Assembly: GCA_903863845.1 (NCBI GenBank)
Contig: CAIPDP010000082.1
Span: forward strand, 1-64,000
DNA from: an uncultured Mucilaginibacter sp.
GTDB lineage: Bacteria > Bacteroidota > Bacteroidia > Sphingobacteriales > Sphingobacteriaceae
Direction: 5' to 3'
DNA: 64,000 nucleotides
Positions 1-64,000 of this stretch are shown piece by piece. The position numbers were made by a program, and so were the translations under genes. Under the pieces are notes generated by a model that was not told where the DNA came from, made no database searches, and worked only from the letters and a program-made list of their open reading frames with translations. Within the stretch, counting starts at the first letter, position 1; each line of letters starts with the position of its first letter.

Positions 1-678
1 AATTGTTGCCCCTGCATAGATCACCACATCGTCTTCAACTGTCGGAGGGCGTTGTGCGCCCTGCAGGCTTTTATGAACGAACAAAGCACCAAGCGTTACG
101 CCCTGGAAAATTGTTACGGTGCTGCCGATGATACAAGTTTCACCAATAACTACACCCGTGCCATGATCTATATGGAAATGATCTTTAATAACAGCAGCAG
201 GGTGTATGTCAATACCTGTGCTCGAATGCGCATACTCTGTTAAAATACGCGGTATTAGCGGAACGTCTAATTGATACAGTGCATGAGCTATTCTATAAAA
301 CGAAATAGCGTAAAATCCGGGGTAGGCTCTAACAACTTCAAACTCACTTTTCGAAGCGGGGTCACCAGCAAAAGTGGCTTCAATATCCATATTAAGCAAA
401 TTGAATATTTCAGGCAAGCCATTAAAAAAGTTTCTGGCAATTTCTTTATTGTTGTGATTTTGATGTCCCTGAGTTGCATCAAGTAAATCGCGAAGTTCCG
501 CTTCAAGTTTTTGAAATTCCGCTTCCAGTTGATGAACATAGGTGTACATTTTGGCCGACTGTTCTGGAAATAACAGCCTGATCACTTGCAGCGCCCAATT
601 CGCTATTTCTTTATTCGACGGAACAGCGTTGGTCATTCGCTGTTTATTCAGTATGAGCTGAAAAAACTCCTCGTTCAT
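1..678 (-). CDS. cysE: Serine O-acetyltransferase (CysE/EpsC type), 3' end beyond window
   Basis: Own translation of the minus strand from ATG at 678 to the window edge: MNEEFFQLILNKQRMTN...HIDHGTGVVIGETCIIGSTVTIFQGVTLGALFVHKSLQGAQRPPTVEDDVVIYAGAT; left-handed beta-helix hexapeptide repeats typical of SAT. Confidence 0.9.
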   Translation of the reverse strand, partial: MNEEFFQLILNKQRMTNAVPSNKEIANWALQVIRLLFPEQSAKMYTYVHQLEAEFQKLEAELRDLLDATQGHQNHNNKEIARNFFNGLPEIFNLLNMDIEATFAGDPASKSEFEVVRAYPGFYAISFYRIAHALYQLDVPLIPRILTEYAHSSTGIDIHPAAVIKDHFHIDHGTGVVIGETCIIGSTVTIFQGVTLGALFVHKSLQGAQRPPTVEDDVVIYAGATI

Positions 679-1171
679 TATTAAAGGTTCTAAGGCGGTG
701 GTTATTCTATAACTGTTCACAAGGTATAAAAAAAAGATAAATTAACGGTGTCTATTTAAAGTCAAAAAAGCAGGCACTGGCGTTGGCTTACTATTTGCGG
801 TAAAATTTTGGTATTTAATTATGTTATTCAGGAACTGTTTTGCGCTAGATAATAAAGTTAGTATAGACATGATTTGGTTGTTAGTTTTTAGAATCATTTT
901 GAACGGAATTAAGTCGTTTAATGTTGCAAATTATAGGTCGACAAAGCTTTTTTCTTCTATATACGTATTAAACGGTAACACGGATTTAAATGATTTATAA
1001 TCAACAAATTAGTTCTGACTATTCTGAGCCCATTTTAAACAGTATCGATTGAATTTCAATTTGAAGAATTAAAAAAAATTAAAGCAGATTTTGATTTTGA
1101 GGGACAGCTGATCCAGTAAAAATGTATCGCCTCCTCAGCAAACCAGATCGCGTAAAAATACTTCCATAAAT

Positions 1172-1188
1172 ACCGTGTTTTTCACGGT
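1172..1188. promoter_or_regulatory. Small perfect inverted repeat ACCGTG-TTTTT-CACGGT upstream of the CDS at 1237
   Basis: Sequence taccgtgtttttcacggtta read directly; 6-bp arms, 5-nt loop. Confidence 0.35.
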
Positions 1189-1236
1189 TAATCTCGCTTT
1201 GCTTATTGATAACTTAGCTTATTATCTAAAAGTGTT

Positions 1237-1587
1237 ATGGAAAAATGGGATTATTATATTTCTGGCATTTGGAAAGTGAAGTCCGATGATGGCGAATATA
1301 TTTCTGATGTTTTCCTTCATTCTGCAGCTGAAGGTTTTGGCAAAGGTACAAAAACCAGCAAAGAGGAGGTTATCAAATTATTATTAACCGGGGCTGCTAT
1401 TACAACCATTACCTGGAATTACCATCTGATCCAATGGCGTTATGGTGCCAGGGTTGAATTCGGAGAAGAAAATGGCCGATCCTGGTTGCAAACTATTCCG
1501 GGTGCCGCAACATTCGATGAATTGGAGAGTTCGATTCAAATGCAGTATATCCTCTCCGAATTGCCTGTTCCCAGCGAAAGTCGTTAA
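1237..1587 (+). CDS. Hypothetical protein (possible DUF3892-like)
   Basis: 116-aa ORF with codon-like composition; family resemblance is only weak. Confidence 0.6.
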   Translation: MEKWDYYISGIWKVKSDDGEYISDVFLHSAAEGFGKGTKTSKEEVIKLLLTGAAITTITWNYHLIQWRYGARVEFGEENGRSWLQTIPGAATFDELESSIQMQYILSELPVPSESR

Positions 1588-1683
1588 ATTTTTATGATAG
1601 TTGATTGAGGACGTTCTTCCCTGGTGGAGGAACGTTTTTTTTATAATTATCGCTATCTTGCTGATGAACATTAAAAATGCTAA

Positions 1684-2175
1684 ATGGTAAAATCGAAATT
1701 CAGGTGGTTGGCTTTTGTGCCGGTGTTGATTACTGCTGCTATCACTTCAGGTTTGGTTGGACTGGTATACATTTCATTCGATCCGGCTGTAGCATCCGTT
1801 TTGCCAATTTTCCTGATCGCTATTTTAATGGCAATTTTCGTATTGCTTTGGCTCATTCGAGGCGAAGCCCGAACCAAGATCATTGTTGCTGAACTAAATT
1901 TTGATAACCTGGTTATCAGGCGGTATTATGGACTATCGGGCCCAGTAACATTTTATTACCGCGACCTTAGCGGATTTACTATTTCCATTCTTCCGGCGTC
2001 TAATACGGCATACGAATACCTTTATATTAAGCAAGGCGACAAGAATATAGGAAAGCTGTCGGAATTCTATCATAGAAATTATGCTGAACTAAAAACCGAA
2101 CTCAGATCCCGAATTAAAGATTTGGGTTACGTTGATTTTAGCTATAATAAAGAATTTAAAGAAATATTTATTTGA
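1684..2175 (+). CDS. Hypothetical membrane protein with two N-terminal TM segments
   Basis: 163-aa ORF; hydrophobic segments LAFVPVLITAAITSGLVGLVYI and VLPIFLIAILMAIFVLLWLI. Confidence 0.7.
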   Translation: MVKSKFRWLAFVPVLITAAITSGLVGLVYISFDPAVASVLPIFLIAILMAIFVLLWLIRGEARTKIIVAELNFDNLVIRRYYGLSGPVTFYYRDLSGFTISILPASNTAYEYLYIKQGDKNIGKLSEFYHRNYAELKTELRSRIKDLGYVDFSYNKEFKEIFI

Positions 2176-2224
2176 TAGTGATAGGAAGGCTAAGCCCTGC
2201 TAAAGTTTTTCTTTCAGGCTATTA

Positions 2225-2800
2225 TTATTTACTCAGCTCCAGGATAAATTGTTTGAATTTTTCACCGTTATAGTTGGCCCGGTTGAAATGACGAAATACA
2301 ATTTCTCCTTTTTTGTTGATAACATAGGTAGAGGGTATACCCTCGGAATAGAAGAATCGTGGAACATGGGCATCGTCGCCTCCAACATCAGGAATACTAT
2401 AGCCTTTTTCAAGGAGGAATCTACTTGATCTTGATAAGTCATTGTCTACATCGACCGCTAAAAAAACAATATTGGTATCATTTTTTAATTTTTGATAAAG
2501 TGAATTGATGGATGGTAACTCGGCAAGACAGGGAGGGCACCAGGTTGCCCAAAAATTGACGAAAACTACTTTGCCTTTTAGTTTTTTCAGGCTAATGTGC
2601 TGTCCATTGATGCTGCTCAGCTCCATTTGCGGTGCGGGCGCCAGTTTTTGATTTGACCGCAGATCAGGGATATCTGGATTAAAAAATCCCAGCATCATCA
2701 TACCTGCAATCAACCAGGTCTTTGCGCTATGACTAAAAAATAGCAAAGCTACTACTACCAACATTAAAACTGTGCCGATTTGGGAGCGATTGAACTGCAT
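2225..2800 (-). CDS. TlpA/ResA-like membrane-anchored thioredoxin family protein
   Basis: VVFVNFWATWCPPCLAELPSINSLYQKL; N-terminal TM anchor; GIPSTYVINKKGEIVFRH. Confidence 0.9.
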   Translation of the reverse strand: MQFNRSQIGTVLMLVVVALLFFSHSAKTWLIAGMMMLGFFNPDIPDLRSNQKLAPAPQMELSSINGQHISLKKLKGKVVFVNFWATWCPPCLAELPSINSLYQKLKNDTNIVFLAVDVDNDLSRSSRFLLEKGYSIPDVGGDDAHVPRFFYSEGIPSTYVINKKGEIVFRHFNRANYNGEKFKQFILELSK

Positions 2801-2831
2801 TGGACTTACTAAAGCGTAAATATAGAACGAT

Positions 2832-3470
2832 TTATACTTTTAATAGCCGCCAAAAAGGTACCGCAGATAAGGCACCTGCGGTTGTCGCAGTTAAGTATAT
2901 CCATAAATGCTCGGTATGCCCCGAAACAATGGCAGGTGCAAACGACCGTGCAGGATTCATGGAGGCTCCGCATATAGGGCCTGCAAACATTGCTTCCAGA
3001 GCTACAAATCCCCCAATAGCAAGGCCTGCAAACATACCCTGTTCTTTACTGCCGCGAGCCACATTCAATATCACCAATACCAGGAAGAATGTTAGTATAA
3101 ATTCAAGTACCAATGATTGAGTTTCAGTACCAGCTGGCAGGGTAGTGCCCAGTAAATTATTAAGCGGGAAAAGCATTTTTAAGGTGAAACTGGCTGCTAC
3201 AGCTCCCGACAGCTGACTGACGATATATGGCGCAACCTCTCTTATCGGAAATTTGCCAGCCGCCATAAACGCGACACTTACAGCCGGATTTAGGTGGGCT
3301 CCTGAGATCTCGCCAAAAGCATAGATCATTCCCATAACTACCAATCCGAAACATATCGCAATACCCATATGGGTAATACTGCCATGGCTTTCCTGATCTA
3401 TCACGATGGCCCCGGTGCCGGCAAAAACAAGGGCATAAGTGCCTAAAAATTCAGCAAGGTATTTTTTCAT
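2832..3470 (-). CDS. MIP family aquaporin/aquaglyceroporin in an arsenic operon
   Basis: Two NPA motifs (GAHLNPAVS, GASMNPARS) and six-TM MIP pattern; start abuts the arsC stop. Confidence 0.93.
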   Translation of the reverse strand: MKKYLAEFLGTYALVFAGTGAIVIDQESHGSITHMGIAICFGLVVMGMIYAFGEISGAHLNPAVSVAFMAAGKFPIREVAPYIVSQLSGAVAASFTLKMLFPLNNLLGTTLPAGTETQSLVLEFILTFFLVLVILNVARGSKEQGMFAGLAIGGFVALEAMFAGPICGASMNPARSFAPAIVSGHTEHLWIYLTATTAGALSAVPFWRLLKV

Positions 3471-3890
3471 TTACTGGTTGATCTGGCTTTGTATAAAATT
3501 TTTGCTGTAATCCCGGATCAGGTCGCGAACCCTTCTAAATTCACTGATCACTTCCTCAGGGGTCCCTTTAGCTTTGGCCGGGTCGGGGAAATTATGGTGA
3601 AACCTTTTAAAATTGCCAGGTAAATAAGGGCAATTCTCGTTTGCATTATCACAAACGGTGATGACATCATCAAAAGGTATGTTCAGGTATTCTTCTACAT
3701 TGTTTGAGGTGTGATTGGAAATATCTATACCATCTTCAGCCATCACTTGAATCGCTTTCGGGTTTACTCCGTGAGTCTCGATCCCTGCACTATAGATCAT
3801 TGCTTTACCCTGTGCATAAAACCTCAGATACCCTTCTGCGATCTGGCTGCGGCAACTGTTGCCTGTACATAATACTAATATGTTTTTCAT
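3471..3890 (-). CDS. arsC: Arsenate reductase, LMW-PTP-like thioredoxin-coupled ArsC
   Basis: MKNILVLCTGNSCRSQIAEGYLRF P-loop; VITVCDNANENCPYLPGNFKRFHHNFPDPAKAKGTPEE. ORF track starts at 3926; ATG at 3890 gives the canonical N-terminus. Confidence 0.93.
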   Translation of the reverse strand: MKNILVLCTGNSCRSQIAEGYLRFYAQGKAMIYSAGIETHGVNPKAIQVMAEDGIDISNHTSNNVEEYLNIPFDDVITVCDNANENCPYLPGNFKRFHHNFPDPAKAKGTPEEVISEFRRVRDLIRDYSKNFIQSQINQ

Positions 3891-4327
3891 AGGATTTTTT
3901 TCATAACAATAGCTGATTGGGGGCAAACGAAACTGAATTCTGACGACCCCTGGACATCTGCCGGCACTTCACTACGTATAATTTGCAGGTAATTCTTTTT
4001 AAAAAAATAACCGGACGCCGTTTCAGTTAGCAAATAGATTGCTTTTATATTTTTTTCCTGAGCCAGATTTTCAATGCCTTGTACCAGCTTGCCAGCTATG
4101 TTTTTATTTCGATAAGTCGGTCTGACAGCAACCGAGCGCAATAAAGCGCTTTGCCCAAAGACCTCCATTCCGGCTACACCGATAAGCTCGTCTTTCTCTA
4201 AAGCAACTAAAAAGTTATCTAATTGCTCCGGCAGGTCGTCTGTCGGTAGTTTTTCTGTTGCAAGTAAGGCAATAGCCTTTGCCTTGTAATGAGTTGCGTT
4301 TGAAATGATCATGGTTTGATAATTCAA
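3887..4327 (-). CDS. arsN2: Arsenic-associated GNAT acetyltransferase (ArsN2-like)
   Basis: GNAT core LLRSVAVRPTYRNKNIAGKLVQGIENLAQEKNIKAIYLLTETASGYFFKKNY; overlaps arsC by 4 bp (ATGA). Confidence 0.85.
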   Translation of the reverse strand: MNYQTMIISNATHYKAKAIALLATEKLPTDDLPEQLDNFLVALEKDELIGVAGMEVFGQSALLRSVAVRPTYRNKNIAGKLVQGIENLAQEKNIKAIYLLTETASGYFFKKNYLQIIRSEVPADVQGSSEFSFVCPQSAIVMKKIL

Positions 4328-4361
4328 AATAGCTGCCAGAACAGCATGGGTTTCGATTCAG

Positions 4362-4691
4362 TTAACAGCAATTCAGAGGGCCGGAATATGAACCAAAAAA
4401 ATCCCCCAGCTCCCTTTGCAATAATTGCCAGGCCTTTGTATCGATACAATAACATGTACTTACTCCAGAGATGGTACCCTGTATAAGTCCGGCATTTTTT
4501 AGTTCTTTCAAATGCTGCGAAATAGTTGCCTGGGCAAGGCCCAGATCATTAACCAACTCACCGCAGATACATGCGTTGGTTTTTATCAGCAATTGAAGTA
4601 TGGCTATCCGCGCAGGATGTGCCAATGCTTTAAGCATGATAGCAAGTCTGTTTTGCTGACTGGTAAAAATTTCGGTTTTTGTCGCTCCCAT
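4362..4691 (-). CDS. arsR: ArsR-family metalloregulator
   Basis: Winged helix MLKALAHPARIAILQLLIKTNACICGELVNDLGLAQATISQHLKELKNAGLI; CICGEL aligns with the As(III)-binding CVCDL motif. Confidence 0.92.
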   Translation of the reverse strand: MGATKTEIFTSQQNRLAIMLKALAHPARIAILQLLIKTNACICGELVNDLGLAQATISQHLKELKNAGLIQGTISGVSTCYCIDTKAWQLLQRELGDFFGSYSGPLNCC

Positions 4692-4692
4692 A

Positions 4693-4714
4693 TTAATCGC
4701 AATATTACGATTAA
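4693..4714. promoter_or_regulatory. Putative ArsR operator palindrome TTAATCGCAATATTACGATTAA
   Basis: 22-bp palindrome with one mismatched pair, immediately 5' of the arsR start codon. Confidence 0.7.
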
Positions 4715-4851
4715 ATTTAAAAACTAAAAACTAAAAACGAAAACTTTATATAAGAACAAATTTATAGGGTTGTTGATCCGAAAAGAAATTGATCGTCCTT
4801 AATGAAAATAATTCGAGGCTTTGACCGCTTTAGGGGAGGAATAAAGTAGGC

Positions 4852-5331
4852 TTAACTTTTTTTAGCTGTACTTTTTTTAGTTAAAAAATTGGCTGTTAAC
4901 AATACTTTGGCTACTAATAAGCCGGTGATCACAAAGATATTGTAGAGCGTAGATGTATCGCTATCTGCTACTTTTGCCGTCTTGTTGTAAAATATAATGA
5001 GTATAAATACGCTAAATGGTACGATCAGCAAGTCAATTAAATAAGAAAACAATAATTGTAAAGTCTTGCCTTTAGCATATAGGTCGAGAATAAAACTATT
5101 GGCGAAATAGCAAAAAAGCGAGTAGATGATCAGCAATACGGCTAACTCTAAATTAAAGTCGGATATCGATCCTGATGAATAATATATCTTACTGAAATTT
5201 AAAATAAGAAATGGTAGCCAAAACCGCAGCATCGAGTATGATAAGATGCCGAAGAATAATGCAATGCCTAAAAGATGTAATAAATATTTGAGCGTAACAG
5301 AAGCCGTTTTATCTAATTGTGAATTTTTCAT
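4852..5331 (-). CDS. Hypothetical multi-pass membrane protein (possibly RDD-like)
   Basis: Hydrophobic ORF with about four TM segments; internal start MKNSQLDK preferred. Confidence 0.65.
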   Translation of the reverse strand: MKNSQLDKTASVTLKYLLHLLGIALFFGILSYSMLRFWLPFLILNFSKIYYSSGSISDFNLELAVLLIIYSLFCYFANSFILDLYAKGKTLQLLFSYLIDLLIVPFSVFILIIFYNKTAKVADSDTSTLYNIFVITGLLVAKVLLTANFLTKKSTAKKS

Positions 5332-5517
5332 GTTCAAACATAATGATTTGTTTAAAAATTGGAACACTCTTTAAAAATTTCAAAGGGAGTCACCTTAAAA
5401 TTGGCATGGCGAAAATAACAAATGCATTGGGGTGAAAATATATTTGCTGTCTAAAAATCAACTTTTTATGTTCCTGTGCGTATAAAACCATTTACTATCA
5501 ACAACTAACTAATTTTT

Positions 5518-6993
5518 GTGGAGTTATCCGAATCGACAGAATTGTTGAAATTAATCATAGAGGGCACAAATGCCGGTATGTGGGATTGGGATTTTGAAAC
5601 CGGTGAGGTTTTTTGGTCAGAGAACTTCTATGAACTTTTGGGATATAAACTCGGCGAGATCCCCGCCCAAATCGAAACGTTTTTTGAACTTTTGCATCCC
5701 GAAGATAAAGTTCTGCTATCAAATGCATTGGATGCCCATCTGAAATTGAAGGAACCCTATAGGGTTGAAGCAAGACTAAAAACCAAGAGCGGAATCTATA
5801 AATATTTTGAATGCACTGGCAAGGCTATTTTTGATTCAGGAAAACCTATCCGGATGGCTGGCTGCAACATCGATATTCACGAAAGGAAATTGCTTGAAAA
5901 CAAACTTGCCGAAAGTGAATATTTGCTTTCGGAAGCCGGGCGCCTGGCAAGAATGGGCGGATGGGAGTTTGATTGTATCGCAAACAAAAGTATATGGTCG
6001 AAAACAGTTTATGATATTTATGAATTGCCCTACGACCACAATCTTGAATTTGTAAACCCTTTCAACTATTTTTTGCCCCCTTATGACGAAATTTTGAAAG
6101 AGGCAGTTGAGCAAATGTATAAATACGGTACCATATGGGACCTTGAATTGCAGATGCTAACTGAAAAGGGCCGGGTAATTTGGGTACGTTCATATGGTGA
6201 GCCGGTTTATAGCCCGGGTGGCGAACTGCAGAAAATGCGTGGTGTGTTTATGGACATCGAAAAGTACAAAACCAATGAACTGGCACTCAATCATTCCATT
6301 GAATTAATGACACAGAATAATTTGCAATTGAAGAATTTCACGCATCTTATTTCTCATAATATTCGTAACCACGCCAACAATATTGCAACGCTCACATCCT
6401 TCATTGATGAAACAAGCCTGGATGAAGACAATATCGATCTTTTCCGGAAAATTGAAAAGGTATCCCAGGGACTAAGCACTACTTTAGACGACTTGTCTGA
6501 AGCAATAAAAATACAGGAAACGGAACTCCATTCTGATATACTCTGTTTTAGCGAGGTAATTGACAGTGTACTCGGAGTGCTTGAATTTGACCTCGAAGCT
6601 AGTCATGCAACAGTTCAACGCGAGATTTGGACCGAAAAGGTTTTGTTTCCGCGTTTATACCTCGAGAGTATCATCATGAACCTGGTAACAAACGCATTGA
6701 AATACCGAAGCCCGGACAGGTCGCCTGAAATTACGCTACGTTCCTATACTGATAAGAACGACTGTGTGGTGCTGGAATGCCAGGACAATGGTTTGGGTAT
6801 CGACCTTGAACTTCATGGAAAAAAATTATTCGGTCTTTACAAAACTTTCCATAGTGGCAAGGATTCACATGGAGTAGGGTTGTTTCTGACCAAAACACAG
6901 ATAGAATCGCAAGGTGGCCAGATCACTGTTGATAGTGAACCAAATATCGGTACTACGTTCAAAGTAATATTTAGGCCGAAAGCCTGGCTTTAA
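5518..6993 (+). CDS. PAS-domain sensor histidine kinase
   Basis: Two PAS/PAC units (GMWDWDFETGEVFWSENFYELLGY; GGWEFDCIANKSIWSKTVYDIYEL), DHp SHNIRN, HATPase MNLVTNALKYRSPDR, DNGLGIDL, HGVGLFLTKTQIESQGGQI; GTG start. Confidence 0.92.
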   Translation: MELSESTELLKLIIEGTNAGMWDWDFETGEVFWSENFYELLGYKLGEIPAQIETFFELLHPEDKVLLSNALDAHLKLKEPYRVEARLKTKSGIYKYFECTGKAIFDSGKPIRMAGCNIDIHERKLLENKLAESEYLLSEAGRLARMGGWEFDCIANKSIWSKTVYDIYELPYDHNLEFVNPFNYFLPPYDEILKEAVEQMYKYGTIWDLELQMLTEKGRVIWVRSYGEPVYSPGGELQKMRGVFMDIEKYKTNELALNHSIELMTQNNLQLKNFTHLISHNIRNHANNIATLTSFIDETSLDEDNIDLFRKIEKVSQGLSTTLDDLSEAIKIQETELHSDILCFSEVIDSVLGVLEFDLEASHATVQREIWTEKVLFPRLYLESIIMNLVTNALKYRSPDRSPEITLRSYTDKNDCVVLECQDNGLGIDLELHGKKLFGLYKTFHSGKDSHGVGLFLTKTQIESQGGQITVDSEPNIGTTFKVIFRPKAWL

Positions 6994-6996
6994 TTA

Positions 6997-7401
6997 CTAT
7001 TTATCTTCGTCTGTTTCAGTTACGATATTATTATTGTAATCGGTTTTAAAATGAATCGGGTATGCAGCAGCATCTTTTGGGTCGGTATAGATATAAACTG
7101 TATATTTTTTGCCAGGTACCAGTTTCAAAACGTAATTCTTGTTCAGCCCGAAGCCTTCTGATACCAGGAAACCGGGGTTGACGCGTCCGAAATAAATAAT
7201 GGCATTGTTAGCATCGTTACTGAATCCTTCATACGTAACATCTTTTCCTGCGCCTTGAACCAATACTTTTTTAAAGGCCTGTCCGTCGGCTGCTACAATA
7301 GCTTTTCTGTCTTTATCAATGAAGGCAACATTTGCTTTTTTCGAACAGGAAATTGCCATTATTATTAAAAATCCCAGGAAAATAAAGTTCAGTTTTTTCA
7401 T
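6997..7401 (-). CDS. Hypothetical lipoprotein
   Basis: Signal/lipobox FLIIMAISCSKKA. Confidence 0.7.
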   Translation of the reverse strand: MKKLNFIFLGFLIIMAISCSKKANVAFIDKDRKAIVAADGQAFKKVLVQGAGKDVTYEGFSNDANNAIIYFGRVNPGFLVSEGFGLNKNYVLKLVPGKKYTVYIYTDPKDAAAYPIHFKTDYNNNIVTETDEDK

Positions 7402-7520
7402 GTTTTGTTACTATACGACGAGTTTGTGCTGGCTCAACGATAAAGATATATCTTTTTTGGATTAATGAGATGCAAGTGTTAGATTGCGTCAAACCGACAC
7501 GGCTTTCTTTTCCGATTTTT

Positions 7521-9092
7521 ATGAAAAAGCACTTCAATTTCATTATTTGTGCCCTGTTATCAGCAGCTGCCTTTGGATTTTCCTTTATAAATGCCAACGG
7601 ACCTCTTACATCTTTAACGATTGCCCGTACCGAAGCAGGCCTCGTTTTAGGCATCAAAAATAAAACCGGCGACATAACAGTATTTAAGGGTATCCCCTTC
7701 GCTGCTCCGCCGGTGGGCGATCTTCGCTGGAAAGCACCTCAGCCTGTAAAACATTGGACGGGTGTAAAAAAATGTGACGCCTTCGGTCCAAGTCCAATGC
7801 AAGCCAAACCAACTCCATTCATGGTTTACACTTCTGAATTCCTGATACCGGAAAAGCCGATCAGTGAAGACTGTTTGTACCTCAACGTATGGACTGGTGC
7901 AAAAAGTAAAGCCGAAAGGCGCCCTGTTTTTGTTTGGATTTACGGAGGTGGTTTTACCAGCGGTGGAAGTGCATGCCCTATATATGATGGTGAGGCCCTG
8001 GCCAAAAAAGGTGTGATCTTTGTGTCGATCAACTATCGGGTGGGGGTATTCGGTTTTTTTGCTCACCCTGAATTAACAAAGGAATCCAATGGCAAGGCTT
8101 CGGGTAATTATGGCCTGCTCGACCAGATCGCAGCTTTGCAATGGGTAAAAAAAAATATAGCTGCTTTTGGCGGCGACCCGAACAGGGTAACTATTGCCGG
8201 GCAATCGGCAGGGTCAATGAGTGTTAATGCTTTGGTAGCATCGCCTTTAACCAAAGGGCTCTTCAGCGGTGCAATTTCCGAAAGCGGTTCATTTACCGTG
8301 AATAACCCAACATTGCCTGCAGTTTCGCTCGAAATAGCGGAAGCAGCAGGCCTAAAAGCTGCGGATAAAGTAGGCGCTAAATCAATCGCCGATCTGAGGG
8401 CTTTATCGTCTGAAGATGCGTTAAAGAAACTTAGCGGTAGATATGCTCCTGTTGTGGATGGTTATGTTTTACCTGAGCCGATACCAGCAATTTTTGCGCA
8501 TAACAAAGAGAACCATGTACCGGTAATAACCGGGTGGAATGGTGAGGAATTCGGTTCGGGGCCGGTAAAAAAGGAAGATTTCATAAAACAGGCCCAACAA
8601 CAATATGGTGCCGATGCAGATAAATTTTTAAGCTATTTTCCTGCAAAAACCGACGAGCAGGCTACTGTTTCGGCCGGAAAGCTTAGTCGTGATATGGTAT
8701 TCGCACTTTCAGGGTATAATTGGGCCAATATCCAAAGCGCCTATGCTGATGCCCCGATATACGTTTATAATTTCAACCGTAAAGTCCCGGCTTCGCCTGA
8801 TTTTGTAAAATATGGCGCTTTTCATACCGGCGAGGTTTGCTATGTGATGAATAACCTGAAATTTTTAAATAACCGACCTTTCGGGCCAATCGATCATCAG
8901 TTGGCTAATCTGGCATCTGATTACTGGGTAAACTTTGTTAAAACCGGGAACCCCAATGGTATGGGTTTACCAGCCTGGCCCAAATATACAGCCAGCGAAA
9001 ACCTGGTTAAGGTGTTTGATGCGGAATCGAAAAACGAAAAGTTAGTTGATAAAGATGCTTTGGATTTTCTATTGTCGAAGCTGGGGGAATAA
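7521..9092 (+). CDS. Carboxylesterase/lipase type B
   Basis: GIPFAAPPVGDLRWKAPQP; SEDCLYLNVW; nucleophile elbow TIAGQSAGSMS; FHTGEVCYV. Start MKKHFNF preferred over 7470. Confidence 0.93.
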   Translation: MKKHFNFIICALLSAAAFGFSFINANGPLTSLTIARTEAGLVLGIKNKTGDITVFKGIPFAAPPVGDLRWKAPQPVKHWTGVKKCDAFGPSPMQAKPTPFMVYTSEFLIPEKPISEDCLYLNVWTGAKSKAERRPVFVWIYGGGFTSGGSACPIYDGEALAKKGVIFVSINYRVGVFGFFAHPELTKESNGKASGNYGLLDQIAALQWVKKNIAAFGGDPNRVTIAGQSAGSMSVNALVASPLTKGLFSGAISESGSFTVNNPTLPAVSLEIAEAAGLKAADKVGAKSIADLRALSSEDALKKLSGRYAPVVDGYVLPEPIPAIFAHNKENHVPVITGWNGEEFGSGPVKKEDFIKQAQQQYGADADKFLSYFPAKTDEQATVSAGKLSRDMVFALSGYNWANIQSAYADAPIYVYNFNRKVPASPDFVKYGAFHTGEVCYVMNNLKFLNNRPFGPIDHQLANLASDYWVNFVKTGNPNGMGLPAWPKYTASENLVKVFDAESKNEKLVDKDALDFLLSKLGE

Positions 9093-9140
9093 ATAAGCCT
9101 TTAAAACATTACTTTTGTCAGGGCTTAGAATAGCCCGGAC

Positions 9141-10190
9141 ATGATTAGAAATCTCCCGATCGAAAGCTTTATCCAATTGGATACTTCCATCCCCATAGTG
9201 GATGTGCGCACTCCTGCTGAATTTGAAAAAGGACACATCGTTGGGGCCTTCAATAACCCTTTATTTACCAATGAAGAACGGGTGCAGGTAGGCACCACCT
9301 ATAAGCAACAAGGCCGCGAACAGGCTATTTTGCTTGGATTCGATCTGACAGGTTCCAAATGGTCGGGCTTTATTAAACAGGCATTGGAATTATCGCCGCA
9401 AAAGAAAATTGCGCTGCATTGCTGGCGTGGCGGTATGCGCAGCGGAGCTATGGCATGGGCGCTTAACCTGTATGGTTTTGAGGTTTATCTATTGGAAGGG
9501 GGCTATAAACAATACCGCCGATGGGTAATGGACCAATTTAATGTAGCACGCAATATTCTGATCCTTGGAGGCATGACCGGTTCGGGAAAGACACAGGTTT
9601 TGCACCGTCTAAAGGACCGCGGAGAGCAGGTGATCGACCTGGAAGATCTGGCACAGCACCAGGGCTCCTCCTACGGCACAATGAATAAACTGATTCAACC
9701 CAGTCAGGAACAGTTTGAGAATGAGTTGGCTGCCTGTTTGTATGCAACAGACCCGGAACATCATACCTGGATTGAAGATGAAAGCATTACGATAGGAAAG
9801 AGATTTATTCCGAAAGGGCTTTGGGAGCAAATGAGGGCGGCTACCATATTCAATATCAAGGTTCCACTGGAAAGTAGGATTGAATTTTTGGTTGAAGAAT
9901 ATGGCAGTTTGGATAAAGATTTCCTGATTGAATGCACAAACCGAATTTGGAAACGCCTGGGGCCTGAACAAACTAAAAACACCCTATTAGCCATCAACGA
10001 GGGCAGGATGGCCGATTTCATCAGGCAGGTGTTGGTATATTATGATAAAACTTATCGGACCGGCTTATCCAAACGTATAGCAGAAAATGTTCAGGAGCTG
10101 GATTGCGACGGAAACAACCCAAGTGAAAATGCTGAACTGCTATTAAACAGCTTGTCAAAATACCTCGCCAGGCCATTATTTACTGAATAA
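9141..10190 (+). CDS. selU (mnmH): tRNA 2-selenouridine synthase (rhodanese + P-loop)
   Basis: Rhodanese domain [21 protein letters not shown] / [15 protein letters not shown] and P-loop [14 protein letters not shown]. Confidence 0.95.
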
Positions 10191-10191
10191 A

Positions 10192-11241
10192 ATGATACAG
10201 GAAGAAATAAAGCTAACCCAATATTCACATGGTGCCGGCTGCGGTTGCAAAATCAGCCCGGCTATTTTGGATAAAATACTTCATAGCCCAATCCAATACC
10301 AACCCGACGTAAAATTACTGGTGGGCAATGATAAACGCGACGATGCAGCAGTCTACGACCTTGGGAATGGAACTGCCCTGATATCAACAACTGATTTTTT
10401 TATGCCTATTGTTGATGATGCTTTTGATTTTGGCAGAGTCGCCTCTGCAAATGCGATCAGCGATGTATATGCGATGGGAGGGAAGCCGGTTCTGGCAATT
10501 GCTATTTTAGGCTGGCCTATTGATAAACTCCCCGCCGCAGCGGCTCAGAAAGTTCTGCAGGGCTCAAGAGCCATCTGCGCAGAGGCGGGTATAAGTCTTG
10601 CAGGCGGCCACAGCATTGATTGCCCTGAGCCGGTTTTCGGCCTGGCAGTTACCGGTTTGATAGACATTGCAAATCTAAAACAAAACTCTACCGCAACAGC
10701 TGGATGCCGGTTATATCTGACCAAATCTCTGGGCGTAGGCATCCTCACCACCGCACAAAAGAAAGGTATTTTACAACCCAAGCATGCCTCGATCGCTTTT
10801 GACAGTATGGTAAAATTGAATAGTATTGGCGAGCATTTAGGCATACTTGACTATGTAAAAGCCATGACCGATGTAACTGGTTTTGGTTTATTGGGCCACC
10901 TGGCGGAAATGTGCGAAGGCAGCCAACTAAACGCCATCATAGAATTTGACAAAGTGCCTGTGATCGGTGCAGTAGACTGGTATCTTGAGCAGGGCTGTAT
11001 TCCGGGCGGTACTGTCCGGAATTGGGCAAGTTATGGCGATAAGATACAATCATTAACCGAAACGCATAAGACTATTTTGGCCGACCCGCAAACCAGTGGG
11101 GGCTTATTAGTTGCCGTTGCCCATGGGCATGAGCACGAATTTGAAGGCATTTTGCGTGAGTATGGTATCCCGGAAGAAAATTGCAAAACTTTTGGCTGGC
11201 TCCAGGAAGCGGATGGTGGGAAATTGATCAGCGTAATATAA
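10192..11241 (+). CDS. selD: Selenide, water dikinase
   Basis: [53 protein letters not shown]; active-site residue is Cys rather than Sec. Confidence 0.95.
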
Positions 11242-11338
11242 GGAACCGCCAGAGGGTATAAATATTTGTGTAAAATTCAAAATCCTTTAGCTTATTAATT
11301 AAATTAACTTTGCGCGAACAACATCGAATAGCCGAGTT

Positions 11339-12193
11339 ATGGTCAATAATTATTTTTTACAAATACGCATAACATTCATCCTGCTTTTAATTATATCGAA
11401 CCTAAACCTGCCGGCAGTTGCTCAGCAAACCAATAAGAAGCATCATCACGTCGTTGAAAAAGCGGATACCCTGACAGCGCCAACTTTTCGTTTCCATACC
11501 GTTATCATCGATGCCGGTCACGGAGGAAAAGATCCAGGCGCGCATGGTGCGTATGCCAAAGAGAAGAACGTTGCTTTAGCGATCGCAAAGAAATTAAGGG
11601 ATGCATTAAAAGAACAGATACCCTCATTACATATTGTGATGACGCGTTCAACTGATAATTTTGTTGAGCTGCACCGCCGGGACGAGATCGCTGCTGAGAA
11701 TAAAGGCGACCTGTTCATATCCATCCACTGTAATTCGTCGCCGCAAAAAGTAAGTACTGATTATGGCGTACTGTTATTGGTATATGGCTATCACCGCAAA
11801 GAAGAGCAATTGGAAGCTATCCGCGAAAACTCTTCGGTATACCTTGAAAAAGACTATCAAAAAAAATACAGCGGCTATGGCGCAAACGATGCCGTAAATA
11901 CAATAATCTTAAGCGCATTTCAGCAGAAATTCCGCAAACAATGTATCCATTTCGCTGATATGGTTAATAAGGAGTTTAAAAATACGGATGGTCGTTATAG
12001 CCTTGGTGTAAGAGAGCAGGGTGTTTTGGTTCTACAACAAAGTGCCATGCCCGCAGTATTGGTCGAGACAGGCTATATCAACAACCCCAAAGATGAAGCC
12101 TACCTGACTTCACCCGAAGGGCAAGACGAGATTGTGCAGTCAATCACCCGGGCTGTAAAAAAATACAAGAAAGAATTAGAGGCTCAGCCCTGA
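11339..12193 (+). CDS. N-acetylmuramoyl-L-alanine amidase (Amidase_3)
   Basis: VIIDAGHGGKDPGAHG; MTRSTDNFVELHRRDEIAAENKGDLFISIHCN; PAVLVETGYINNPKDEAYL. Confidence 0.93.
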   Translation: MVNNYFLQIRITFILLLIISNLNLPAVAQQTNKKHHHVVEKADTLTAPTFRFHTVIIDAGHGGKDPGAHGAYAKEKNVALAIAKKLRDALKEQIPSLHIVMTRSTDNFVELHRRDEIAAENKGDLFISIHCNSSPQKVSTDYGVLLLVYGYHRKEEQLEAIRENSSVYLEKDYQKKYSGYGANDAVNTIILSAFQQKFRKQCIHFADMVNKEFKNTDGRYSLGVREQGVLVLQQSAMPAVLVETGYINNPKDEAYLTSPEGQDEIVQSITRAVKKYKKELEAQP

Positions 12194-12288
12194 ATATTCC
12201 CCTGTTTATAAAATATCGCTTTATTTACCGTCGCAGGCATTGTTGTTGTTGATACTAAAATTTTAATTTTATATCAAATCATAAGCTG

Positions 12289-13392
12289 ATGGAAAATTTT
12301 CAATCATGGTCGCGGCGCGATTTCCTGCGTGCAGGAACTATTGGTGCGGGCGCAATAGCATTTGGTAATGCATTATCGGCATTCAGGCCCAATGCTGATA
12401 AAAAACTCGGCATTGCTCTGGTCGGATTGGGATACTATAGTTTCGGGCAATTAGCACCGGCATTACAGCACACTAATAATTGTTACCTGGCTGGAATCGT
12501 TACAGGTCACCCATCAAAAGCAGCTGCATGGAAAAAGCAATATAATCTGCCTGATAAAAACATTTATAACTATGAGAATTTCGATCAGATAAAAGATAAC
12601 CCTGATATAGATATCATATACGTTGTGCTGCCAGTTTCGATGCATAAAGAATATACTATCAGGGCTGCACAAGCAGGTAAACATGTCATCTGCGAAAAAC
12701 CTATGGCACTTAACGCAAAGGAATGCGAAGAAATGATCGCCGCCTGTAAAAAGGCCGGCAGGTTGCTTTCTATCGGTTATCGTTTACATTTTGAGCCCCA
12801 TAATTTAGAAGTCATGCGGCTGGGGCAGCAGCATGTTTATGGAAAAGTGACAGCGATCGATACCGGCAATGGTTTTAATTTTCAGGGGAATACCGACTCC
12901 TGGCGTCTAAAAAAAGCAATGTCAGGCGGTGGCGCGTTGATGGATATGGGTATTTATTCGATTCAGGGTTCGAGGTATACACTTGGACAGGAACCCGTTT
13001 CAGTAAAAGCCCGCCAGGAAAAAACCAGGCCCGACTTTTTCAAAGAAGTTGATGAAACGATATTCTGGGAGCTGGAATTTCCGGGAGGCTTTGTAAGCAC
13101 CGGAAAATCGAGCTACAATAATAACTGGGGTTACCTGCACGTGGAGGCTGAGCATGGAAAATTCGGTCTTGAGCCAGCTTATGGCTATGGCGAAATAGAA
13201 GGATACACTTCGGCTGGCCCGTTGAAATTACCGCAGGTTATTCACCAGGCTCTTCAAATGGATGACTTTGCTGACTGTGTCAGGCAAAACCGGCAATCGC
13301 GCGTACCTGGTGAAGAGGGCCTGAAAGATATGAAAGTGGTTGATGCTATCTACCGCAGTCTGGATTCGGGGAAAAGGGAATTGATCATTTGA
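12289..13392 (+). CDS. Gfo/Idh/MocA family oxidoreductase with Tat-type signal
   Basis: SRRDFLRAGTIGAGAIAFG leader; GIALVGLGYYSFGQLAPAL; HVICEKPMALNAKEC. Confidence 0.9.
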   Translation: MENFQSWSRRDFLRAGTIGAGAIAFGNALSAFRPNADKKLGIALVGLGYYSFGQLAPALQHTNNCYLAGIVTGHPSKAAAWKKQYNLPDKNIYNYENFDQIKDNPDIDIIYVVLPVSMHKEYTIRAAQAGKHVICEKPMALNAKECEEMIAACKKAGRLLSIGYRLHFEPHNLEVMRLGQQHVYGKVTAIDTGNGFNFQGNTDSWRLKKAMSGGGALMDMGIYSIQGSRYTLGQEPVSVKARQEKTRPDFFKEVDETIFWELEFPGGFVSTGKSSYNNNWGYLHVEAEHGKFGLEPAYGYGEIEGYTSAGPLKLPQVIHQALQMDDFADCVRQNRQSRVPGEEGLKDMKVVDAIYRSLDSGKRELII

Positions 13393-13416
13393 TGCCTGTA
13401 TGCGATCAGGCTATAA

Positions 13417-13929
13417 TTATTTTTTTGCAACGGCAGCTTTCAGCGTTTCTTTGGTCTCTCCGCATTCGATCATTTGTTTACCCAGATAAGGATTTTTTAT
13501 CGTCGTTGATTCGCTGAGCCAGTATTGTTTTGCCATCGGGCAATATTGCTGGTACAAAGGTTGCTCATTTTGTTTAAAGGCTTTTAGCAATGCATAAAAA
13601 TTGTTTGAAAGTTTTCCAAAATGTTCGCGCTGGTGGCTGATGCTGGTTGATTCGCCAATATGCTCGCCATCAAAACGTAATTGCTCGCTGTACTTTTCCC
13701 AGGCAGATTTTTGATTCGACAAAAGCGCGGCAGCAGGTATGTTTTTAAGTGCATCTGTAAATTTTTTCGCGGCGACATTTGCGGCTTTACTATTGTCAGC
13801 AGCCAAAGCATTCTTTATTTCTAAATAGTTTTGCACTACCGCGTTAAAGGCTGTCTTAAAGTCAGTGGCTTTTGCAGTAAAAAAGGTAGCAATGAGCAGC
13901 AAAGCCATTATAAATTTTATCGCTTTCAT
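13417..13929 (-). CDS. DUF3347-like secreted protein
   Basis: Signal peptide; YCPMAKQYWLSESTTIKNPYLGKQMIECGE pattern seen in DUF3347 domains. Confidence 0.8.
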   Translation of the reverse strand: MKAIKFIMALLLIATFFTAKATDFKTAFNAVVQNYLEIKNALAADNSKAANVAAKKFTDALKNIPAAALLSNQKSAWEKYSEQLRFDGEHIGESTSISHQREHFGKLSNNFYALLKAFKQNEQPLYQQYCPMAKQYWLSESTTIKNPYLGKQMIECGETKETLKAAVAKK

Positions 13930-14021
13930 AGGAAAATTTACTTTTTTGTAAAGATAGGCTTATCTGCAAAATGGGCAAACATAAATCCCACCGGCAAAAT
14001 AAATCTATTATTTTTGCCGAC

Positions 14022-14675
14022 ATGCAAACAATACCTGGCTCGCTAAGAAACAAATTCGACAGTATAATATTCGACCTGGATGGAACTTTATGGGACTCGA
14101 CCGGCAACGTAGCCCTGGCCTGGGAAAAGGCCCGTCAGCAGGTTGCGTTTGATGTTGAACCGATTACCCGCGAACGGGTACGCTCGATAACCGGAATGGC
14201 ATACGATATCATCTTCGAGGTATTGCTTCCGCATATGGATCTGCATCAACGAAATGAATTTAAGGCCGCCTGTGCTAAAAGCGAGATAGATACTTTAAAT
14301 GAGATTGGGGGCGATCTTTATCCGCAATTGGAGGAAACGATCAGGTACCTGTCTGAACGGTACAAACTTTATATTGTCAGCAATTGCCAGAGCGGCTATA
14401 TCGAAACCTTTTTAAGCCATTGTCCGGTTGCCGATCATTTTCTGGCTCACCAGTGTTATGGAACCAAAGGACAACCCAAAGCTGAAAATATCAAAGACAT
14501 TGTCAGGGATCATGGTTTGCAACGGCCTGTATATGTAGGTGATACCGTGGGCGATCGCGATTCAGCAACGAAGGCTGGTGTGCCCTTTATTTTTGCTTCC
14601 TATGGATTCGGTAAACTGGACGAGGGTTTTATTGCAGAAATTGATAACCTGGCAGGATTACAGGCTGTACTCTAA
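14022..14675 (+). CDS. HAD-family hydrolase
   Basis: IIFDLDGTLWDST; YIVSNCQSGYIETF; VYVGDTVGDRDSATKAGVPFIF. Start MQTIPGSL preferred over 13971. Confidence 0.88.
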   Translation: MQTIPGSLRNKFDSIIFDLDGTLWDSTGNVALAWEKARQQVAFDVEPITRERVRSITGMAYDIIFEVLLPHMDLHQRNEFKAACAKSEIDTLNEIGGDLYPQLEETIRYLSERYKLYIVSNCQSGYIETFLSHCPVADHFLAHQCYGTKGQPKAENIKDIVRDHGLQRPVYVGDTVGDRDSATKAGVPFIFASYGFGKLDEGFIAEIDNLAGLQAVL

Positions 14676-14678
14676 GAA

Positions 14679-15335
14679 TTAACATTCCGAGATCACCGGG
14701 AATTGTTTCACATACAGATCCTTTTCGAGCACGTCGAGCATGAATCGGGCTGTATTTAAACGGCTGATCGTTAATCCGGGTTTGGGTTTGTTGGCCAGTG
14801 TCACCCGGATAGCTTTTTCTTTTTCTGAATTGGTCAGGCCAACCGGGCGAACAATGGTCCAATCGGTGTCTGAAGCTTTTAGCAGTTCTTCCTGTCGTTC
14901 GTGGTCGATATAGGGATAACGGATATTGCTATGATCGATTAGCCAGCGGAACCAGAAAGGAATGTCTTTTCTGGTTTCTGATACTCCCCATGCGGTTGTG
15001 ATCACTATTCTTTTTACACCACTGCCAACCATGGCTCTTAATATATTTTTTAGCGAATATGACATGAATTCGCGGCTGGTACGCAAGGCGGCCCAGGGAA
15101 AATCAGAGGTTCTTGAAATATTTAGTGCACTTATTACAGCATCACATTCTTTGATCGCATCGGCAACAATAAATTGGTTGAGCGGGGTTCCTTCAAAAAC
15201 CTTTAAAAGTTTAGGGTCTGTTTTTAAACGGTATTCATGACTAACCAATACATTTACCTGGTGACCGCGTTTTAAAGCTTCATTAACAAGTATCCGTCCT
15301 AATCTTCCTGTTGGACCCAGTATGAGAATGCGCAT
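14679..15335 (-). CDS. NAD(P)-binding Rossmann protein (NmrA/SDR-like)
   Basis: MRILILGPTGRLGRILVNEALKRGHQVNVLV glycine-rich loop. Confidence 0.85.
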   Translation of the reverse strand: MRILILGPTGRLGRILVNEALKRGHQVNVLVSHEYRLKTDPKLLKVFEGTPLNQFIVADAIKECDAVISALNISRTSDFPWAALRTSREFMSYSLKNILRAMVGSGVKRIVITTAWGVSETRKDIPFWFRWLIDHSNIRYPYIDHERQEELLKASDTDWTIVRPVGLTNSEKEKAIRVTLANKPKPGLTISRLNTARFMLDVLEKDLYVKQFPVISEC

Positions 15336-15437
15336 TATGAGGCTTAGTTTCTTGCAATAATAATCATTAGTCGAGATATTCAACTAAATTGATTATTTAT
15401 TAACAATGTATGATGAGGTAGAAGTCAAAAGGTTCTA

Positions 15438-16658
15438 TTAACCTGCAGCCAGCAGGGGATTTTTTACTTCTTTATCAAAATTTTCCATCATCAATACAGC
15501 TGCTCCGATCAACTCTGCATCAAATCCGAGTTCCGAGATCAGCAATTCGGTGCTTTCAGCCAAACGGGGGATACAATATTTATGCAATGCTTGTTGAATA
15601 GGTGCCAGTAATATTTTTCCCGACCGGGCACCTCTTCCACTCAGTACTACAGTCTTTGGGTTCATTATATGGATCAGGATAGCTATTGCTTTGCCTATTT
15701 TATATCCGGCATCGCTGAGCAATTCAATCGCAAACTGGTCGCCGTTGCCCGCAGCATCCATAATAGCTTCACCCAGTTCTTTTGATGGATAAGCATCCGA
15801 TGTTTTCAAACTGGTTACACGCCCGGTTTTGATACCTTCGATCGCTTTTTGGGCAACAACCATCATAGAAGCAGCTGTTTCAAGGCAACCGCGTTTCCCA
15901 CAGGCACATAATGCATCGTCTTCAGAAAGCGGTATGTGGCTAAATTCACCTGCAAGGCCATTATGGCCACGATATATCTCCCCTTTTACGATCATGCCCA
16001 GGCCAATTCCCCAACCCAGATTCACAACCATTACATCTTTTTGCGATTTAGCGATCCCGAATTTTTGTTCGGCCAATGCGATCAGGCTTGAGTCGTTATC
16101 GATGTAAGTTGCAAGACCGGTTTCATCGCTAAGATATTGGGTAAGGCTCTTATTGCCAGGATGCAGATAGGTGTAATTTATTCCTTCTACCACATTTACA
16201 AAACCTGGCATACCGATCCCTATTCCGGCTATCCGTTCTTTTGAAACAGGTGCCTTGGCTATGTAACGGTTGATGTTGTTTACGAGTACTGTTAAGGCAC
16301 CCGGATTGTTTTGTAATTGCAGATCTATTGATATCGATTCGGCGATAGGGTTATTAAAAAGGTCAAGTAACTGAATTCGGGTCGATAATTGGTCCATAGC
16401 AATAGCCAGGATATAGATCGCATCAGCTTTAATAGAATAAAGCAACGGACGGCGGCCGCCGCTTGACGGGGCATAACCCTGTTCGACAACAAATCCTTCG
16501 TCAATTAATTCGTTGATCGCCTTGGCAATTGAAGGGATGCTTTTATCAAAAAGATCACTCAATTCAGCACATGACATGGCCTTATCAAAATAAAGTCTTT
16601 TGATGATCATGTTCTTCAATTGCGAGCCCTTTATTGCGCTCTTCGGTTTAATTTCCAT
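15438..16658 (-). CDS. ROK-family transcriptional repressor/sugar kinase homologue
   Basis: N-terminal wHTH plus ROK core GIGIGMPGFVNVVEG; NLGWGIGLGMIVKGEIYRGHNGLAGEFSHIPL; CACGKRGCLETAAS. Confidence 0.92.
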   Translation of the reverse strand: MEIKPKSAIKGSQLKNMIIKRLYFDKAMSCAELSDLFDKSIPSIAKAINELIDEGFVVEQGYAPSSGGRRPLLYSIKADAIYILAIAMDQLSTRIQLLDLFNNPIAESISIDLQLQNNPGALTVLVNNINRYIAKAPVSKERIAGIGIGMPGFVNVVEGINYTYLHPGNKSLTQYLSDETGLATYIDNDSSLIALAEQKFGIAKSQKDVMVVNLGWGIGLGMIVKGEIYRGHNGLAGEFSHIPLSEDDALCACGKRGCLETAASMMVVAQKAIEGIKTGRVTSLKTSDAYPSKELGEAIMDAAGNGDQFAIELLSDAGYKIGKAIAILIHIMNPKTVVLSGRGARSGKILLAPIQQALHKYCIPRLAESTELLISELGFDAELIGAAVLMMENFDKEVKNPLLAAG

Positions 16659-16800
16659 CCCGGTTCAAATGGTTTGACAAAACAGCTGAATGTGCTGCCG
16701 TCACTTTTTAAATTATTTATAAAAGTAATAAATAGCTAACAAAGTACAAGTGATTTGTTCGAACTAGCGTTTAAATGGGAAGCAGGCACTTTAATGCAAA

Positions 16801-16832
16801 AAAAAAGCGATACCCGAAGGCATCGCTTTTTA
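16801..16832. terminator. Rho-independent bidirectional terminator
   Basis: aaaaaagcgatacccgaaggcatcgcttttta stem-loop with A/T tracts, downstream of the YceI gene. Confidence 0.85.
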
Positions 16833-16848
16833 GTTATTTTATAATTGC

Positions 16849-17424
16849 TTAGTTCGCTTTAGCAAATTCGCCTGAAGCCTTAAAAGTAACTTCGTCGCTC
16901 AACATTGGTGAACCAAATTTGCTGCCAAAATTGAAATCAGAGCGTTTGATAGTACCGGTGATCTGGAAACCAGCATCCGGTGCTTTGCTCATAGGATTGG
17001 TGATAGTGCCGCGATACCACAGCTCGACAGTAATTGGTTTTGTAACGCCAGCCAGAGTTAAGTTACCGGTGAGGGTAAAATGCCCGGCGCTGGTTGGGGT
17101 GATAGAAGTGCTGGTGAAATTTACGGTTGGGTTTTTAGCAATATCAAAAAAATCAGGGCTTTTGATATGATTGTCCCGGGCGTCAACACCGGTAGTCACT
17201 GAAGCCGTTTTTGCGATGAAAGTGAATTTTGCGTCACTGAAATCAGGCTTTGAAGCAGTGATCGTTGCGTCAAATTCTTTGAATGTTCCGTCTACATCCG
17301 ATACCGCAAGGTGGGTAATAGTAAAGGTTAAATGTGAATGTGCCTTGTCAACATTCCAGCTTGACTGTGCAAAAGTGGCTGTGCTAAATAGCGCTACTGC
17401 AACTAATAATAATACTTTTTTCAT
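16849..17424 (-). CDS. YceI family protein
   Basis: WNVDKAHSHLTFTITHLAVSDVDGTFKEFDATI; KPITVELWYRGTI; signal peptide. Confidence 0.93.
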   Translation of the reverse strand: MKKVLLLVAVALFSTATFAQSSWNVDKAHSHLTFTITHLAVSDVDGTFKEFDATITASKPDFSDAKFTFIAKTASVTTGVDARDNHIKSPDFFDIAKNPTVNFTSTSITPTSAGHFTLTGNLTLAGVTKPITVELWYRGTITNPMSKAPDAGFQITGTIKRSDFNFGSKFGSPMLSDEVTFKASGEFAKAN

Positions 17425-17564
17425 TTTTTGTTTTTAGTGGTGATTATAAACTTGTCAGCAAAAATAATAAATGTATGTTTAAACATGTAATTATTTCGTC
17501 TGCCTATTGTAAAAAAAATGGCAGCGAGCAAGTTTAGTAAAAATATGCGATATGTCCTATTGAA

Positions 17565-17846
17565 TTAGTCGATGTTTTCGAGGGTCATTATAGTACCATT
17601 GAGGGAAAAGAAATGGTCGGTGGTCGGGCAGGGAGCAATGTCAACCTGTCGGTTTGCCAATACAGTATTATGCAAATTCCAATCGTCCATATCGATCAAG
17701 CCAGGTTCAGTTTGGTAATGGCTGTCACTATTGGGGCATTTAACAATATATTCGCCGATCTCGACCATCGAGATGATAGGGCGGGCACCGCAGTATATAC
17801 ATGAGGCGCAGGAAACAGAAGATGGAATTGTTATAAAGCCACGCAT
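17565..17846 (-). CDS. Hypothetical small protein with zinc-ribbon-like Cys motif
   Basis: CASCIYCGARPIISMVEIGEYIVKCPNSDSHYQ; resembles Lar-type CPFCG fingers but with an incomplete second knuckle. Confidence 0.45.
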   Translation of the reverse strand: MRGFITIPSSVSCASCIYCGARPIISMVEIGEYIVKCPNSDSHYQTEPGLIDMDDWNLHNTVLANRQVDIAPCPTTDHFFSLNGTIMTLENID

Positions 17847-17906
17847 AATGGCTATTATTACGAGAGCCGGCCACAAGAAGTTGCTTATAATAAGTTCATA
17901 TCAACC

Positions 17907-20900
17907 TTAGCGTAATACTGCAACATAGCCTGATAGTGGCTTTATACCAGCCAATCCGGCGTCGATCCGATAATAATAGGTGCCGGCTGGAACCAACGAA
18001 CCTTTGGATGTTCCGTCCCAGGGTTTACTATAACCCCTTGCCTGAAATACAAGATTGCCATATCTCGAATACACCGATACCAGGCAATTAGGGTAATCGG
18101 CCAACTGCGGAATATTCCAAAGATCATTAACGCCATCTCCGTTTGGCGTAAAAGCATTGGGTATGGTTACGTATTGCAACGATGGTAAAATTGTTAGCGT
18201 ACCCGATACATAATTAAAGTTATAGTTAGGTGACGAGGCTCCATCAACATCGATGGGGTATTGCCCTGTTGTTGAATTGTTGGTAGCCAGAGTACTACCT
18301 GTCGGAAGTGCAGTAAGTTGTTCTGGCTGATCGCCGTTTTTAAATCCGCTATAGGTAAATGTAAAAGAAGGATTTGGAGTGCCCTGCGCTTTGGACAGGT
18401 TGTTGGCAATAATAGTTAGCAAAGCCTTATTGACGATACTGGTAGGTACTGCTACATTTACGTCGGCTGTACCGGTACTTGAAAATACCAGGTTTCCTGA
18501 ATAGTTATTGCCTGCAGGCGTAATTGCTGCAAGTCGCAAATAAACCGAAACAGGCCCGCTTGAACCTGTGCTACCTGCACTAACGCTACTGCTAAAAATG
18601 TTATTGTCGGTACTTACTTCAAAGCCAAAAGGTGCCTTAATAACCACAGAAGCTAAAAGGTTTGCGCCTGTTAAACTGATACTTTCCTCCGCAGAATTTG
18701 TTCCGTAAGTTGTGATTAGCCCTTTTAAAGTACCCGACACAGATATCGATGGCGGCGGTACAGGTTTTACAGTTATCGAAAATGTTACCGGGTTACTGCC
18801 GCAACTCAGGTTTGCGTTCGCGTTTGCAATGACGGTTATGGTTGCTTTAATTGGGCTGCTGCCATTATTGATACAGGTAAATGCCGGTATATCCCCGTTT
18901 CCACTGGCGGCTAAGCCAATTCCGGGTGTATCGTTGGTCCAGATATAAATTGTCCCGGTACCGCTGAAATTAATGACAGGAATAGTAGCACCCGAGGTTA
19001 CCTGTATATTGGGTATGGAATTTACTGATGGGATCGCAAATACGGTTCCGGACACCGCAACATTTTGATCGGCAAATCCCGGTGTAGATAAAACTACGTT
19101 ACCTGAAATGTTTCCGGAAGCAGTTGCCGATGAGCGAACATAGATGATGGTGTTATTGACAATGCCACCGGATTGAGGAATATTTAAGTTATTACCAAAA
19201 CCCACGTTTTCAGTAAGGGATATTTCAAACCCTGGTGGGGCATTTGCAGTTATATTTCCTGTCAAAGTATTGCCCGAAACTGTAAATTGCTGAATATTAG
19301 GAGATGATGAAGCAGTTCCTGCACAAGCCATTATTGTGCCATTTACAGAGCCTGTGCTTATACCGGGAGAATTGGTAGCCGGGTTAACAGTTATATTAAA
19401 TATTACGGGTTGACCACTGCAACCGCTGGATGAGTTGCCCGGTGTCACAGTTACTAGGGCTGAAATAGCGGTACCGCTGCTATTTACAGGAATAAAAGAG
19501 TTGATATTCCCGGTGCCATTTGCAGGCAGACCAATTGCAGTATTACTGTTTGTCCAGGTGAAAGTATTTGCTGTGCCCGAAAAATTTATGGCTGAAGTTG
19601 GATTTCCAGCAGTAACAACCTGATTAACAACATTGTTGACTACCGGCAAAGAATTTACCGTTCCGCTAACCGTAACCGTACTGGGCGATGCACCGGTTGT
19701 AGTTATGGTGATATTCTCTGATGGGCTTCCTGTAGCCGAAGCGGCCAAACGAACATATATTGTCGTACTGATTACGGTGCCTCCATTTTGCGGAAGATCG
19801 AGGTTGCGAGAGTATCCGCCTATCGCGGTAAGTGAAATATCAAAATCTGCCGGAGGAGTCAGTATGATGTCGCCGGTTAACGCGGTGCCTGCTACTGTAA
19901 ACTGACCGATATTCGGGCTGGATGAAGGTGAGCCCTGGCAAGCAGTTATTGTTCCGGTTACAGAACTGGTTGTTACAACAGGTACAATGTCATCCACCTG
20001 AATATTGACCACCGTACTGCTGCCGCCGCTAATATTATAGGCGCTTATCGTATAATTAGTTGCTGGCGACACCGCAGTAGGCGTGCCACTGATGGTGCCG
20101 GTTGTATTATCAAAATTAAGACCGGGTGGCAATGGTTTATCAATTGTATAGCCAGAAACATTGATCTTGCGGATCTGGCCACCGTCGGCAACAAAAAGGT
20201 TACCGCTGGCATCCATAGTAATATCGCGCGGGTCAGCGAACTTAACCGACGTCAAAGGGTAACCATTAGTTGCCCCCTGTTGGCCATCTCCGGCGAATGT
20301 TGTAACAACTCCGGCCTGTGTTACTTTTCGGATACTGAAATTACCCTGATCGGCAACAAATAAGTTTCCTGCCGCATCAATTGCTATTCCGCCCGGATTT
20401 TTAAAGCTTGCAAAAGCTCCTGTGCCATTTTGAAAACCCGATCGTCCGCTACCTGCCAGCGTGGAAACGTTACCCGTCTTGCTAATTTCGCGGATAGCAT
20501 TATTGCCGGTTTCTGAAAAGTATATGTTTCCATTGGCATCAATAGCCATATAAACGGGGCCTGAAAGCAAAGCAGAAGTGCCCTGACCATCGGAAAATCC
20601 GGCAGAACCGGCGGTTCCGGCTATAGTAGAAACCATTCCGTTGGGTGTGATTTTTCGAATGATATTGGTGTTAAAATCCGAAACATACAAATTTCCCGAG
20701 CCATCGAAGACCAGGCCGGCAGGCTGATTAAAACTGGCGATAGTCGCAGGACCGTCGGCGGAACCCCGGGCTCCAGAGCCGGCATAGGTGGTTACGAGGC
20801 CGCCGCTTGTTATTTTGCGGATAAGGTTATTTTGCTGGTCAGCGGTATAGATATTGCCGTTGGCATCGGTAGCTACCTGACCTGGGTTGTTGAACAATGC

Positions 20901-21287
20901 CGCCGAACCCTGCCCATTGCTGTTGCCCGGCACATTTGCCTGACCAGCGATGATGGTAAGCACACCATCGGGGGTAATTTTCATTAGTCGCTGGCTATTG
21001 TCGGTAACATACATATTTCCGGCACCATCAGGCTTAATACTATTGATAAAACCGAAAGTGCCGCCGGTACCGGTACTACCGGCGAAAGTTGAAACTCCAT
21101 AGGATTCAGGTGGTACAGTACCGCCTGTATTGGTTGGGCTTATTGGCGTAATGTTATTCCCAACCTTGTAAATCTCGGGGGTTGGGTAGCTGATTTGAGG
21201 TGCCTGGGCAAAAGCAGTAATATTACTATCGAAAATAAAGACAGTCAATAGGATCGATAACAACTTATGCGGCCAAAACCTGTTCAT
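17907..21287 (-). CDS. Large secreted NHL-repeat / repeated Ig-like / MBG-domain protein with T9SS gliding-type C-terminal domain
   Basis: Multiple NHL repeats, three related Ig-like units, MBG-like ANNLSKAQGTPNPSFTFTYSGF, CTD IPNAFTPNGDGVNDLWNIPQLADYPNCLVSVYSRYGNLVF. Confidence 0.92.
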   Translation of the reverse strand: MNRFWPHKLLSILLTVFIFDSNITAFAQAPQISYPTPEIYKVGNNITPISPTNTGGTVPPESYGVSTFAGSTGTGGTFGFINSIKPDGAGNMYVTDNSQRLMKITPDGVLTIIAGQANVPGNSNGQGSAALFNNPGQVATDANGNIYTADQQNNLIRKITSGGLVTTYAGSGARGSADGPATIASFNQPAGLVFDGSGNLYVSDFNTNIIRKITPNGMVSTIAGTAGSAGFSDGQGTSALLSGPVYMAIDANGNIYFSETGNNAIREISKTGNVSTLAGSGRSGFQNGTGAFASFKNPGGIAIDAAGNLFVADQGNFSIRKVTQAGVVTTFAGDGQQGATNGYPLTSVKFADPRDITMDASGNLFVADGGQIRKINVSGYTIDKPLPPGLNFDNTTGTISGTPTAVSPATNYTISAYNISGGSSTVVNIQVDDIVPVVTTSSVTGTITACQGSPSSSPNIGQFTVAGTALTGDIILTPPADFDISLTAIGGYSRNLDLPQNGGTVISTTIYVRLAASATGSPSENITITTTGASPSTVTVSGTVNSLPVVNNVVNQVVTAGNPTSAINFSGTANTFTWTNSNTAIGLPANGTGNINSFIPVNSSGTAISALVTVTPGNSSSGCSGQPVIFNITVNPATNSPGISTGSVNGTIMACAGTASSSPNIQQFTVSGNTLTGNITANAPPGFEISLTENVGFGNNLNIPQSGGIVNNTIIYVRSSATASGNISGNVVLSTPGFADQNVAVSGTVFAIPSVNSIPNIQVTSGATIPVINFSGTGTIYIWTNDTPGIGLAASGNGDIPAFTCINNGSSPIKATITVIANANANLSCGSNPVTFSITVKPVPPPSISVSGTLKGLITTYGTNSAEESISLTGANLLASVVIKAPFGFEVSTDNNIFSSSVSAGSTGSSGPVSVYLRLAAITPAGNNYSGNLVFSSTGTADVNVAVPTSIVNKALLTIIANNLSKAQGTPNPSFTFTYSGFKNGDQPEQLTALPTGSTLATNNSTTGQYPIDVDGASSPNYNFNYVSGTLTILPSLQYVTIPNAFTPNGDGVNDLWNIPQLADYPNCLVSVYSRYGNLVFQARGYSKPWDGTSKGSLVPAGTYYYRIDAGLAGIKPLSGYVAVLR

Positions 21288-21595
21288 CTAAAGAAATAAT
21301 ATTATAGCGGAATTTAAATTTAAGAAATAAAAATTGATTAAAACAGATGGCTCGTCCTGTCTAAATCGTGTGTCGGCTTTTTCCAATATTTTTTTAAGTA
21401 AATGATTGTATTTATAGGCTATAGGGTGTCGACTGTTTTACCGGATAATTGGCGTTAAATTCATCTGCAAAAAACAATTTGACCTGTATTTACTACAAAA
21501 TGATCAGTCTTTAATGTATTGTATGGCTCAAAAAGAACCATAAGCCTCTGGCATGGTATTAGACCTTTCAATAGGTAACAAACAAAATTTCTATC

Positions 21596-21742
21596 ATGAA
21601 AAAGTATTTTTTTAGGTTAATAGCCCTGATCATTTTGGCTTCGGCTATTTCGAGCTGTTCAGTTGAATACCGTGCGCATCATCATCATATGGATCACGAT
21701 GACCACAATGACCACGACGATCATAGTCGCGATCATAATTAA
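21596..21742 (+). CDS. Small His/Asp-rich lipoprotein, putative metal binder
   Basis: Own translation: MKKYFFRLIALIILASAISSCSVEYRAHHHHMDHDDHNDHDDHSRDHN (48 aa), lipobox ISSC; below the ORF track length cut-off. Confidence 0.7.
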   Translation: MKKYFFRLIALIILASAISSCSVEYRAHHHHMDHDDHNDHDDHSRDHN

Positions 21743-21747
21743 TGGGG

Positions 21748-21923
21748 CGGGTATTTGTTAACAGGTATTGGTTATTAGGTATTGGGTAATAGGTAACAGG
21801 TACCTGTTATCTGGTATTGGTTATTAGTGTCAGGGTATTTGATGTCAGGTATCGGGTATTAGTTATTAAATAACAATTCCCTAATACCCAATACCTAATA
21901 CCCGATACCTGATAACCAACACC
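21748..21923. repeat. Degenerate GGTATTAGG/CCTAATACC repeat cluster with inverted arms (copy A)
   Basis: Repeated GGTATTGG/GGTATTAGG/GGTATCGGG units then complementary ctaatacccaatacctaatacccgatacctgataacc. Confidence 0.8.
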
Positions 21924-22784
21924 CTATTTATTCTTCGTTACTAACACCCAATCCACCAAAACTATCGCTTTGCCGGCTTTGATCTTATCCACAGTTGCCT
22001 GGGATAGACCGTAGTAGGGAGTAGTGAACTTGTTAACGGCATTAGGATAACCGCCGCCCAGGGCAAAGTTAAAGATCAGGAATTTTGGATCATCGAAAGC
22101 CCATCGGCCATACTTTTCAACCATTGGGCGGGTAACGGTATAAGTAATAATGCCATCGGTTTTAAATATCAAATGTTCTGGTGTCCAGTCAACTGAATAG
22201 GTATGCCATTGATCAACTATTTTATGATCCGGAAAATGATGGCGATAAACTAATGGTGTATTGCCAAAATAATTTGGTCCATGCAAGGCATTGCTGATCC
22301 AGCTGGAATCACCTACGGTCTCCATGATATCAATTTCGCCGCAGTCGGGCCAGTTACCTTCTCCAAGTGCCCAAAACGCAGGCCAAAGTCCTGCACCCGA
22401 AGTAATTTTCATTCGGGCAGTAGCTGTGCCATAAGTAAATTCAACCTTTTTTGACGAGTTGATCCTGCCGGAAATAAAATCATATTTATTATTTTCCTTG
22501 CTTTTGTAACCCGGCTGATAAATGGTTTTAATAACCAGTGCGCCATTTCGTGCGCCCTGCGCTGCTTTGCCATGAACAAAGTACAATACCGCAGATGAGT
22601 CGACATAAGCTTGTTGTTCGTCATTGACAGTTGTGCCGGTTATTTCAACGTTCCACTTACTTCGATCGAGCTTCGGGCCGTTAAAGTCGTCAAAAAATAC
22701 GGTGTCGGCTTTTTTATGCTGGCCAAAACAAAGAGTTGAAAGCAACAACAAAGAGAGTTGCGCAATAATAGATCGTTTCATCAT
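21924..22784 (-). CDS. Glycoside hydrolase family 16 (laminarinase-like)
   Basis: GH16 catalytic motif GEIDIMETVGD; VFFDDFNGPKLDRSKWNVE; WHTYSVDWTPEHL. Confidence 0.93.
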   Translation of the reverse strand: MMKRSIIAQLSLLLLSTLCFGQHKKADTVFFDDFNGPKLDRSKWNVEITGTTVNDEQQAYVDSSAVLYFVHGKAAQGARNGALVIKTIYQPGYKSKENNKYDFISGRINSSKKVEFTYGTATARMKITSGAGLWPAFWALGEGNWPDCGEIDIMETVGDSSWISNALHGPNYFGNTPLVYRHHFPDHKIVDQWHTYSVDWTPEHLIFKTDGIITYTVTRPMVEKYGRWAFDDPKFLIFNFALGGGYPNAVNKFTTPYYGLSQATVDKIKAGKAIVLVDWVLVTKNK

Positions 22785-23534
22785 TTAACGGGTGATATAA
22801 TTATAAGTGACATAAATTGTAGTGAGGTAGGTCTTTATGGTAGCTTTCAGCGGGAAGCCGTCGGCATTGTAAATGTAGGTGAATGTATCAGCATCTCGCT
22901 CCACAACATTGTTGATCAGGGTACTGGGGTTACCAATGCGTACTACATACATGAAGAAATAGTTGTTTGCCGATGACTCAGAAAAAGGGTTTCTCTGATT
23001 GTCATAGTCAAACGAAGTTTGTCTATCAATAGTGTACGACCCATCGTTGGCAATTGCCTGGGTAGTAGATAAGTTGCCATTGTTGTCGTAGCCAAAAGTT
23101 TGGCTACCCGAATGTTTAGTTGCTATCTCGGTTAATTGGTGTTTAGCATTGAACGAAAAATAAGCCGTATCTGCTATATCGTTGGCGCCAGGTCCGTGGA
23201 AATAATAGCCTATCGTGTCGCCTTTATAAAAAAAATCAAATTCTATGATCAGGTTGTTGCTGCTGTCAAATTTGCGTGCGGTAGTTACACGGTTCTGGTC
23301 ATCATAGTTGATCGCAAACCTGATGAGATTGGCTTGTGATCCATCGGTAATTCCGGTAATACGATTTTTTGCATCATAAGTGTAATTCGCCGTATCAATA
23401 GGATAACCATCCTCCCGGTCGTCAGTAATTTGCTGGCTCAGTAAATAAATTTTGGTATTTTGATAATCCCTTTTACAGCCAGCGAAGATGCACAAAGCGA
23501 CTAATAAGCTATAAATAAGTACTTTTTTCATCAT
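22785..23534 (-). CDS. Hypothetical lipoprotein with YD-repeat-like segments
   Basis: Lipobox VALCIFAGCKRD; YDAKNRITGITDGSQANLIRFAINYDDQNRV. Confidence 0.7.
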   Translation of the reverse strand: MMKKVLIYSLLVALCIFAGCKRDYQNTKIYLLSQQITDDREDGYPIDTANYTYDAKNRITGITDGSQANLIRFAINYDDQNRVTTARKFDSSNNLIIEFDFFYKGDTIGYYFHGPGANDIADTAYFSFNAKHQLTEIATKHSGSQTFGYDNNGNLSTTQAIANDGSYTIDRQTSFDYDNQRNPFSESSANNYFFMYVVRIGNPSTLINNVVERDADTFTYIYNADGFPLKATIKTYLTTIYVTYNYITR

Positions 23535-23643
23535 TTCGTCAGATCATTTTACCACTAAAGACAAAAGGGACTGAAAAGGTAGTAAATTTTTCGTTATTGT
23601 ACCCGGGCCTATTTTACATTAAAATTACCAGGGCTTTTTTAAA

Positions 23644-24933
23644 TTGCCCTCCTTATTCATTTTTATGCACGGTAGCGCTATTTTAAAAGTATTTCTGTTT
23701 ATCGCGGCAATCACGTTGTTGCTTGATTGGTATGTGTTTAATGGCCTGCGTACGTTGGTGCAGGACTGGTCTTCGCAGCGCCTAAAGAATGCCGTCTTGT
23801 GGGGGTTTTTAACCCTATCTATCGGCACAACCCTTGTATTTTTAATAGGGATGAGCAGTTTTAGAACCGCTCGTGGTATGACACCTTTCCATGAATGGGT
23901 GCTCAGCCTTTTTCTTGTTTTTTTAGTTACCAAGCTTGTATTTTCTATCATTTTGCTTTTAGGCGATTTTGGTCGTCTTCTTTATGGCCTTGGTAATCGA
24001 TTGTTGCATAGTGGTGCCAGGAAGGACCTACCCTTTTTTCCGGCAAGGCGCAAATTCATCAGTGAGATCGCAGTGGTGGTTGCGGCAGTGCCGTTTAGCG
24101 GTTTGTTATATGGTATGTTTAAAGGTAAATACGATTACAAAGTTTACCGTGAAACGCTTTTTTTTGACGATTTGCCGGAAGCCTTTGATGGATTCACCAT
24201 CACACAACTTTCCGATATCCATTCCGGAAGTTTTGACCATACGTCGGCGGTTCAGCGGGGTATCAACATTGCGAAAGCACAACATAGCGACCTTTTTGTT
24301 TTTACCGGCGACCTGGTGAACAACGCGGCATGGGAAATAGAGCCTTATATCGACCTGTTCAAACAAATTAAAGCGCCATTCGGGCAATTTTCTATTTTAG
24401 GTAACCACGACTATGGAGACTACATTCAATGGGATAGTTTGCAAGAAAAAGAAGCTAACCTTGAACAACTGAAAGCTCAGCACAAAAAACTGGGCTATCG
24501 CTTATTGCTCGATGAAAATTTAGAGTTGGAGAAAAATGGTCAAAAAATTAGCCTGGTGGGTGTCCAAAACTGGGGCAAAGGATTTATTCAACTTGGCGAT
24601 CTGGATAAAGCCTTAAAAGGTGTAAATGAAAATGCCTTTAAGATATTACTCTCGCACGATCCGACACATTGGGTAGAGAAAGTACGCCATCATAAAGCTA
24701 AAATCCAACTTACACTATCAGGGCATACCCATGGCGCGCAATTTGGCGTCGAAACGGCAGGCTTACGTTGGAGCCCGGTAAAATACATATATCCCTACTG
24801 GGCTGGTCCGGCATCCTATAACGGACGGCAACTTTATGTTAACCGTGGTTTCGGTTTCCTCGCATTTTCCGGAAGGCTGGGCATCTGGCCTGAGGTTACG
24901 GTGTTGACGTTGAGAAGGAGGGTTAATAGTTAA
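23644..24933 (+). CDS. Membrane-anchored metallophosphoesterase
   Basis: ITQLSDIHSGSF; VFTGDLVNN; SILGNHDYGDY; LLSHDPTHW; LTLSGHTHGAQFG. Start may be 23668. Confidence 0.93.
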   Translation: MPSLFIFMHGSAILKVFLFIAAITLLLDWYVFNGLRTLVQDWSSQRLKNAVLWGFLTLSIGTTLVFLIGMSSFRTARGMTPFHEWVLSLFLVFLVTKLVFSIILLLGDFGRLLYGLGNRLLHSGARKDLPFFPARRKFISEIAVVVAAVPFSGLLYGMFKGKYDYKVYRETLFFDDLPEAFDGFTITQLSDIHSGSFDHTSAVQRGINIAKAQHSDLFVFTGDLVNNAAWEIEPYIDLFKQIKAPFGQFSILGNHDYGDYIQWDSLQEKEANLEQLKAQHKKLGYRLLLDENLELEKNGQKISLVGVQNWGKGFIQLGDLDKALKGVNENAFKILLSHDPTHWVEKVRHHKAKIQLTLSGHTHGAQFGVETAGLRWSPVKYIYPYWAGPASYNGRQLYVNRGFGFLAFSGRLGIWPEVTVLTLRRRVNS

Positions 24934-25066
24934 CTGGTATTCGGTATTAGGTATCTGGTATTAGGGTAAAAAAATTATTTTATCAATGACATAATAATTG
25001 TTGAATAGCTAACCGATGTGAAAATCAACCGATACCTGGTACCTAATAACTGATACCTGTTAACCA
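24934..25066. repeat. Degenerate GGTATTAGG inverted repeat cluster (copy B)
   Basis: GGTATTCGGTATTAGGTATCTGGTATTAGGG (24936-24966) versus complementary CCGATACCTGGTACCTAATAACTGATACCTGTTAACC (25029-25065). Confidence 0.8.
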
Positions 25067-25070
25067 TCCA

Positions 25071-25433
25071 TTAATACCAAACCAAACTTTCCGCCTTTTC
25101 AACAAGTTCGTCCAGGTTGTAGGGTTTAAATATTATATCATCGCAACCTAATACCGAATAGTCGATAGCGTCGTACAGGTAAGCCGTTGATAGTATGGTT
25201 GGGATATGTCCGAATGATCGGCGCCATTGAATTTGTCTGCAAATCTCCTCGCTGGTATGGCCGGCCATGTTGAAGTCGAGAATAAAAAGATCGGGATCGA
25301 ATTTTTGGGCGATGTTGATGATGTTTTTTCCGTCTGAAGTGACAAGCACCCTGAATTGTTTATAGAAAAACTCGCGGTTGCAACTTGGGGGCTCCTGGCC
25401 TTCTTCATCCAGGATCAATATGCGCTTAATCAT
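25071..25433 (-). CDS. Single-domain response regulator, divergent active site
   Basis: ILILDEEGQ...DLFILDFNMAGHTSEEICRQIQW...ILSTAY...DDIIFKPYNLDEL. Confidence 0.85.
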   Translation of the reverse strand: MIKRILILDEEGQEPPSCNREFFYKQFRVLVTSDGKNIINIAQKFDPDLFILDFNMAGHTSEEICRQIQWRRSFGHIPTILSTAYLYDAIDYSVLGCDDIIFKPYNLDELVEKAESLVWY

Positions 25434-25665
25434 GATAATTTGATTTTTATTTGCCTTAAAGGATTGTTGTGATAATATCGATTTACTTCGTTTATTATGA
25501 TTTTTTGACTGCGATCATTAGCCAAGGTTTAATCAAATCAGAATTTTATTGCTGATCTATAGCATTTTAGGGAATTTACCTAAACAAGATAGGAGCCGGA
25601 AAACCAACAATGTGCCAGAGCAGACTAAACGTTGCTAATGGCAATGGCAAGAATTTCTAAATAAG

Positions 25666-26040
25666 TTAGGCCTGGGCTCTTACCGGTACAAAATGATGGA
25701 CCTTGCCCAGCAACTCTTCCAGGCCGAAGGGTTTAGCTATGATATCGTCACACCCCATCATCGTGTAATCTATGTCGCGATGGAAGTATGCTGAGGCCAG
25801 TATAACCGGAACATGCCCGAAAAGCGGATGCCATTTGATTTGCCGGCAAATATCTTCGCTGCTTTGACTATTGTATTTGTAATCTAAAATAAAAAGATCG
25901 GGCCTGAATATTTTGGCGATTTCTATAATGTTCTGACTGTCAGAAGTGACCAATACCTGGAATTTTTCGTAGGACAGCGTTTCCTCGATAACGTCAAGTA
26001 TATCCTGATTATCATCTAAAACTAAAATGCGGTTTAACAT
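25666..26040 (-). CDS. Single-domain response regulator
   Basis: ILVLDDNQDILDVIEETL...DLFILDYKYNSQSSEDICRQIKW...ILASAY...DDIIAKPFGLEELL. Confidence 0.9.
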   Translation of the reverse strand: MLNRILVLDDNQDILDVIEETLSYEKFQVLVTSDSQNIIEIAKIFRPDLFILDYKYNSQSSEDICRQIKWHPLFGHVPVILASAYFHRDIDYTMMGCDDIIAKPFGLEELLGKVHHFVPVRAQA

Positions 26041-26212
26041 AAAAATAGTGTTGTGATTTTTAAATAGGGGTTTGTTAAATAAATGCTGATGCGATAGAAA
26101 TTTTCGGATGCTTTGATATTTATTTGACTTAATAACGGTGATATAGTTTAGTCTGTTTCAATTGCAGATGTTAAAATATGTTAACGATAAATGGGCCAGA
26201 TTTTTTTTAAAG

Positions 26213-26220
26213 TATAACTT
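26213..26220 (+). promoter_or_regulatory. Putative Bacteroidetes -7 box (TAACTTTG) before the 55-aa ORF
   Basis: Matches TAnnTTTG 12 nt before the ATG at 26233; -33 element not clear. Confidence 0.4.
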
Positions 26221-26232
26221 TGGCCGTTCGAT

Positions 26233-26400
26233 ATGAAAAAGAGACCCAATTTTAAAACCTATTATTTTACGGCCATATTCATTGGTATAGCAGTAGGGAT
26301 TTATACGGAAGACAAATATATAGGCTTCTTATTAGCCATTGCGCTTATGTTAGCGGTAGGTGGCATTAAACAACGCTATGAGCAAGGTGCAAGGCAATAA
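26233..26400 (+). CDS. Small membrane protein
   Basis: Own translation: MKKRPNFKTYYFTAIFIGIAVGIYTEDKYIGFLLAIALMLAVGGIKQRYEQGARQ (55 aa), two hydrophobic segments. Confidence 0.6.
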   Translation: MKKRPNFKTYYFTAIFIGIAVGIYTEDKYIGFLLAIALMLAVGGIKQRYEQGARQ

Positions 26401-26422
26401 AAAAAGCGCCCTGTAGGGCGCT
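26399..26422 (-). terminator. Rho-independent terminator for the minus-strand gene at 26446-26985
   Basis: AGCGCCCT-gt-AGGGCGCT stem with A-tract on + strand (T-tract on minus). Confidence 0.8.
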
Positions 26423-26445
26423 CTCTCAATTTAATTGGCTAATTA

Positions 26446-26985
26446 TTATCTAACATGTGCAACTGGATGTTTAATCCCAGCTGCCCGAGCAGCTCTTACG
26501 TCTTTCTTTAAATCTTTTTTGTCAGCTTTCAAGTCTTTTTGAGCAGCCTGCGCACCAGCCAGGTCTCCATTTTTTACATCTTTTTGTTCAGTTTTTGCAT
26601 CAGCCTTCACATCTTTCAAATCTGCTTTGATATCTTTTTCATCGGCTTTTTTAATTTCTTTATCGGCTAGTTTTACAGGGTGTTTAACACCTTCACTCTT
26701 TAAGTTCTTAGCATCGGCTTTGATATCCTGTTTGTCGGCTTTAGCGGCAGCCAGGTCTGTTTTTGCAGCGTTCAGGTCACCTTTATTGATCGCTTGTTTA
26801 GCTTCAGCTTTTTTGTTGTCATAGGCTTTTACATCCTTGCGGAGGTCTTTCATTTGTGATTTAACTTCAGAACCTGTTGCCGGCGTGGTAGATGCAGGGG
26901 TCGGGGGAGTAGTGGTTTGGGCAAAAGCAGTTGAGTAGCAAATGATAGCTGCTGCTATAAGGCCAATCGTTTTTGTAATTTTCAT
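26446..26985 (-). CDS. Secreted Lys/Asp/Ala-rich coiled-coil-like protein with internal duplication
   Basis: Signal peptide ...YSTAFAQ; repeated KGDLNAAKTDL...GVKHPV and NGDLAGAQAAQKDL...GIKHPV. Confidence 0.8.
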   Translation of the reverse strand: MKITKTIGLIAAAIICYSTAFAQTTTPPTPASTTPATGSEVKSQMKDLRKDVKAYDNKKAEAKQAINKGDLNAAKTDLAAAKADKQDIKADAKNLKSEGVKHPVKLADKEIKKADEKDIKADLKDVKADAKTEQKDVKNGDLAGAQAAQKDLKADKKDLKKDVRAARAAGIKHPVAHVR

Positions 26986-27153
26986 GATCGTTTTTAATTT
27001 TTATTAGTTATAAGTTTCTTTGTTTTGTGAGTTTATGACCGGGTTGATATCCAATGGTTTAATACTTCCCCCAAAAAAAAATTATTTGTTGAACAATTAA
27101 ACCGTTGCTACGTACTACGGTCTATTGAGTTCAACTTAGCCCACAATTGATCT

Positions 27154-28062
27154 ATGACTAAAAGATTTTACTTCCCGGCAGTTTTTTGCCTGTTATTAAT
27201 GTGTTGCAAGTATGCCTATTCGCAAACTGCCTCGGTAGACACCCTGGGTGACTTTAAAAGCGAAAAAAAGGCGTCCCTGAAAATTGGGTTAAACTATTTG
27301 AATAATTCAGTTTACCTGGGGCGCGCAGATACTGTAAAAACACCCATAGTTGAACCTTCTATTAAATATACTTTCAAATCGGGGATCTATTTTAACGGTA
27401 ACGTACAATTTGTTCCAAACAGAGCAACTAATAAACTTGATGGGGGCAGCTTTGGTGCAGGATACGATTATGATATTAGTGAGAATGCCAGTGGAAGTGT
27501 TTCATTTACAAAACTGTTTTATAACGCAACCAGTACACAGATCGGTTCATCCATCAGCAGTACGATCAACGCAAATATTGATTATGATATCGCCGATATT
27601 ATTACCCCATCGCTTAGTATCGATTATAATATATTGAAACAGGGTTTTAACAGCGATATACTCATTAACTTTGGCATATCCCATGATTTTGCCAAAGAGG
27701 GAATATTCGGTAATGACGATTTAGGTATATTTTCGCCAACCGTAACCCTAAATGCAGGTACGCAAAACTTTTACGACGCTTTCCTCACATTAAAGAAATA
27801 TAAGCTGACCGCAGCTGGCAAAGCTAAAAAGGCGGCAGCAACAAAGACTTTGGCAGCACAGGATGCCAAACTGGCTAAATTTGAATTACTCGACTTTGAA
27901 TTTGCCGCACCAATTGAATACAAAACAGGGCCCGTTCTTTTCAGTTTTACACCAACCTATGCCTTTGCTGAAAACAAACTGCCAGCCAGCATTAGCAAGG
28001 GAATGGTGCCAACAACAAGCGGAATTTTCTTTTTTGAGATCGGGGTATCAGTAAAATTTTAA
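27154..28062 (+). CDS. Predicted outer-membrane beta-barrel protein
   Basis: Signal peptide, alternating amphipathic strands, C-terminal ...FFFEIGVSVKF. Confidence 0.7.
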   Translation: MTKRFYFPAVFCLLLMCCKYAYSQTASVDTLGDFKSEKKASLKIGLNYLNNSVYLGRADTVKTPIVEPSIKYTFKSGIYFNGNVQFVPNRATNKLDGGSFGAGYDYDISENASGSVSFTKLFYNATSTQIGSSISSTINANIDYDIADIITPSLSIDYNILKQGFNSDILINFGISHDFAKEGIFGNDDLGIFSPTVTLNAGTQNFYDAFLTLKKYKLTAAGKAKKAAATKTLAAQDAKLAKFELLDFEFAAPIEYKTGPVLFSFTPTYAFAENKLPASISKGMVPTTSGIFFFEIGVSVKF

Positions 28063-28286
28063 CAGATTGCACTGCGGGTAGTTAATATTTGTTAAAAGTT
28101 GTTAAACCTTTGTAATTGATAGCCGATTAAATAAATAATGGCGGATATTTAGGTATTGAAAAAACTTTACCTCATTACCATGCTACCTATTACGATCAAC
28201 AGCACTCGACGCTGGTTGCAGGGCGATTGTTGCGATGATTCCTCATTGGCGAATTTTGCAGACCAATATCTATCGGACTTTCGGAC

Positions 28287-28304
28287 TCCCGATAACTATC
28301 GGGA
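28287..28304. repeat. 18-bp palindromic element TCCCGATAACTATCGGGA
   Basis: 8-bp perfect arms, 2-nt centre; related element at 35564. Confidence 0.7.
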
Positions 28305-28432
28305 TACGGACCTTCAGACTATCTCATACTTTTTTCCTAATTTCGGTGCGCGTTGTTAAAAATTGTTAAGCAACCAAAAAATAAACGATAAAAGCGGATA
28401 TTTGCCCCCGCCAAAACAATACCTGGTATCCC

Positions 28433-31400
28433 ATGGAATATAAAAAAACCAATAATCTTTTAGGCTGGCTTTGCTTCGTCATCGCCTCAATCACGTACAT
28501 CAGCACACTCGAACCCTCTGTGAGTTTTTGGGATTGCGGTGAGTTTATTTCCTGTGCCTATCGTCTGCAGGTTGCTCACCAGCCCGGATATCCTCTGTTT
28601 GCTATGCTGGGGAAATTCTTCTCGCTTTTTTCAATGGGCGACAAAACTAAAGTTCCCTTTTTCACTAATATGGGTTCGGCCATTGCCAGTGGTGCAACCA
28701 TTATGTTTCTTTTCTGGACCATCACGGCCCTCGCCAAAAAATTATTACTAAAGAAAGATGAGGTACCTGATACTACTAAACTCATCCTTATAATGGGTGG
28801 AGGCCTGGTTGGTGCCTTAACCTTTACTTTCACAGATACCTTTTGGTTCTCAGCTGTCGAAACCATCGTATTTGCCCTTTCGTCACTCTGTACAGCAGTA
28901 GTATTTTGGGCTATTCTGAAATGGGATGCCCATGCCGACGAGCCCGGTGCCGACAAATGGATCGTTTTCATCGCTTATGTGATAGGTCTTTCTATTGGAA
29001 TTCACCTTTTGAACTTGTTGACTATTCCTGCAGTAGTTCTGGTGTATTATTTCCGCAGGGCAAAGGTAGTTACTACCCGCAGCGCATTTACTGCATTCCT
29101 TATCTCGGTATTGATCCTGGTATTGGTTCAATATGGAATACGCGGCTATACTGTGCAATTTGCAGCATATTTCGATTTGTTCTTTACCAATTCATTAGGT
29201 CTTGGTTTTGGCACTGGCGCAGTAGTGTTTTTCCTGATATTGATCAGCCTGATCGTGTTTGGCGTATACTGGAGTCAGAAAAACGTTAAGCCAGCGCTCA
29301 ACCTTGCTTTTTTATGTATTGCTTTTATTTATTTCGGTTACAGCTCGTTTGCTTACATCCCTATCCGTGCAACTGCCGGCACCGATCTTGATAACTCGCA
29401 TCCTGACAACGCCTTCATACTTTACGGTTACCTTAACCGGATCCAGTACGGCGAGACACCATTGTTGTTCGGTCCTTATTTTGATGCGAAAGTAAAACGC
29501 GACGCCGATGGCAATGCCCTTACTACCGCTGGTAGTACTATTTACCGTAAGGGAAAAACAAAATATGAAAATGCCGGTCGCCGTACCAATTATGAGTACG
29601 ACCATACCACAATTTTGCCCCGTATGTATAACACGGACAATACAGATAATGCTTATGAACAGGATGCCCAATTTTACCGTCAATGGTTGCACATGGCAGA
29701 TAATGACGTGCCAACTTTTAGTGATAACCTGAAATGGATGTTCAGCTGGCAGATGCAGCAGATGTATTTCAGGTATTTTCTGTGGAACTTTGTCGGAAGA
29801 ACAAACCAATTGGACGGACAGCAACAGATGGGAGGCTTGCATGGCTATGTTGACGGCGACTGGACCAGCGGTATTTTTGATGGTAATCGCAACCTACCAA
29901 AAACTCTGATACACCGTGATGCAAATACGCCGGTATATGCCTATAATGCGTATACGCCTTTATATGCACTGCCCCTGATATTAGGTTTGATCGGCCTGAT
30001 CTATCATTTTCAGAAAAGCCAGCGGGATGCTTTGATCGTGGCCTTATTGTGGTTCTTTACCGGCCTTGCTATTGTTGTTTACGTCAATCAGCCGAGTGTG
30101 CAGCCCCGTGAAAGGGATTACTCTTACGTCGGTTCCTTCTACGCTTTTGCGATATGGATCGGATTGGGTGCTATTGCCCTGGGCGATCTGTTAAAAAATT
30201 GGCTTAGCGGCAAAACTGCTGCAACCCTGGCCACGGTGGTTTGCCTGTTGGTTCCGGTATTGGTTTATTCCAAAGAGCATCTGGCTCATGACCGATCAAC
30301 CAAAATGACACCGCACGATATGGCCTATAATTACTTAATCTCGTGTCCCAAAGATGCGATCTTGTTTACTTATGGCGATAATGATACTTACTCCCTTTGG
30401 TACGATCAGGAAGTTGAAGGCATCAGGCCCGATGTACGGATCGTTAACTTGAGTTTGTTTAGCGGCGACTGGTATATTCACCAGATGCAGAAGAAAATGA
30501 ACGAATCGGCACCGCTGCCTATAACTATGCCTTATGAGAAATATGAAGAAGGCGTGCGTGATGCTATACAGTTTTATGATAAAAAATTACCAGGATATAC
30601 CGATGTAAAAGAAATTTTCGATTTCATAACATCAGATAATCCCCAGGCACAGGCACAACTGGCCGATGGTACTTCTATCAATTACCTGCCTACCAAGAGT
30701 TTTAAGCTGACTGTCAATGCTGATAGTGTCATAAAAAATGGTGTGGTGCCTGAATCGCAAAGAAGCCGTTTAGCAGATACCTTGAAATGGAAGATATCTC
30801 CGAACTTTATTACAAAGGATCAACTGGCCTTCATTGATATACTTGCCCATAACAATTGGAAGCGCCCGATATGTTTTACCATTACAGTGGGTGCCGAAAA
30901 TATGATGGGCCTGCAGCCTTTCCTTTATAAAGAAGGGTTTACCTATCACCTGATACCATTTAAACCCGATACGGCAACCCGCGACCAATTGGGCAAGACC
31001 AATAACGACGTGATGTACAATACGCTGATGACTAAATTTAAATGGGGTAATTTTAAGACCGCCAAATATCTTGATCCCGAATCAACAACCATGTTTTACC
31101 CGGTTATCACTTCAACCGTTATGAACCTGGTGCAGAACCTATCTTTAAGCGGCGAGAAAGATAAAGCACTGAAGGTATTGCACAAATACGACGAGGAAAT
31201 GCCCGATATCTATCCTTATATGGATATTGCACGAAGTAAATACTTCCTGGTGGTGAACGCGTATGACTTAAAAGATATCGGTTTAGCCAATAAATATGCC
31301 AACAGCATCGATGCTTATATCTCGGATCAGCTCGACTATAATTATGGTTTGACGCAATCCAATTCAGAAAGTGTAGACCCGCGTACTGTACAACTTGGTT

Positions 31401-31534
31401 TGTATATTTTGAATCAGATGAGCGAACTGGCTAAAGATAACCATCAAACAGCCGTATCAGAAAAGCTGCAAAAACACTTCAAAGATTACGAAACCAAGTT
31501 TGCCAGTATATTGGGAGTAGCGCCTAAACAATAG
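28433..31534 (+). CDS. DUF2723 family (TMEM260-like) multi-pass membrane protein
   Basis: N-terminus TLEPSVSFWDCGEFISCAYRLQVAHQPGYPLFAMLGKFFSL; RERDYSYVGSFYAFAIWIGLG. Confidence 0.88.
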   Translation: MEYKKTNNLLGWLCFVIASITYISTLEPSVSFWDCGEFISCAYRLQVAHQPGYPLFAMLGKFFSLFSMGDKTKVPFFTNMGSAIASGATIMFLFWTITALAKKLLLKKDEVPDTTKLILIMGGGLVGALTFTFTDTFWFSAVETIVFALSSLCTAVVFWAILKWDAHADEPGADKWIVFIAYVIGLSIGIHLLNLLTIPAVVLVYYFRRAKVVTTRSAFTAFLISVLILVLVQYGIRGYTVQFAAYFDLFFTNSLGLGFGTGAVVFFLILISLIVFGVYWSQKNVKPALNLAFLCIAFIYFGYSSFAYIPIRATAGTDLDNSHPDNAFILYGYLNRIQYGETPLLFGPYFDAKVKRDADGNALTTAGSTIYRKGKTKYENAGRRTNYEYDHTTILPRMYNTDNTDNAYEQDAQFYRQWLHMADNDVPTFSDNLKWMFSWQMQQMYFRYFLWNFVGRTNQLDGQQQMGGLHGYVDGDWTSGIFDGNRNLPKTLIHRDANTPVYAYNAYTPLYALPLILGLIGLIYHFQKSQRDALIVALLWFFTGLAIVVYVNQPSVQPRERDYSYVGSFYAFAIWIGLGAIALGDLLKNWLSGKTAATLATVVCLLVPVLVYSKEHLAHDRSTKMTPHDMAYNYLISCPKDAILFTYGDNDTYSLWYDQEVEGIRPDVRIVNLSLFSGDWYIHQMQKKMNESAPLPITMPYEKYEEGVRDAIQFYDKKLPGYTDVKEIFDFITSDNPQAQAQLADGTSINYLPTKSFKLTVNADSVIKNGVVPESQRSRLADTLKWKISPNFITKDQLAFIDILAHNNWKRPICFTITVGAENMMGLQPFLYKEGFTYHLIPFKPDTATRDQLGKTNNDVMYNTLMTKFKWGNFKTAKYLDPESTTMFYPVITSTVMNLVQNLSLSGEKDKALKVLHKYDEEMPDIYPYMDIARSKYFLVVNAYDLKDIGLANKYANSIDAYISDQLDYNYGLTQSNSESVDPRTVQLGLYILNQMSELAKDNHQTAVSEKLQKHFKDYETKFASILGVAPKQ

Positions 31535-31556
31535 GTGCCCACTGGCAATCATCAAA

Positions 31557-31592
31557 TAAAAAAGCGACAGTTCTCAGAACTGTCGCTTTTTT
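31557..31592. terminator. Bidirectional Rho-independent terminator
   Basis: aaaaaagcgacagttctcagaactgtcgctttttt between convergent genes. Confidence 0.93.
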
Positions 31593-31609
31593 AATGATCA
31601 AAAGCGAGC

Positions 31610-32050
31610 TTATTTTTCACTAAATGGTTTATCAGCCTTTTTAGGATCGTAATGTAAATTAGGTGTTAGCCAATATAACAGGATCACTCTCGAATACCTG
31701 TAATTAAAAGGCGACAATAAAAGTGCTACGCCCAATAAAACACCCAGGTATAGCCATGGCGACTCAGAGGAAGTAAGCAAATAGGTTCCTATTGCCAGCG
31801 TAACCATTTCGGCGACAACCATTCCGTAACTCACAAACATGGCCACATAAAAATAACCCGGTTCAATCTCGAACTGGAAGTTGCAATACGGGCATTTGGT
31901 GTACATTTTTTGATTCAGGAAACCCGAGGATGTTTTTTGGAACATATCGCCTTTTCGGCATTTAGGACATTTGGCTTGAACTGCAGCTTTTAGTTCCGAA
32001 GTTGGCTTCAAGTGATCAGAATTTTCATTGATAGACATGGGTACGAACAA
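31610..32050 (-). CDS. DUF983 family protein
   Basis: KCPKCRKGDMF...MYTKCPYCNFQFEIEPGYFYVAMFVSYG. Confidence 0.88.
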   Translation of the reverse strand: MFVPMSINENSDHLKPTSELKAAVQAKCPKCRKGDMFQKTSSGFLNQKMYTKCPYCNFQFEIEPGYFYVAMFVSYGMVVAEMVTLAIGTYLLTSSESPWLYLGVLLGVALLLSPFNYRYSRVILLYWLTPNLHYDPKKADKPFSEK

Positions 32051-32151
32051 GAAGTTTATTTACCCGCAAAAATGAGAAATTTAAAAGCAAAAAATGATTA
32101 ACGCTACGGTTATTTATGGATTTGCAAATTGGGACCGTTTTGAAAAAAATA

Positions 32152-32206
32152 ATCCCCCGCCGGGAGGCGGGGGATATAGTGGTCCGTCTTACTCGCTAAT
32201 TCGGAC
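32152..32206. promoter_or_regulatory. Two consecutive stem-loops in a divergent intergenic region
   Basis: ATCCCCCGC-cgggag-GCGGGGGAT, then GGTCCG...CGGACC. Confidence 0.55.
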
Positions 32207-32314
32207 CAAACCTAAACCTTATCACCGCAAATTTGTGAATTTATAGTGAATATTTAATGAAAAATTTTAAAAAAATCTACTCGTAAATTTTCCATATTTA
32301 CATAAAGCGTAAAA

Positions 32315-32956
32315 ATGACACATTTAAGGCCTGATAGCATCATTTTCGACATGGACGGAACCCTTTGGGACGCAGTCGATACCTATACAGATTCGTGGAA
32401 TATTGTATTCAAAGAGTTGGGAATTGATATACATGTTAACAGGAACGAGCTTGCAAAAATGGTTGGCTGGGAAGGCAAAAAAGTTCATGCAGCGATCATG
32501 CCCGATTTTGATGAACAAAAGCGGCAAAGTATTTATGCCAGGGTAAATGAGCTGCGCCGGGAATTATTACCTAAAAACGGAGGTACTTTATATACAGGCG
32601 TTAGGGAGGGGCTCGAAAAGCTTGCCGGCCAATATAAGCTGTACATTGTAAGTAATTGTGCGGTTGGCGTTATCCGGCTTTTTATTGATTGGGCCGGCAT
32701 CAATGACCATATTATTGATGAGATCGCCTATGGCACCAATTATATGCCTAAACATCATAATATTAAAATGCTGATCGACCGTCACGATCTGAAAGCGCCG
32801 GTTTATGTTGGCGATACGGCTGGTGATGCTGAACAAAGCAGGCTTGCAGGCGTGCCTTTTGTTTTTGTAACTTATGGTTTCGGCGAAACCGATGATCACG
32901 ATCTTCGCTTTGATAACTTTACTGATCTGACCAATTATTTTATCGCGCTCCAGTAG
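32315..32956 (+). CDS. HAD-family hydrolase
   Basis: IIFDMDGTLWDAV; YIVSNCAVGVIRLF; VYVGDTAGDAEQSRLAGVPFVF. Confidence 0.88.
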   Translation: MTHLRPDSIIFDMDGTLWDAVDTYTDSWNIVFKELGIDIHVNRNELAKMVGWEGKKVHAAIMPDFDEQKRQSIYARVNELRRELLPKNGGTLYTGVREGLEKLAGQYKLYIVSNCAVGVIRLFIDWAGINDHIIDEIAYGTNYMPKHHNIKMLIDRHDLKAPVYVGDTAGDAEQSRLAGVPFVFVTYGFGETDDHDLRFDNFTDLTNYFIALQ

Positions 32957-33005
32957 TTGTTTAAGTTTTGGTAAATTCAAATATTAAAATTGTAATACCC
33001 TGATA

Positions 33006-34544
33006 ATGAAACTGCAGAAAATTATTTTATCCCTACTTATTGCGCAAATGCTCTCGTTGTTGGTAGCCGCGCAGACCTATAAAGCACCTGTTTTTAACGA
33101 TCCTGACAGGCTTAAAAAGATTGAGGCGACTTTCGGGGTGATTGATAAGATATATAAGGAATATGCTGAACAAAATCATTACTCCGGCCTGGTGTACGGT
33201 ATAGTTGTGGATGGTAAATTGGTGCATGCCGGTGGACTGGGATTCACAGAATTGCAAAACAAAATTGCAGCGGGACAAGGCTCTGCATTCCGTATTGCTT
33301 CGATGAGTAAAAGCTTTACGGCGATGGCTATTCTAAAACTGCGGGATGAAGGTAAATTGCGCCTGGACGATCCGATCTATCTTTATATACCGGAGGCGAG
33401 GAACATGAAAAAGCTCACAAAAGATGCCCCGCCAATTACCATTCGCAATTTATTAACCCATACTGCCGGCTATCCAGAGGACAACCCCTGGGGCGACAGG
33501 CAACTGGCCAATACCGATCAGCAGCTGATCGATCTTTATAAAAAAGGGATATCCTTTTCAAATGACCCGGGTTTGGGATATGAATATAGCAACCTGGGAT
33601 TTGCTACACTCGGCTACATCATCAAAAAGGTAACAGGTATCAGTTACCAGCAATATATTACTCAAAATATTTTGAGACCGCTTGGCATGAACCATACCTG
33701 GTATGAATACAGTAAAGTGCCAAAAGAGCTGCTGGCACATGGCTACCGCTGGCTTGATGGTAAATGGGTTGAACAACCCATGCTGCATGATGGCTCCTAT
33801 GGCGCAATGGGCGGTATGATCACTACGATCGAAGATTTTAGCAAGTATATGGCTTTTCATCTTTCAGCATGGCCCCCGCGTGACGATGCTGAGCAAGGGC
33901 CGGTTAAAAGAAGCTCGGTCCGCGAGATGCAATACCCCTGGGATTTTAACGGTTTGAATACTACCTACCATACCGTAAACGGACGGTCGGCTCCATTTGC
34001 TTCGGCCTATTGTTACGGTTTACGCTGGCGCAGGTATGCTGATGGAACTACCGCCGTTGGGCATACCGGAGGCTTACCCGGTTTTGGGAGCGAATGGACG
34101 GTTTACCCTGAATACGGTATTGGTGTAGTAAGTTTTGCCAATTTAACATATGCCAGTGCCGGTGCAGTAAATTTGCAGGTAGCTGATACTCTTTTACGGC
34201 TTTCGGGTATCCAGCCACGACAATTGCCACCTTCCGATATTTTGACAAAGCGTAAAAATCAATTATTGAAAGTTTTACCAGAATGGAACAATGCAAATGC
34301 AAGCGGTATTTTTGCGATGAATTTTTTCATGGATTACTTTCCCGATAAGCTTAGAGCTGAGGCAGAAGCTATTTTCGCAAAAGCAGGCAAGATCAATTCG
34401 GTAGGTGAAGTAGTACCAGAAAACCAGCTTAGAGGGTATTTTATTTTGGATGGTGAGCAGGCAAAGATCAAAGTTAGTATTACCCTGACCCCCGAAAATC
34501 CTGCATTGATACAGGAATATCACATTTCACTTTTAGGAAAATAA
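33006..34544 (+). CDS. Class C beta-lactamase-like serine hydrolase
   Basis: SMSKSFTAMAILKL (SxxK), YEYSNLGF (YxN), HTGGLPGF. Confidence 0.92.
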   Translation: MKLQKIILSLLIAQMLSLLVAAQTYKAPVFNDPDRLKKIEATFGVIDKIYKEYAEQNHYSGLVYGIVVDGKLVHAGGLGFTELQNKIAAGQGSAFRIASMSKSFTAMAILKLRDEGKLRLDDPIYLYIPEARNMKKLTKDAPPITIRNLLTHTAGYPEDNPWGDRQLANTDQQLIDLYKKGISFSNDPGLGYEYSNLGFATLGYIIKKVTGISYQQYITQNILRPLGMNHTWYEYSKVPKELLAHGYRWLDGKWVEQPMLHDGSYGAMGGMITTIEDFSKYMAFHLSAWPPRDDAEQGPVKRSSVREMQYPWDFNGLNTTYHTVNGRSAPFASAYCYGLRWRRYADGTTAVGHTGGLPGFGSEWTVYPEYGIGVVSFANLTYASAGAVNLQVADTLLRLSGIQPRQLPPSDILTKRKNQLLKVLPEWNNANASGIFAMNFFMDYFPDKLRAEAEAIFAKAGKINSVGEVVPENQLRGYFILDGEQAKIKVSITLTPENPALIQEYHISLLGK

Positions 34545-34647
34545 GACTTGATAATAAGTTAAAAATACTTGCTAATTTGTTAAGAATAAGGTAAAAAGCT
34601 ATTTTCGCGATTTATTATTCACTTGACTACCTTTTAAATTAGCAAAT

Positions 34648-35556
34648 ATGAAAAGAACTTTACTCTTATTGACTCTACTTACAGCTGGTTTTACTGCTTT
34701 TTCGCAAACCCCTGCGACAGCGCCCAAAGACGCCATTAAAAAAGATACCGCCTGGAAGATCCATGGCCAAAATACAATTCTGATCAACCAAAGCTCCTTC
34801 TCAAACTGGGCTGCCGGTGGTGTAAATTCCCTTGCTGCAAATTTGTTGTTAGATTACGATTTTGATTACAAAAAAGATAACTGGAGCTGGGACAATAAAG
34901 TGATCGTGGGTTATGGCGACAGCAAACAAACAGGCCTTGGCTGGCGCAAGAACGACGATAGGATCATCCTCAATAGCTTATTAGGTTATAAAGCTGCACA
35001 ATACTGGCTCTATACCTTTTATGCCAACTTCCAGACACAGTTTACCAACGGTTATTCATACGATGCCAATAACAACCGCACTTTAATATCTTCTGCGTTT
35101 GCTCCTGCATACCTTACTCTGGGTCCGGGTTTTGCCTATAAAAAATCAGACAATTTCAGGATCAACGTTTCGCCTTTTGCAGCTAAATTCACGATCGTTC
35201 AAAATGATTCTCTCTCAAGTATTGGTGCCTTTGGTGTAACACCGGGTAGTCATAGCCTGTTTGAATTTGGTTCATCGCTGGATGCTTATTATAAAATAAA
35301 TATCGCCAAAAATATTTCCCTCGAAAATATCCTGAAACTATACGAGAACTATATCAAAAATCCGGGAAATGTTTATGCAGACTACTCAGCCAATATTTAC
35401 ATGAAGGTTAATAAGCTGGTTACTGTAAATGTTGGTCTTGAGCTGATCAACGACCCGAACGCCCAAATTGCTGAGACAAGTAACGGTATAACCTCATCGC
35501 ACTCGCTATTGCAGGTGAAACAAATATTTGGTGCGGGTTTGACGTACAAGTTCTAA
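34648..35556 (+). CDS. DUF3078 domain-containing protein
   Basis: WKIHGQNTILINQSSFSNWAAGGVNSLAANLLLDYDFDYKKDNWSWDNKVIVGYG. Confidence 0.88.
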   Translation: MKRTLLLLTLLTAGFTAFSQTPATAPKDAIKKDTAWKIHGQNTILINQSSFSNWAAGGVNSLAANLLLDYDFDYKKDNWSWDNKVIVGYGDSKQTGLGWRKNDDRIILNSLLGYKAAQYWLYTFYANFQTQFTNGYSYDANNNRTLISSAFAPAYLTLGPGFAYKKSDNFRINVSPFAAKFTIVQNDSLSSIGAFGVTPGSHSLFEFGSSLDAYYKINIAKNISLENILKLYENYIKNPGNVYADYSANIYMKVNKLVTVNVGLELINDPNAQIAETSNGITSSHSLLQVKQIFGAGLTYKF

Positions 35557-35563
35557 TTGGTTG

Positions 35564-35646
35564 TCCCTATAGCTATCGGGATGGTTGTAGAGGTTGTATT
35601 AGTTGTAGTAGTTGTAGTAGTTGTCGGATAGCAATCGGGATGGTTG
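35564..35646. repeat. Palindrome TCCCTATAGCTATCGGGA plus direct repeat ATCGGGATGGTTG flanking a (TTGTAG)-rich tract
   Basis: ATCGGGATGGTTG at 35575-35587 and 35634-35646, with ttgtagtagttgtagtagttg between. Confidence 0.7.
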
Positions 35647-35724
35647 CAGCAGGTTAGTCGCAGTTTCTCTGTTCGGATATTGGCGAATCTATTTTAGCCA
35701 ATTTCTTTCTGGTTGCATAAAATA

Positions 35725-36903
35725 CTATCGAGCGGTTTCAACGATATCACCACTTTCGATACGACCTCTTTTAAGGTCGGTAAAGCTTCTGCCGCTATAG
35801 CGTTTGTAGTTGTCGAAATAGCCCGGAATACCGTCGGCTGTGAGTGGTTTGGCGTTGTTCATCAACCGGTAATGTAGGTGCGGGAAGGTGATATCGCCTG
35901 AAAAACCGATCTTGCCAAGCTTCTCGCCCTGGTGTACCAGTTGACCAATTCGAACTAAAAGGCTCCCTTGTTCGAGATGTTGCAGCATACAGAACTCGCC
36001 ATTGCCCTGATCGATGATCACATAATTGCCTAAATGGTTGGGGTCGGCGTCTGATGCTTCCCGTGCAAATTTGAGCGATTTGCCTTTGAAGTCATTGTCG
36101 GGCAAAGTGTTTTGCAGATCGACCACAATACCGGTTGCTGGTGCATAAACAGCCTGACCATATGCAAACCAGTTTTCTTTTACAAAAGGATCGTTTTTGT
36201 ATAAGTTGCCGTTGTCGTCGGCGCTGCCCAGGTCGAAAGCATAGCGATTTGATTTAAGCGCCACCCCTTTAACTGATTGTTCAGCCATACCAGCTGGTCC
36301 GATACTTTGGCCGGGATAAAAACTCCTGCCGTCCATCACCACCAGCTTGCCTTTAAGTGGCAACCGATAACTGTTTTTGGGCAGGTATGCTTTTGGGGTG
36401 ATGATCTTTTTAAGCGAAAGATCAAAGTCGGTTGATAGTCGTTTTTTATTATTTTCCCTTTGTTTTGGCAAATCAGCATAATCAAAATCGAACTGATATT
36501 GCAGGAATGTGATCTTTACATCTGGCGGGTAAGTATAAAAAGGATTAAAGATATCGATCGTTTCTCCGGGTTTCAACGTCGTGCTGCCTATGGCTTTCAA
36601 ACCCGCACCCTGACTATTTACATTGATGGCCTGCCTGAATACCGGTTTTACCGAAGCATCCATCACTGTAGCTTCAATAGTAGCAAGGTAAAGCGTATGT
36701 GTGCCCGTATTTTTGATTAGGATATCAAAATTTAAATATTCGCCGTTTTGATCCCTTTCAATAAAAGGGTTATTAGGTAAAATGCCAGCCGATGCTTCGT
36801 CAATTTGTATAGTTGATGTTGCCTTAGCCGGATTATTTGGTCTATACGATAAGATGCTGCCTGGAAATAGCAACATGCAGATCAATGTTATTGGCTTTAT
36901 CAT
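35725..36903 (-). CDS. M23 family metallopeptidase
   Basis: GNYVIIDQGNGEFCMLQHLEQGSLLVRIGQLVHQGEKLGKIGFSGDITFPHLHYRLM. Confidence 0.9.
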   Translation of the reverse strand: MIKPITLICMLLFPGSILSYRPNNPAKATSTIQIDEASAGILPNNPFIERDQNGEYLNFDILIKNTGTHTLYLATIEATVMDASVKPVFRQAINVNSQGAGLKAIGSTTLKPGETIDIFNPFYTYPPDVKITFLQYQFDFDYADLPKQRENNKKRLSTDFDLSLKKIITPKAYLPKNSYRLPLKGKLVVMDGRSFYPGQSIGPAGMAEQSVKGVALKSNRYAFDLGSADDNGNLYKNDPFVKENWFAYGQAVYAPATGIVVDLQNTLPDNDFKGKSLKFAREASDADPNHLGNYVIIDQGNGEFCMLQHLEQGSLLVRIGQLVHQGEKLGKIGFSGDITFPHLHYRLMNNAKPLTADGIPGYFDNYKRYSGRSFTDLKRGRIESGDIVETAR

Positions 36904-37128
36904 GAATTCAGGTTGAACGGAAATCAATGTAAAATTCGTGTTAATTATTGTTTATAAAAAATTAACTAGTAGTTTTTTAATTGTCGATTGCAAAAACTAA
37001 ATTCCATTCATTTACTAATTACGTTAGCCAGTTGAAAAGGTTACAATAAAGCCTTGCAAATGAACAATAGTGACGTAAGTCATAGTTTGGAATAACTTAA
37101 ATTTGAACAATATTTAAATCTGTTTCCT

Positions 37129-37782
37129 ATGCTCATAGACCTTAGCCATACCATCGAAAACCAGCTCATTACCTACAAGGGTTTGCCAGCCCCGGTCATT
37201 TGCGATTACATGAGCCGGGAACGCTCAAAATACTTTTATGATGAGGGTACCACCTTCCAGATCGCTAAGATCGAAATGGTAAGCAATACCGGCACCTATG
37301 TCGATTGCCCTTTTCATCGTTTTGAAGATGGGCAGGATGTTTCGGAAGTCGAACTGGAACGTTTTGCCGAACTGGAGGGTATCGTTATTGCTATACCCTT
37401 TACGGAGCACCTCGCTATTGGTCCGGAACAATTTGCCGGTTTCGATTTAAACGACAAGGCTGTACTGGTCCATACCAGCTGGGCGCAACATTGGAATACT
37501 GACCTGTATTTCGAGGGGCACCCTTATTTGACAAAGGAAGCTGCTGAATACCTCCGTGATGTTGGCGTCAAACTGGTTGGCATCGATTCCCATAATATTG
37601 ATGATACCGGAGGTGGTAGCCGCCCGGTGCATACCATTCTTTTAGGCGCGGGTATACTGATCGTAGAACATTTGTGTAACCTGGAAACATTGCCAGGAGC
37701 TGGCTTTAAATTCAGCGCAGTTCCGCCAAAATTTAAGGGCGTGGGCACTTTTCCGGTTAGGGCAATGGCGAGGGTGTATTGA
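37129..37782 (+). CDS. Cyclase family protein (kynurenine formamidase-like)
   Basis: MLIDLSHTIENQLITYKGLPAP; GTYVDCPFHRFEDG; VGIDSHNIDD. Confidence 0.88.
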   Translation: MLIDLSHTIENQLITYKGLPAPVICDYMSRERSKYFYDEGTTFQIAKIEMVSNTGTYVDCPFHRFEDGQDVSEVELERFAELEGIVIAIPFTEHLAIGPEQFAGFDLNDKAVLVHTSWAQHWNTDLYFEGHPYLTKEAAEYLRDVGVKLVGIDSHNIDDTGGGSRPVHTILLGAGILIVEHLCNLETLPGAGFKFSAVPPKFKGVGTFPVRAMARVY

Positions 37783-37819
37783 TTTTAATGATTTATTTAA
37801 GAGGCGATTCGTTGGCCAA

Positions 37820-39259
37820 TCAATCAGCCCCAATTCGCTCAATTTCTTTCACTCCCTTAGCCACCTGCCCCTTTACATTTTGTAGTTCGATACTATTTAC
37901 ATCATCAAATATAAAAGCCGGACGCGCATCGGCATTCAGGTAACTAACCTCAATATCTTTCAGTTTGATACCCGATACATGGCGGACATAAAAGCCATAG
38001 GCGGGTATATCGCCAAACATGGTAGGCTCGGGGTAATTCTTTTCCAGTTCAGGCACTTTTTTGGCAGCCTGCGCAACTGTACCGCCTCCGGTATAATAAA
38101 TTCGGATGTTGTTCAATTCAATGTCCTGCAGGTTATGACCCGGGATACCGGTAATAATGCTGGCATAATGTGGGTTTGAACCATAAACCCTTATATTGCT
38201 AAGCGAAACTCTTCGTAACTGGCCGACTGCTGTTCCCTGTGGTCCGCGCATACGGGCTCCAAGGCGCATGAATATGGGTGCCGAAACAATATCCCTCATC
38301 GTAATATTACTAATGGTAACATCCTGTAATAATGCACCATCTTCGCTTTCCAAAGCCAGCCCCTGGCAATGGTCGAACACACAATTACTGATAGCAATAT
38401 TGATAAAGCCCCCATTCGATTCCGTGCCGAACTTGATTCGCCCGGTGCGGTAAGCATTACTGTCGGCGGTAAGGTAGGTACCTGCCAGGAACGAGCCCTC
38501 ATCAAAGCCGCTTACTATACAGTTGGTGATGGTAACATTTTCTGTTGCACGGGCAAAGCCCAGTGCAAAAGTACTTTTCAGGCAAATGCCATCATCAAAA
38601 GGCGAGTTGATGCTGCAATTGGAAATATGTACGTTGCGGCAGCAGTCGATGTCCATACCATCGCGATTGGTATCCATTTTAAGGTTGTCGATCGTTAGAT
38701 TATCTACGCCTGTAGCAAGAATTGCAAACCAGCCTGCATGAGCAAAAGTTACATCTTTGATCAGCACATTCCTGCATTTATAAAACACCAGCGATTTATT
38801 AGCCAGTTGCGAGCCTTTTTTATAATCGTTTAATAGTCCCTTGCCCCAAATAGTACCAGTTCCCAAAATAGACACATCGTGTATATTTTCGCCCCAGATC
38901 AGCGAGTTGTGGAAATGGCTGTGTCCATAATCCTGGTAAACGGTATTAACGGTTTGTTCTTCCGGGTCATAGGCTGATGGCTCGTCTGTTGCGATAATAG
39001 TTGCGCCCTGATCGATATACAAACTGATATTGCTTTTCAGATGTATCGAACCACAGAGATAATTGCCTGCAGGCAGGTAAACAGTACCGCCGCCCTGGCC
39101 GGCTGCCGAGTCGATAGCGGAATTGATCGCTTTAGTATCTGTTGTTTTTCCATCGCCGCTTGCACCAAATGATTTAACGTTAAAAGCAGTTTTGACCGGC
39201 GTTTGTCCGAACGCGATTGCTGTTAATAAACATGCAACAATTGTCAGTTTGATCCTCAT
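37820..39259 (-). CDS. Glycoside hydrolase family 28 / polygalacturonase-like
   Basis: NVKSFGASGDGKTTDTKAINSAIDSA; NRDGMDIDCCRNVHISNCSINSPFDDGICLKS; parallel beta-helix pattern. Confidence 0.88.
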   Translation of the reverse strand: MRIKLTIVACLLTAIAFGQTPVKTAFNVKSFGASGDGKTTDTKAINSAIDSAAGQGGGTVYLPAGNYLCGSIHLKSNISLYIDQGATIIATDEPSAYDPEEQTVNTVYQDYGHSHFHNSLIWGENIHDVSILGTGTIWGKGLLNDYKKGSQLANKSLVFYKCRNVLIKDVTFAHAGWFAILATGVDNLTIDNLKMDTNRDGMDIDCCRNVHISNCSINSPFDDGICLKSTFALGFARATENVTITNCIVSGFDEGSFLAGTYLTADSNAYRTGRIKFGTESNGGFINIAISNCVFDHCQGLALESEDGALLQDVTISNITMRDIVSAPIFMRLGARMRGPQGTAVGQLRRVSLSNIRVYGSNPHYASIITGIPGHNLQDIELNNIRIYYTGGGTVAQAAKKVPELEKNYPEPTMFGDIPAYGFYVRHVSGIKLKDIEVSYLNADARPAFIFDDVNSIELQNVKGQVAKGVKEIERIGAD

Positions 39260-39594
39260 GATGTTCCGGATTTAGATTTTTTTGTCCCGGCATTTTGCCA
39301 GGCGAGTTGAATAATATCTTCAAGCATGTCTTGCCGCACTTTTGCCAGCTCAACAAAAGTTGCACCCTGTAAACCCCATTTATTGGGCACTGGAAAAAAT
39401 ATTTCAGGGTCGTAAGCGTGAAATATTGATTGGTCTAGCGGACGTAGTTTTACCATCATCCTATTTTCTTTAAGCCAAAGCGTGGCAAATATCTTCCCTG
39501 TCCGGAGGCGGAAAGCCGGATGATCAAAATGCTGAAACTCTTCCGATCCAGCCTGCGAAAGTGCAATATTACGGGCAGATTCAAGGTCGGCCAT
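39256..39594 (-). CDS. MmcQ/YjbR-like protein
   Basis: HPAFRLRTGKIFATLWLKENRMMVKLRPLDQ; PNKWGLQGATFVELAKV. Confidence 0.8.
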   Translation of the reverse strand: MADLESARNIALSQAGSEEFQHFDHPAFRLRTGKIFATLWLKENRMMVKLRPLDQSIFHAYDPEIFFPVPNKWGLQGATFVELAKVRQDMLEDIIQLAWQNAGTKKSKSGTS

Positions 39595-39700
39595 AATTCG
39601 GGTTTGTTTAATAAAAGTAGGTATCAGACAGGTAAATTCTGCAGTTTTAGGTAAAGTTTTTTATAATACCGATATTGTCATGCAATTATTCAAATAAACA

Positions 39701-40474
39701 ATGTCCGATAACGCAGCAGGAAATGTTACGCATTTGAGCGAAAATGGTGTCGCTACCATTTCGTTTCATCACCCCGCTCAGAATTCTCTGCCTTCTTTAT
39801 TACTTGCCAAACTTCGCAGTGAAATAGCTAGGGCAGGAAATGATGCCAATGTTCGAATCATCGTACTAAAAAGTGGTGGCGATCGTACCTTTTGCGCCGG
39901 CGCCAGTTTTGACGAATTATTGCAGATTAAAGATAAGGCCGCCGGGGCCGAATTCTTTTCCGGCTTTGCAAACCTGATCAATGCTATTCGAACATCTCCC
40001 AAGATAGTCATTGCCCGCATTCAGGGAAAAGCTGTTGGGGGAGGAGTTGGTTTGGCTGCAGCTGCCGATTATTGTCTTGCAACGGAAACTGCATCGATCA
40101 AATTAAGTGAACTGGCCATAGGGATTGGCCCCTTTGTGATCTCGCCGGCCGTAACACGTAAAATTGGTTTGCCAGCTTTTTCGCAATTGACCATACGGGC
40201 ATCTGATTTTCAAACTGCCCAATGGGCAAAAGAACACGGTTTGTTCAATGAAGTATACCCGGATATCCCAAGGCTTGATATCGCGCTAGCAAACCTTACC
40301 GAAAAACTAGCTTCCTATCACCCTGATGCGCTGTCGGGACTGAAACAAATATTGTGGGAGGGTACCGAAAACTGGGATACTTTATTGGCCGAACGTGCAG
40401 CCATCAGCGGGGAATTAGTTTTATCTGAGTTTACGCAACGCGCACTACGCGGCTTTCTTGATGGAAAAAAATAA
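39701..40474 (+). CDS. Enoyl-CoA hydratase/isomerase family protein
   Basis: GDRTFCAGASFDELLQI; IARIQGKAVGGGVGLAAAADYCLA. Confidence 0.92.
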   Translation: MSDNAAGNVTHLSENGVATISFHHPAQNSLPSLLLAKLRSEIARAGNDANVRIIVLKSGGDRTFCAGASFDELLQIKDKAAGAEFFSGFANLINAIRTSPKIVIARIQGKAVGGGVGLAAAADYCLATETASIKLSELAIGIGPFVISPAVTRKIGLPAFSQLTIRASDFQTAQWAKEHGLFNEVYPDIPRLDIALANLTEKLASYHPDALSGLKQILWEGTENWDTLLAERAAISGELVLSEFTQRALRGFLDGKK

Positions 40475-40502
40475 TTCTCTTTTACTGATTATCGGGCAAT
40501 AT

Positions 40503-40796
40503 CTATTCTTCAAATCTACTTAGCCTGTTACGCATGATGCGGATTTCGTCCTGAAGGGCTTCCATTCGTTGCAGCAAGTGGGTGATCGCTTCGATACCCG
40601 CCAGGTTGATTTCTAACTCTTGATGTAGCCTGATCATTTTTTCCAGCTTCTGCAATTCAGTTTCCGGTATAAAAATTTCCCTTTCTACAATTCGGGTCTC
40701 TAACAAACCTGCTTCGCTGAGTGAGTCGATAAACCGAAATTCAACGCGGTGGTAAGTGCAAAATTCGTTTGCTGCTATTAGTCCTGTCGCGGTCAT
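40503..40796 (-). CDS. cbpM: Chaperone modulator CbpM-like
   Basis: 97-aa protein directly downstream of the DnaJ/CbpA gene; MerR-like EFCTYHRVEFRFIDSLSEAGLL. Confidence 0.8.
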   Translation of the reverse strand: MTATGLIAANEFCTYHRVEFRFIDSLSEAGLLETRIVEREIFIPETELQKLEKMIRLHQELEINLAGIEAITHLLQRMEALQDEIRIMRNRLSRFEE

Positions 40797-40797
40797 C

Positions 40798-41718
40798 TTA
40801 TTTCAATTTTGATAATTCCGTAAAAAGCTCTTTTTGTTTATCAGTCAGCTGAGTTGGCACCAATACCTGGTAGGTCACCAACAGGTCGCCAAACTGGTTT
40901 TCCTGTTTATAAAATGGCAGACCCTTTCCTTTTAGTTTTACGATGGTGCCATTTTGAGTTCCGGGGCTTACTTTGATCTTAACCTTTCCACTAAGCGTAT
41001 TTACAGTTACTTCGCCACCCAGAATGGCCGTATAAAGATCGAGCTGAACATTTTGATAAAGGTTGGCGCCATCCCGTTTGAACTCCTGATCAACCGGAAT
41101 ATTAAAGGTAATGTAAAGGTCGCCTGCAGGCCCGCCATTCACACCTGGACTACCGTGACCGCTTATTTTGATCGTTTGTCCGTTTTCAACACCAGTAGGT
41201 ATTGTCAGACGGATGCTTTTCCCGTTAACAGTAAGTGTTTGTTTTTGAGCTACGGTGATATCACGCAGGTTCAACTTCAATTCCGCATTCAGATCCTGCC
41301 CGCGAAATTTGGTTTGTTTACTGCTGCTTCGTGCTCCGCCTCCAAACATGCTATTGAAAAAATCGGAAAAATCGCCGCCGCCGTTGAAATCGCCGTAGTC
41401 TTCAAAACCCTGTGCATGTCCACCGCCGAAGCCGCTGTAGCTATTGCTGTTTTGTGCCCTTTGCTGCTGTGCATATTTCTCATGCTCCTCGCCGTGTTGC
41501 CAATTTTCGCCGTATTTATCATACTTTTTGCGCTTCTCAGTATCACTCAATACCTCGTTAGCCTCGTTGATTTGCTGGAACTTTTTATTCGCTTCCGGAT
41601 CGTTGGGGTTCAAGTCGGGGTGGTACTTTCGAGCCATTTTTCGATAAGCAGCTTTGATTTCCTTTTCGGACGCTTGTTTATCTAGTCCCAGTATTTTGTA
41701 ATAGTCAATAAAGGCCAT
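40798..41718 (-). CDS. cbpA: DnaJ/CbpA-type J-domain co-chaperone
   Basis: [35 protein letters not shown]-terminal DnaJ domain; no zinc-finger repeats. Confidence 0.93.
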
Positions 41719-42229
41719 ATTATATCAATTAACCTTGTAAAACATCTTTAGTTTCACTCCTCTAAAATTAACTCTTTGCTTTTATTTGAGAAATGATACC
41801 CGGCAATTCTTTAGGTGTATCATCGCATTTTTTTGTGGTGCAAGGCTGCAAAAAGCTTTTTTCAAGAACCGAGTCGTTTAACCCTGAGTTAAAGCATATT
41901 TACAAGAACTTTGGCGCCGTCTTGTTAAAAAAAAATTCTTAATAACTCTTAAAAATACGCCGAAATATTTTTGATTTATCTGGAGCGATTAGCGGGTTTA
42001 AACTTTTTTAGGCTATTGATTTTCTTATTTATAAACTGATAATCAGGTATTTAGATTGCGGTATTTTGGGAAATTTTCTTAGTGTTAAAATTACACTAAT
42101 GTGATAATTGAAAAGTTAAAAACTCCCACCTTTGCACCAGGTTAAACCGGGTACGCGGGCAGCCTTAAAATTCTATCCTACCCGCCTCATTAGCTATGGT
42201 TTATCCACAAAAACTTAATACCAAAAGAA

Positions 42230-42829
42230 ATGAAAAGCAAAATTTCAATCTGGATCTTGTCAATTGGATTATTGACATTATCTGCAAAAAACACCTATGC
42301 CACTGTTAATACCAGCAGTAATTACACAGTATTAAATGACATCAAAGCCATCAATAAAATAGAGGTACGAGGCAACGTACAATTGTTCATATCAGACAAT
42401 GCACCCGACCAGGTAACGGTTTACAATAAATATTATGCTGAAACCGCACTGGTACAAAGCAGGAATGGCGTATTACGCATTTCGTCATATAGTAACGAGA
42501 AATTGGTGGTTTGGATCAAATCAGAAAGCCTGCAAGCTGTTTCGGCTTTTGACAATGCCGAGATACGGTCCTTTGGTCAGCTTTCGAAGATAGAGTTCAA
42601 TGTCGACTTACATAACAAAGCTACCGCAAATCTCGATTTGGATGCTTTTAGTGTAAATGTAACGCTGCGTGATGAGTCAACGATCTCTCTGCATGGTCGC
42701 GTTGAAGAGTTTGGCATGAACCGTAACCTTAACACCTTTGTTGTTAATAATGATTTTTCAGTTGGACATAATACCGAAAATAAGATCGTTAACCAGGCCG
42801 GCAAAGAAATAATGGCCGGTATTGAATAA
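42230..42829 (+). CDS. DUF2807 (GIN domain) secreted protein
   Basis: IKAINKIEVRGNVQLFISDNAPDQVTV; beta-helix-like repeats. Confidence 0.78.
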   Translation: MKSKISIWILSIGLLTLSAKNTYATVNTSSNYTVLNDIKAINKIEVRGNVQLFISDNAPDQVTVYNKYYAETALVQSRNGVLRISSYSNEKLVVWIKSESLQAVSAFDNAEIRSFGQLSKIEFNVDLHNKATANLDLDAFSVNVTLRDESTISLHGRVEEFGMNRNLNTFVVNNDFSVGHNTENKIVNQAGKEIMAGIE

Positions 42830-42861
42830 ATTTTTAATCATAGCGTTGTTTTTTTAGTGGT

Positions 42862-42892
42862 TAAGGCTGTTCCATTTTTTGGGCAGCCTTTT
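42862..42892 (+). terminator. Rho-independent terminator
   Basis: aaggctg...cagccttttttt stem followed by T-tract. Confidence 0.65.
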
Positions 42893-42975
42893 TTGTGCTT
42901 CTATTTTCTTCAATTTATCAAGGGATTGTACAGGCAATCGGAATGATTGTATATTTAGCCCATCAAAAAAATGTT

Positions 42976-43311
42976 ATGGACACTAATATTTTCAAATATT
43001 TCGACGAGATACCGGTAAAAGAAGTTGCGCCCGGTTTTTTTTCAAAGTTGATTCACACTGATCGCAATACCATTAATTTTATAACGGTAGCTGCAGGCTG
43101 TACTGTTCCGCGGCATAAACATTTCCACCAGCAATATACTTTTGTGATTGAAGGACAGTTTGAACTAACTGTTAATGATGACCCGCAAGTGCTGGATCCG
43201 GGACGTTTTGCGCTCATCCCATCCGAAGCCTACCACAGTGGGGTGGCGATAACGGATTGTAAATTACTGGATATCTTTGACCCGGTTCGGGAAGATTACC
43301 GTGCCTTGTAA
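42976..43311 (+). CDS. Cupin domain protein
   Basis: VAAGCTVPRHKHFHQQYTFVIEGQFELTVNDDPQVLDPGRFALIPSEAYHSG; start MDTNIFKYF preferred. Confidence 0.9.
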   Translation: MDTNIFKYFDEIPVKEVAPGFFSKLIHTDRNTINFITVAAGCTVPRHKHFHQQYTFVIEGQFELTVNDDPQVLDPGRFALIPSEAYHSGVAITDCKLLDIFDPVREDYRAL

Positions 43312-43330
43312 AAATATACCTATACCTCCT

Positions 43331-43843
43331 ATGTCTATCCATAAAGCTACAATCGGCGACGCCGCCGAACTAACTACTTTGGTCAATAGTGCTTACCGTG
43401 GCCCGGTTTCGCAACTGGGCTGGACCAGCGAAGCCCATTTGCTCGACGGTATCAGGGTTGACGAAGAAACCATGAGTGAGTATCTGAATGCCCGGGATAC
43501 AATTATTTTAAAATACACCGATGAGGCGGGCAAGATACTTGCCTGTGTCTATCTGCAGGAGCGCGTTAATGGGCGACTTTACCTGGGTATGTTATCCGTT
43601 TCGCCCTCTTTACAGGCCAATGGAATAGGCCGTCAGTTATTACATGAAGCCGAAATATGGGCCACAAAACTGTCATGTACAACTATTTTTATGACAGTGA
43701 TCACCACCCGTAATGAATTGATCAGCTGGTATAAGCGGCGTGGTTATCGCGATACCGGCGAGCGGCTTCCATTCCATGATACAAAGAAATTCGGGATCCC
43801 AAAAGCAGAAATTGAGTTAATGGTGCTGGATAAGGAAGTTTGA
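43331..43843 (+). CDS. GNAT family N-acetyltransferase
   Basis: LYLGMLSVSPSLQANGIGRQLLHEAEIWA; WYKRRGYRDTGE. Confidence 0.9.
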   Translation: MSIHKATIGDAAELTTLVNSAYRGPVSQLGWTSEAHLLDGIRVDEETMSEYLNARDTIILKYTDEAGKILACVYLQERVNGRLYLGMLSVSPSLQANGIGRQLLHEAEIWATKLSCTTIFMTVITTRNELISWYKRRGYRDTGERLPFHDTKKFGIPKAEIELMVLDKEV

Positions 43844-43887
43844 TGATTTAGAATAATGAAGGCGGAACTGCTGACAGCTTGGTAGTT

Positions 43888-44577
43888 TTATTTTAGCAGA
43901 AGCGCCAGTACTTCGCCCAAATGCTCCACCTGTCTAAAATTTTCGTGTTCGGGTTTAATTGCCACGTGTTCGTGAGCCCAGGTGGTATGGTAGGGGACAT
44001 GAATAGCATGACCGCCGATATTGATCACTGGCAATACATCCGATTTAAGTGAGTTACCGATCATCAAAAACTCTTCCGGTTGAATATCCAGATGCTTGAG
44101 TAGTTTGCGGTAGTCGTCCTCACCTTTTTCCGACATGATCTCGATGTGATGGAAATAATGGCTTAGGCCTGATTTTTTTAACTTGCGTTCCTGATCCAGC
44201 AAATCTCCTTTAGTAGCAACAACAAGGCGATAATGTTTTTTTAAAGCCTGGAGTACTTCTTTCACATCTTCCAAAAGTACAATTGGCTGATTGAGCAATT
44301 CTTTACCAAAATTGAGGATACTATTGATCGCATCAATTGATAAGCTGTAATTAGATATTTTAAGCGCGGCCTCGAGCATCGATAATATATAACCCTTGAT
44401 ACCATAGCCATATAGCGATAGATTAGCGATCTCGATTTTTAATAGCTCCTGGGAAAGTTCGTGATGCGGTAAAAAATCCTCCATTAAGGCACAAAATTTT
44501 TTTTCCGTTTCCTGGAAGTAGGGTTCGTTCACCCAAAGGGTATCATCGGCGTCAAAAGCTATAATTTTTATACCCAT
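43888..44577 (-). CDS. HAD-family hydrolase
   Basis: IIAFDADDTLWVNEPYF; LVVATKGDLLDQERKL; FLMIGNSLKSDVLPVINIGG. Confidence 0.88.
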   Translation of the reverse strand: MGIKIIAFDADDTLWVNEPYFQETEKKFCALMEDFLPHHELSQELLKIEIANLSLYGYGIKGYILSMLEAALKISNYSLSIDAINSILNFGKELLNQPIVLLEDVKEVLQALKKHYRLVVATKGDLLDQERKLKKSGLSHYFHHIEIMSEKGEDDYRKLLKHLDIQPEEFLMIGNSLKSDVLPVINIGGHAIHVPYHTTWAHEHVAIKPEHENFRQVEHLGEVLALLLK

Positions 44578-44766
44578 GTCTATTTAACGCAATATTAAGT
44601 TTTAGGCTTTAAGCCCCGGTACGATTATTGTAATTATTTTAATTGCTATGGTTATTTTCGCAGCGTTGTTACCGTAGTTGATATTGAATCTAATAATTAA
44701 GCATCTACGTATATCTAATAATAAATCGAGAAATTTAAAGTTAATACCCTAAATTCCCCTATAGAG

Positions 44767-45903
44767 ATGAACAAAAACTACTTTTTGAAAAACCTATCCA
44801 TATTTATATTAGCCTGCTTAGCTTTTTTTGCCGTTTCATGTAAAAAGGAATCTAAAAGTAACGGAGGAAATAACGTTGTTACACCTGTTGCCACACCTAC
44901 TAAAATTGGCTTTTACGCTGCCGAACAGGTAGTAGTAGATACCGCAATATATCGCGTTCTTTTGGAGCCAATTACCCAGATCGGCACGCAAGCTATTAAT
45001 TACGACCTTGTATTTGATACGGGCTCGGGTGGATTGGTTATTGATGCTAATGGCGTCATACCTCCTGCAATGATCACAAAATCGGGTTTTAATTTTACAA
45101 CAGACTCTGTTGTAGTAAATGGAATTACCATCACTAATCAAACCAATATGATCGAGTATGGCGATGATAACGCCACTACTGATAAAGTTTATGGCAATCT
45201 GGCCTATGCCGATGTAAAAATAGGCGATCAAAATGGTAATATTACTGTAAAGAGACTGCCTTTCTTCCTGTATTACAAAGCGGTAGACTCAAAAGGAAAT
45301 GAATTCCCCGCGCATGACTTCGATGTATTCGGTGTAGCACCTGAGTATGATATCACTTTTGCCAATAATGCTTACATAACAAGCCCCTTTTCTTATTTTG
45401 ATCCGGGCAATGGTCTTACCAAAGGATTTAAGATTGATGCAGTTCCGGCGGCAAATTTTTCAAATCAAGGCACCTGGGTTTCGGCAGTTACACTTGGGTT
45501 AACTTCTGCCGATCTGAATTCTGGTGGTTACTCATTTACACAACTTAGCTTTACCCAAGGTGAAGGTTATCTTCCAATTTTGTCGGGAACATTAAATTAC
45601 GGTGGTAAAAATATAGCTACTAAAATGCTTTTTGACAGCGGCACCGAACCTTACAGCTATTTAGAAGACAATACCGCTACCAATACTTCGGCTGTTTTGT
45701 TGCCATTAAATACACCTGTATCAGTTTCAACTACTTCAGGATTTAATTATTCATTCACTACCCTGGCCATTGATAATTTGGCCTATGTCGAGAATCCCAA
45801 GTATTCCGGTTCTGATATCTCAGTTCTTAGTCTTGACTATTTTTTGAATAATTCCTACCTGATCGATTTTGCAGACAATAAACTGGGCTTAAAAAGTAAT
45901 TAA
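44767..45903 (+). CDS. Lipoprotein with pepsin-like (A1) aspartic protease fold
   Basis: Lipobox AFFAVSCKKE; motifs YDLVFDTGSGGLVID and MLFDSGTEPYSYLED; FDVFGVAPEYD; C-terminus ISVLSLDYFLNNSYLIDFADNKLGLKSN. Confidence 0.65.
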   Translation: MNKNYFLKNLSIFILACLAFFAVSCKKESKSNGGNNVVTPVATPTKIGFYAAEQVVVDTAIYRVLLEPITQIGTQAINYDLVFDTGSGGLVIDANGVIPPAMITKSGFNFTTDSVVVNGITITNQTNMIEYGDDNATTDKVYGNLAYADVKIGDQNGNITVKRLPFFLYYKAVDSKGNEFPAHDFDVFGVAPEYDITFANNAYITSPFSYFDPGNGLTKGFKIDAVPAANFSNQGTWVSAVTLGLTSADLNSGGYSFTQLSFTQGEGYLPILSGTLNYGGKNIATKMLFDSGTEPYSYLEDNTATNTSAVLLPLNTPVSVSTTSGFNYSFTTLAIDNLAYVENPKYSGSDISVLSLDYFLNNSYLIDFADNKLGLKSN

Positions 45904-45924
45904 AAATTTTTTAATTTGATAGGT

Positions 45925-45956
45925 AAAAGCGCTGGAACATACCAGCGCTTTTTTTA
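45925..45956. terminator. Rho-independent terminator
   Basis: aaaagcgctggaacataccagcgcttttttt. Confidence 0.9.
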
Positions 45957-46049
45957 TTCAAATTTGGGTAATCGTAACATTTATTGTATTCGATGCAACC
46001 CCCTGCCTTATTTGTCTGTCTTATCTATAGCCTCACAAAATATATAGTT

Positions 46050-46409
46050 ATGGAAGAATTGCTGCCCGAACTGAAAGACTTCATCGTTAATTATTGTAAG
46101 CAATACAACCTGGCAAAAGTTGATCAGGCAGAACTTTCAACAGCAACCAGTATTGATCTTGATCTGGCAATTGTCGACATCGAAATTGAACTGTTTCTTG
46201 AAGAATTTGCTGATTTTTTCTGTATCGATCGTTCCGGGTTCTCCTGGTATAAATACGGGTATCCTGAAGGCTCGATAAAAGTAGATCTATTGCGCGCCTT
46301 GTTCGGTAACGAAGCCAGATGGGTTAAATGGCTTGCCAATAAATTATATCAGCCCAAATTCAGGGTCGATAACTTACAACAAGCTATCAAAACCGGGCGC
46401 CTCGAATAA
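46050..46409 (+). CDS. DUF1493-like protein
   Basis: MEELLPELKDFIVNYC...IDLDLAIVDIEIELFLEEFADFFCIDRSGFSWYKYG; start MEELLPE preferred. Confidence 0.6.
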   Translation: MEELLPELKDFIVNYCKQYNLAKVDQAELSTATSIDLDLAIVDIEIELFLEEFADFFCIDRSGFSWYKYGYPEGSIKVDLLRALFGNEARWVKWLANKLYQPKFRVDNLQQAIKTGRLE

Positions 46410-46436
46410 TTGAACGATCAGCCTTTGGCATAGAAC

Positions 46437-46513
46437 AGGAAAGGAGTAACCTCGGCCGGCGAAGTTGCTTTCAAATTTCAAATACTTTTTCGGTTTGGGG
46501 TTACTCCTTTCTT
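46437..46513. repeat. Long inverted repeat, 13-bp perfect arms GAAAGGAGTAACC/GGTTACTCCTTTC
   Basis: Arms at 46439-46451 and 46499-46511. Confidence 0.8.
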
Positions 46514-46622
46514 TACCTGCTATCGCAGAACAATTATTTTATTTTACAAAATCATTTTTCAAGCTGCTTTTACCGATCCGGTATTTATATTTAGGCTTTA
46601 TAACCAATTATATCCTTCCCTC

Positions 46623-48596
46623 ATGATCTACGTACGGTTAACCTTGTTTTTTATGTTGGCATCCGCCTGCACGGTTGTTGCAGCAAAGCCGATAACGATA
46701 ACTTCACCCGACAAGAACATCGTGTTCAGGCTCGATGGTAGCGCCAAAGGTTTAAATTATAGCGTGGCCTATAAAGGAAATGTACTTATAGAAAATTCGC
46801 AGCTAAGGATCAGCATTAAAAATGGCGGTGAATTTGGCGGTAGCGTTAGCACCGGGAAACCACAATTTAAACAAATGGAGGAAAGTTACGACCTGATAGT
46901 AGGACGCTCTTCTCATGTTCGCAGTATCAGTAATGAAGTTATAGTACCCGTAAGGGAAAACGCCGGACTGAAGCGTGAATTTGATATCGAGATCAGAGTT
47001 TTTAACGATGGGGCGGGATTTCGCTGGGTGCTGCCGGCAAGCCCTGGTTTAGAAAAGGTTGAGATCACCGATGAGTCAGATGCCTTCAACTTCAAGGGCG
47101 ATCCGAAAGCTCTGGTGCTTTTCAGGGAGAATTATACAACCTCGCATGAAGGGTTATATGACCATTTGCCTGTTAGCCAAATCAAAACTGATACCCTGAT
47201 GGACCTTCCGGCCTTGTTTGAATACCCCAGGGGCTTATATCTAGCAGTTACAGAAGCCAATTTGCTCGATTACGCGGGTATGTACCTTGTTAAACACAAT
47301 GGTGTACTTCAAAGCAGTTTATCGCCACTGCCTAAGCACAAAGACATCAAAGTTAAGGCAAGTTTGCCTCATAGCAGCCCATGGCGTGTGTTAGAGATCG
47401 GCGATAGGGTAGGTGCATTTTTGGAATCGAACATACTGACCAACCTGAGCGAACCCTGCAGGATAAAAGATATCAGCTGGATAAAGCCCGGTAAAACAAC
47501 TTTTCCGTGGTGGAACGGCAATGTTACACCCGATACTTCATGGGCCCCGGGCAATAACTACGAAACCAATATGTATTATGTTGATTTCTGCGCGAAATAT
47601 GGACTTGGTTACCATTCGGTTGTAGAATATGGTTTGCACGAATGGTATGTAAACGACGGTGCAACATTTCAACCGGGCCCTCATGCTGATCCTTCAAAAG
47701 CGGTACCCGGGCTTGACATGAAACAGATATGCGATTCGGCAAGAAAGCGTGGTGTGGGTATCAGGGTTTGGATCCATTTTTATGCGCTGTATCCAAAGCT
47801 GGATCAAACCTTTGATCAGCTCGAAAAATGGGGAGTTCAAGGCCTGATGTGCGATTTTATGGATCGCGACGACCAGGAAATGGTGCAAATGCAGAACGAG
47901 ATATTGGAAAAAGCGGCCCAACATCATTTACACGTTCAGTTCCACGGTGCATACAAACCAACCGGAACGGCACGAACCTATCCGAATGAGTTTACACGCG
48001 AAGGAACGCTCAACTATGAGAACGATAAATGGGGCGATAGGGTAACACCTGATGCCGATCTGAATATTGCGTTTACCCGTTTACTCGCTGGTTCAACCGA
48101 TTATCATTTAGGCGGATTCAGGGCCGCGAATGCCAAAACCTTTAAAGTGCATTATACAGCGCCAATGGTTCTAGGTACGCGTTGCCATATGTTGGGCATG
48201 TATGTGGTACTTGAAAATGAGCAGGGTATGGTTTGCGATTATCCGCAGGCATATATCGGGCAACCTGGTTTTGAGTTTTTACAACAGGTTCCGCTAACCT
48301 GGGACGAAACTAAGGTTTTGAATGCTAAAGTGAGTGAGTATATCACTGTTGCGCGCCGAAAGGGAGATGAATGGTATATCGGTAGCATCGGCAACAATAC
48401 AGTTCATAACATCAGTACATCACTTTCGTTTTTGCCACCGGGTAATTATACAGCAGAAGTTTATAGCGATGCCCCGGATGCTGATACAGATCCCAATCAT
48501 TTAACCAAAACAGTGGTACAGGTTAACAATAGCAGTGTTATCGATACTAAAATGATTGTTGGCGGAGGTCAGGTGATAAGAATCTATAAAAAATAG
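46623..48596 (+). CDS. Glycoside hydrolase family 97 (SusB-like)
   Basis: ITSPDKNIVFRLDGSAKGLNYSVAYKG; EYGLHEWYVND; GLMCDFMDRDDQEMVQMQNEILEKAAQHHLHVQFHGAYKPTGTARTYPNEFTREG. Confidence 0.93.
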   Translation: MIYVRLTLFFMLASACTVVAAKPITITSPDKNIVFRLDGSAKGLNYSVAYKGNVLIENSQLRISIKNGGEFGGSVSTGKPQFKQMEESYDLIVGRSSHVRSISNEVIVPVRENAGLKREFDIEIRVFNDGAGFRWVLPASPGLEKVEITDESDAFNFKGDPKALVLFRENYTTSHEGLYDHLPVSQIKTDTLMDLPALFEYPRGLYLAVTEANLLDYAGMYLVKHNGVLQSSLSPLPKHKDIKVKASLPHSSPWRVLEIGDRVGAFLESNILTNLSEPCRIKDISWIKPGKTTFPWWNGNVTPDTSWAPGNNYETNMYYVDFCAKYGLGYHSVVEYGLHEWYVNDGATFQPGPHADPSKAVPGLDMKQICDSARKRGVGIRVWIHFYALYPKLDQTFDQLEKWGVQGLMCDFMDRDDQEMVQMQNEILEKAAQHHLHVQFHGAYKPTGTARTYPNEFTREGTLNYENDKWGDRVTPDADLNIAFTRLLAGSTDYHLGGFRAANAKTFKVHYTAPMVLGTRCHMLGMYVVLENEQGMVCDYPQAYIGQPGFEFLQQVPLTWDETKVLNAKVSEYITVARRKGDEWYIGSIGNNTVHNISTSLSFLPPGNYTAEVYSDAPDADTDPNHLTKTVVQVNNSSVIDTKMIVGGGQVIRIYKK

Positions 48597-48698
48597 ATTA
48601 CAGATTTAGTTGGATTGGTTTCACAGATTTTATTACATAGGTAATTGATCTGTGTTTTTACCAGCCGTAAAATAATATTTGTGATCAAAAGGCGGATT

Positions 48699-48923
48699 TT
48701 AGAACAGATCGGTCACCCGGGTATTCTTCCTTTTAACATATTTGCGGATGTCGAGTACAATACCAGCAAAGAAGTAAAATATAAGCGGAAACCCAACCGC
48801 GAGGAAAGATGAGTAAATAAAGAATAACCTGATCTTGGAGATGGAGATGTTTAAGCGTTCGCCCAGGTACGTGCATACTCCAAAGGAGTAGCGTTCAAAA
48901 AAGGTAATTATCCGTTGCAACAT
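48699..48923 (-). CDS. PspC domain protein
   Basis: FGVCTYLGERLNISISKIRLFFIYSSFLAVGFPLIFYFFAGIVL. Confidence 0.8.
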   Translation of the reverse strand: MLQRIITFFERYSFGVCTYLGERLNISISKIRLFFIYSSFLAVGFPLIFYFFAGIVLDIRKYVKRKNTRVTDLF

Positions 48924-48924
48924 A

Positions 48925-50211
48925 TCACGCCATTTTAAGTATCTTATTTCCTATGCCGCAGTGCAGGCATTTTTTATAACTGCAATAGCAGTTTTTTAAT
49001 TCCAGCAAAGCTTGTGAGTCAAATGCTGTGTTAACCTTTATACCCACCGAATCAAAATTAGTTACAATATGATTATCCTCGGCAGGTAATTTTTCTAACA
49101 ATTTAAGGCTACGGTTGATAAAGTACTCCTGCTGGTTATGTTTTCCATAACAGAATAAAAATAACACAAAAGAATTTAATAAGAGAATATCGATGGAAGT
49201 TTGTCCCAAACTTTTGGATGATGCTTTCGATTCCACATCAAAACGATAGTGGTTTTCCCAATAGGGATTGACTGGCAGCTGGGAAAATAATTCTTTCAAC
49301 TGCACCACGTCACGGATCTCAATGATCTTTGAAAACAGGTGATTTGACTTAAAGATTAGCGCCGCAAACTGCGCTAATCGAATGGTGGGGAAATTTGTCG
49401 GGCGCATCCTCATAAATTTCCAAAGGTGTTTTTCGATTGGTTGCAAGCCATACTTCTTCTGGAGGAATTGGTATTCTGCCTGTAATAGTTTCGGGTAATC
49501 GTCGTTAAATTCGTCATTAAGCAATCCGGCTTGCCCAAATAGCAGGGCTTCAATTTGTTGCGGATTATTTTTATGCCGGGCCAATGTTAATTGTGGTAGC
49601 GATTTAGCCAACAATTCAAAGGGTAATGCATTGGTTTTAAAGCCAAAGTTAGCTGCCAGAAACTGATAAAATGTTTCTTCCCAGTCGCCTTTGTTTTTAT
49701 CCAAAGCGGCATTAACAACGAGTGCTCGTTTTTCCAGTCGTTCAATTAATACCCTTGTGAGCCAGTTGCGCATCGTCATGTCGTCCACAAACTTTATGCT
49801 ACCCTCACAAGGTATAAATTGTGGGTTGCCGAACGCAAGTTGATGGTACCGGTGGTATAATTCGGGTGCAATGCGGTCATGCAATTCGAGGGTTGGTAAT
49901 TTCCGGCCATCTGGCAGTACGATCGGGTCATCATCCCGGAATACCACATGCAAGATGACGTTGGCGTAGGCTGCATCGTTATTGTGCTTATGTTTATGCC
50001 AGTCGGATGAGTTGATATGTATTTCAACGTTCCCTGCCCAGGTTGTAGCACCAATTCTGATACGGGCATTATGGAAATCGGGGCCTGAGTCTGTATTTTG
50101 CATCCCAGCAGAAAATACCTCGATTTTTTCGCCTGAGGTCGTCATTAAATTATCCCGATCAAAGAGCCGGAATTTCCAGGTATAGTTGATAAAGTCTTCG
50201 GTAAAAAACAT
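48925..50211 (-). CDS. DUF2851 family protein
   Basis: MFFTEDFINYTWKFRLFDRDNLMTTSGEKIEVFSAGMQNTDSGPDFHNARIRIGATTWAGNVEIHINSSDWHKHKHNNDAAYANVILHVVF. Confidence 0.88.
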   Translation of the reverse strand: MFFTEDFINYTWKFRLFDRDNLMTTSGEKIEVFSAGMQNTDSGPDFHNARIRIGATTWAGNVEIHINSSDWHKHKHNNDAAYANVILHVVFRDDDPIVLPDGRKLPTLELHDRIAPELYHRYHQLAFGNPQFIPCEGSIKFVDDMTMRNWLTRVLIERLEKRALVVNAALDKNKGDWEETFYQFLAANFGFKTNALPFELLAKSLPQLTLARHKNNPQQIEALLFGQAGLLNDEFNDDYPKLLQAEYQFLQKKYGLQPIEKHLWKFMRMRPTNFPTIRLAQFAALIFKSNHLFSKIIEIRDVVQLKELFSQLPVNPYWENHYRFDVESKASSKSLGQTSIDILLLNSFVLFLFCYGKHNQQEYFINRSLKLLEKLPAEDNHIVTNFDSVGIKVNTAFDSQALLELKNCYCSYKKCLHCGIGNKILKMA

Positions 50212-50334
50212 TGGAATAAAGTTAAAGAAAATTCTAAATCGAATAAAGCCCTTGAAGCTTGCTGAGTTACAAAAAACTTATGTACTTTCTATCTTTCAGC
50301 TACCATGCCTTAGCTCTCAACTACCGATCGTATC

Positions 50335-50532
50335 AAATCTAACGTAAGCGGCTCTCTGGGTAACCTGGTGGAGAGGTAATACTTGTATCTCAACTTTTTC
50401 CCAAAAGCTGATCATACAGTGCAATTGCTTAACGCTGCCGGCATATTTGTCATAGGTTTTTTAATGGGGCCGATAGGAGGGTAGTTGATGGGTACCTATG
50501 CCGGATACAAAAAGATTTTTGAAGATGGATGA
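50335..50532 (+). pseudogene. Remnant of MHS-family MFS transporter (alpha-ketoglutarate permease-like)
   Basis: One continuous frame with stops: [63 protein letters not shown]. Confidence 0.7.
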
Positions 50533-50581
50533 TTGAAAAGAATACAGGAAAAAGCTATATAGAATAAGTGATTTCCCGGAT

Positions 50582-51895
50582 CTAGGGCACGTAATAATAA
50601 ACCCCATATCCCGTAGTGCCGATCACAAAGCTGGAATTTGCAGCTAAAGTATAACTCACTACACCTATATTACCAAATTGCAGGGTCATATCTTTGTATT
50701 GGTTAAAATCAGCCGTACGGAATATACCCAGACCTCCAAACGAAAAATAGTAATTACCGTTTATCTTGCTGATGTTATCAATGTTTGAATAGGTAGAGGC
50801 ATCTTGCTGCTGGCTGAACACGGGTAACCACGAACTACCATTGTCTACAGATTCATATATGCTGCCGGTATTACTTGGCGCATTATGTGGGCCACCCATA
50901 AATAAATACCCGTTGTTATCGATATACAATGATTCAGCACTGGATAGTAAGTAACTTGAAGTTGGACCGATATTGATCCAGGTGCCCTGATGAACAGGCA
51001 ATTTGTAAACTGAGGCATCGGGGCCGATGATATACAGATCGCCATTGGTCTGCTCAACCGGATAGGTACAGGGACCGCCTGGCAGCCCGTTGTCGTTTTC
51101 ATTCCAGGTTTGACCTTTATCGTCCGATTCAAACAAACCATAGTTATTCGAGAAGAAAAGTTTACCGCTCGGCGTATATGCGATATCAGAGAAATTGAGC
51201 ACATCAATAATACCGCTGCTAATATTTGTCCAGGTTTGCCCATTATCACCTGAATGGAAAATTCCGTCATTATAAGTAGCCATAAAAACATCATTCCCTG
51301 AACTTAGGATCTTGCTGATAACATAGTTTTTAGAAAATGTCTTTAGGGGCTTCCAGCTTTTGGCATTATCATCTGAATAGTAAGGATAGCCCGCCAAATT
51401 CAATGAAGCCAAAATTCTGCCTGAAGACAGTGTAGTAACCTTGTTTACAGGAAAATTTTGCAGGCATCCACCCTTATGCCAGCCATGTGAAGTAGCCAGC
51501 CCGATAGCCGCTACTTTAACAGAGTCTCGCCGATTAAGATTGGCATCCAATAGCACTGCATTTAGCGTTTGATTGCCTATATCGCCGCTCAGGTACCAGG
51601 CGAAGGAAGCTTGTCCATTGGTGTTGGTACTTGCTTCTGTTACTGCCAGATCCTCACAACCAGATCTCAAAAACTGGATCGAACACCCTTGAACCGGTGT
51701 TCCGTTGTTGGTTACTTTGAATATGACAGAGTCTTTTAGTTTATTTCCAATAGTATCAGTTTGATAGTTGCCACTAACCAACTGTATATGTAAACCATTT
51801 TGCAGGTCCAAATTTTGGATGGTCTTAGGTACATCTTTCTTGCAACCAACACTAAATACAAAAAGGGCAGCCGCCAGATATAATAACTTGTTCAT
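50582..51895 (-). CDS. Lipoprotein with Ig-like N-terminus and BNR/Asp-box-like repeats
   Basis: Lipobox FSVGCKKD; repeated YSDDNAKSWKPL, HSGDNGQTWTNI, ESDDKGQTWNEN, ESVDNGSSWLPV. Confidence 0.82.
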   Translation of the reverse strand: MNKLLYLAAALFVFSVGCKKDVPKTIQNLDLQNGLHIQLVSGNYQTDTIGNKLKDSVIFKVTNNGTPVQGCSIQFLRSGCEDLAVTEASTNTNGQASFAWYLSGDIGNQTLNAVLLDANLNRRDSVKVAAIGLATSHGWHKGGCLQNFPVNKVTTLSSGRILASLNLAGYPYYSDDNAKSWKPLKTFSKNYVISKILSSGNDVFMATYNDGIFHSGDNGQTWTNISSGIIDVLNFSDIAYTPSGKLFFSNNYGLFESDDKGQTWNENDNGLPGGPCTYPVEQTNGDLYIIGPDASVYKLPVHQGTWINIGPTSSYLLSSAESLYIDNNGYLFMGGPHNAPSNTGSIYESVDNGSSWLPVFSQQQDASTYSNIDNISKINGNYYFSFGGLGIFRTADFNQYKDMTLQFGNIGVVSYTLAANSSFVIGTTGYGVYYYVP

Positions 51896-51991
51896 TTTCG
51901 AAACACACACGTAAGCTCAGTTTTACGTAAAGTGCTCCGGTAGGGTTACCGGGGGCTACCATGTCGAACTATATCGATAATGCTTTATTTC

Positions 51992-52681
51992 TCAGGCAGA
52001 AACCAATCCTGATATAATGTTGATACTTAACGCAACAATGGCTGTATTAAAAATGAAAGAAATAAGTCCGTGTAACCACGCCAGGCGCCTGATAGACCGG
52101 GAAGAAATTTCAACGTCGGATACCTGGAAGGTCATGCCGATCACAAAGGAAAAATAAACAAAGTCGAGATAATCAGGTTCATTCTCATCTGGAAATTGCA
52201 AGCCGCCTCCGGTTTTCGGGCTGCCGTCATCCGAGTCGGTATCGTAGTAGATATGAGCATAACGCGTAGTAAAAATGGTATGCACCAACCACCATGAAAC
52301 AAAAACGGCCGTTATGGCCAAAAAGATATGACTATCAGCATGACTGCCATGTTCTTTTGCAGATTTCAGCAGGAAATAAACAGCGGCCAGGCTAACTACC
52401 GAAGATACAATGACGAAACTGAAAAGCATCAGGCGGCTGGAGTCCTGGATGCGAGCAATTTTACGTACCTCCCGAGGGTGACTTGTCAGGAAAGCGATCC
52501 AAACCAACGCGATAACGCTTACAGCAAAAGCCATCCAGGTTAACAGGAATATAGTTGGCCAGGAAAAACGATCGTATATGAAAAAAAGTGTGATCGCACT
52601 GATAATAATACCCGCAACAAAGCGGTGCTGGGCATCTATGCGTAAAAAAATATGCGGTTTTGAAGTAATAGGTGTACTCAT
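51992..52681 (-). CDS. DUF1345 family membrane protein
   Basis: Multiple TM segments; FLAITAVFVSWWLVHTIFTTRYAHIYY; YLDFVYFSFVIGMTFQVSDVEISSRSIRR. Confidence 0.88.
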   Translation of the reverse strand: MSTPITSKPHIFLRIDAQHRFVAGIIISAITLFFIYDRFSWPTIFLLTWMAFAVSVIALVWIAFLTSHPREVRKIARIQDSSRLMLFSFVIVSSVVSLAAVYFLLKSAKEHGSHADSHIFLAITAVFVSWWLVHTIFTTRYAHIYYDTDSDDGSPKTGGGLQFPDENEPDYLDFVYFSFVIGMTFQVSDVEISSRSIRRLAWLHGLISFIFNTAIVALSINIISGLVSA

Positions 52682-52759
52682 CGGTTGTTCTGAATTACGG
52701 ACTTTGCCAAAGAAGGAAACGAATATAATTAATTTTTGTTCTTCGATATCCGTTGACTG

Positions 52760-52954
52760 TCAATCAATAATTTCAATGACCCGTCCTACCTGCCCATCTT
52801 CAAGCCGTACTTTTATGCCCCTGGAATGAAAGGCTGAGCTCGTTAGCAGATCTTTAACTATTCCTTTTGTGCGTTTACCCGAACGCTGGTCTTTTTTGAG
52901 GATGATCTCGACCTCAAGCCCCGGGAAAATATCGTTTCGGTTTTGGTAACTCAT
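52760..52954 (-). CDS. YwbE family protein
   Basis: NDIFPGLEVEIILKKDQRSGKRTKGIVKDLLTSSAFHSRGIKVRLEDGQVGRV. Confidence 0.88.
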   Translation of the reverse strand: MSYQNRNDIFPGLEVEIILKKDQRSGKRTKGIVKDLLTSSAFHSRGIKVRLEDGQVGRVIEIID

Positions 52955-52965
52955 CTTATTTCCTG

Positions 52966-54300
52966 TTAACTCACAAGTGATGCCACTGAGCGGCTCACTT
53001 TTTCGAAATCAAAACTTTTCACCAGCGTATTAAGGGCTGCATTGATCTGCTCATTATTGAGGTTGCCGATACTGCCTTCATGGGTATGCAAGGCTTTTTT
53101 TTCCGGATCGAAATTGCCTTGTTCTATTGCCACCCCTACCTGTTTATAAGCGTCACGGAATGGTAGTCCACCAAGTACCAGTTTATTGACTTCATCGACA
53201 CTAAACAGATATGCATATTTAGGGTCATCGAGGATATTTACTCTTACTTCGATGTGTTCAAGCATAAAAGCTGCCATTTGCAGGCAAAGTTTAAGGTCGG
53301 TAAAGGCAGGGAAAAGTAACTCTTTCAACAGCTGCAGCTCACGGTGATAGCCCGAGGGAAGGTTGGTTGTCATTAATGCTACATCATTTGGCAATGCTTG
53401 TAACCTGTTGCATTTGCCACGCATAATTTCCCAAACATCCGGATTTTTTTTATGTGGCATAATGCTGCTACCGGTGGTCAGGTTATCGGGGTAACTTACA
53501 AAACTAAAGTTTTGGCTCAGGTACAGGGTTTGGTCCATCGCCATTTTGGCCAGTGTTGCAGCAACAGATGATAAAGCCTGTGCAATTACCCTTTCAGTTT
53601 TCCCACGGCCCATTTGCGCATAAACTACATTATAATTTAAACTATCAAAGCCAAGTAATGTGGTCGTCAAAGTCCTGTTCAGAGGGAATGACGAACCATA
53701 GCCGGCGGCCGATCCGAGCGGATTTTTATTGGTTATTTTATAGGCAGCAAGTAGCAGCTCCAGATCATCGATCAGGCTTTCGGCATATGCTCCGAACCAT
53801 AACCCAAATGAAGAAGGCATGGCGATTTGCAAATGGGTATAGCCGGGCAACAATACTGCTTTGTGCTTTTCGCTCAATTTGATCAATTGGTTAAATAGCG
53901 TCACCACTTCGCCCACCACTTCCTGCAACTCGTGGCGGAAGAATAGTTTCAAATCAACTAGTACCTGGTCGTTGCGAGAACGGCCGCTGTGGATTTTTTT
54001 ACCTGCATCGCCAATGCGACGGGTGAGCAGTAATTCGACCTGCGAATGAACGTCTTCAACACCTGCTTCAATTACAAATGTGCCATTTAAAACCTCACGG
54101 TAAATGTTCTTCAATTCAGCCTGGACAAGTTCATAGTCGGCCGTGTCAAGTAAGCCAATGCTTTGCAACATGGTAGTATGCGCCAGGGAGCCAAGCACAT
54201 CAAAGGCTGCCATTTGAGCATCCAGTTCACGGTCGCGCCCAACTGTGAAATTTTCAACGAGTTCGTTAACATTGGTGGTTTTCTGCCATAGCTTACTCAT
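52966..54300 (-). CDS. argH: Argininosuccinate lyase
   Basis: GKKIHSGRSRNDQVLVDLKLF; GSSIMPHKKNPDVWEIMRGK. Confidence 0.96.
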   Translation of the reverse strand: MSKLWQKTTNVNELVENFTVGRDRELDAQMAAFDVLGSLAHTTMLQSIGLLDTADYELVQAELKNIYREVLNGTFVIEAGVEDVHSQVELLLTRRIGDAGKKIHSGRSRNDQVLVDLKLFFRHELQEVVGEVVTLFNQLIKLSEKHKAVLLPGYTHLQIAMPSSFGLWFGAYAESLIDDLELLLAAYKITNKNPLGSAAGYGSSFPLNRTLTTTLLGFDSLNYNVVYAQMGRGKTERVIAQALSSVAATLAKMAMDQTLYLSQNFSFVSYPDNLTTGSSIMPHKKNPDVWEIMRGKCNRLQALPNDVALMTTNLPSGYHRELQLLKELLFPAFTDLKLCLQMAAFMLEHIEVRVNILDDPKYAYLFSVDEVNKLVLGGLPFRDAYKQVGVAIEQGNFDPEKKALHTHEGSIGNLNNEQINAALNTLVKSFDFEKVSRSVASLVS

Positions 54301-54503
54301 GGTGCAAATATGGGATTAATTTTATTCTTTGATAAAAATGAACCGACAATTAAGCGCTGCTCATGCATTTCGCTCCCAATTAAAATCGTTTTGGTTTCGG
54401 TCGCTGGTAGAGTTATGGAACATTTATCAGAAGAAAATTGGCTGTTGGTACCAGCTATTTAAATTAAGGCAATAATCTTATTTTTGATCAGTAAATCATT
54501 CCA

Positions 54504-55058
54504 ATGGCTTTTATTGAAATCCAAACACCGCGATTGCTATTGCGTCAATGGCAGGAAAGTGATTACGAACCGTTTATTGCGCTCAATGCCGATCCGGTTG
54601 TGATGGAATATTTTGAGTCGGTTCGCACCCGGGAAGAATCGCTGGCACAGATTGGACGAATTACCGCCAATATAGACAAGAATGGCTATGGCTTTTTTGC
54701 GGTGGAACGCAAAGATACTGGTCAATTTATAGGTTTTACCGGTTTGACCAATGCCCCCTTCGAAAGCTGGTTTACTCCCTGCATCGAAATAGGTTGGCGC
54801 ATGAGCAGAGCGCATTGGGGCCAGGGTTTTGCTACAGAAGCAGCTGAGGCTTGTCTTCAATTCGGATTCGATAAATTGGATGTCCAGCATATCTATTCTT
54901 TTACTTCGATTCATAATAATCGATCAGAGCATGTGATGCTACGTATTGGCATGCAAAGGGTAGGGGAGTTTGACCATCCCAATGTTAAAAATGGCCATTA
55001 TCTTAAACCGCATGTTTTGTATAGAATAAGCGCCCCAACAACAAAAAAGCAGCCCTGA
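54504..55058 (+). CDS. GNAT family N-acetyltransferase (RimJ/RimL type)
   Basis: TPRLLLRQWQESDYEPFIALNADPVVMEYF; IEIGWRMSRAHWGQGFATEAAEACLQFGFDKL. Confidence 0.93.
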   Translation: MAFIEIQTPRLLLRQWQESDYEPFIALNADPVVMEYFESVRTREESLAQIGRITANIDKNGYGFFAVERKDTGQFIGFTGLTNAPFESWFTPCIEIGWRMSRAHWGQGFATEAAEACLQFGFDKLDVQHIYSFTSIHNNRSEHVMLRIGMQRVGEFDHPNVKNGHYLKPHVLYRISAPTTKKQP

Positions 55059-55070
55059 GGCTGCTTTTTT
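55042..55070 (+). terminator. Rho-independent terminator overlapping the GNAT gene stop
   Basis: aaaaaagcagccctgaggctgctttttt. Confidence 0.85.
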
Positions 55071-55096
55071 GTTTATTAAATATTTTACAACTAAGA

Positions 55097-55840
55097 TCAG
55101 GCCTGTTTCTCAATATTTGGGTTTGCAGCCGGAGGTTCGGGCGCTACCGCCGGTGCTGATTGCTGCGAAGTAACTACGGTAAACGGTTTAACTTTTTCCT
55201 TTTTCCCAAATTTCAACAGATCAGGTTTAAAATAGAAAACTACACCTGAAGCAACAAGTAATATACCGAATACTATGAATAAAAAATGTCCGGCCTTTCC
55301 GCCTGGTGTCATCTCGTAGGTGAAAATTGCTTTTCCAAAAGCATCTTTATCCGGATTTACATTTGCAGCGCCGCTGGGGAAATTTATTTTCCAGAATGTT
55401 TCCATGAGATTTCCATAGGAATTGAAAGTAGTTGTTAAGGCGAAGTTATGGTCACTGATTTTGGTGATATCGGGTTTTTTCTGATCGAGATCAAGTACCC
55501 AGTTGCCATTTTCGTCAATTTTAGCGATACCGAGCGCATCGAACGAAAGTGTCCAGGTATGTTCAGCGCCATCATCTTTATAACTCCAGTTTTGGAGGTA
55601 CCAGCCGGGTAACGAACGTTCTTCTTCCCGTTTCAACAGATCTAACGCATTAGTACCATATATATTGATATAATTTTCCCAACGACTGGCATTATAAAAT
55701 CGAGTTATCGAAATGTGTCCATCGCCATAATTATCAATATCGATGGTTACGGTTTGTTTTTGCGGCTCAATCTGTTGTGCCTTTATGTTAAGACAGGTTA
55801 CAGTAAGTAGTGTAGTTAATAAGAGATATATCTTTTTCAT
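55097..55840 (-). CDS. Hypothetical exported, single-TM membrane protein
   Basis: Signal peptide ...LNIKAQ and C-terminal TM HFLFIVFGILLVASGVVFYF. Confidence 0.7.
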   Translation of the reverse strand: MKKIYLLLTTLLTVTCLNIKAQQIEPQKQTVTIDIDNYGDGHISITRFYNASRWENYINIYGTNALDLLKREEERSLPGWYLQNWSYKDDGAEHTWTLSFDALGIAKIDENGNWVLDLDQKKPDITKISDHNFALTTTFNSYGNLMETFWKINFPSGAANVNPDKDAFGKAIFTYEMTPGGKAGHFLFIVFGILLVASGVVFYFKPDLLKFGKKEKVKPFTVVTSQQSAPAVAPEPPAANPNIEKQA

Positions 55841-55849
55841 GATTACAGG

Positions 55850-57538
55850 CTATCGGATAGTAGAAATGATGTTGTTAAATAACGACTCGTAACTGTTGAA
55901 ATTTGAGCTGCCCAAAGTGACACCCACAACGCCATTGCCACCGTTTCTGAAAACGCCTTCCCATCGGCTCGAACCTCCGTTATAGGTGGTAGTACCCCGG
56001 TATATGGTGTAGCCGTTGCCCTGGTTTGTCTTTTGGTAGGTAATGTAATTGCCTCTGGCTGCAAGTTGTCCGCGTATATAATACAAAGCCTGGTCTGGGC
56101 TTGCCGCCTGTACATTCCAAACTGCTATGGAAGTGGCTGGCTCAGGAGAGATTTTAGCTTCTAACATACCCAATCCTGCTACCGGATAGCTGGTGCGCGT
56201 CCAATTGGCAGGGTAATTAAAACTAATACTTCCCGAATAACTGGCAACATTAGAACCACCACCCCCACCGGATGAACTTCTACGCGAATTACCTGATGAA
56301 CGACGGGGTGTACTACGGGTATTATTAACAGGTGCAGAATTATTAGTTGCCACCGCACCTCCGTGCGAAAACGTATTTGCGATATCGTCAACTTTTTTCC
56401 TCAAAAAATCGTCGTCAGAAAGTTCCATAGGTACTACACCTTTGGCCTCAAGGTCGTTTACATCGATGACAATATTTCTTGAGTCACCTTGCCTATAAGC
56501 TTGCATGAATTTTTGTAATTCCTGGTTGCCAGCAGCAAATGCCTGATCGGCAGAACTAATGCCTCCAAGTCCTTTGCCGCCTACACCAGTTGCTTCAATA
56601 GCAAAATAGGTATTATCAACCAAAACGCCCGGAAAAGCATGACCCGGAATCAGGAAAATAACCGGATGAAGCCCCGCAGCTTTGATCACGCTCGCGTACA
56701 TCAGTGATAATTCTATACATAAGCCGGTATTGCCGGTGATCACTTCGCGCGGCAACCTCGCACTTTGAACAGTGGAGCTGATATCACCCAGTTTTTGCGG
56801 CACCCCTTCAGTCCCGCTGTAAACCATGCCGCTGGTACGGGTTGCATCGTACAGTTTTTCAAGAAACAAAATGGCGGCTTGCCTTTTCTTCTCAGGGTCG
56901 CTTTCTACTGATGCATCTTCGCCCTGCATAAATTTGTCCTGTACCTGCGAGGTGTAATATTTTACGATCGGATCTTCGGGTGTAACCAGGCAAGGAAGTA
57001 ACTGGGTATTATGCATCAGGTCGGGGTAACTGGTTACTTCGTCTGCCGGAATATCGGTGTAAACGAATTCATTGCGCCCCATCATTTTAAAGCCAAAGCT
57101 TTCTTTTTTTACCTTTCCTCCGTTATACTCAATTTTTACCTCGCCATTCTCTTCCGATTCCGTCATTTTTTTAACGATATCGTCTTTAAAGTGAGGATAG
57201 CACCTTACCACTACGTGCTGACCGGGATATATAATAGGAATTGTTTGCAGTTCGGTCCAGTCAATATATCCGGGTACATCGTATGATACTTTTACATCAT
57301 GCATGGAAGTAGTACCGTCATTGGTCATCAGCATTTTGAAAAAATAGTACTCGCCCAAAAGTGCTTCCGGGTTTGCATACACCTTATAAGCTGAAGGCAT
57401 TACATAGGTAGCTGTACTGATCTTTACCTTCAGATCGTCTTTGCCGAAACTGAAAAAATACAGGCTCAGGCTTACAAGGCCCAAAAAGACAAGAGAAGCT
57501 GATAAAATTATTTTTTTCATGTTAGAATTATGGTTCAA
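55850..57538 (-). CDS. Transglutaminase-like domain protein with low-complexity linker
   Basis: VITGNTGLCIELSLMYASVIKAAGLHPVIFLIPGHAFPGVLVDNTYFAIEATG; SRRSSSGGGGGSN linker. Confidence 0.75.
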   Translation of the reverse strand: MNHNSNMKKIILSASLVFLGLVSLSLYFFSFGKDDLKVKISTATYVMPSAYKVYANPEALLGEYYFFKMLMTNDGTTSMHDVKVSYDVPGYIDWTELQTIPIIYPGQHVVVRCYPHFKDDIVKKMTESEENGEVKIEYNGGKVKKESFGFKMMGRNEFVYTDIPADEVTSYPDLMHNTQLLPCLVTPEDPIVKYYTSQVQDKFMQGEDASVESDPEKKRQAAILFLEKLYDATRTSGMVYSGTEGVPQKLGDISSTVQSARLPREVITGNTGLCIELSLMYASVIKAAGLHPVIFLIPGHAFPGVLVDNTYFAIEATGVGGKGLGGISSADQAFAAGNQELQKFMQAYRQGDSRNIVIDVNDLEAKGVVPMELSDDDFLRKKVDDIANTFSHGGAVATNNSAPVNNTRSTPRRSSGNSRRSSSGGGGGSNVASYSGSISFNYPANWTRTSYPVAGLGMLEAKISPEPATSIAVWNVQAASPDQALYYIRGQLAARGNYITYQKTNQGNGYTIYRGTTTYNGGSSRWEGVFRNGGNGVVGVTLGSSNFNSYESLFNNIISTIR

Positions 57539-58147
57539 TATTTATTTACAGGTAAGGATATGCCATTTTTCGCCCAGGCTTATGCCTGCGCAAATCGTTA
57601 ATTTTATTGTTTTTTAAAGGAAGATACCCGTCCTATAAATATCCGCACTATTACAGAAATATGCAACACTATATATTATATTTTGAAAAGCGCCTTGTTT
57701 AAATTATAAGCTTTTAATTATACTAGAAGTTATGATTTTGTTGCTTTGGTTAATATTTGTCAATTCTATTATTTCAGATTGAAGCGATAAGCATTGCAGC
57801 AAAACGGCGAAGGCAAATTATCGACGTTTATAATTGAAAAACGACAAGGAAAATCAGGTTTTGCGGGCTTGTTTATTCCAAAATGACTTACTCGGTTTTG
57901 ACGGGATTTTCTATTGAACACGATCACAGCAGACCAAAAGTTCTATCTGCTAAAATTCAATAAAATTATTAGGTCGTGCCGATGCAAATTGGAGGAAAAT
58001 TTTATTTTTTATAAGATTTGATGCTTTATTTAGATAAAAAAGTAATTTTTTTGTGGCGAATTAGCAATAGCCAATAAAAACAGTTAAATCGCAGCAAATC
58101 ATAATTAATGCCCCAAAATCCCGTTATCATCGTAAAATAATTGATAT

Positions 58148-58717
58148 ATGAATAAACTTCGACTACCCGTCTCTTTAATATTATTAATAGCTGCAGCAAT
58201 TTTTATCCAAAGTTGCAATAAGGATACTGTATCTGCCACGGCTTACACCACAGCTGCTTTCCAGGCTAATATTGATGGTTCTGCCTGGGCACCGGATACC
58301 GTTAGCTCGACCATTGTATATAGCACTGGGGCAAAAACCAAAACACTTACCTGTAGTGGTACCCAGGGTCAGAAACAGGTTATATTTTCAATTACTGTTC
58401 CAACTTCATCCGGTACTCCCGGTTTTCCGCTAGCAACTTATAATGTTGATGGTAACCTGGTGAAAGCACAGTTTAATACACAGCAGTTATCAAACGGTAG
58501 TTATGTATTTCTGCCCCATGGCGTTATCGCACCCGGCGCCGGCCAAATCGTTGTTACTGCAGTTGATTCAGTAAAAAAGACCATCACCGGAACCTTCAAT
58601 TTTTATTCAAGGTCGACACTTTATGATGGTTCTGGCAATGTAATTTCAACCACTGTTGATAACATTTCTTCCGGGGCATTGAACGCTACGCCTTACGTGT
58701 TTTCGTCAAACCAATAG
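58148..58717 (+). CDS. Hypothetical lipoprotein (possibly DUF6252-like)
   Basis: Lipobox AAIFIQSCNKD; FQANIDGSAWAPD...KKTITGTFNFYS. Confidence 0.7.
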   Translation: MNKLRLPVSLILLIAAAIFIQSCNKDTVSATAYTTAAFQANIDGSAWAPDTVSSTIVYSTGAKTKTLTCSGTQGQKQVIFSITVPTSSGTPGFPLATYNVDGNLVKAQFNTQQLSNGSYVFLPHGVIAPGAGQIVVTAVDSVKKTITGTFNFYSRSTLYDGSGNVISTTVDNISSGALNATPYVFSSNQ

Positions 58718-58752
58718 TTTTTACCCAAACAAGTACTTCTGTATATCATAAC

Positions 58753-59475
58753 ATGAAAAGATCTTTTATATTAATATCATTATCAGCTATCCTGTTTTCA
58801 TCGCTTAATGTTAGCGGCCAGGTTAAAAGCTATATTTCACTTTTTGGCGGCCTTTCAAATCCCGAAGGCAACTATGCCAGCACTAATTACAGTAACAACC
58901 TTTCCGGCTATGCTCATAAAGGTGTTACCTTTGGCGTTGATGGGGCTGTTTATATTTACAAAAACCTGGCTATTGGCTACACGTTCTCGTTTCAGGATCA
59001 GGGGAAATTGAACTACAACGATACCTACAACCTTGCGCAGGGGTACACCGCTTCGTTCAATGCAACTTCTACAACAGTAAATGCTTATGATCGTTTTCAT
59101 AACTTTAATTTACTGGTTGGTCCGCAATATTCTTTTACCTACAAAAAATTCATACTTGATATCCGGGCATTTGGTGGTCTGGTTGATGTAACGTCAACCC
59201 CTGAAACTCAGGTAGAACTACTTGGCGTTCCCCAGCAAACAGCATATTTTTATGTGCGTCGGTCACATGGTATGTTATTGGGATATGGTGCTAGCGGCGG
59301 ACTTCGCTATATGTTGAGTGATAAGATGTCTATCGGTGTTAAAGTTGCTTATATACAATCTCCGGGTACCAAAATAACGGTTGACGATCTGGTGGATAAT
59401 GTGGGGCGTTATGCAACCAGTTTGCCTATTAATGAGTTGCAAACTACTCTGGGCTTAAGCCTTAGTTTTAAATAG
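58753..59475 (+). CDS. Outer-membrane beta-barrel protein
   Basis: Signal peptide ...LNVSGQ; alternating strands; C-terminal LQTTLGLSLSFK. Confidence 0.75.
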   Translation: MKRSFILISLSAILFSSLNVSGQVKSYISLFGGLSNPEGNYASTNYSNNLSGYAHKGVTFGVDGAVYIYKNLAIGYTFSFQDQGKLNYNDTYNLAQGYTASFNATSTTVNAYDRFHNFNLLVGPQYSFTYKKFILDIRAFGGLVDVTSTPETQVELLGVPQQTAYFYVRRSHGMLLGYGASGGLRYMLSDKMSIGVKVAYIQSPGTKITVDDLVDNVGRYATSLPINELQTTLGLSLSFK

Positions 59476-59478
59476 CAA

Positions 59479-60240
59479 TTAGATAGCATTTTCAATATTT
59501 TTAAGTTGCCGGGCGTATTGTTTAGGCAGTATAGCGGTTTTAACCCAACTTTCCATCTTAAAAAATCGCAATATTTTGTAAAGCTTCAGTATCGGCCGAA
59601 TCCATTTTATTTGTTCCTGTTTTAGTTTTTTGTTCACATGTTCGGGGGCGACCAACAATTGAACCTGTTTTAACAATATGAATCGGGCGTATCCCAGGTG
59701 CTTTCGGTATTGTTGGTACAGGTCTTTTGTATAGTGGCTATAAAAGATTCCATTTCTAAGTTGGCTTTTTCTTTCAACAAGGTATTCATAGTAAGAGCCA
59801 GCAAGGCCCTCAAGTCCCATCCTGTTGCCTACACGAGCAAAAACATCAAATATTTCTACCTTATCCTCCTCTTTCAACTTTCTTTCAAGTAGCTCATAAG
59901 CCCGGATCGAATAGTCGACCAACATATACAATACCTCAAGGTAGGCCGCCGCAGGGATTTTTGTACCCCGGCTATTTTCAACACCCTGATGTATCGCGGT
60001 AAGCTGATCAATGTATTTAAATGCATTTTCTTCGTCGGAAAATAAGATCATACGCGAATAAGCCACAGTGCTGAATAATCGCCCCAGCGGGTCGGCAAGC
60101 AGGCGACCTGTATAATACAGCCAATCGACGGCCCGGTTCAATGTAAATTCGGCAGCAGCTCCGGCAAAAATGAATAATACAGTGTCTGCTTTGCCCCAAA
60201 TTTCGCGGATGAAACTATCTTTTTCTGTAAAATACTTCAT
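59479..60240 (-). CDS. MpaB/DUF2236-like (latex-clearing/oxygenase superfamily) protein
   Basis: WGKADTVLFIFAGAAAEFTLNRAVDW...DPLGRLFSTVAYSRMILFSDEENAFKYIDQLTAIHQGV...YLEVLYMLVDYSIRAYELL. Confidence 0.6.
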   Translation of the reverse strand: MKYFTEKDSFIREIWGKADTVLFIFAGAAAEFTLNRAVDWLYYTGRLLADPLGRLFSTVAYSRMILFSDEENAFKYIDQLTAIHQGVENSRGTKIPAAAYLEVLYMLVDYSIRAYELLERKLKEEDKVEIFDVFARVGNRMGLEGLAGSYYEYLVERKSQLRNGIFYSHYTKDLYQQYRKHLGYARFILLKQVQLLVAPEHVNKKLKQEQIKWIRPILKLYKILRFFKMESWVKTAILPKQYARQLKNIENAI

Positions 60241-60313
60241 TTGTTGCTGTCAATCTTTTTGTACTAAAATACTTTCGTCAAAGCCTTTTGCTATTTTTAA
60301 AAGGACGACTGTA

Positions 60314-60354
60314 ATTTGTACAAATATGCCAAAAGTACTTTGAATTACAAAGTA
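60314..60354. promoter_or_regulatory. Two palindromes in a divergent promoter region (ATTTGTACAAAT; TACTTTG-aatta-CAAAGTA)
   Basis: 12-bp perfect palindrome at 60314-60325; 7-bp inverted arms at 60336-60354. Confidence 0.5.
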
Positions 60355-60464
60355 TATTTGTATTTAACCGATGACATTTCAGGTCGGTTCAAATTGATGG
60401 GCTTTGAACTTTGCTATTTGCCGTAATTAAGTTTACATTGTATTTGTTTATTTAAAAAGCCGAT

Positions 60465-61919
60465 ATGAACAAGAAATATATTTTACTGATACTGACTTTG
60501 CTGATGTCAATCGCTGGATTTAGCAGTTGGGCACAAACACTTGATAGTGCAAAAATAAAGGCAGTTGAAAGTGGCCTGGAAGGCGCTTTTAAAACCAAAG
60601 AACAAAAGCCATGGACGATCTGGGATCGTATGCATTATTATCGTATCAAAGGGCTCAGTATAGCCGTGATTAGCAACTATCACCTTGCCTGGGCCAAAGG
60701 CTACGGATGGGCCGACGATAGCCTTAAGATACCGGTTACCACACAAACGCTTTTCCAGGCAGCGTCGATCAGTAAATCGTTGAATGCAGTTGGAGTATTG
60801 AAATTGGTTCAGGATAAAAAGCTTGATCTGTATGCTGATATCAATACCTATCTCGGTAGTTGGAAGTTCCCCTATGACAGCTTATCAAAAGGTAAAAAGA
60901 TCAGTGTCGCCAACCTGCTCAGCCATACTGGCGGTCTTACTGTGCACGGCTTTGACGGTTATGAACAAGGAAGTGTTTTACCTACCCTGCAGCAGGTGCT
61001 TGATGGTCAGAAACCTGCAAATTCCGATCCGATCCGGTCGATGTATGAACCCGGATTAAAATCAGAATATTCGGGAGGGGGTATCACAATTTCGCAAGAG
61101 ATCGTAACTGATATCACCCATCAGCCTTATGATAAATATATGTACGATAAAGTTTTAAAACCATTGGGTATGACTTCCAGCACCTATGAGCAACCGCCGA
61201 AAGATAAAAAGCAGGAATTACTGGCAACGGCTTACCGGCCTGATGGAAAGCCGGTCAAAGGGAGATACCATATTTATCCTGAACAGGCTGCCGCCGGGCT
61301 TTGGACCAACCCAACTGATCTTTCCAAATACATTATCGAAACACAGTTAGCCTACGCCGGACGATCGGAAAAAGTGCTGAACCAGCAAACCACCAAGATA
61401 CGGTTGACACCATACCTTGATAAACAGGCAGCATTGGGTGTATTTTTGATTGACCAGGATAGCACAAAGTATTTCTCGCATAGTGGAGCTAACGAAGGAT
61501 TCAGGGCCGACTACTGGGGAAGCCTGGAAGGTGGTAATGGATTGGTGATCATGGTTAACTCTGATAACGGACAGATAATTCCGGAAATTGAAAACGCGAT
61601 AGCCAATGTTTACGGATTTAAAGGATTGTACAGGACGAAATTGTTAACGACTACTACTGTAGCAGATAGTGTTTTACAAAGCTATATCGGCGAATTTGAA
61701 CTTGCTCCCGGTTTTTCAATTACGGTTACCCGCGAGGGTAGCCACCTTTTTGGACAGGGAACAGGTCAGCCCAAATTTGAACTTTACCCGGAAACCCAAA
61801 CCAAATTTTTTCTGAAAGTTGCCGACGCCAAAGTGGAGTTTATTAAGGATGACAAAGGCCAGGTGATCAAAGCTATTTTGTACCAAAACGGCGAACACGA
61901 GATGAAGAAGGTGAAATAA
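60465..61919 (+). CDS. Class C beta-lactamase-like serine hydrolase
   Basis: AASISKSLNAVGVLKL (SxxK), EYSGGGI, HSGANEGFR. Confidence 0.9.
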   Translation: MNKKYILLILTLLMSIAGFSSWAQTLDSAKIKAVESGLEGAFKTKEQKPWTIWDRMHYYRIKGLSIAVISNYHLAWAKGYGWADDSLKIPVTTQTLFQAASISKSLNAVGVLKLVQDKKLDLYADINTYLGSWKFPYDSLSKGKKISVANLLSHTGGLTVHGFDGYEQGSVLPTLQQVLDGQKPANSDPIRSMYEPGLKSEYSGGGITISQEIVTDITHQPYDKYMYDKVLKPLGMTSSTYEQPPKDKKQELLATAYRPDGKPVKGRYHIYPEQAAAGLWTNPTDLSKYIIETQLAYAGRSEKVLNQQTTKIRLTPYLDKQAALGVFLIDQDSTKYFSHSGANEGFRADYWGSLEGGNGLVIMVNSDNGQIIPEIENAIANVYGFKGLYRTKLLTTTTVADSVLQSYIGEFELAPGFSITVTREGSHLFGQGTGQPKFELYPETQTKFFLKVADAKVEFIKDDKGQVIKAILYQNGEHEMKKVK

Positions 61920-62106
61920 TAATCATGTTCTCGAGTCCATAGTCCATAGCCTTTTCGATACAACGACACCGTGTAGCAGATGACCAATGACCAATGCCGT
62001 GCAGGAAATGACTTAATGACTAACTTATCAACCAGCCCTAACTTTTCAACAATCCCTTTAAACAAAAGGCAATAATCTAAATTAGCTGATTATTAAAAAT
62101 ACAGCC

Positions 62107-64000
62107 TTGGCTAAAGAGACCAAAGAAACACCTTTAATGCAGCAGTACAACCAGGTAAAAGCCAAATACCCGGGTGCATTGTTGTTGTTTCGCGTTGGCG
62201 ATTTTTACGAGACTTTTGGCGAGGATGCGATAAAAGCCTCAGGTATATTGGGAATCGTATTGACGAAGCGGGCAAACGGTGCCGCTACTCATATCGAACT
62301 GGCTGGTTTTCCGCACCATTCGCTGGAAACCTATTTGCCTAAGTTGGTTCGTGCAGGGCAGCGGGTTGCTATATGTGATCAACTGGAAGACCCCAAAACA
62401 ACCAAAACCATTGTCAAACGCGGTGTTACAGAACTGGTTACGCCCGGAGTTGCCATCAGCGACAATATCCTGCATCAAAAAAGCAACAATTACCTTGCTT
62501 CGCTTTATTTCGATAAAAATATCATAGGCGTCGCCTTTATCGATATTTCTACAGGGGAATTTCTGACAGCGCAGGGCAATGCTGAATATATCGACAAATT
62601 GCTCCAGGGATATAACCCCAGCGAGGTTATTTACCCTAAAACACAACACGTTGCGTATAAGGAAGCTTTTGGCGACCGTTACTATACTTATAAACTGGAC
62701 GATTGGCCATACAGTGGCGACTATGCCCAGGAAAGCCTGTTAAAGCATTTCGGTGTAAAATCGTTAAAGGGCTTTGGCATCGAGCGATTGACTCAGGGTG
62801 TGGTTGCAGCTGGTGTTGCATTGCATTACCTGAACGAGACTGAACACCGCAATTTGCAGCATATATCGTCGATCAGTCGCATTGAAGAGGGTAGGTATCT
62901 CTGGCTTGACCGATACAGTGTCCGTAACCTGGAGTTGATCGGTTCGGCCAATGAACAGGCAACAAGCCTGGTTGATGTGCTGGATCAAACCTCCTCACCA
63001 ATGGGCGCCAGGTTGTTAAGGCGATGGATAGTAATGCCGCTGAAAGAACTGAAACCCATCAACGACCGCCTGGGCGTAGTGGAATACCTGATCGGGAATG
63101 AAGTCCTTCGCGAAGAGCTAAAACAGTATATAGCCCATATCGGAGACCTGGAGCGCCTGATATCAAAAATAGGCCTTCAGCGTGCTAATCCGCGCGAAGT
63201 AGTACAATTAAAACGAGCATTGAAGGCCATAGAAGCTATTAAACTGCTATGCCTTGAAGAAGACAGCGAACCTCTAAGAGCCATAGGTGAACAATTGAAT
63301 CCCTGTGCCACCATCAGTGCTAAAATTGAACGCGAAATTCAGCCCGAACCGCCGGTAATGCTGGTGAAAGGTTCGGTGATCAATGTCGGCGTGAACGATG
63401 AACTGGACCGCCTGCGAAAGATCGCATTCGGCGGCAAAGGTTATTTGCTTGAAATTCAAAAACGCGAAGCTGAACAAACCGGTATACCTTCATTAAAAGT
63501 TGCTTTTAACAATGTATTTGGTTATTATCTGGAAGTGACACATGCCCACCGGGAAAAGGTACCGGCCGACTGGATCAGGAAACAAACCCTGGTAAATGCC
63601 GAGCGTTATATTACACCCGAGCTAAAAGAATACGAAGAGCAGATATTAGGTGCCGAAGAGAAGATCCTGACGCTGGAGACGCAACTCTATAACGACCTGC
63701 TTTATTCGCTGGCCGAATATATCAAACCGATACAGCTGAACGCACAACTGATAGCACGACTGGATGTCTTGCTCAATTTTGCTACTATCTCTATCAAGAA
63801 TTACTATGTCAGGCCCGATATCAACGATAACAAGATCATTGATATCAAAGGTGGACGTCATCCGGTAATTGAGAAGCACCTGCCACCCGGCGAGGAATAT
63901 ATTACCAATGATGTCTTTCTCGATAGCGAATCCCAACAGATCATTATCATTACCGGGCCAAATATGGCCGGTAAATCAGCCTTGCTTCGGCAAACGGGGC
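62107..64000 (+). CDS. mutS: DNA mismatch repair protein MutS, 3' end beyond window
   Basis: Own translation from TTG at 62107: AKETKETPLMQQYNQVKAKYPGALLLFRVGDFYETFGEDA ... IIITGPNMAGKSALLRQTG (Walker A at window end). ATG at 62137 is an alternative start. Confidence 0.95.
   Translation, partial: MAKETKETPLMQQYNQVKAKYPGALLLFRVGDFYETFGEDAIKASGILGIVLTKRANGAATHIELAGFPHHSLETYLPKLVRAGQRVAICDQLEDPKTTKTIVKRGVTELVTPGVAISDNILHQKSNNYLASLYFDKNIIGVAFIDISTGEFLTAQGNAEYIDKLLQGYNPSEVIYPKTQHVAYKEAFGDRYYTYKLDDWPYSGDYAQESLLKHFGVKSLKGFGIERLTQGVVAAGVALHYLNETEHRNLQHISSISRIEEGRYLWLDRYSVRNLELIGSANEQATSLVDVLDQTSSPMGARLLRRWIVMPLKELKPINDRLGVVEYLIGNEVLREELKQYIAHIGDLERLISKIGLQRANPREVVQLKRALKAIEAIKLLCLEEDSEPLRAIGEQLNPCATISAKIEREIQPEPPVMLVKGSVINVGVNDELDRLRKIAFGGKGYLLEIQKREAEQTGIPSLKVAFNNVFGYYLEVTHAHREKVPADWIRKQTLVNAERYITPELKEYEEQILGAEEKILTLETQLYNDLLYSLAEYIKPIQLNAQLIARLDVLLNFATISIKNYYVRPDINDNKIIDIKGGRHPVIEKHLPPGEEYITNDVFLDSESQQIIIITGPNMAGKSALLRQTG

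Follow-up and report, generated by a model that had tools for sequence, protein, structure and literature searches.

In family A1 proteases, two aspartates activate a water molecule beneath a flap that bears a tyrosine. For a long time, pepsin homologues were assumed to occur in eukaryotes only (PMC2761423, PMC4814920). The bacterial homologues surveyed in 2009 have no signal peptide and were predicted to be intracellular; six of seven proteobacterial ones have Ala218, and Asp303 is replaced by Leu in the Shewanella and Colwellia proteins (PMC2761423). Shewasin D, reported in 2016, likewise has no signal peptide and is mainly cytoplasmic (PMC4814920). Mycobacterial PecA is surface-associated, so a bacterial pepsin-like protein located beyond the cytoplasm is not entirely without precedent (PMC6819658).

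The 64,000-nucleotide stretch of uncultured Mucilaginibacter DNA analyzed here (the window) carries at 44767-45903 (+) one uninterrupted frame (Table 1), 378 codons long with an ATG start, whose opposing reverse-strand frame has many stops. We consider it probable, from sequence motifs and a predicted structure, that the product is exported as a lipoprotein and that its mature part, one chain forming two lobes, is an aspartic endopeptidase working like pepsin. The initial annotation had proposed a bacterial lipoprotein of pepsin-like, two-lobed architecture, and the predicted fold, the order of landmarks and the conservation of motifs all support that proposal. It had put the DTG/DSG motifs about 205 residues apart; Asp84 and Asp290 are separated by 206. 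Both catalytic aspartates are present as described and are conserved across orthologues, and the flap, FDVFGV and the C-terminal segment follow in pepsin order where they had been placed. The motif [FVIL]D[TS]G[ST] occurs in this ORF alone (twice) among the 57 window frames of at least 150 amino acids, and two copies appeared in 29 of 200,000 shuffles of the protein; the two catalytic motifs are more than chance.

Table 1. Predicted features of the pepsin-like lipoprotein gene (positions in the window)
Feature	Position	Strand	Basis
Whole gene: 378-aa two-lobed pepsin-like lipoprotein	44767..45903	+	open frame; AlphaFold2; Foldseek
Signal peptide and lipobox, residues 1-25, FFAVSC/KKESK, ending at Cys25	44767..44841	+	sequence; C25 and K27 invariant in 34 relatives
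N-lobe catalytic motif FDTGSGGLVID, residues 83-93; Asp84 = pepsin Asp32, Ser87 = pepsin Ser35	45013..45045	+	
Flap EYGD (within IEYGDD); Tyr131-Gly132 = pepsin Tyr75-Gly76	45154..45165	+	conservation; hhalign vs porcine pepsin
N-lobe psi-loop, hydrophobic-hydrophobic-Gly, FDVFGV, residues 185-190 (pepsin FDGILGL)	45319..45336	+	
C-lobe catalytic motif FDSGTEPYSYLED, residues 289-301; Asp290 = pepsin Asp215, Thr293 = pepsin Thr218	45631..45669	+	
C-terminal psi-loop and terminal strand SVLSLDYFLNNSYLIDFADNKLGL, residues 352-375; motif Gly = Ser355 here	45820..45891	+	
Terminator-like hairpin with T-run, just after the stop codon	45925..45952	+	11 pairs, 6 G-C, loop of 6, T tail

Membership of family A1 was judged by the feature list of PMC2761423. 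The motif Xaa-Xaa-Asp-[ST]-Gly-[ST] occurs once per lobe, as VFDTGS (D84) and LFDSGT (D290); the flap tyrosine (Y131-G132) and the first hydrophobic-hydrophobic-Gly (V187-F188-G189) are present, and the predicted structure has the two-lobed pepsin fold. The second hydrophobic-hydrophobic-Gly is, strictly, absent from the window protein (Ser355) and present in relatives. With subfamily A1A (pepsin, cathepsin D, endothiapepsin; PF00026) the protein shares a single chain, two lobes and its best fold matches, as well as the DTGS and DTG/DSG-T motifs, the flap Tyr-Gly, an FDxxG psi-loop and a similar terminal strand. Unlike A1A enzymes, it is predicted to be lipid-anchored and has neither disulphides nor Trp39; the position of pepsin Asp303 is Leu or Ile across the family and Leu in the window protein. 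Like the shewasins and other proteobacterial homologues it is bacterial and two-lobed and has Leu for Asp303; it differs from them in having a signal peptide and lipobox, and its family keeps Thr218.

The AlphaFold2 model, run on a 34-row alignment of relatives, reached a pLDDT of 89.9 and a pTM of 0.84, with low values in the signal peptide and linker only. A Foldseek search of the PDB yielded 531 matches at E ≤0.001. The best 50 were all two-lobed A1-type proteases (probability 1.00, about 380 columns, E 3e-11 to 1e-9); pepsin, endothiapepsin, cathepsin D, renin, BACE, plasmepsin X and similar enzymes were among the matches listed. A fold unrelated to pepsin, named beforehand as evidence against the proposal, was not what the prediction gave: the model matches pepsin-like enzymes across both lobes. 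TM-scores for the matches listed are moderate (0.45-0.62, with an rmsd of about 6.3-8.2 Å), which suggests that lobes or loops differ from those of pepsin. Sequence identity to these solved structures is 11-17%, and no significant PDB sequence match was obtained, as might be expected of an unrelated β-rich lipoprotein in which the DTG/DSG motifs are coincidental. That explanation is strongly disfavoured and very improbable, given motifs invariant in a diverse family, a high-confidence model and, among the best 50 of 531, whole-length fold matches to A1 proteases only.

In the viral structure library the sole match at E ≤0.001 (E 3e-6) was an uncharacterized 609-aa protein of Pandoravirus celtis (BFVD A0A4D6EIF6), which is probably a two-lobed aspartic protease itself. 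The retroviral single-lobe proteases in that library gave E 0.09 or worse, with part of the chain aligned.

Sequence statistics point the same way with less force. The sole Pfam match of the window protein is PF00026 (E 0.0074, 16.2 bits, residues 71-306), which spans both motifs. The profile search suggested in the initial annotation thus found the expected family at a score below the curated gathering cut-off of 19.9 bits. PF00026 matched four of the 34 members (best E 0.002), and a scan of 41 relatives gave none at E 0.001; control genomes gave no match either, so that scan is uninformative. PDB sequence searches with the window protein, a divergent relative and two family profiles returned no match, and NCBIfam had none for the window protein. 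Comparison by hhalign of the wider family alignment with porcine pepsin (the sequence identical to PDB 5pep chain A) gave E 5.7e-4 over 74 columns, with the DTGS and the flap YG in register; the score of 34.4 compares with 27.9 for the best of 150 shuffled pepsins and 15.8 for reversed pepsin. Because the PF00026 match is sub-threshold, homology to A1 rests on the fold, the landmark order and this modest profile match; descent from A1 is favoured but not proven, and since the second Gly motif is also wanting we do not claim formal A1 membership.

Two other groups of bacterial aspartic proteases bear comparison. PecA and the C-terminal domain of PE_PGRS16 (PF20729; PMC6819658) are likewise bacterial two-lobed DTG/DSG aspartic proteases found outside the cytoplasm; they belong to PE proteins secreted by type VII secretion and, unlike the window protein, are not lipid-anchored. 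PF20729 does not match the window protein, and in two divergent relatives it matches (E 0.028 and 0.06) about 30 residues around the DTG motif only. The retropepsin-like bacterial proteases (PF13650, PF13975) share the clan AA fold, the DTG motif and the psi-loop and are often exported, but have a single-lobe domain model, unlike the two-lobed window protein, which neither profile matches.

Another two-lobed protein, retropepsin-like and ending in a PDZ domain, is encoded in the window's own genome (L083:1336-2586, + strand; G000:C73). Its second catalytic motif is DLGAG in place of DTG; the D, G, A and G of this motif do not vary among 15 orthologues. It matches PF13650 well above the cut-off, unlike the window protein.

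Such a protein shows that fusions of this kind exist in this genome, and the lipoprotein could itself have arisen by convergence, through duplication and fusion of a retropepsin-like (Asp_protease_2 type) gene independently of pepsin. Sub-threshold PF13650 matches in eight of the 34 members (best E 0.04) and in one divergent relative fit that origin, as does a distance from Asp290 to Ser355 of 65 residues, shorter than the 87 in pepsin. We nevertheless think it unlikely: the window protein matches PF00026 and not PF13650; its alignment with the resident retropepsin-PDZ family (E 0.042, 37 columns) is much weaker than that with pepsin; and A1 is the pattern followed both by the flap Tyr-Gly and by the N-terminal strand that runs into IGT...FDTGS. 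The retropepsin-PDZ family gave no in-register alignment with pepsin. Since the L083 model that was to serve as structural control was unusable (pLDDT 53), convergence is weakened rather than removed as an explanation.

Conservation is consistent with a pepsin-like active site. Asp84, Thr85, Gly86, Ser87, Gly132, Gly189, Asp290 and Gly292 are invariant in all 34 aligned relatives; Thr293 is Thr in 32 of them, and position 131 in the flap is Tyr in 30 and Phe in four. In a wider alignment of 16 rows, members only 24-28% identical to the query retain both motifs, so that over the two alignments the motifs persist in relatives whose identity otherwise ranges from 24 to 83%. The second psi-loop motif (V353-L354-S355) varies more, position 355 being Ser in 28 of 34 relatives, Gly in five and Ala in one; in the wider alignment, nine of 16 rows have Gly there. 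Divergent members are closer to pepsin than the query is in both psi-loops (DGIFGV and SVVGLNFF, against DGILGL and WILGDVF in pepsin), the first reading DGIFGV or DGICGV.

A strict two-motif pattern was satisfied by 54 of the 57 distinct members, and both catalytic motifs are kept in 56: L031 and L034 read FDTGSSA where the strict pattern calls for FDTGS-x-G, and their aspartates and second motif are intact. Catalytic aspartates that varied among orthologues had been named beforehand as a second point against the proposal, and this conservation (34/34 and 56/57) runs counter to it. The exception, L071:6848-7984 (+) of genome G121, has Ser for both aspartates and His for the flap Tyr, and the same genome carries an intact copy. 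As read from its sequence, L071 is a natural pseudoenzyme of the family. That these three residues were lost jointly in L071 and are retained by every other member speaks for their acting together as a single active site.

L071 also means that the fold has gone without catalysis at least once, and the motif Gly of the second psi-loop is Ser in the window protein. Both observations would suit a pepsin fold kept for another function, that of a binding lipoprotein or inhibitor, like the pregnancy-associated glycoproteins or the plant xylanase inhibitors. We regard such a function as quite improbable for the window protein, because it is difficult to see why the other 56 members would retain both motifs unless catalysis were under selection; the equivalents of Ser35, Tyr75 and Thr218 are retained as well.

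Export is suggested by the N-terminus, MNKNYFLKN...ILACLAFFAVSC25, which by inspection has a basic start, a hydrophobic stretch and a lipobox cysteine, and for which the AlphaFold2 model gives a helix at residues 10-23. The protein is thus predicted to be lipidated at Cys25. The mature protein has no other cysteine, so no disulphides would form. The surface-export signal of Capnocytophaga canimorsus lipoproteins is C-x-K-(D/E)2 (PMC5080379). Lys occupies +3 in all 51 lipoprotein members and Asp or Glu occupies +4 in 41, with +5 rarely acidic; the resemblance to that motif, which was defined in another genus, is thus partial, the second acidic residue being missing. Several members of the divergent group (L064-L069) have signal peptides without a lipobox. 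In four genomes of genus g14 (L065-L068), the divergent non-lipoprotein homologue lies between the genes for NAD synthase and apolipoprotein N-acyltransferase (Lnt); this placement may be chance, since the four genomes are close relatives. As the characterized shewasins have no signal peptide, an exported, anchored lineage is a real though modest novelty.

If the protein is indeed a pepsin-like protease, Asp84 of the N-lobe and Asp290 of the C-lobe would come together on the floor of the interlobe cleft to activate water, and the flap carrying Tyr131 would close over a peptide substrate. The lipid on Cys25 would tether the enzyme to the outer membrane, and the site where proteins or peptides are cleaved would be the periplasm or the cell surface. 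The role would most likely be protein scavenging or the processing of surface proteins; the gene neighbourhood favours neither. Because the Thr218 equivalent is kept, the pH optimum is probably acidic to mildly acidic. Mucilaginibacter inhabits acidic peat and soil, which such an optimum would suit. An exported, membrane-tethered, disulphide-free family in a genus common in soil and peat would offer a tractable bacterial enzyme with which to study acid proteolysis at the Gram-negative envelope.

A more speculative possibility is that these two-lobed, exported proteins, lipid-anchored in the outer membrane, form a separate Sphingobacteriaceae lineage branching near or outside the root of A1. 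Such a position would bear on whether the pepsin duplication predates eukaryotes, and with more divergent members the family could inform when the two-lobed pepsin architecture arose.

Together the proteins make up a pepsin-like family of clan AA, encountered in three genera of a single bacterial family. When 301 Sphingobacteriaceae genomes were searched with the protein, 38 of them, from two of 25 genera, gave a match, the named relatives being Mucilaginibacter MAGs. With a profile as query, 401 genomes of the bacterial family yielded in addition a divergent clade, which occurs in a third genus and also in a few genomes of the window's genus; weaker matches (E about 1e-4 to 0.1) in these 401 mostly span the signal peptide alone and reflect chance or a signal common to lipoproteins. 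Among 396 genomes sampled from the whole phylum, just three matched, each belonging to the window's own genus. In these searches, full-length members came only from Mucilaginibacter and two further genera of its bacterial family. IMG/VR viral contigs and PLSDB plasmids held no relatives, and porcine pepsin as query found none in PLSDB either. A genome may carry up to three copies. In G195, two diverged members lie in tandem (L081:6999-9432, +). The gene is a narrowly distributed accessory gene of Mucilaginibacter and close kin. Within the literature searched, nothing relevant linked Mucilaginibacter with pepsin or aspartic proteases; together with the restriction to three genera, this fits the earlier description of an under-described Bacteroidetes lipoprotein.

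On its upstream side the gene is flanked by a HAD-like hydrolase gene transcribed divergently; on its downstream side the strong hairpin terminator is followed by genes for a DUF1493 protein and a GH97 enzyme. Across 25 loci, gene order is common to very close relatives only and no conserved partner was found, so the gene appears to have no operon partner and to be a stand-alone accessory gene; the hairpin likewise suggests a stand-alone transcript. Its G+C content of 38.6% is slightly under the window's 42.1%, which gives no strong sign of recent transfer. Beyond the terminator and the DUF1493 gene, the GH97 glycoside hydrolase (46623-48596, +) is complete, with all three Pfam domains. Elsewhere in the window, 40503-41718 (-) reads as a CbpA/DnaJ-like chaperone gene followed by a short CbpM-like modulator gene.
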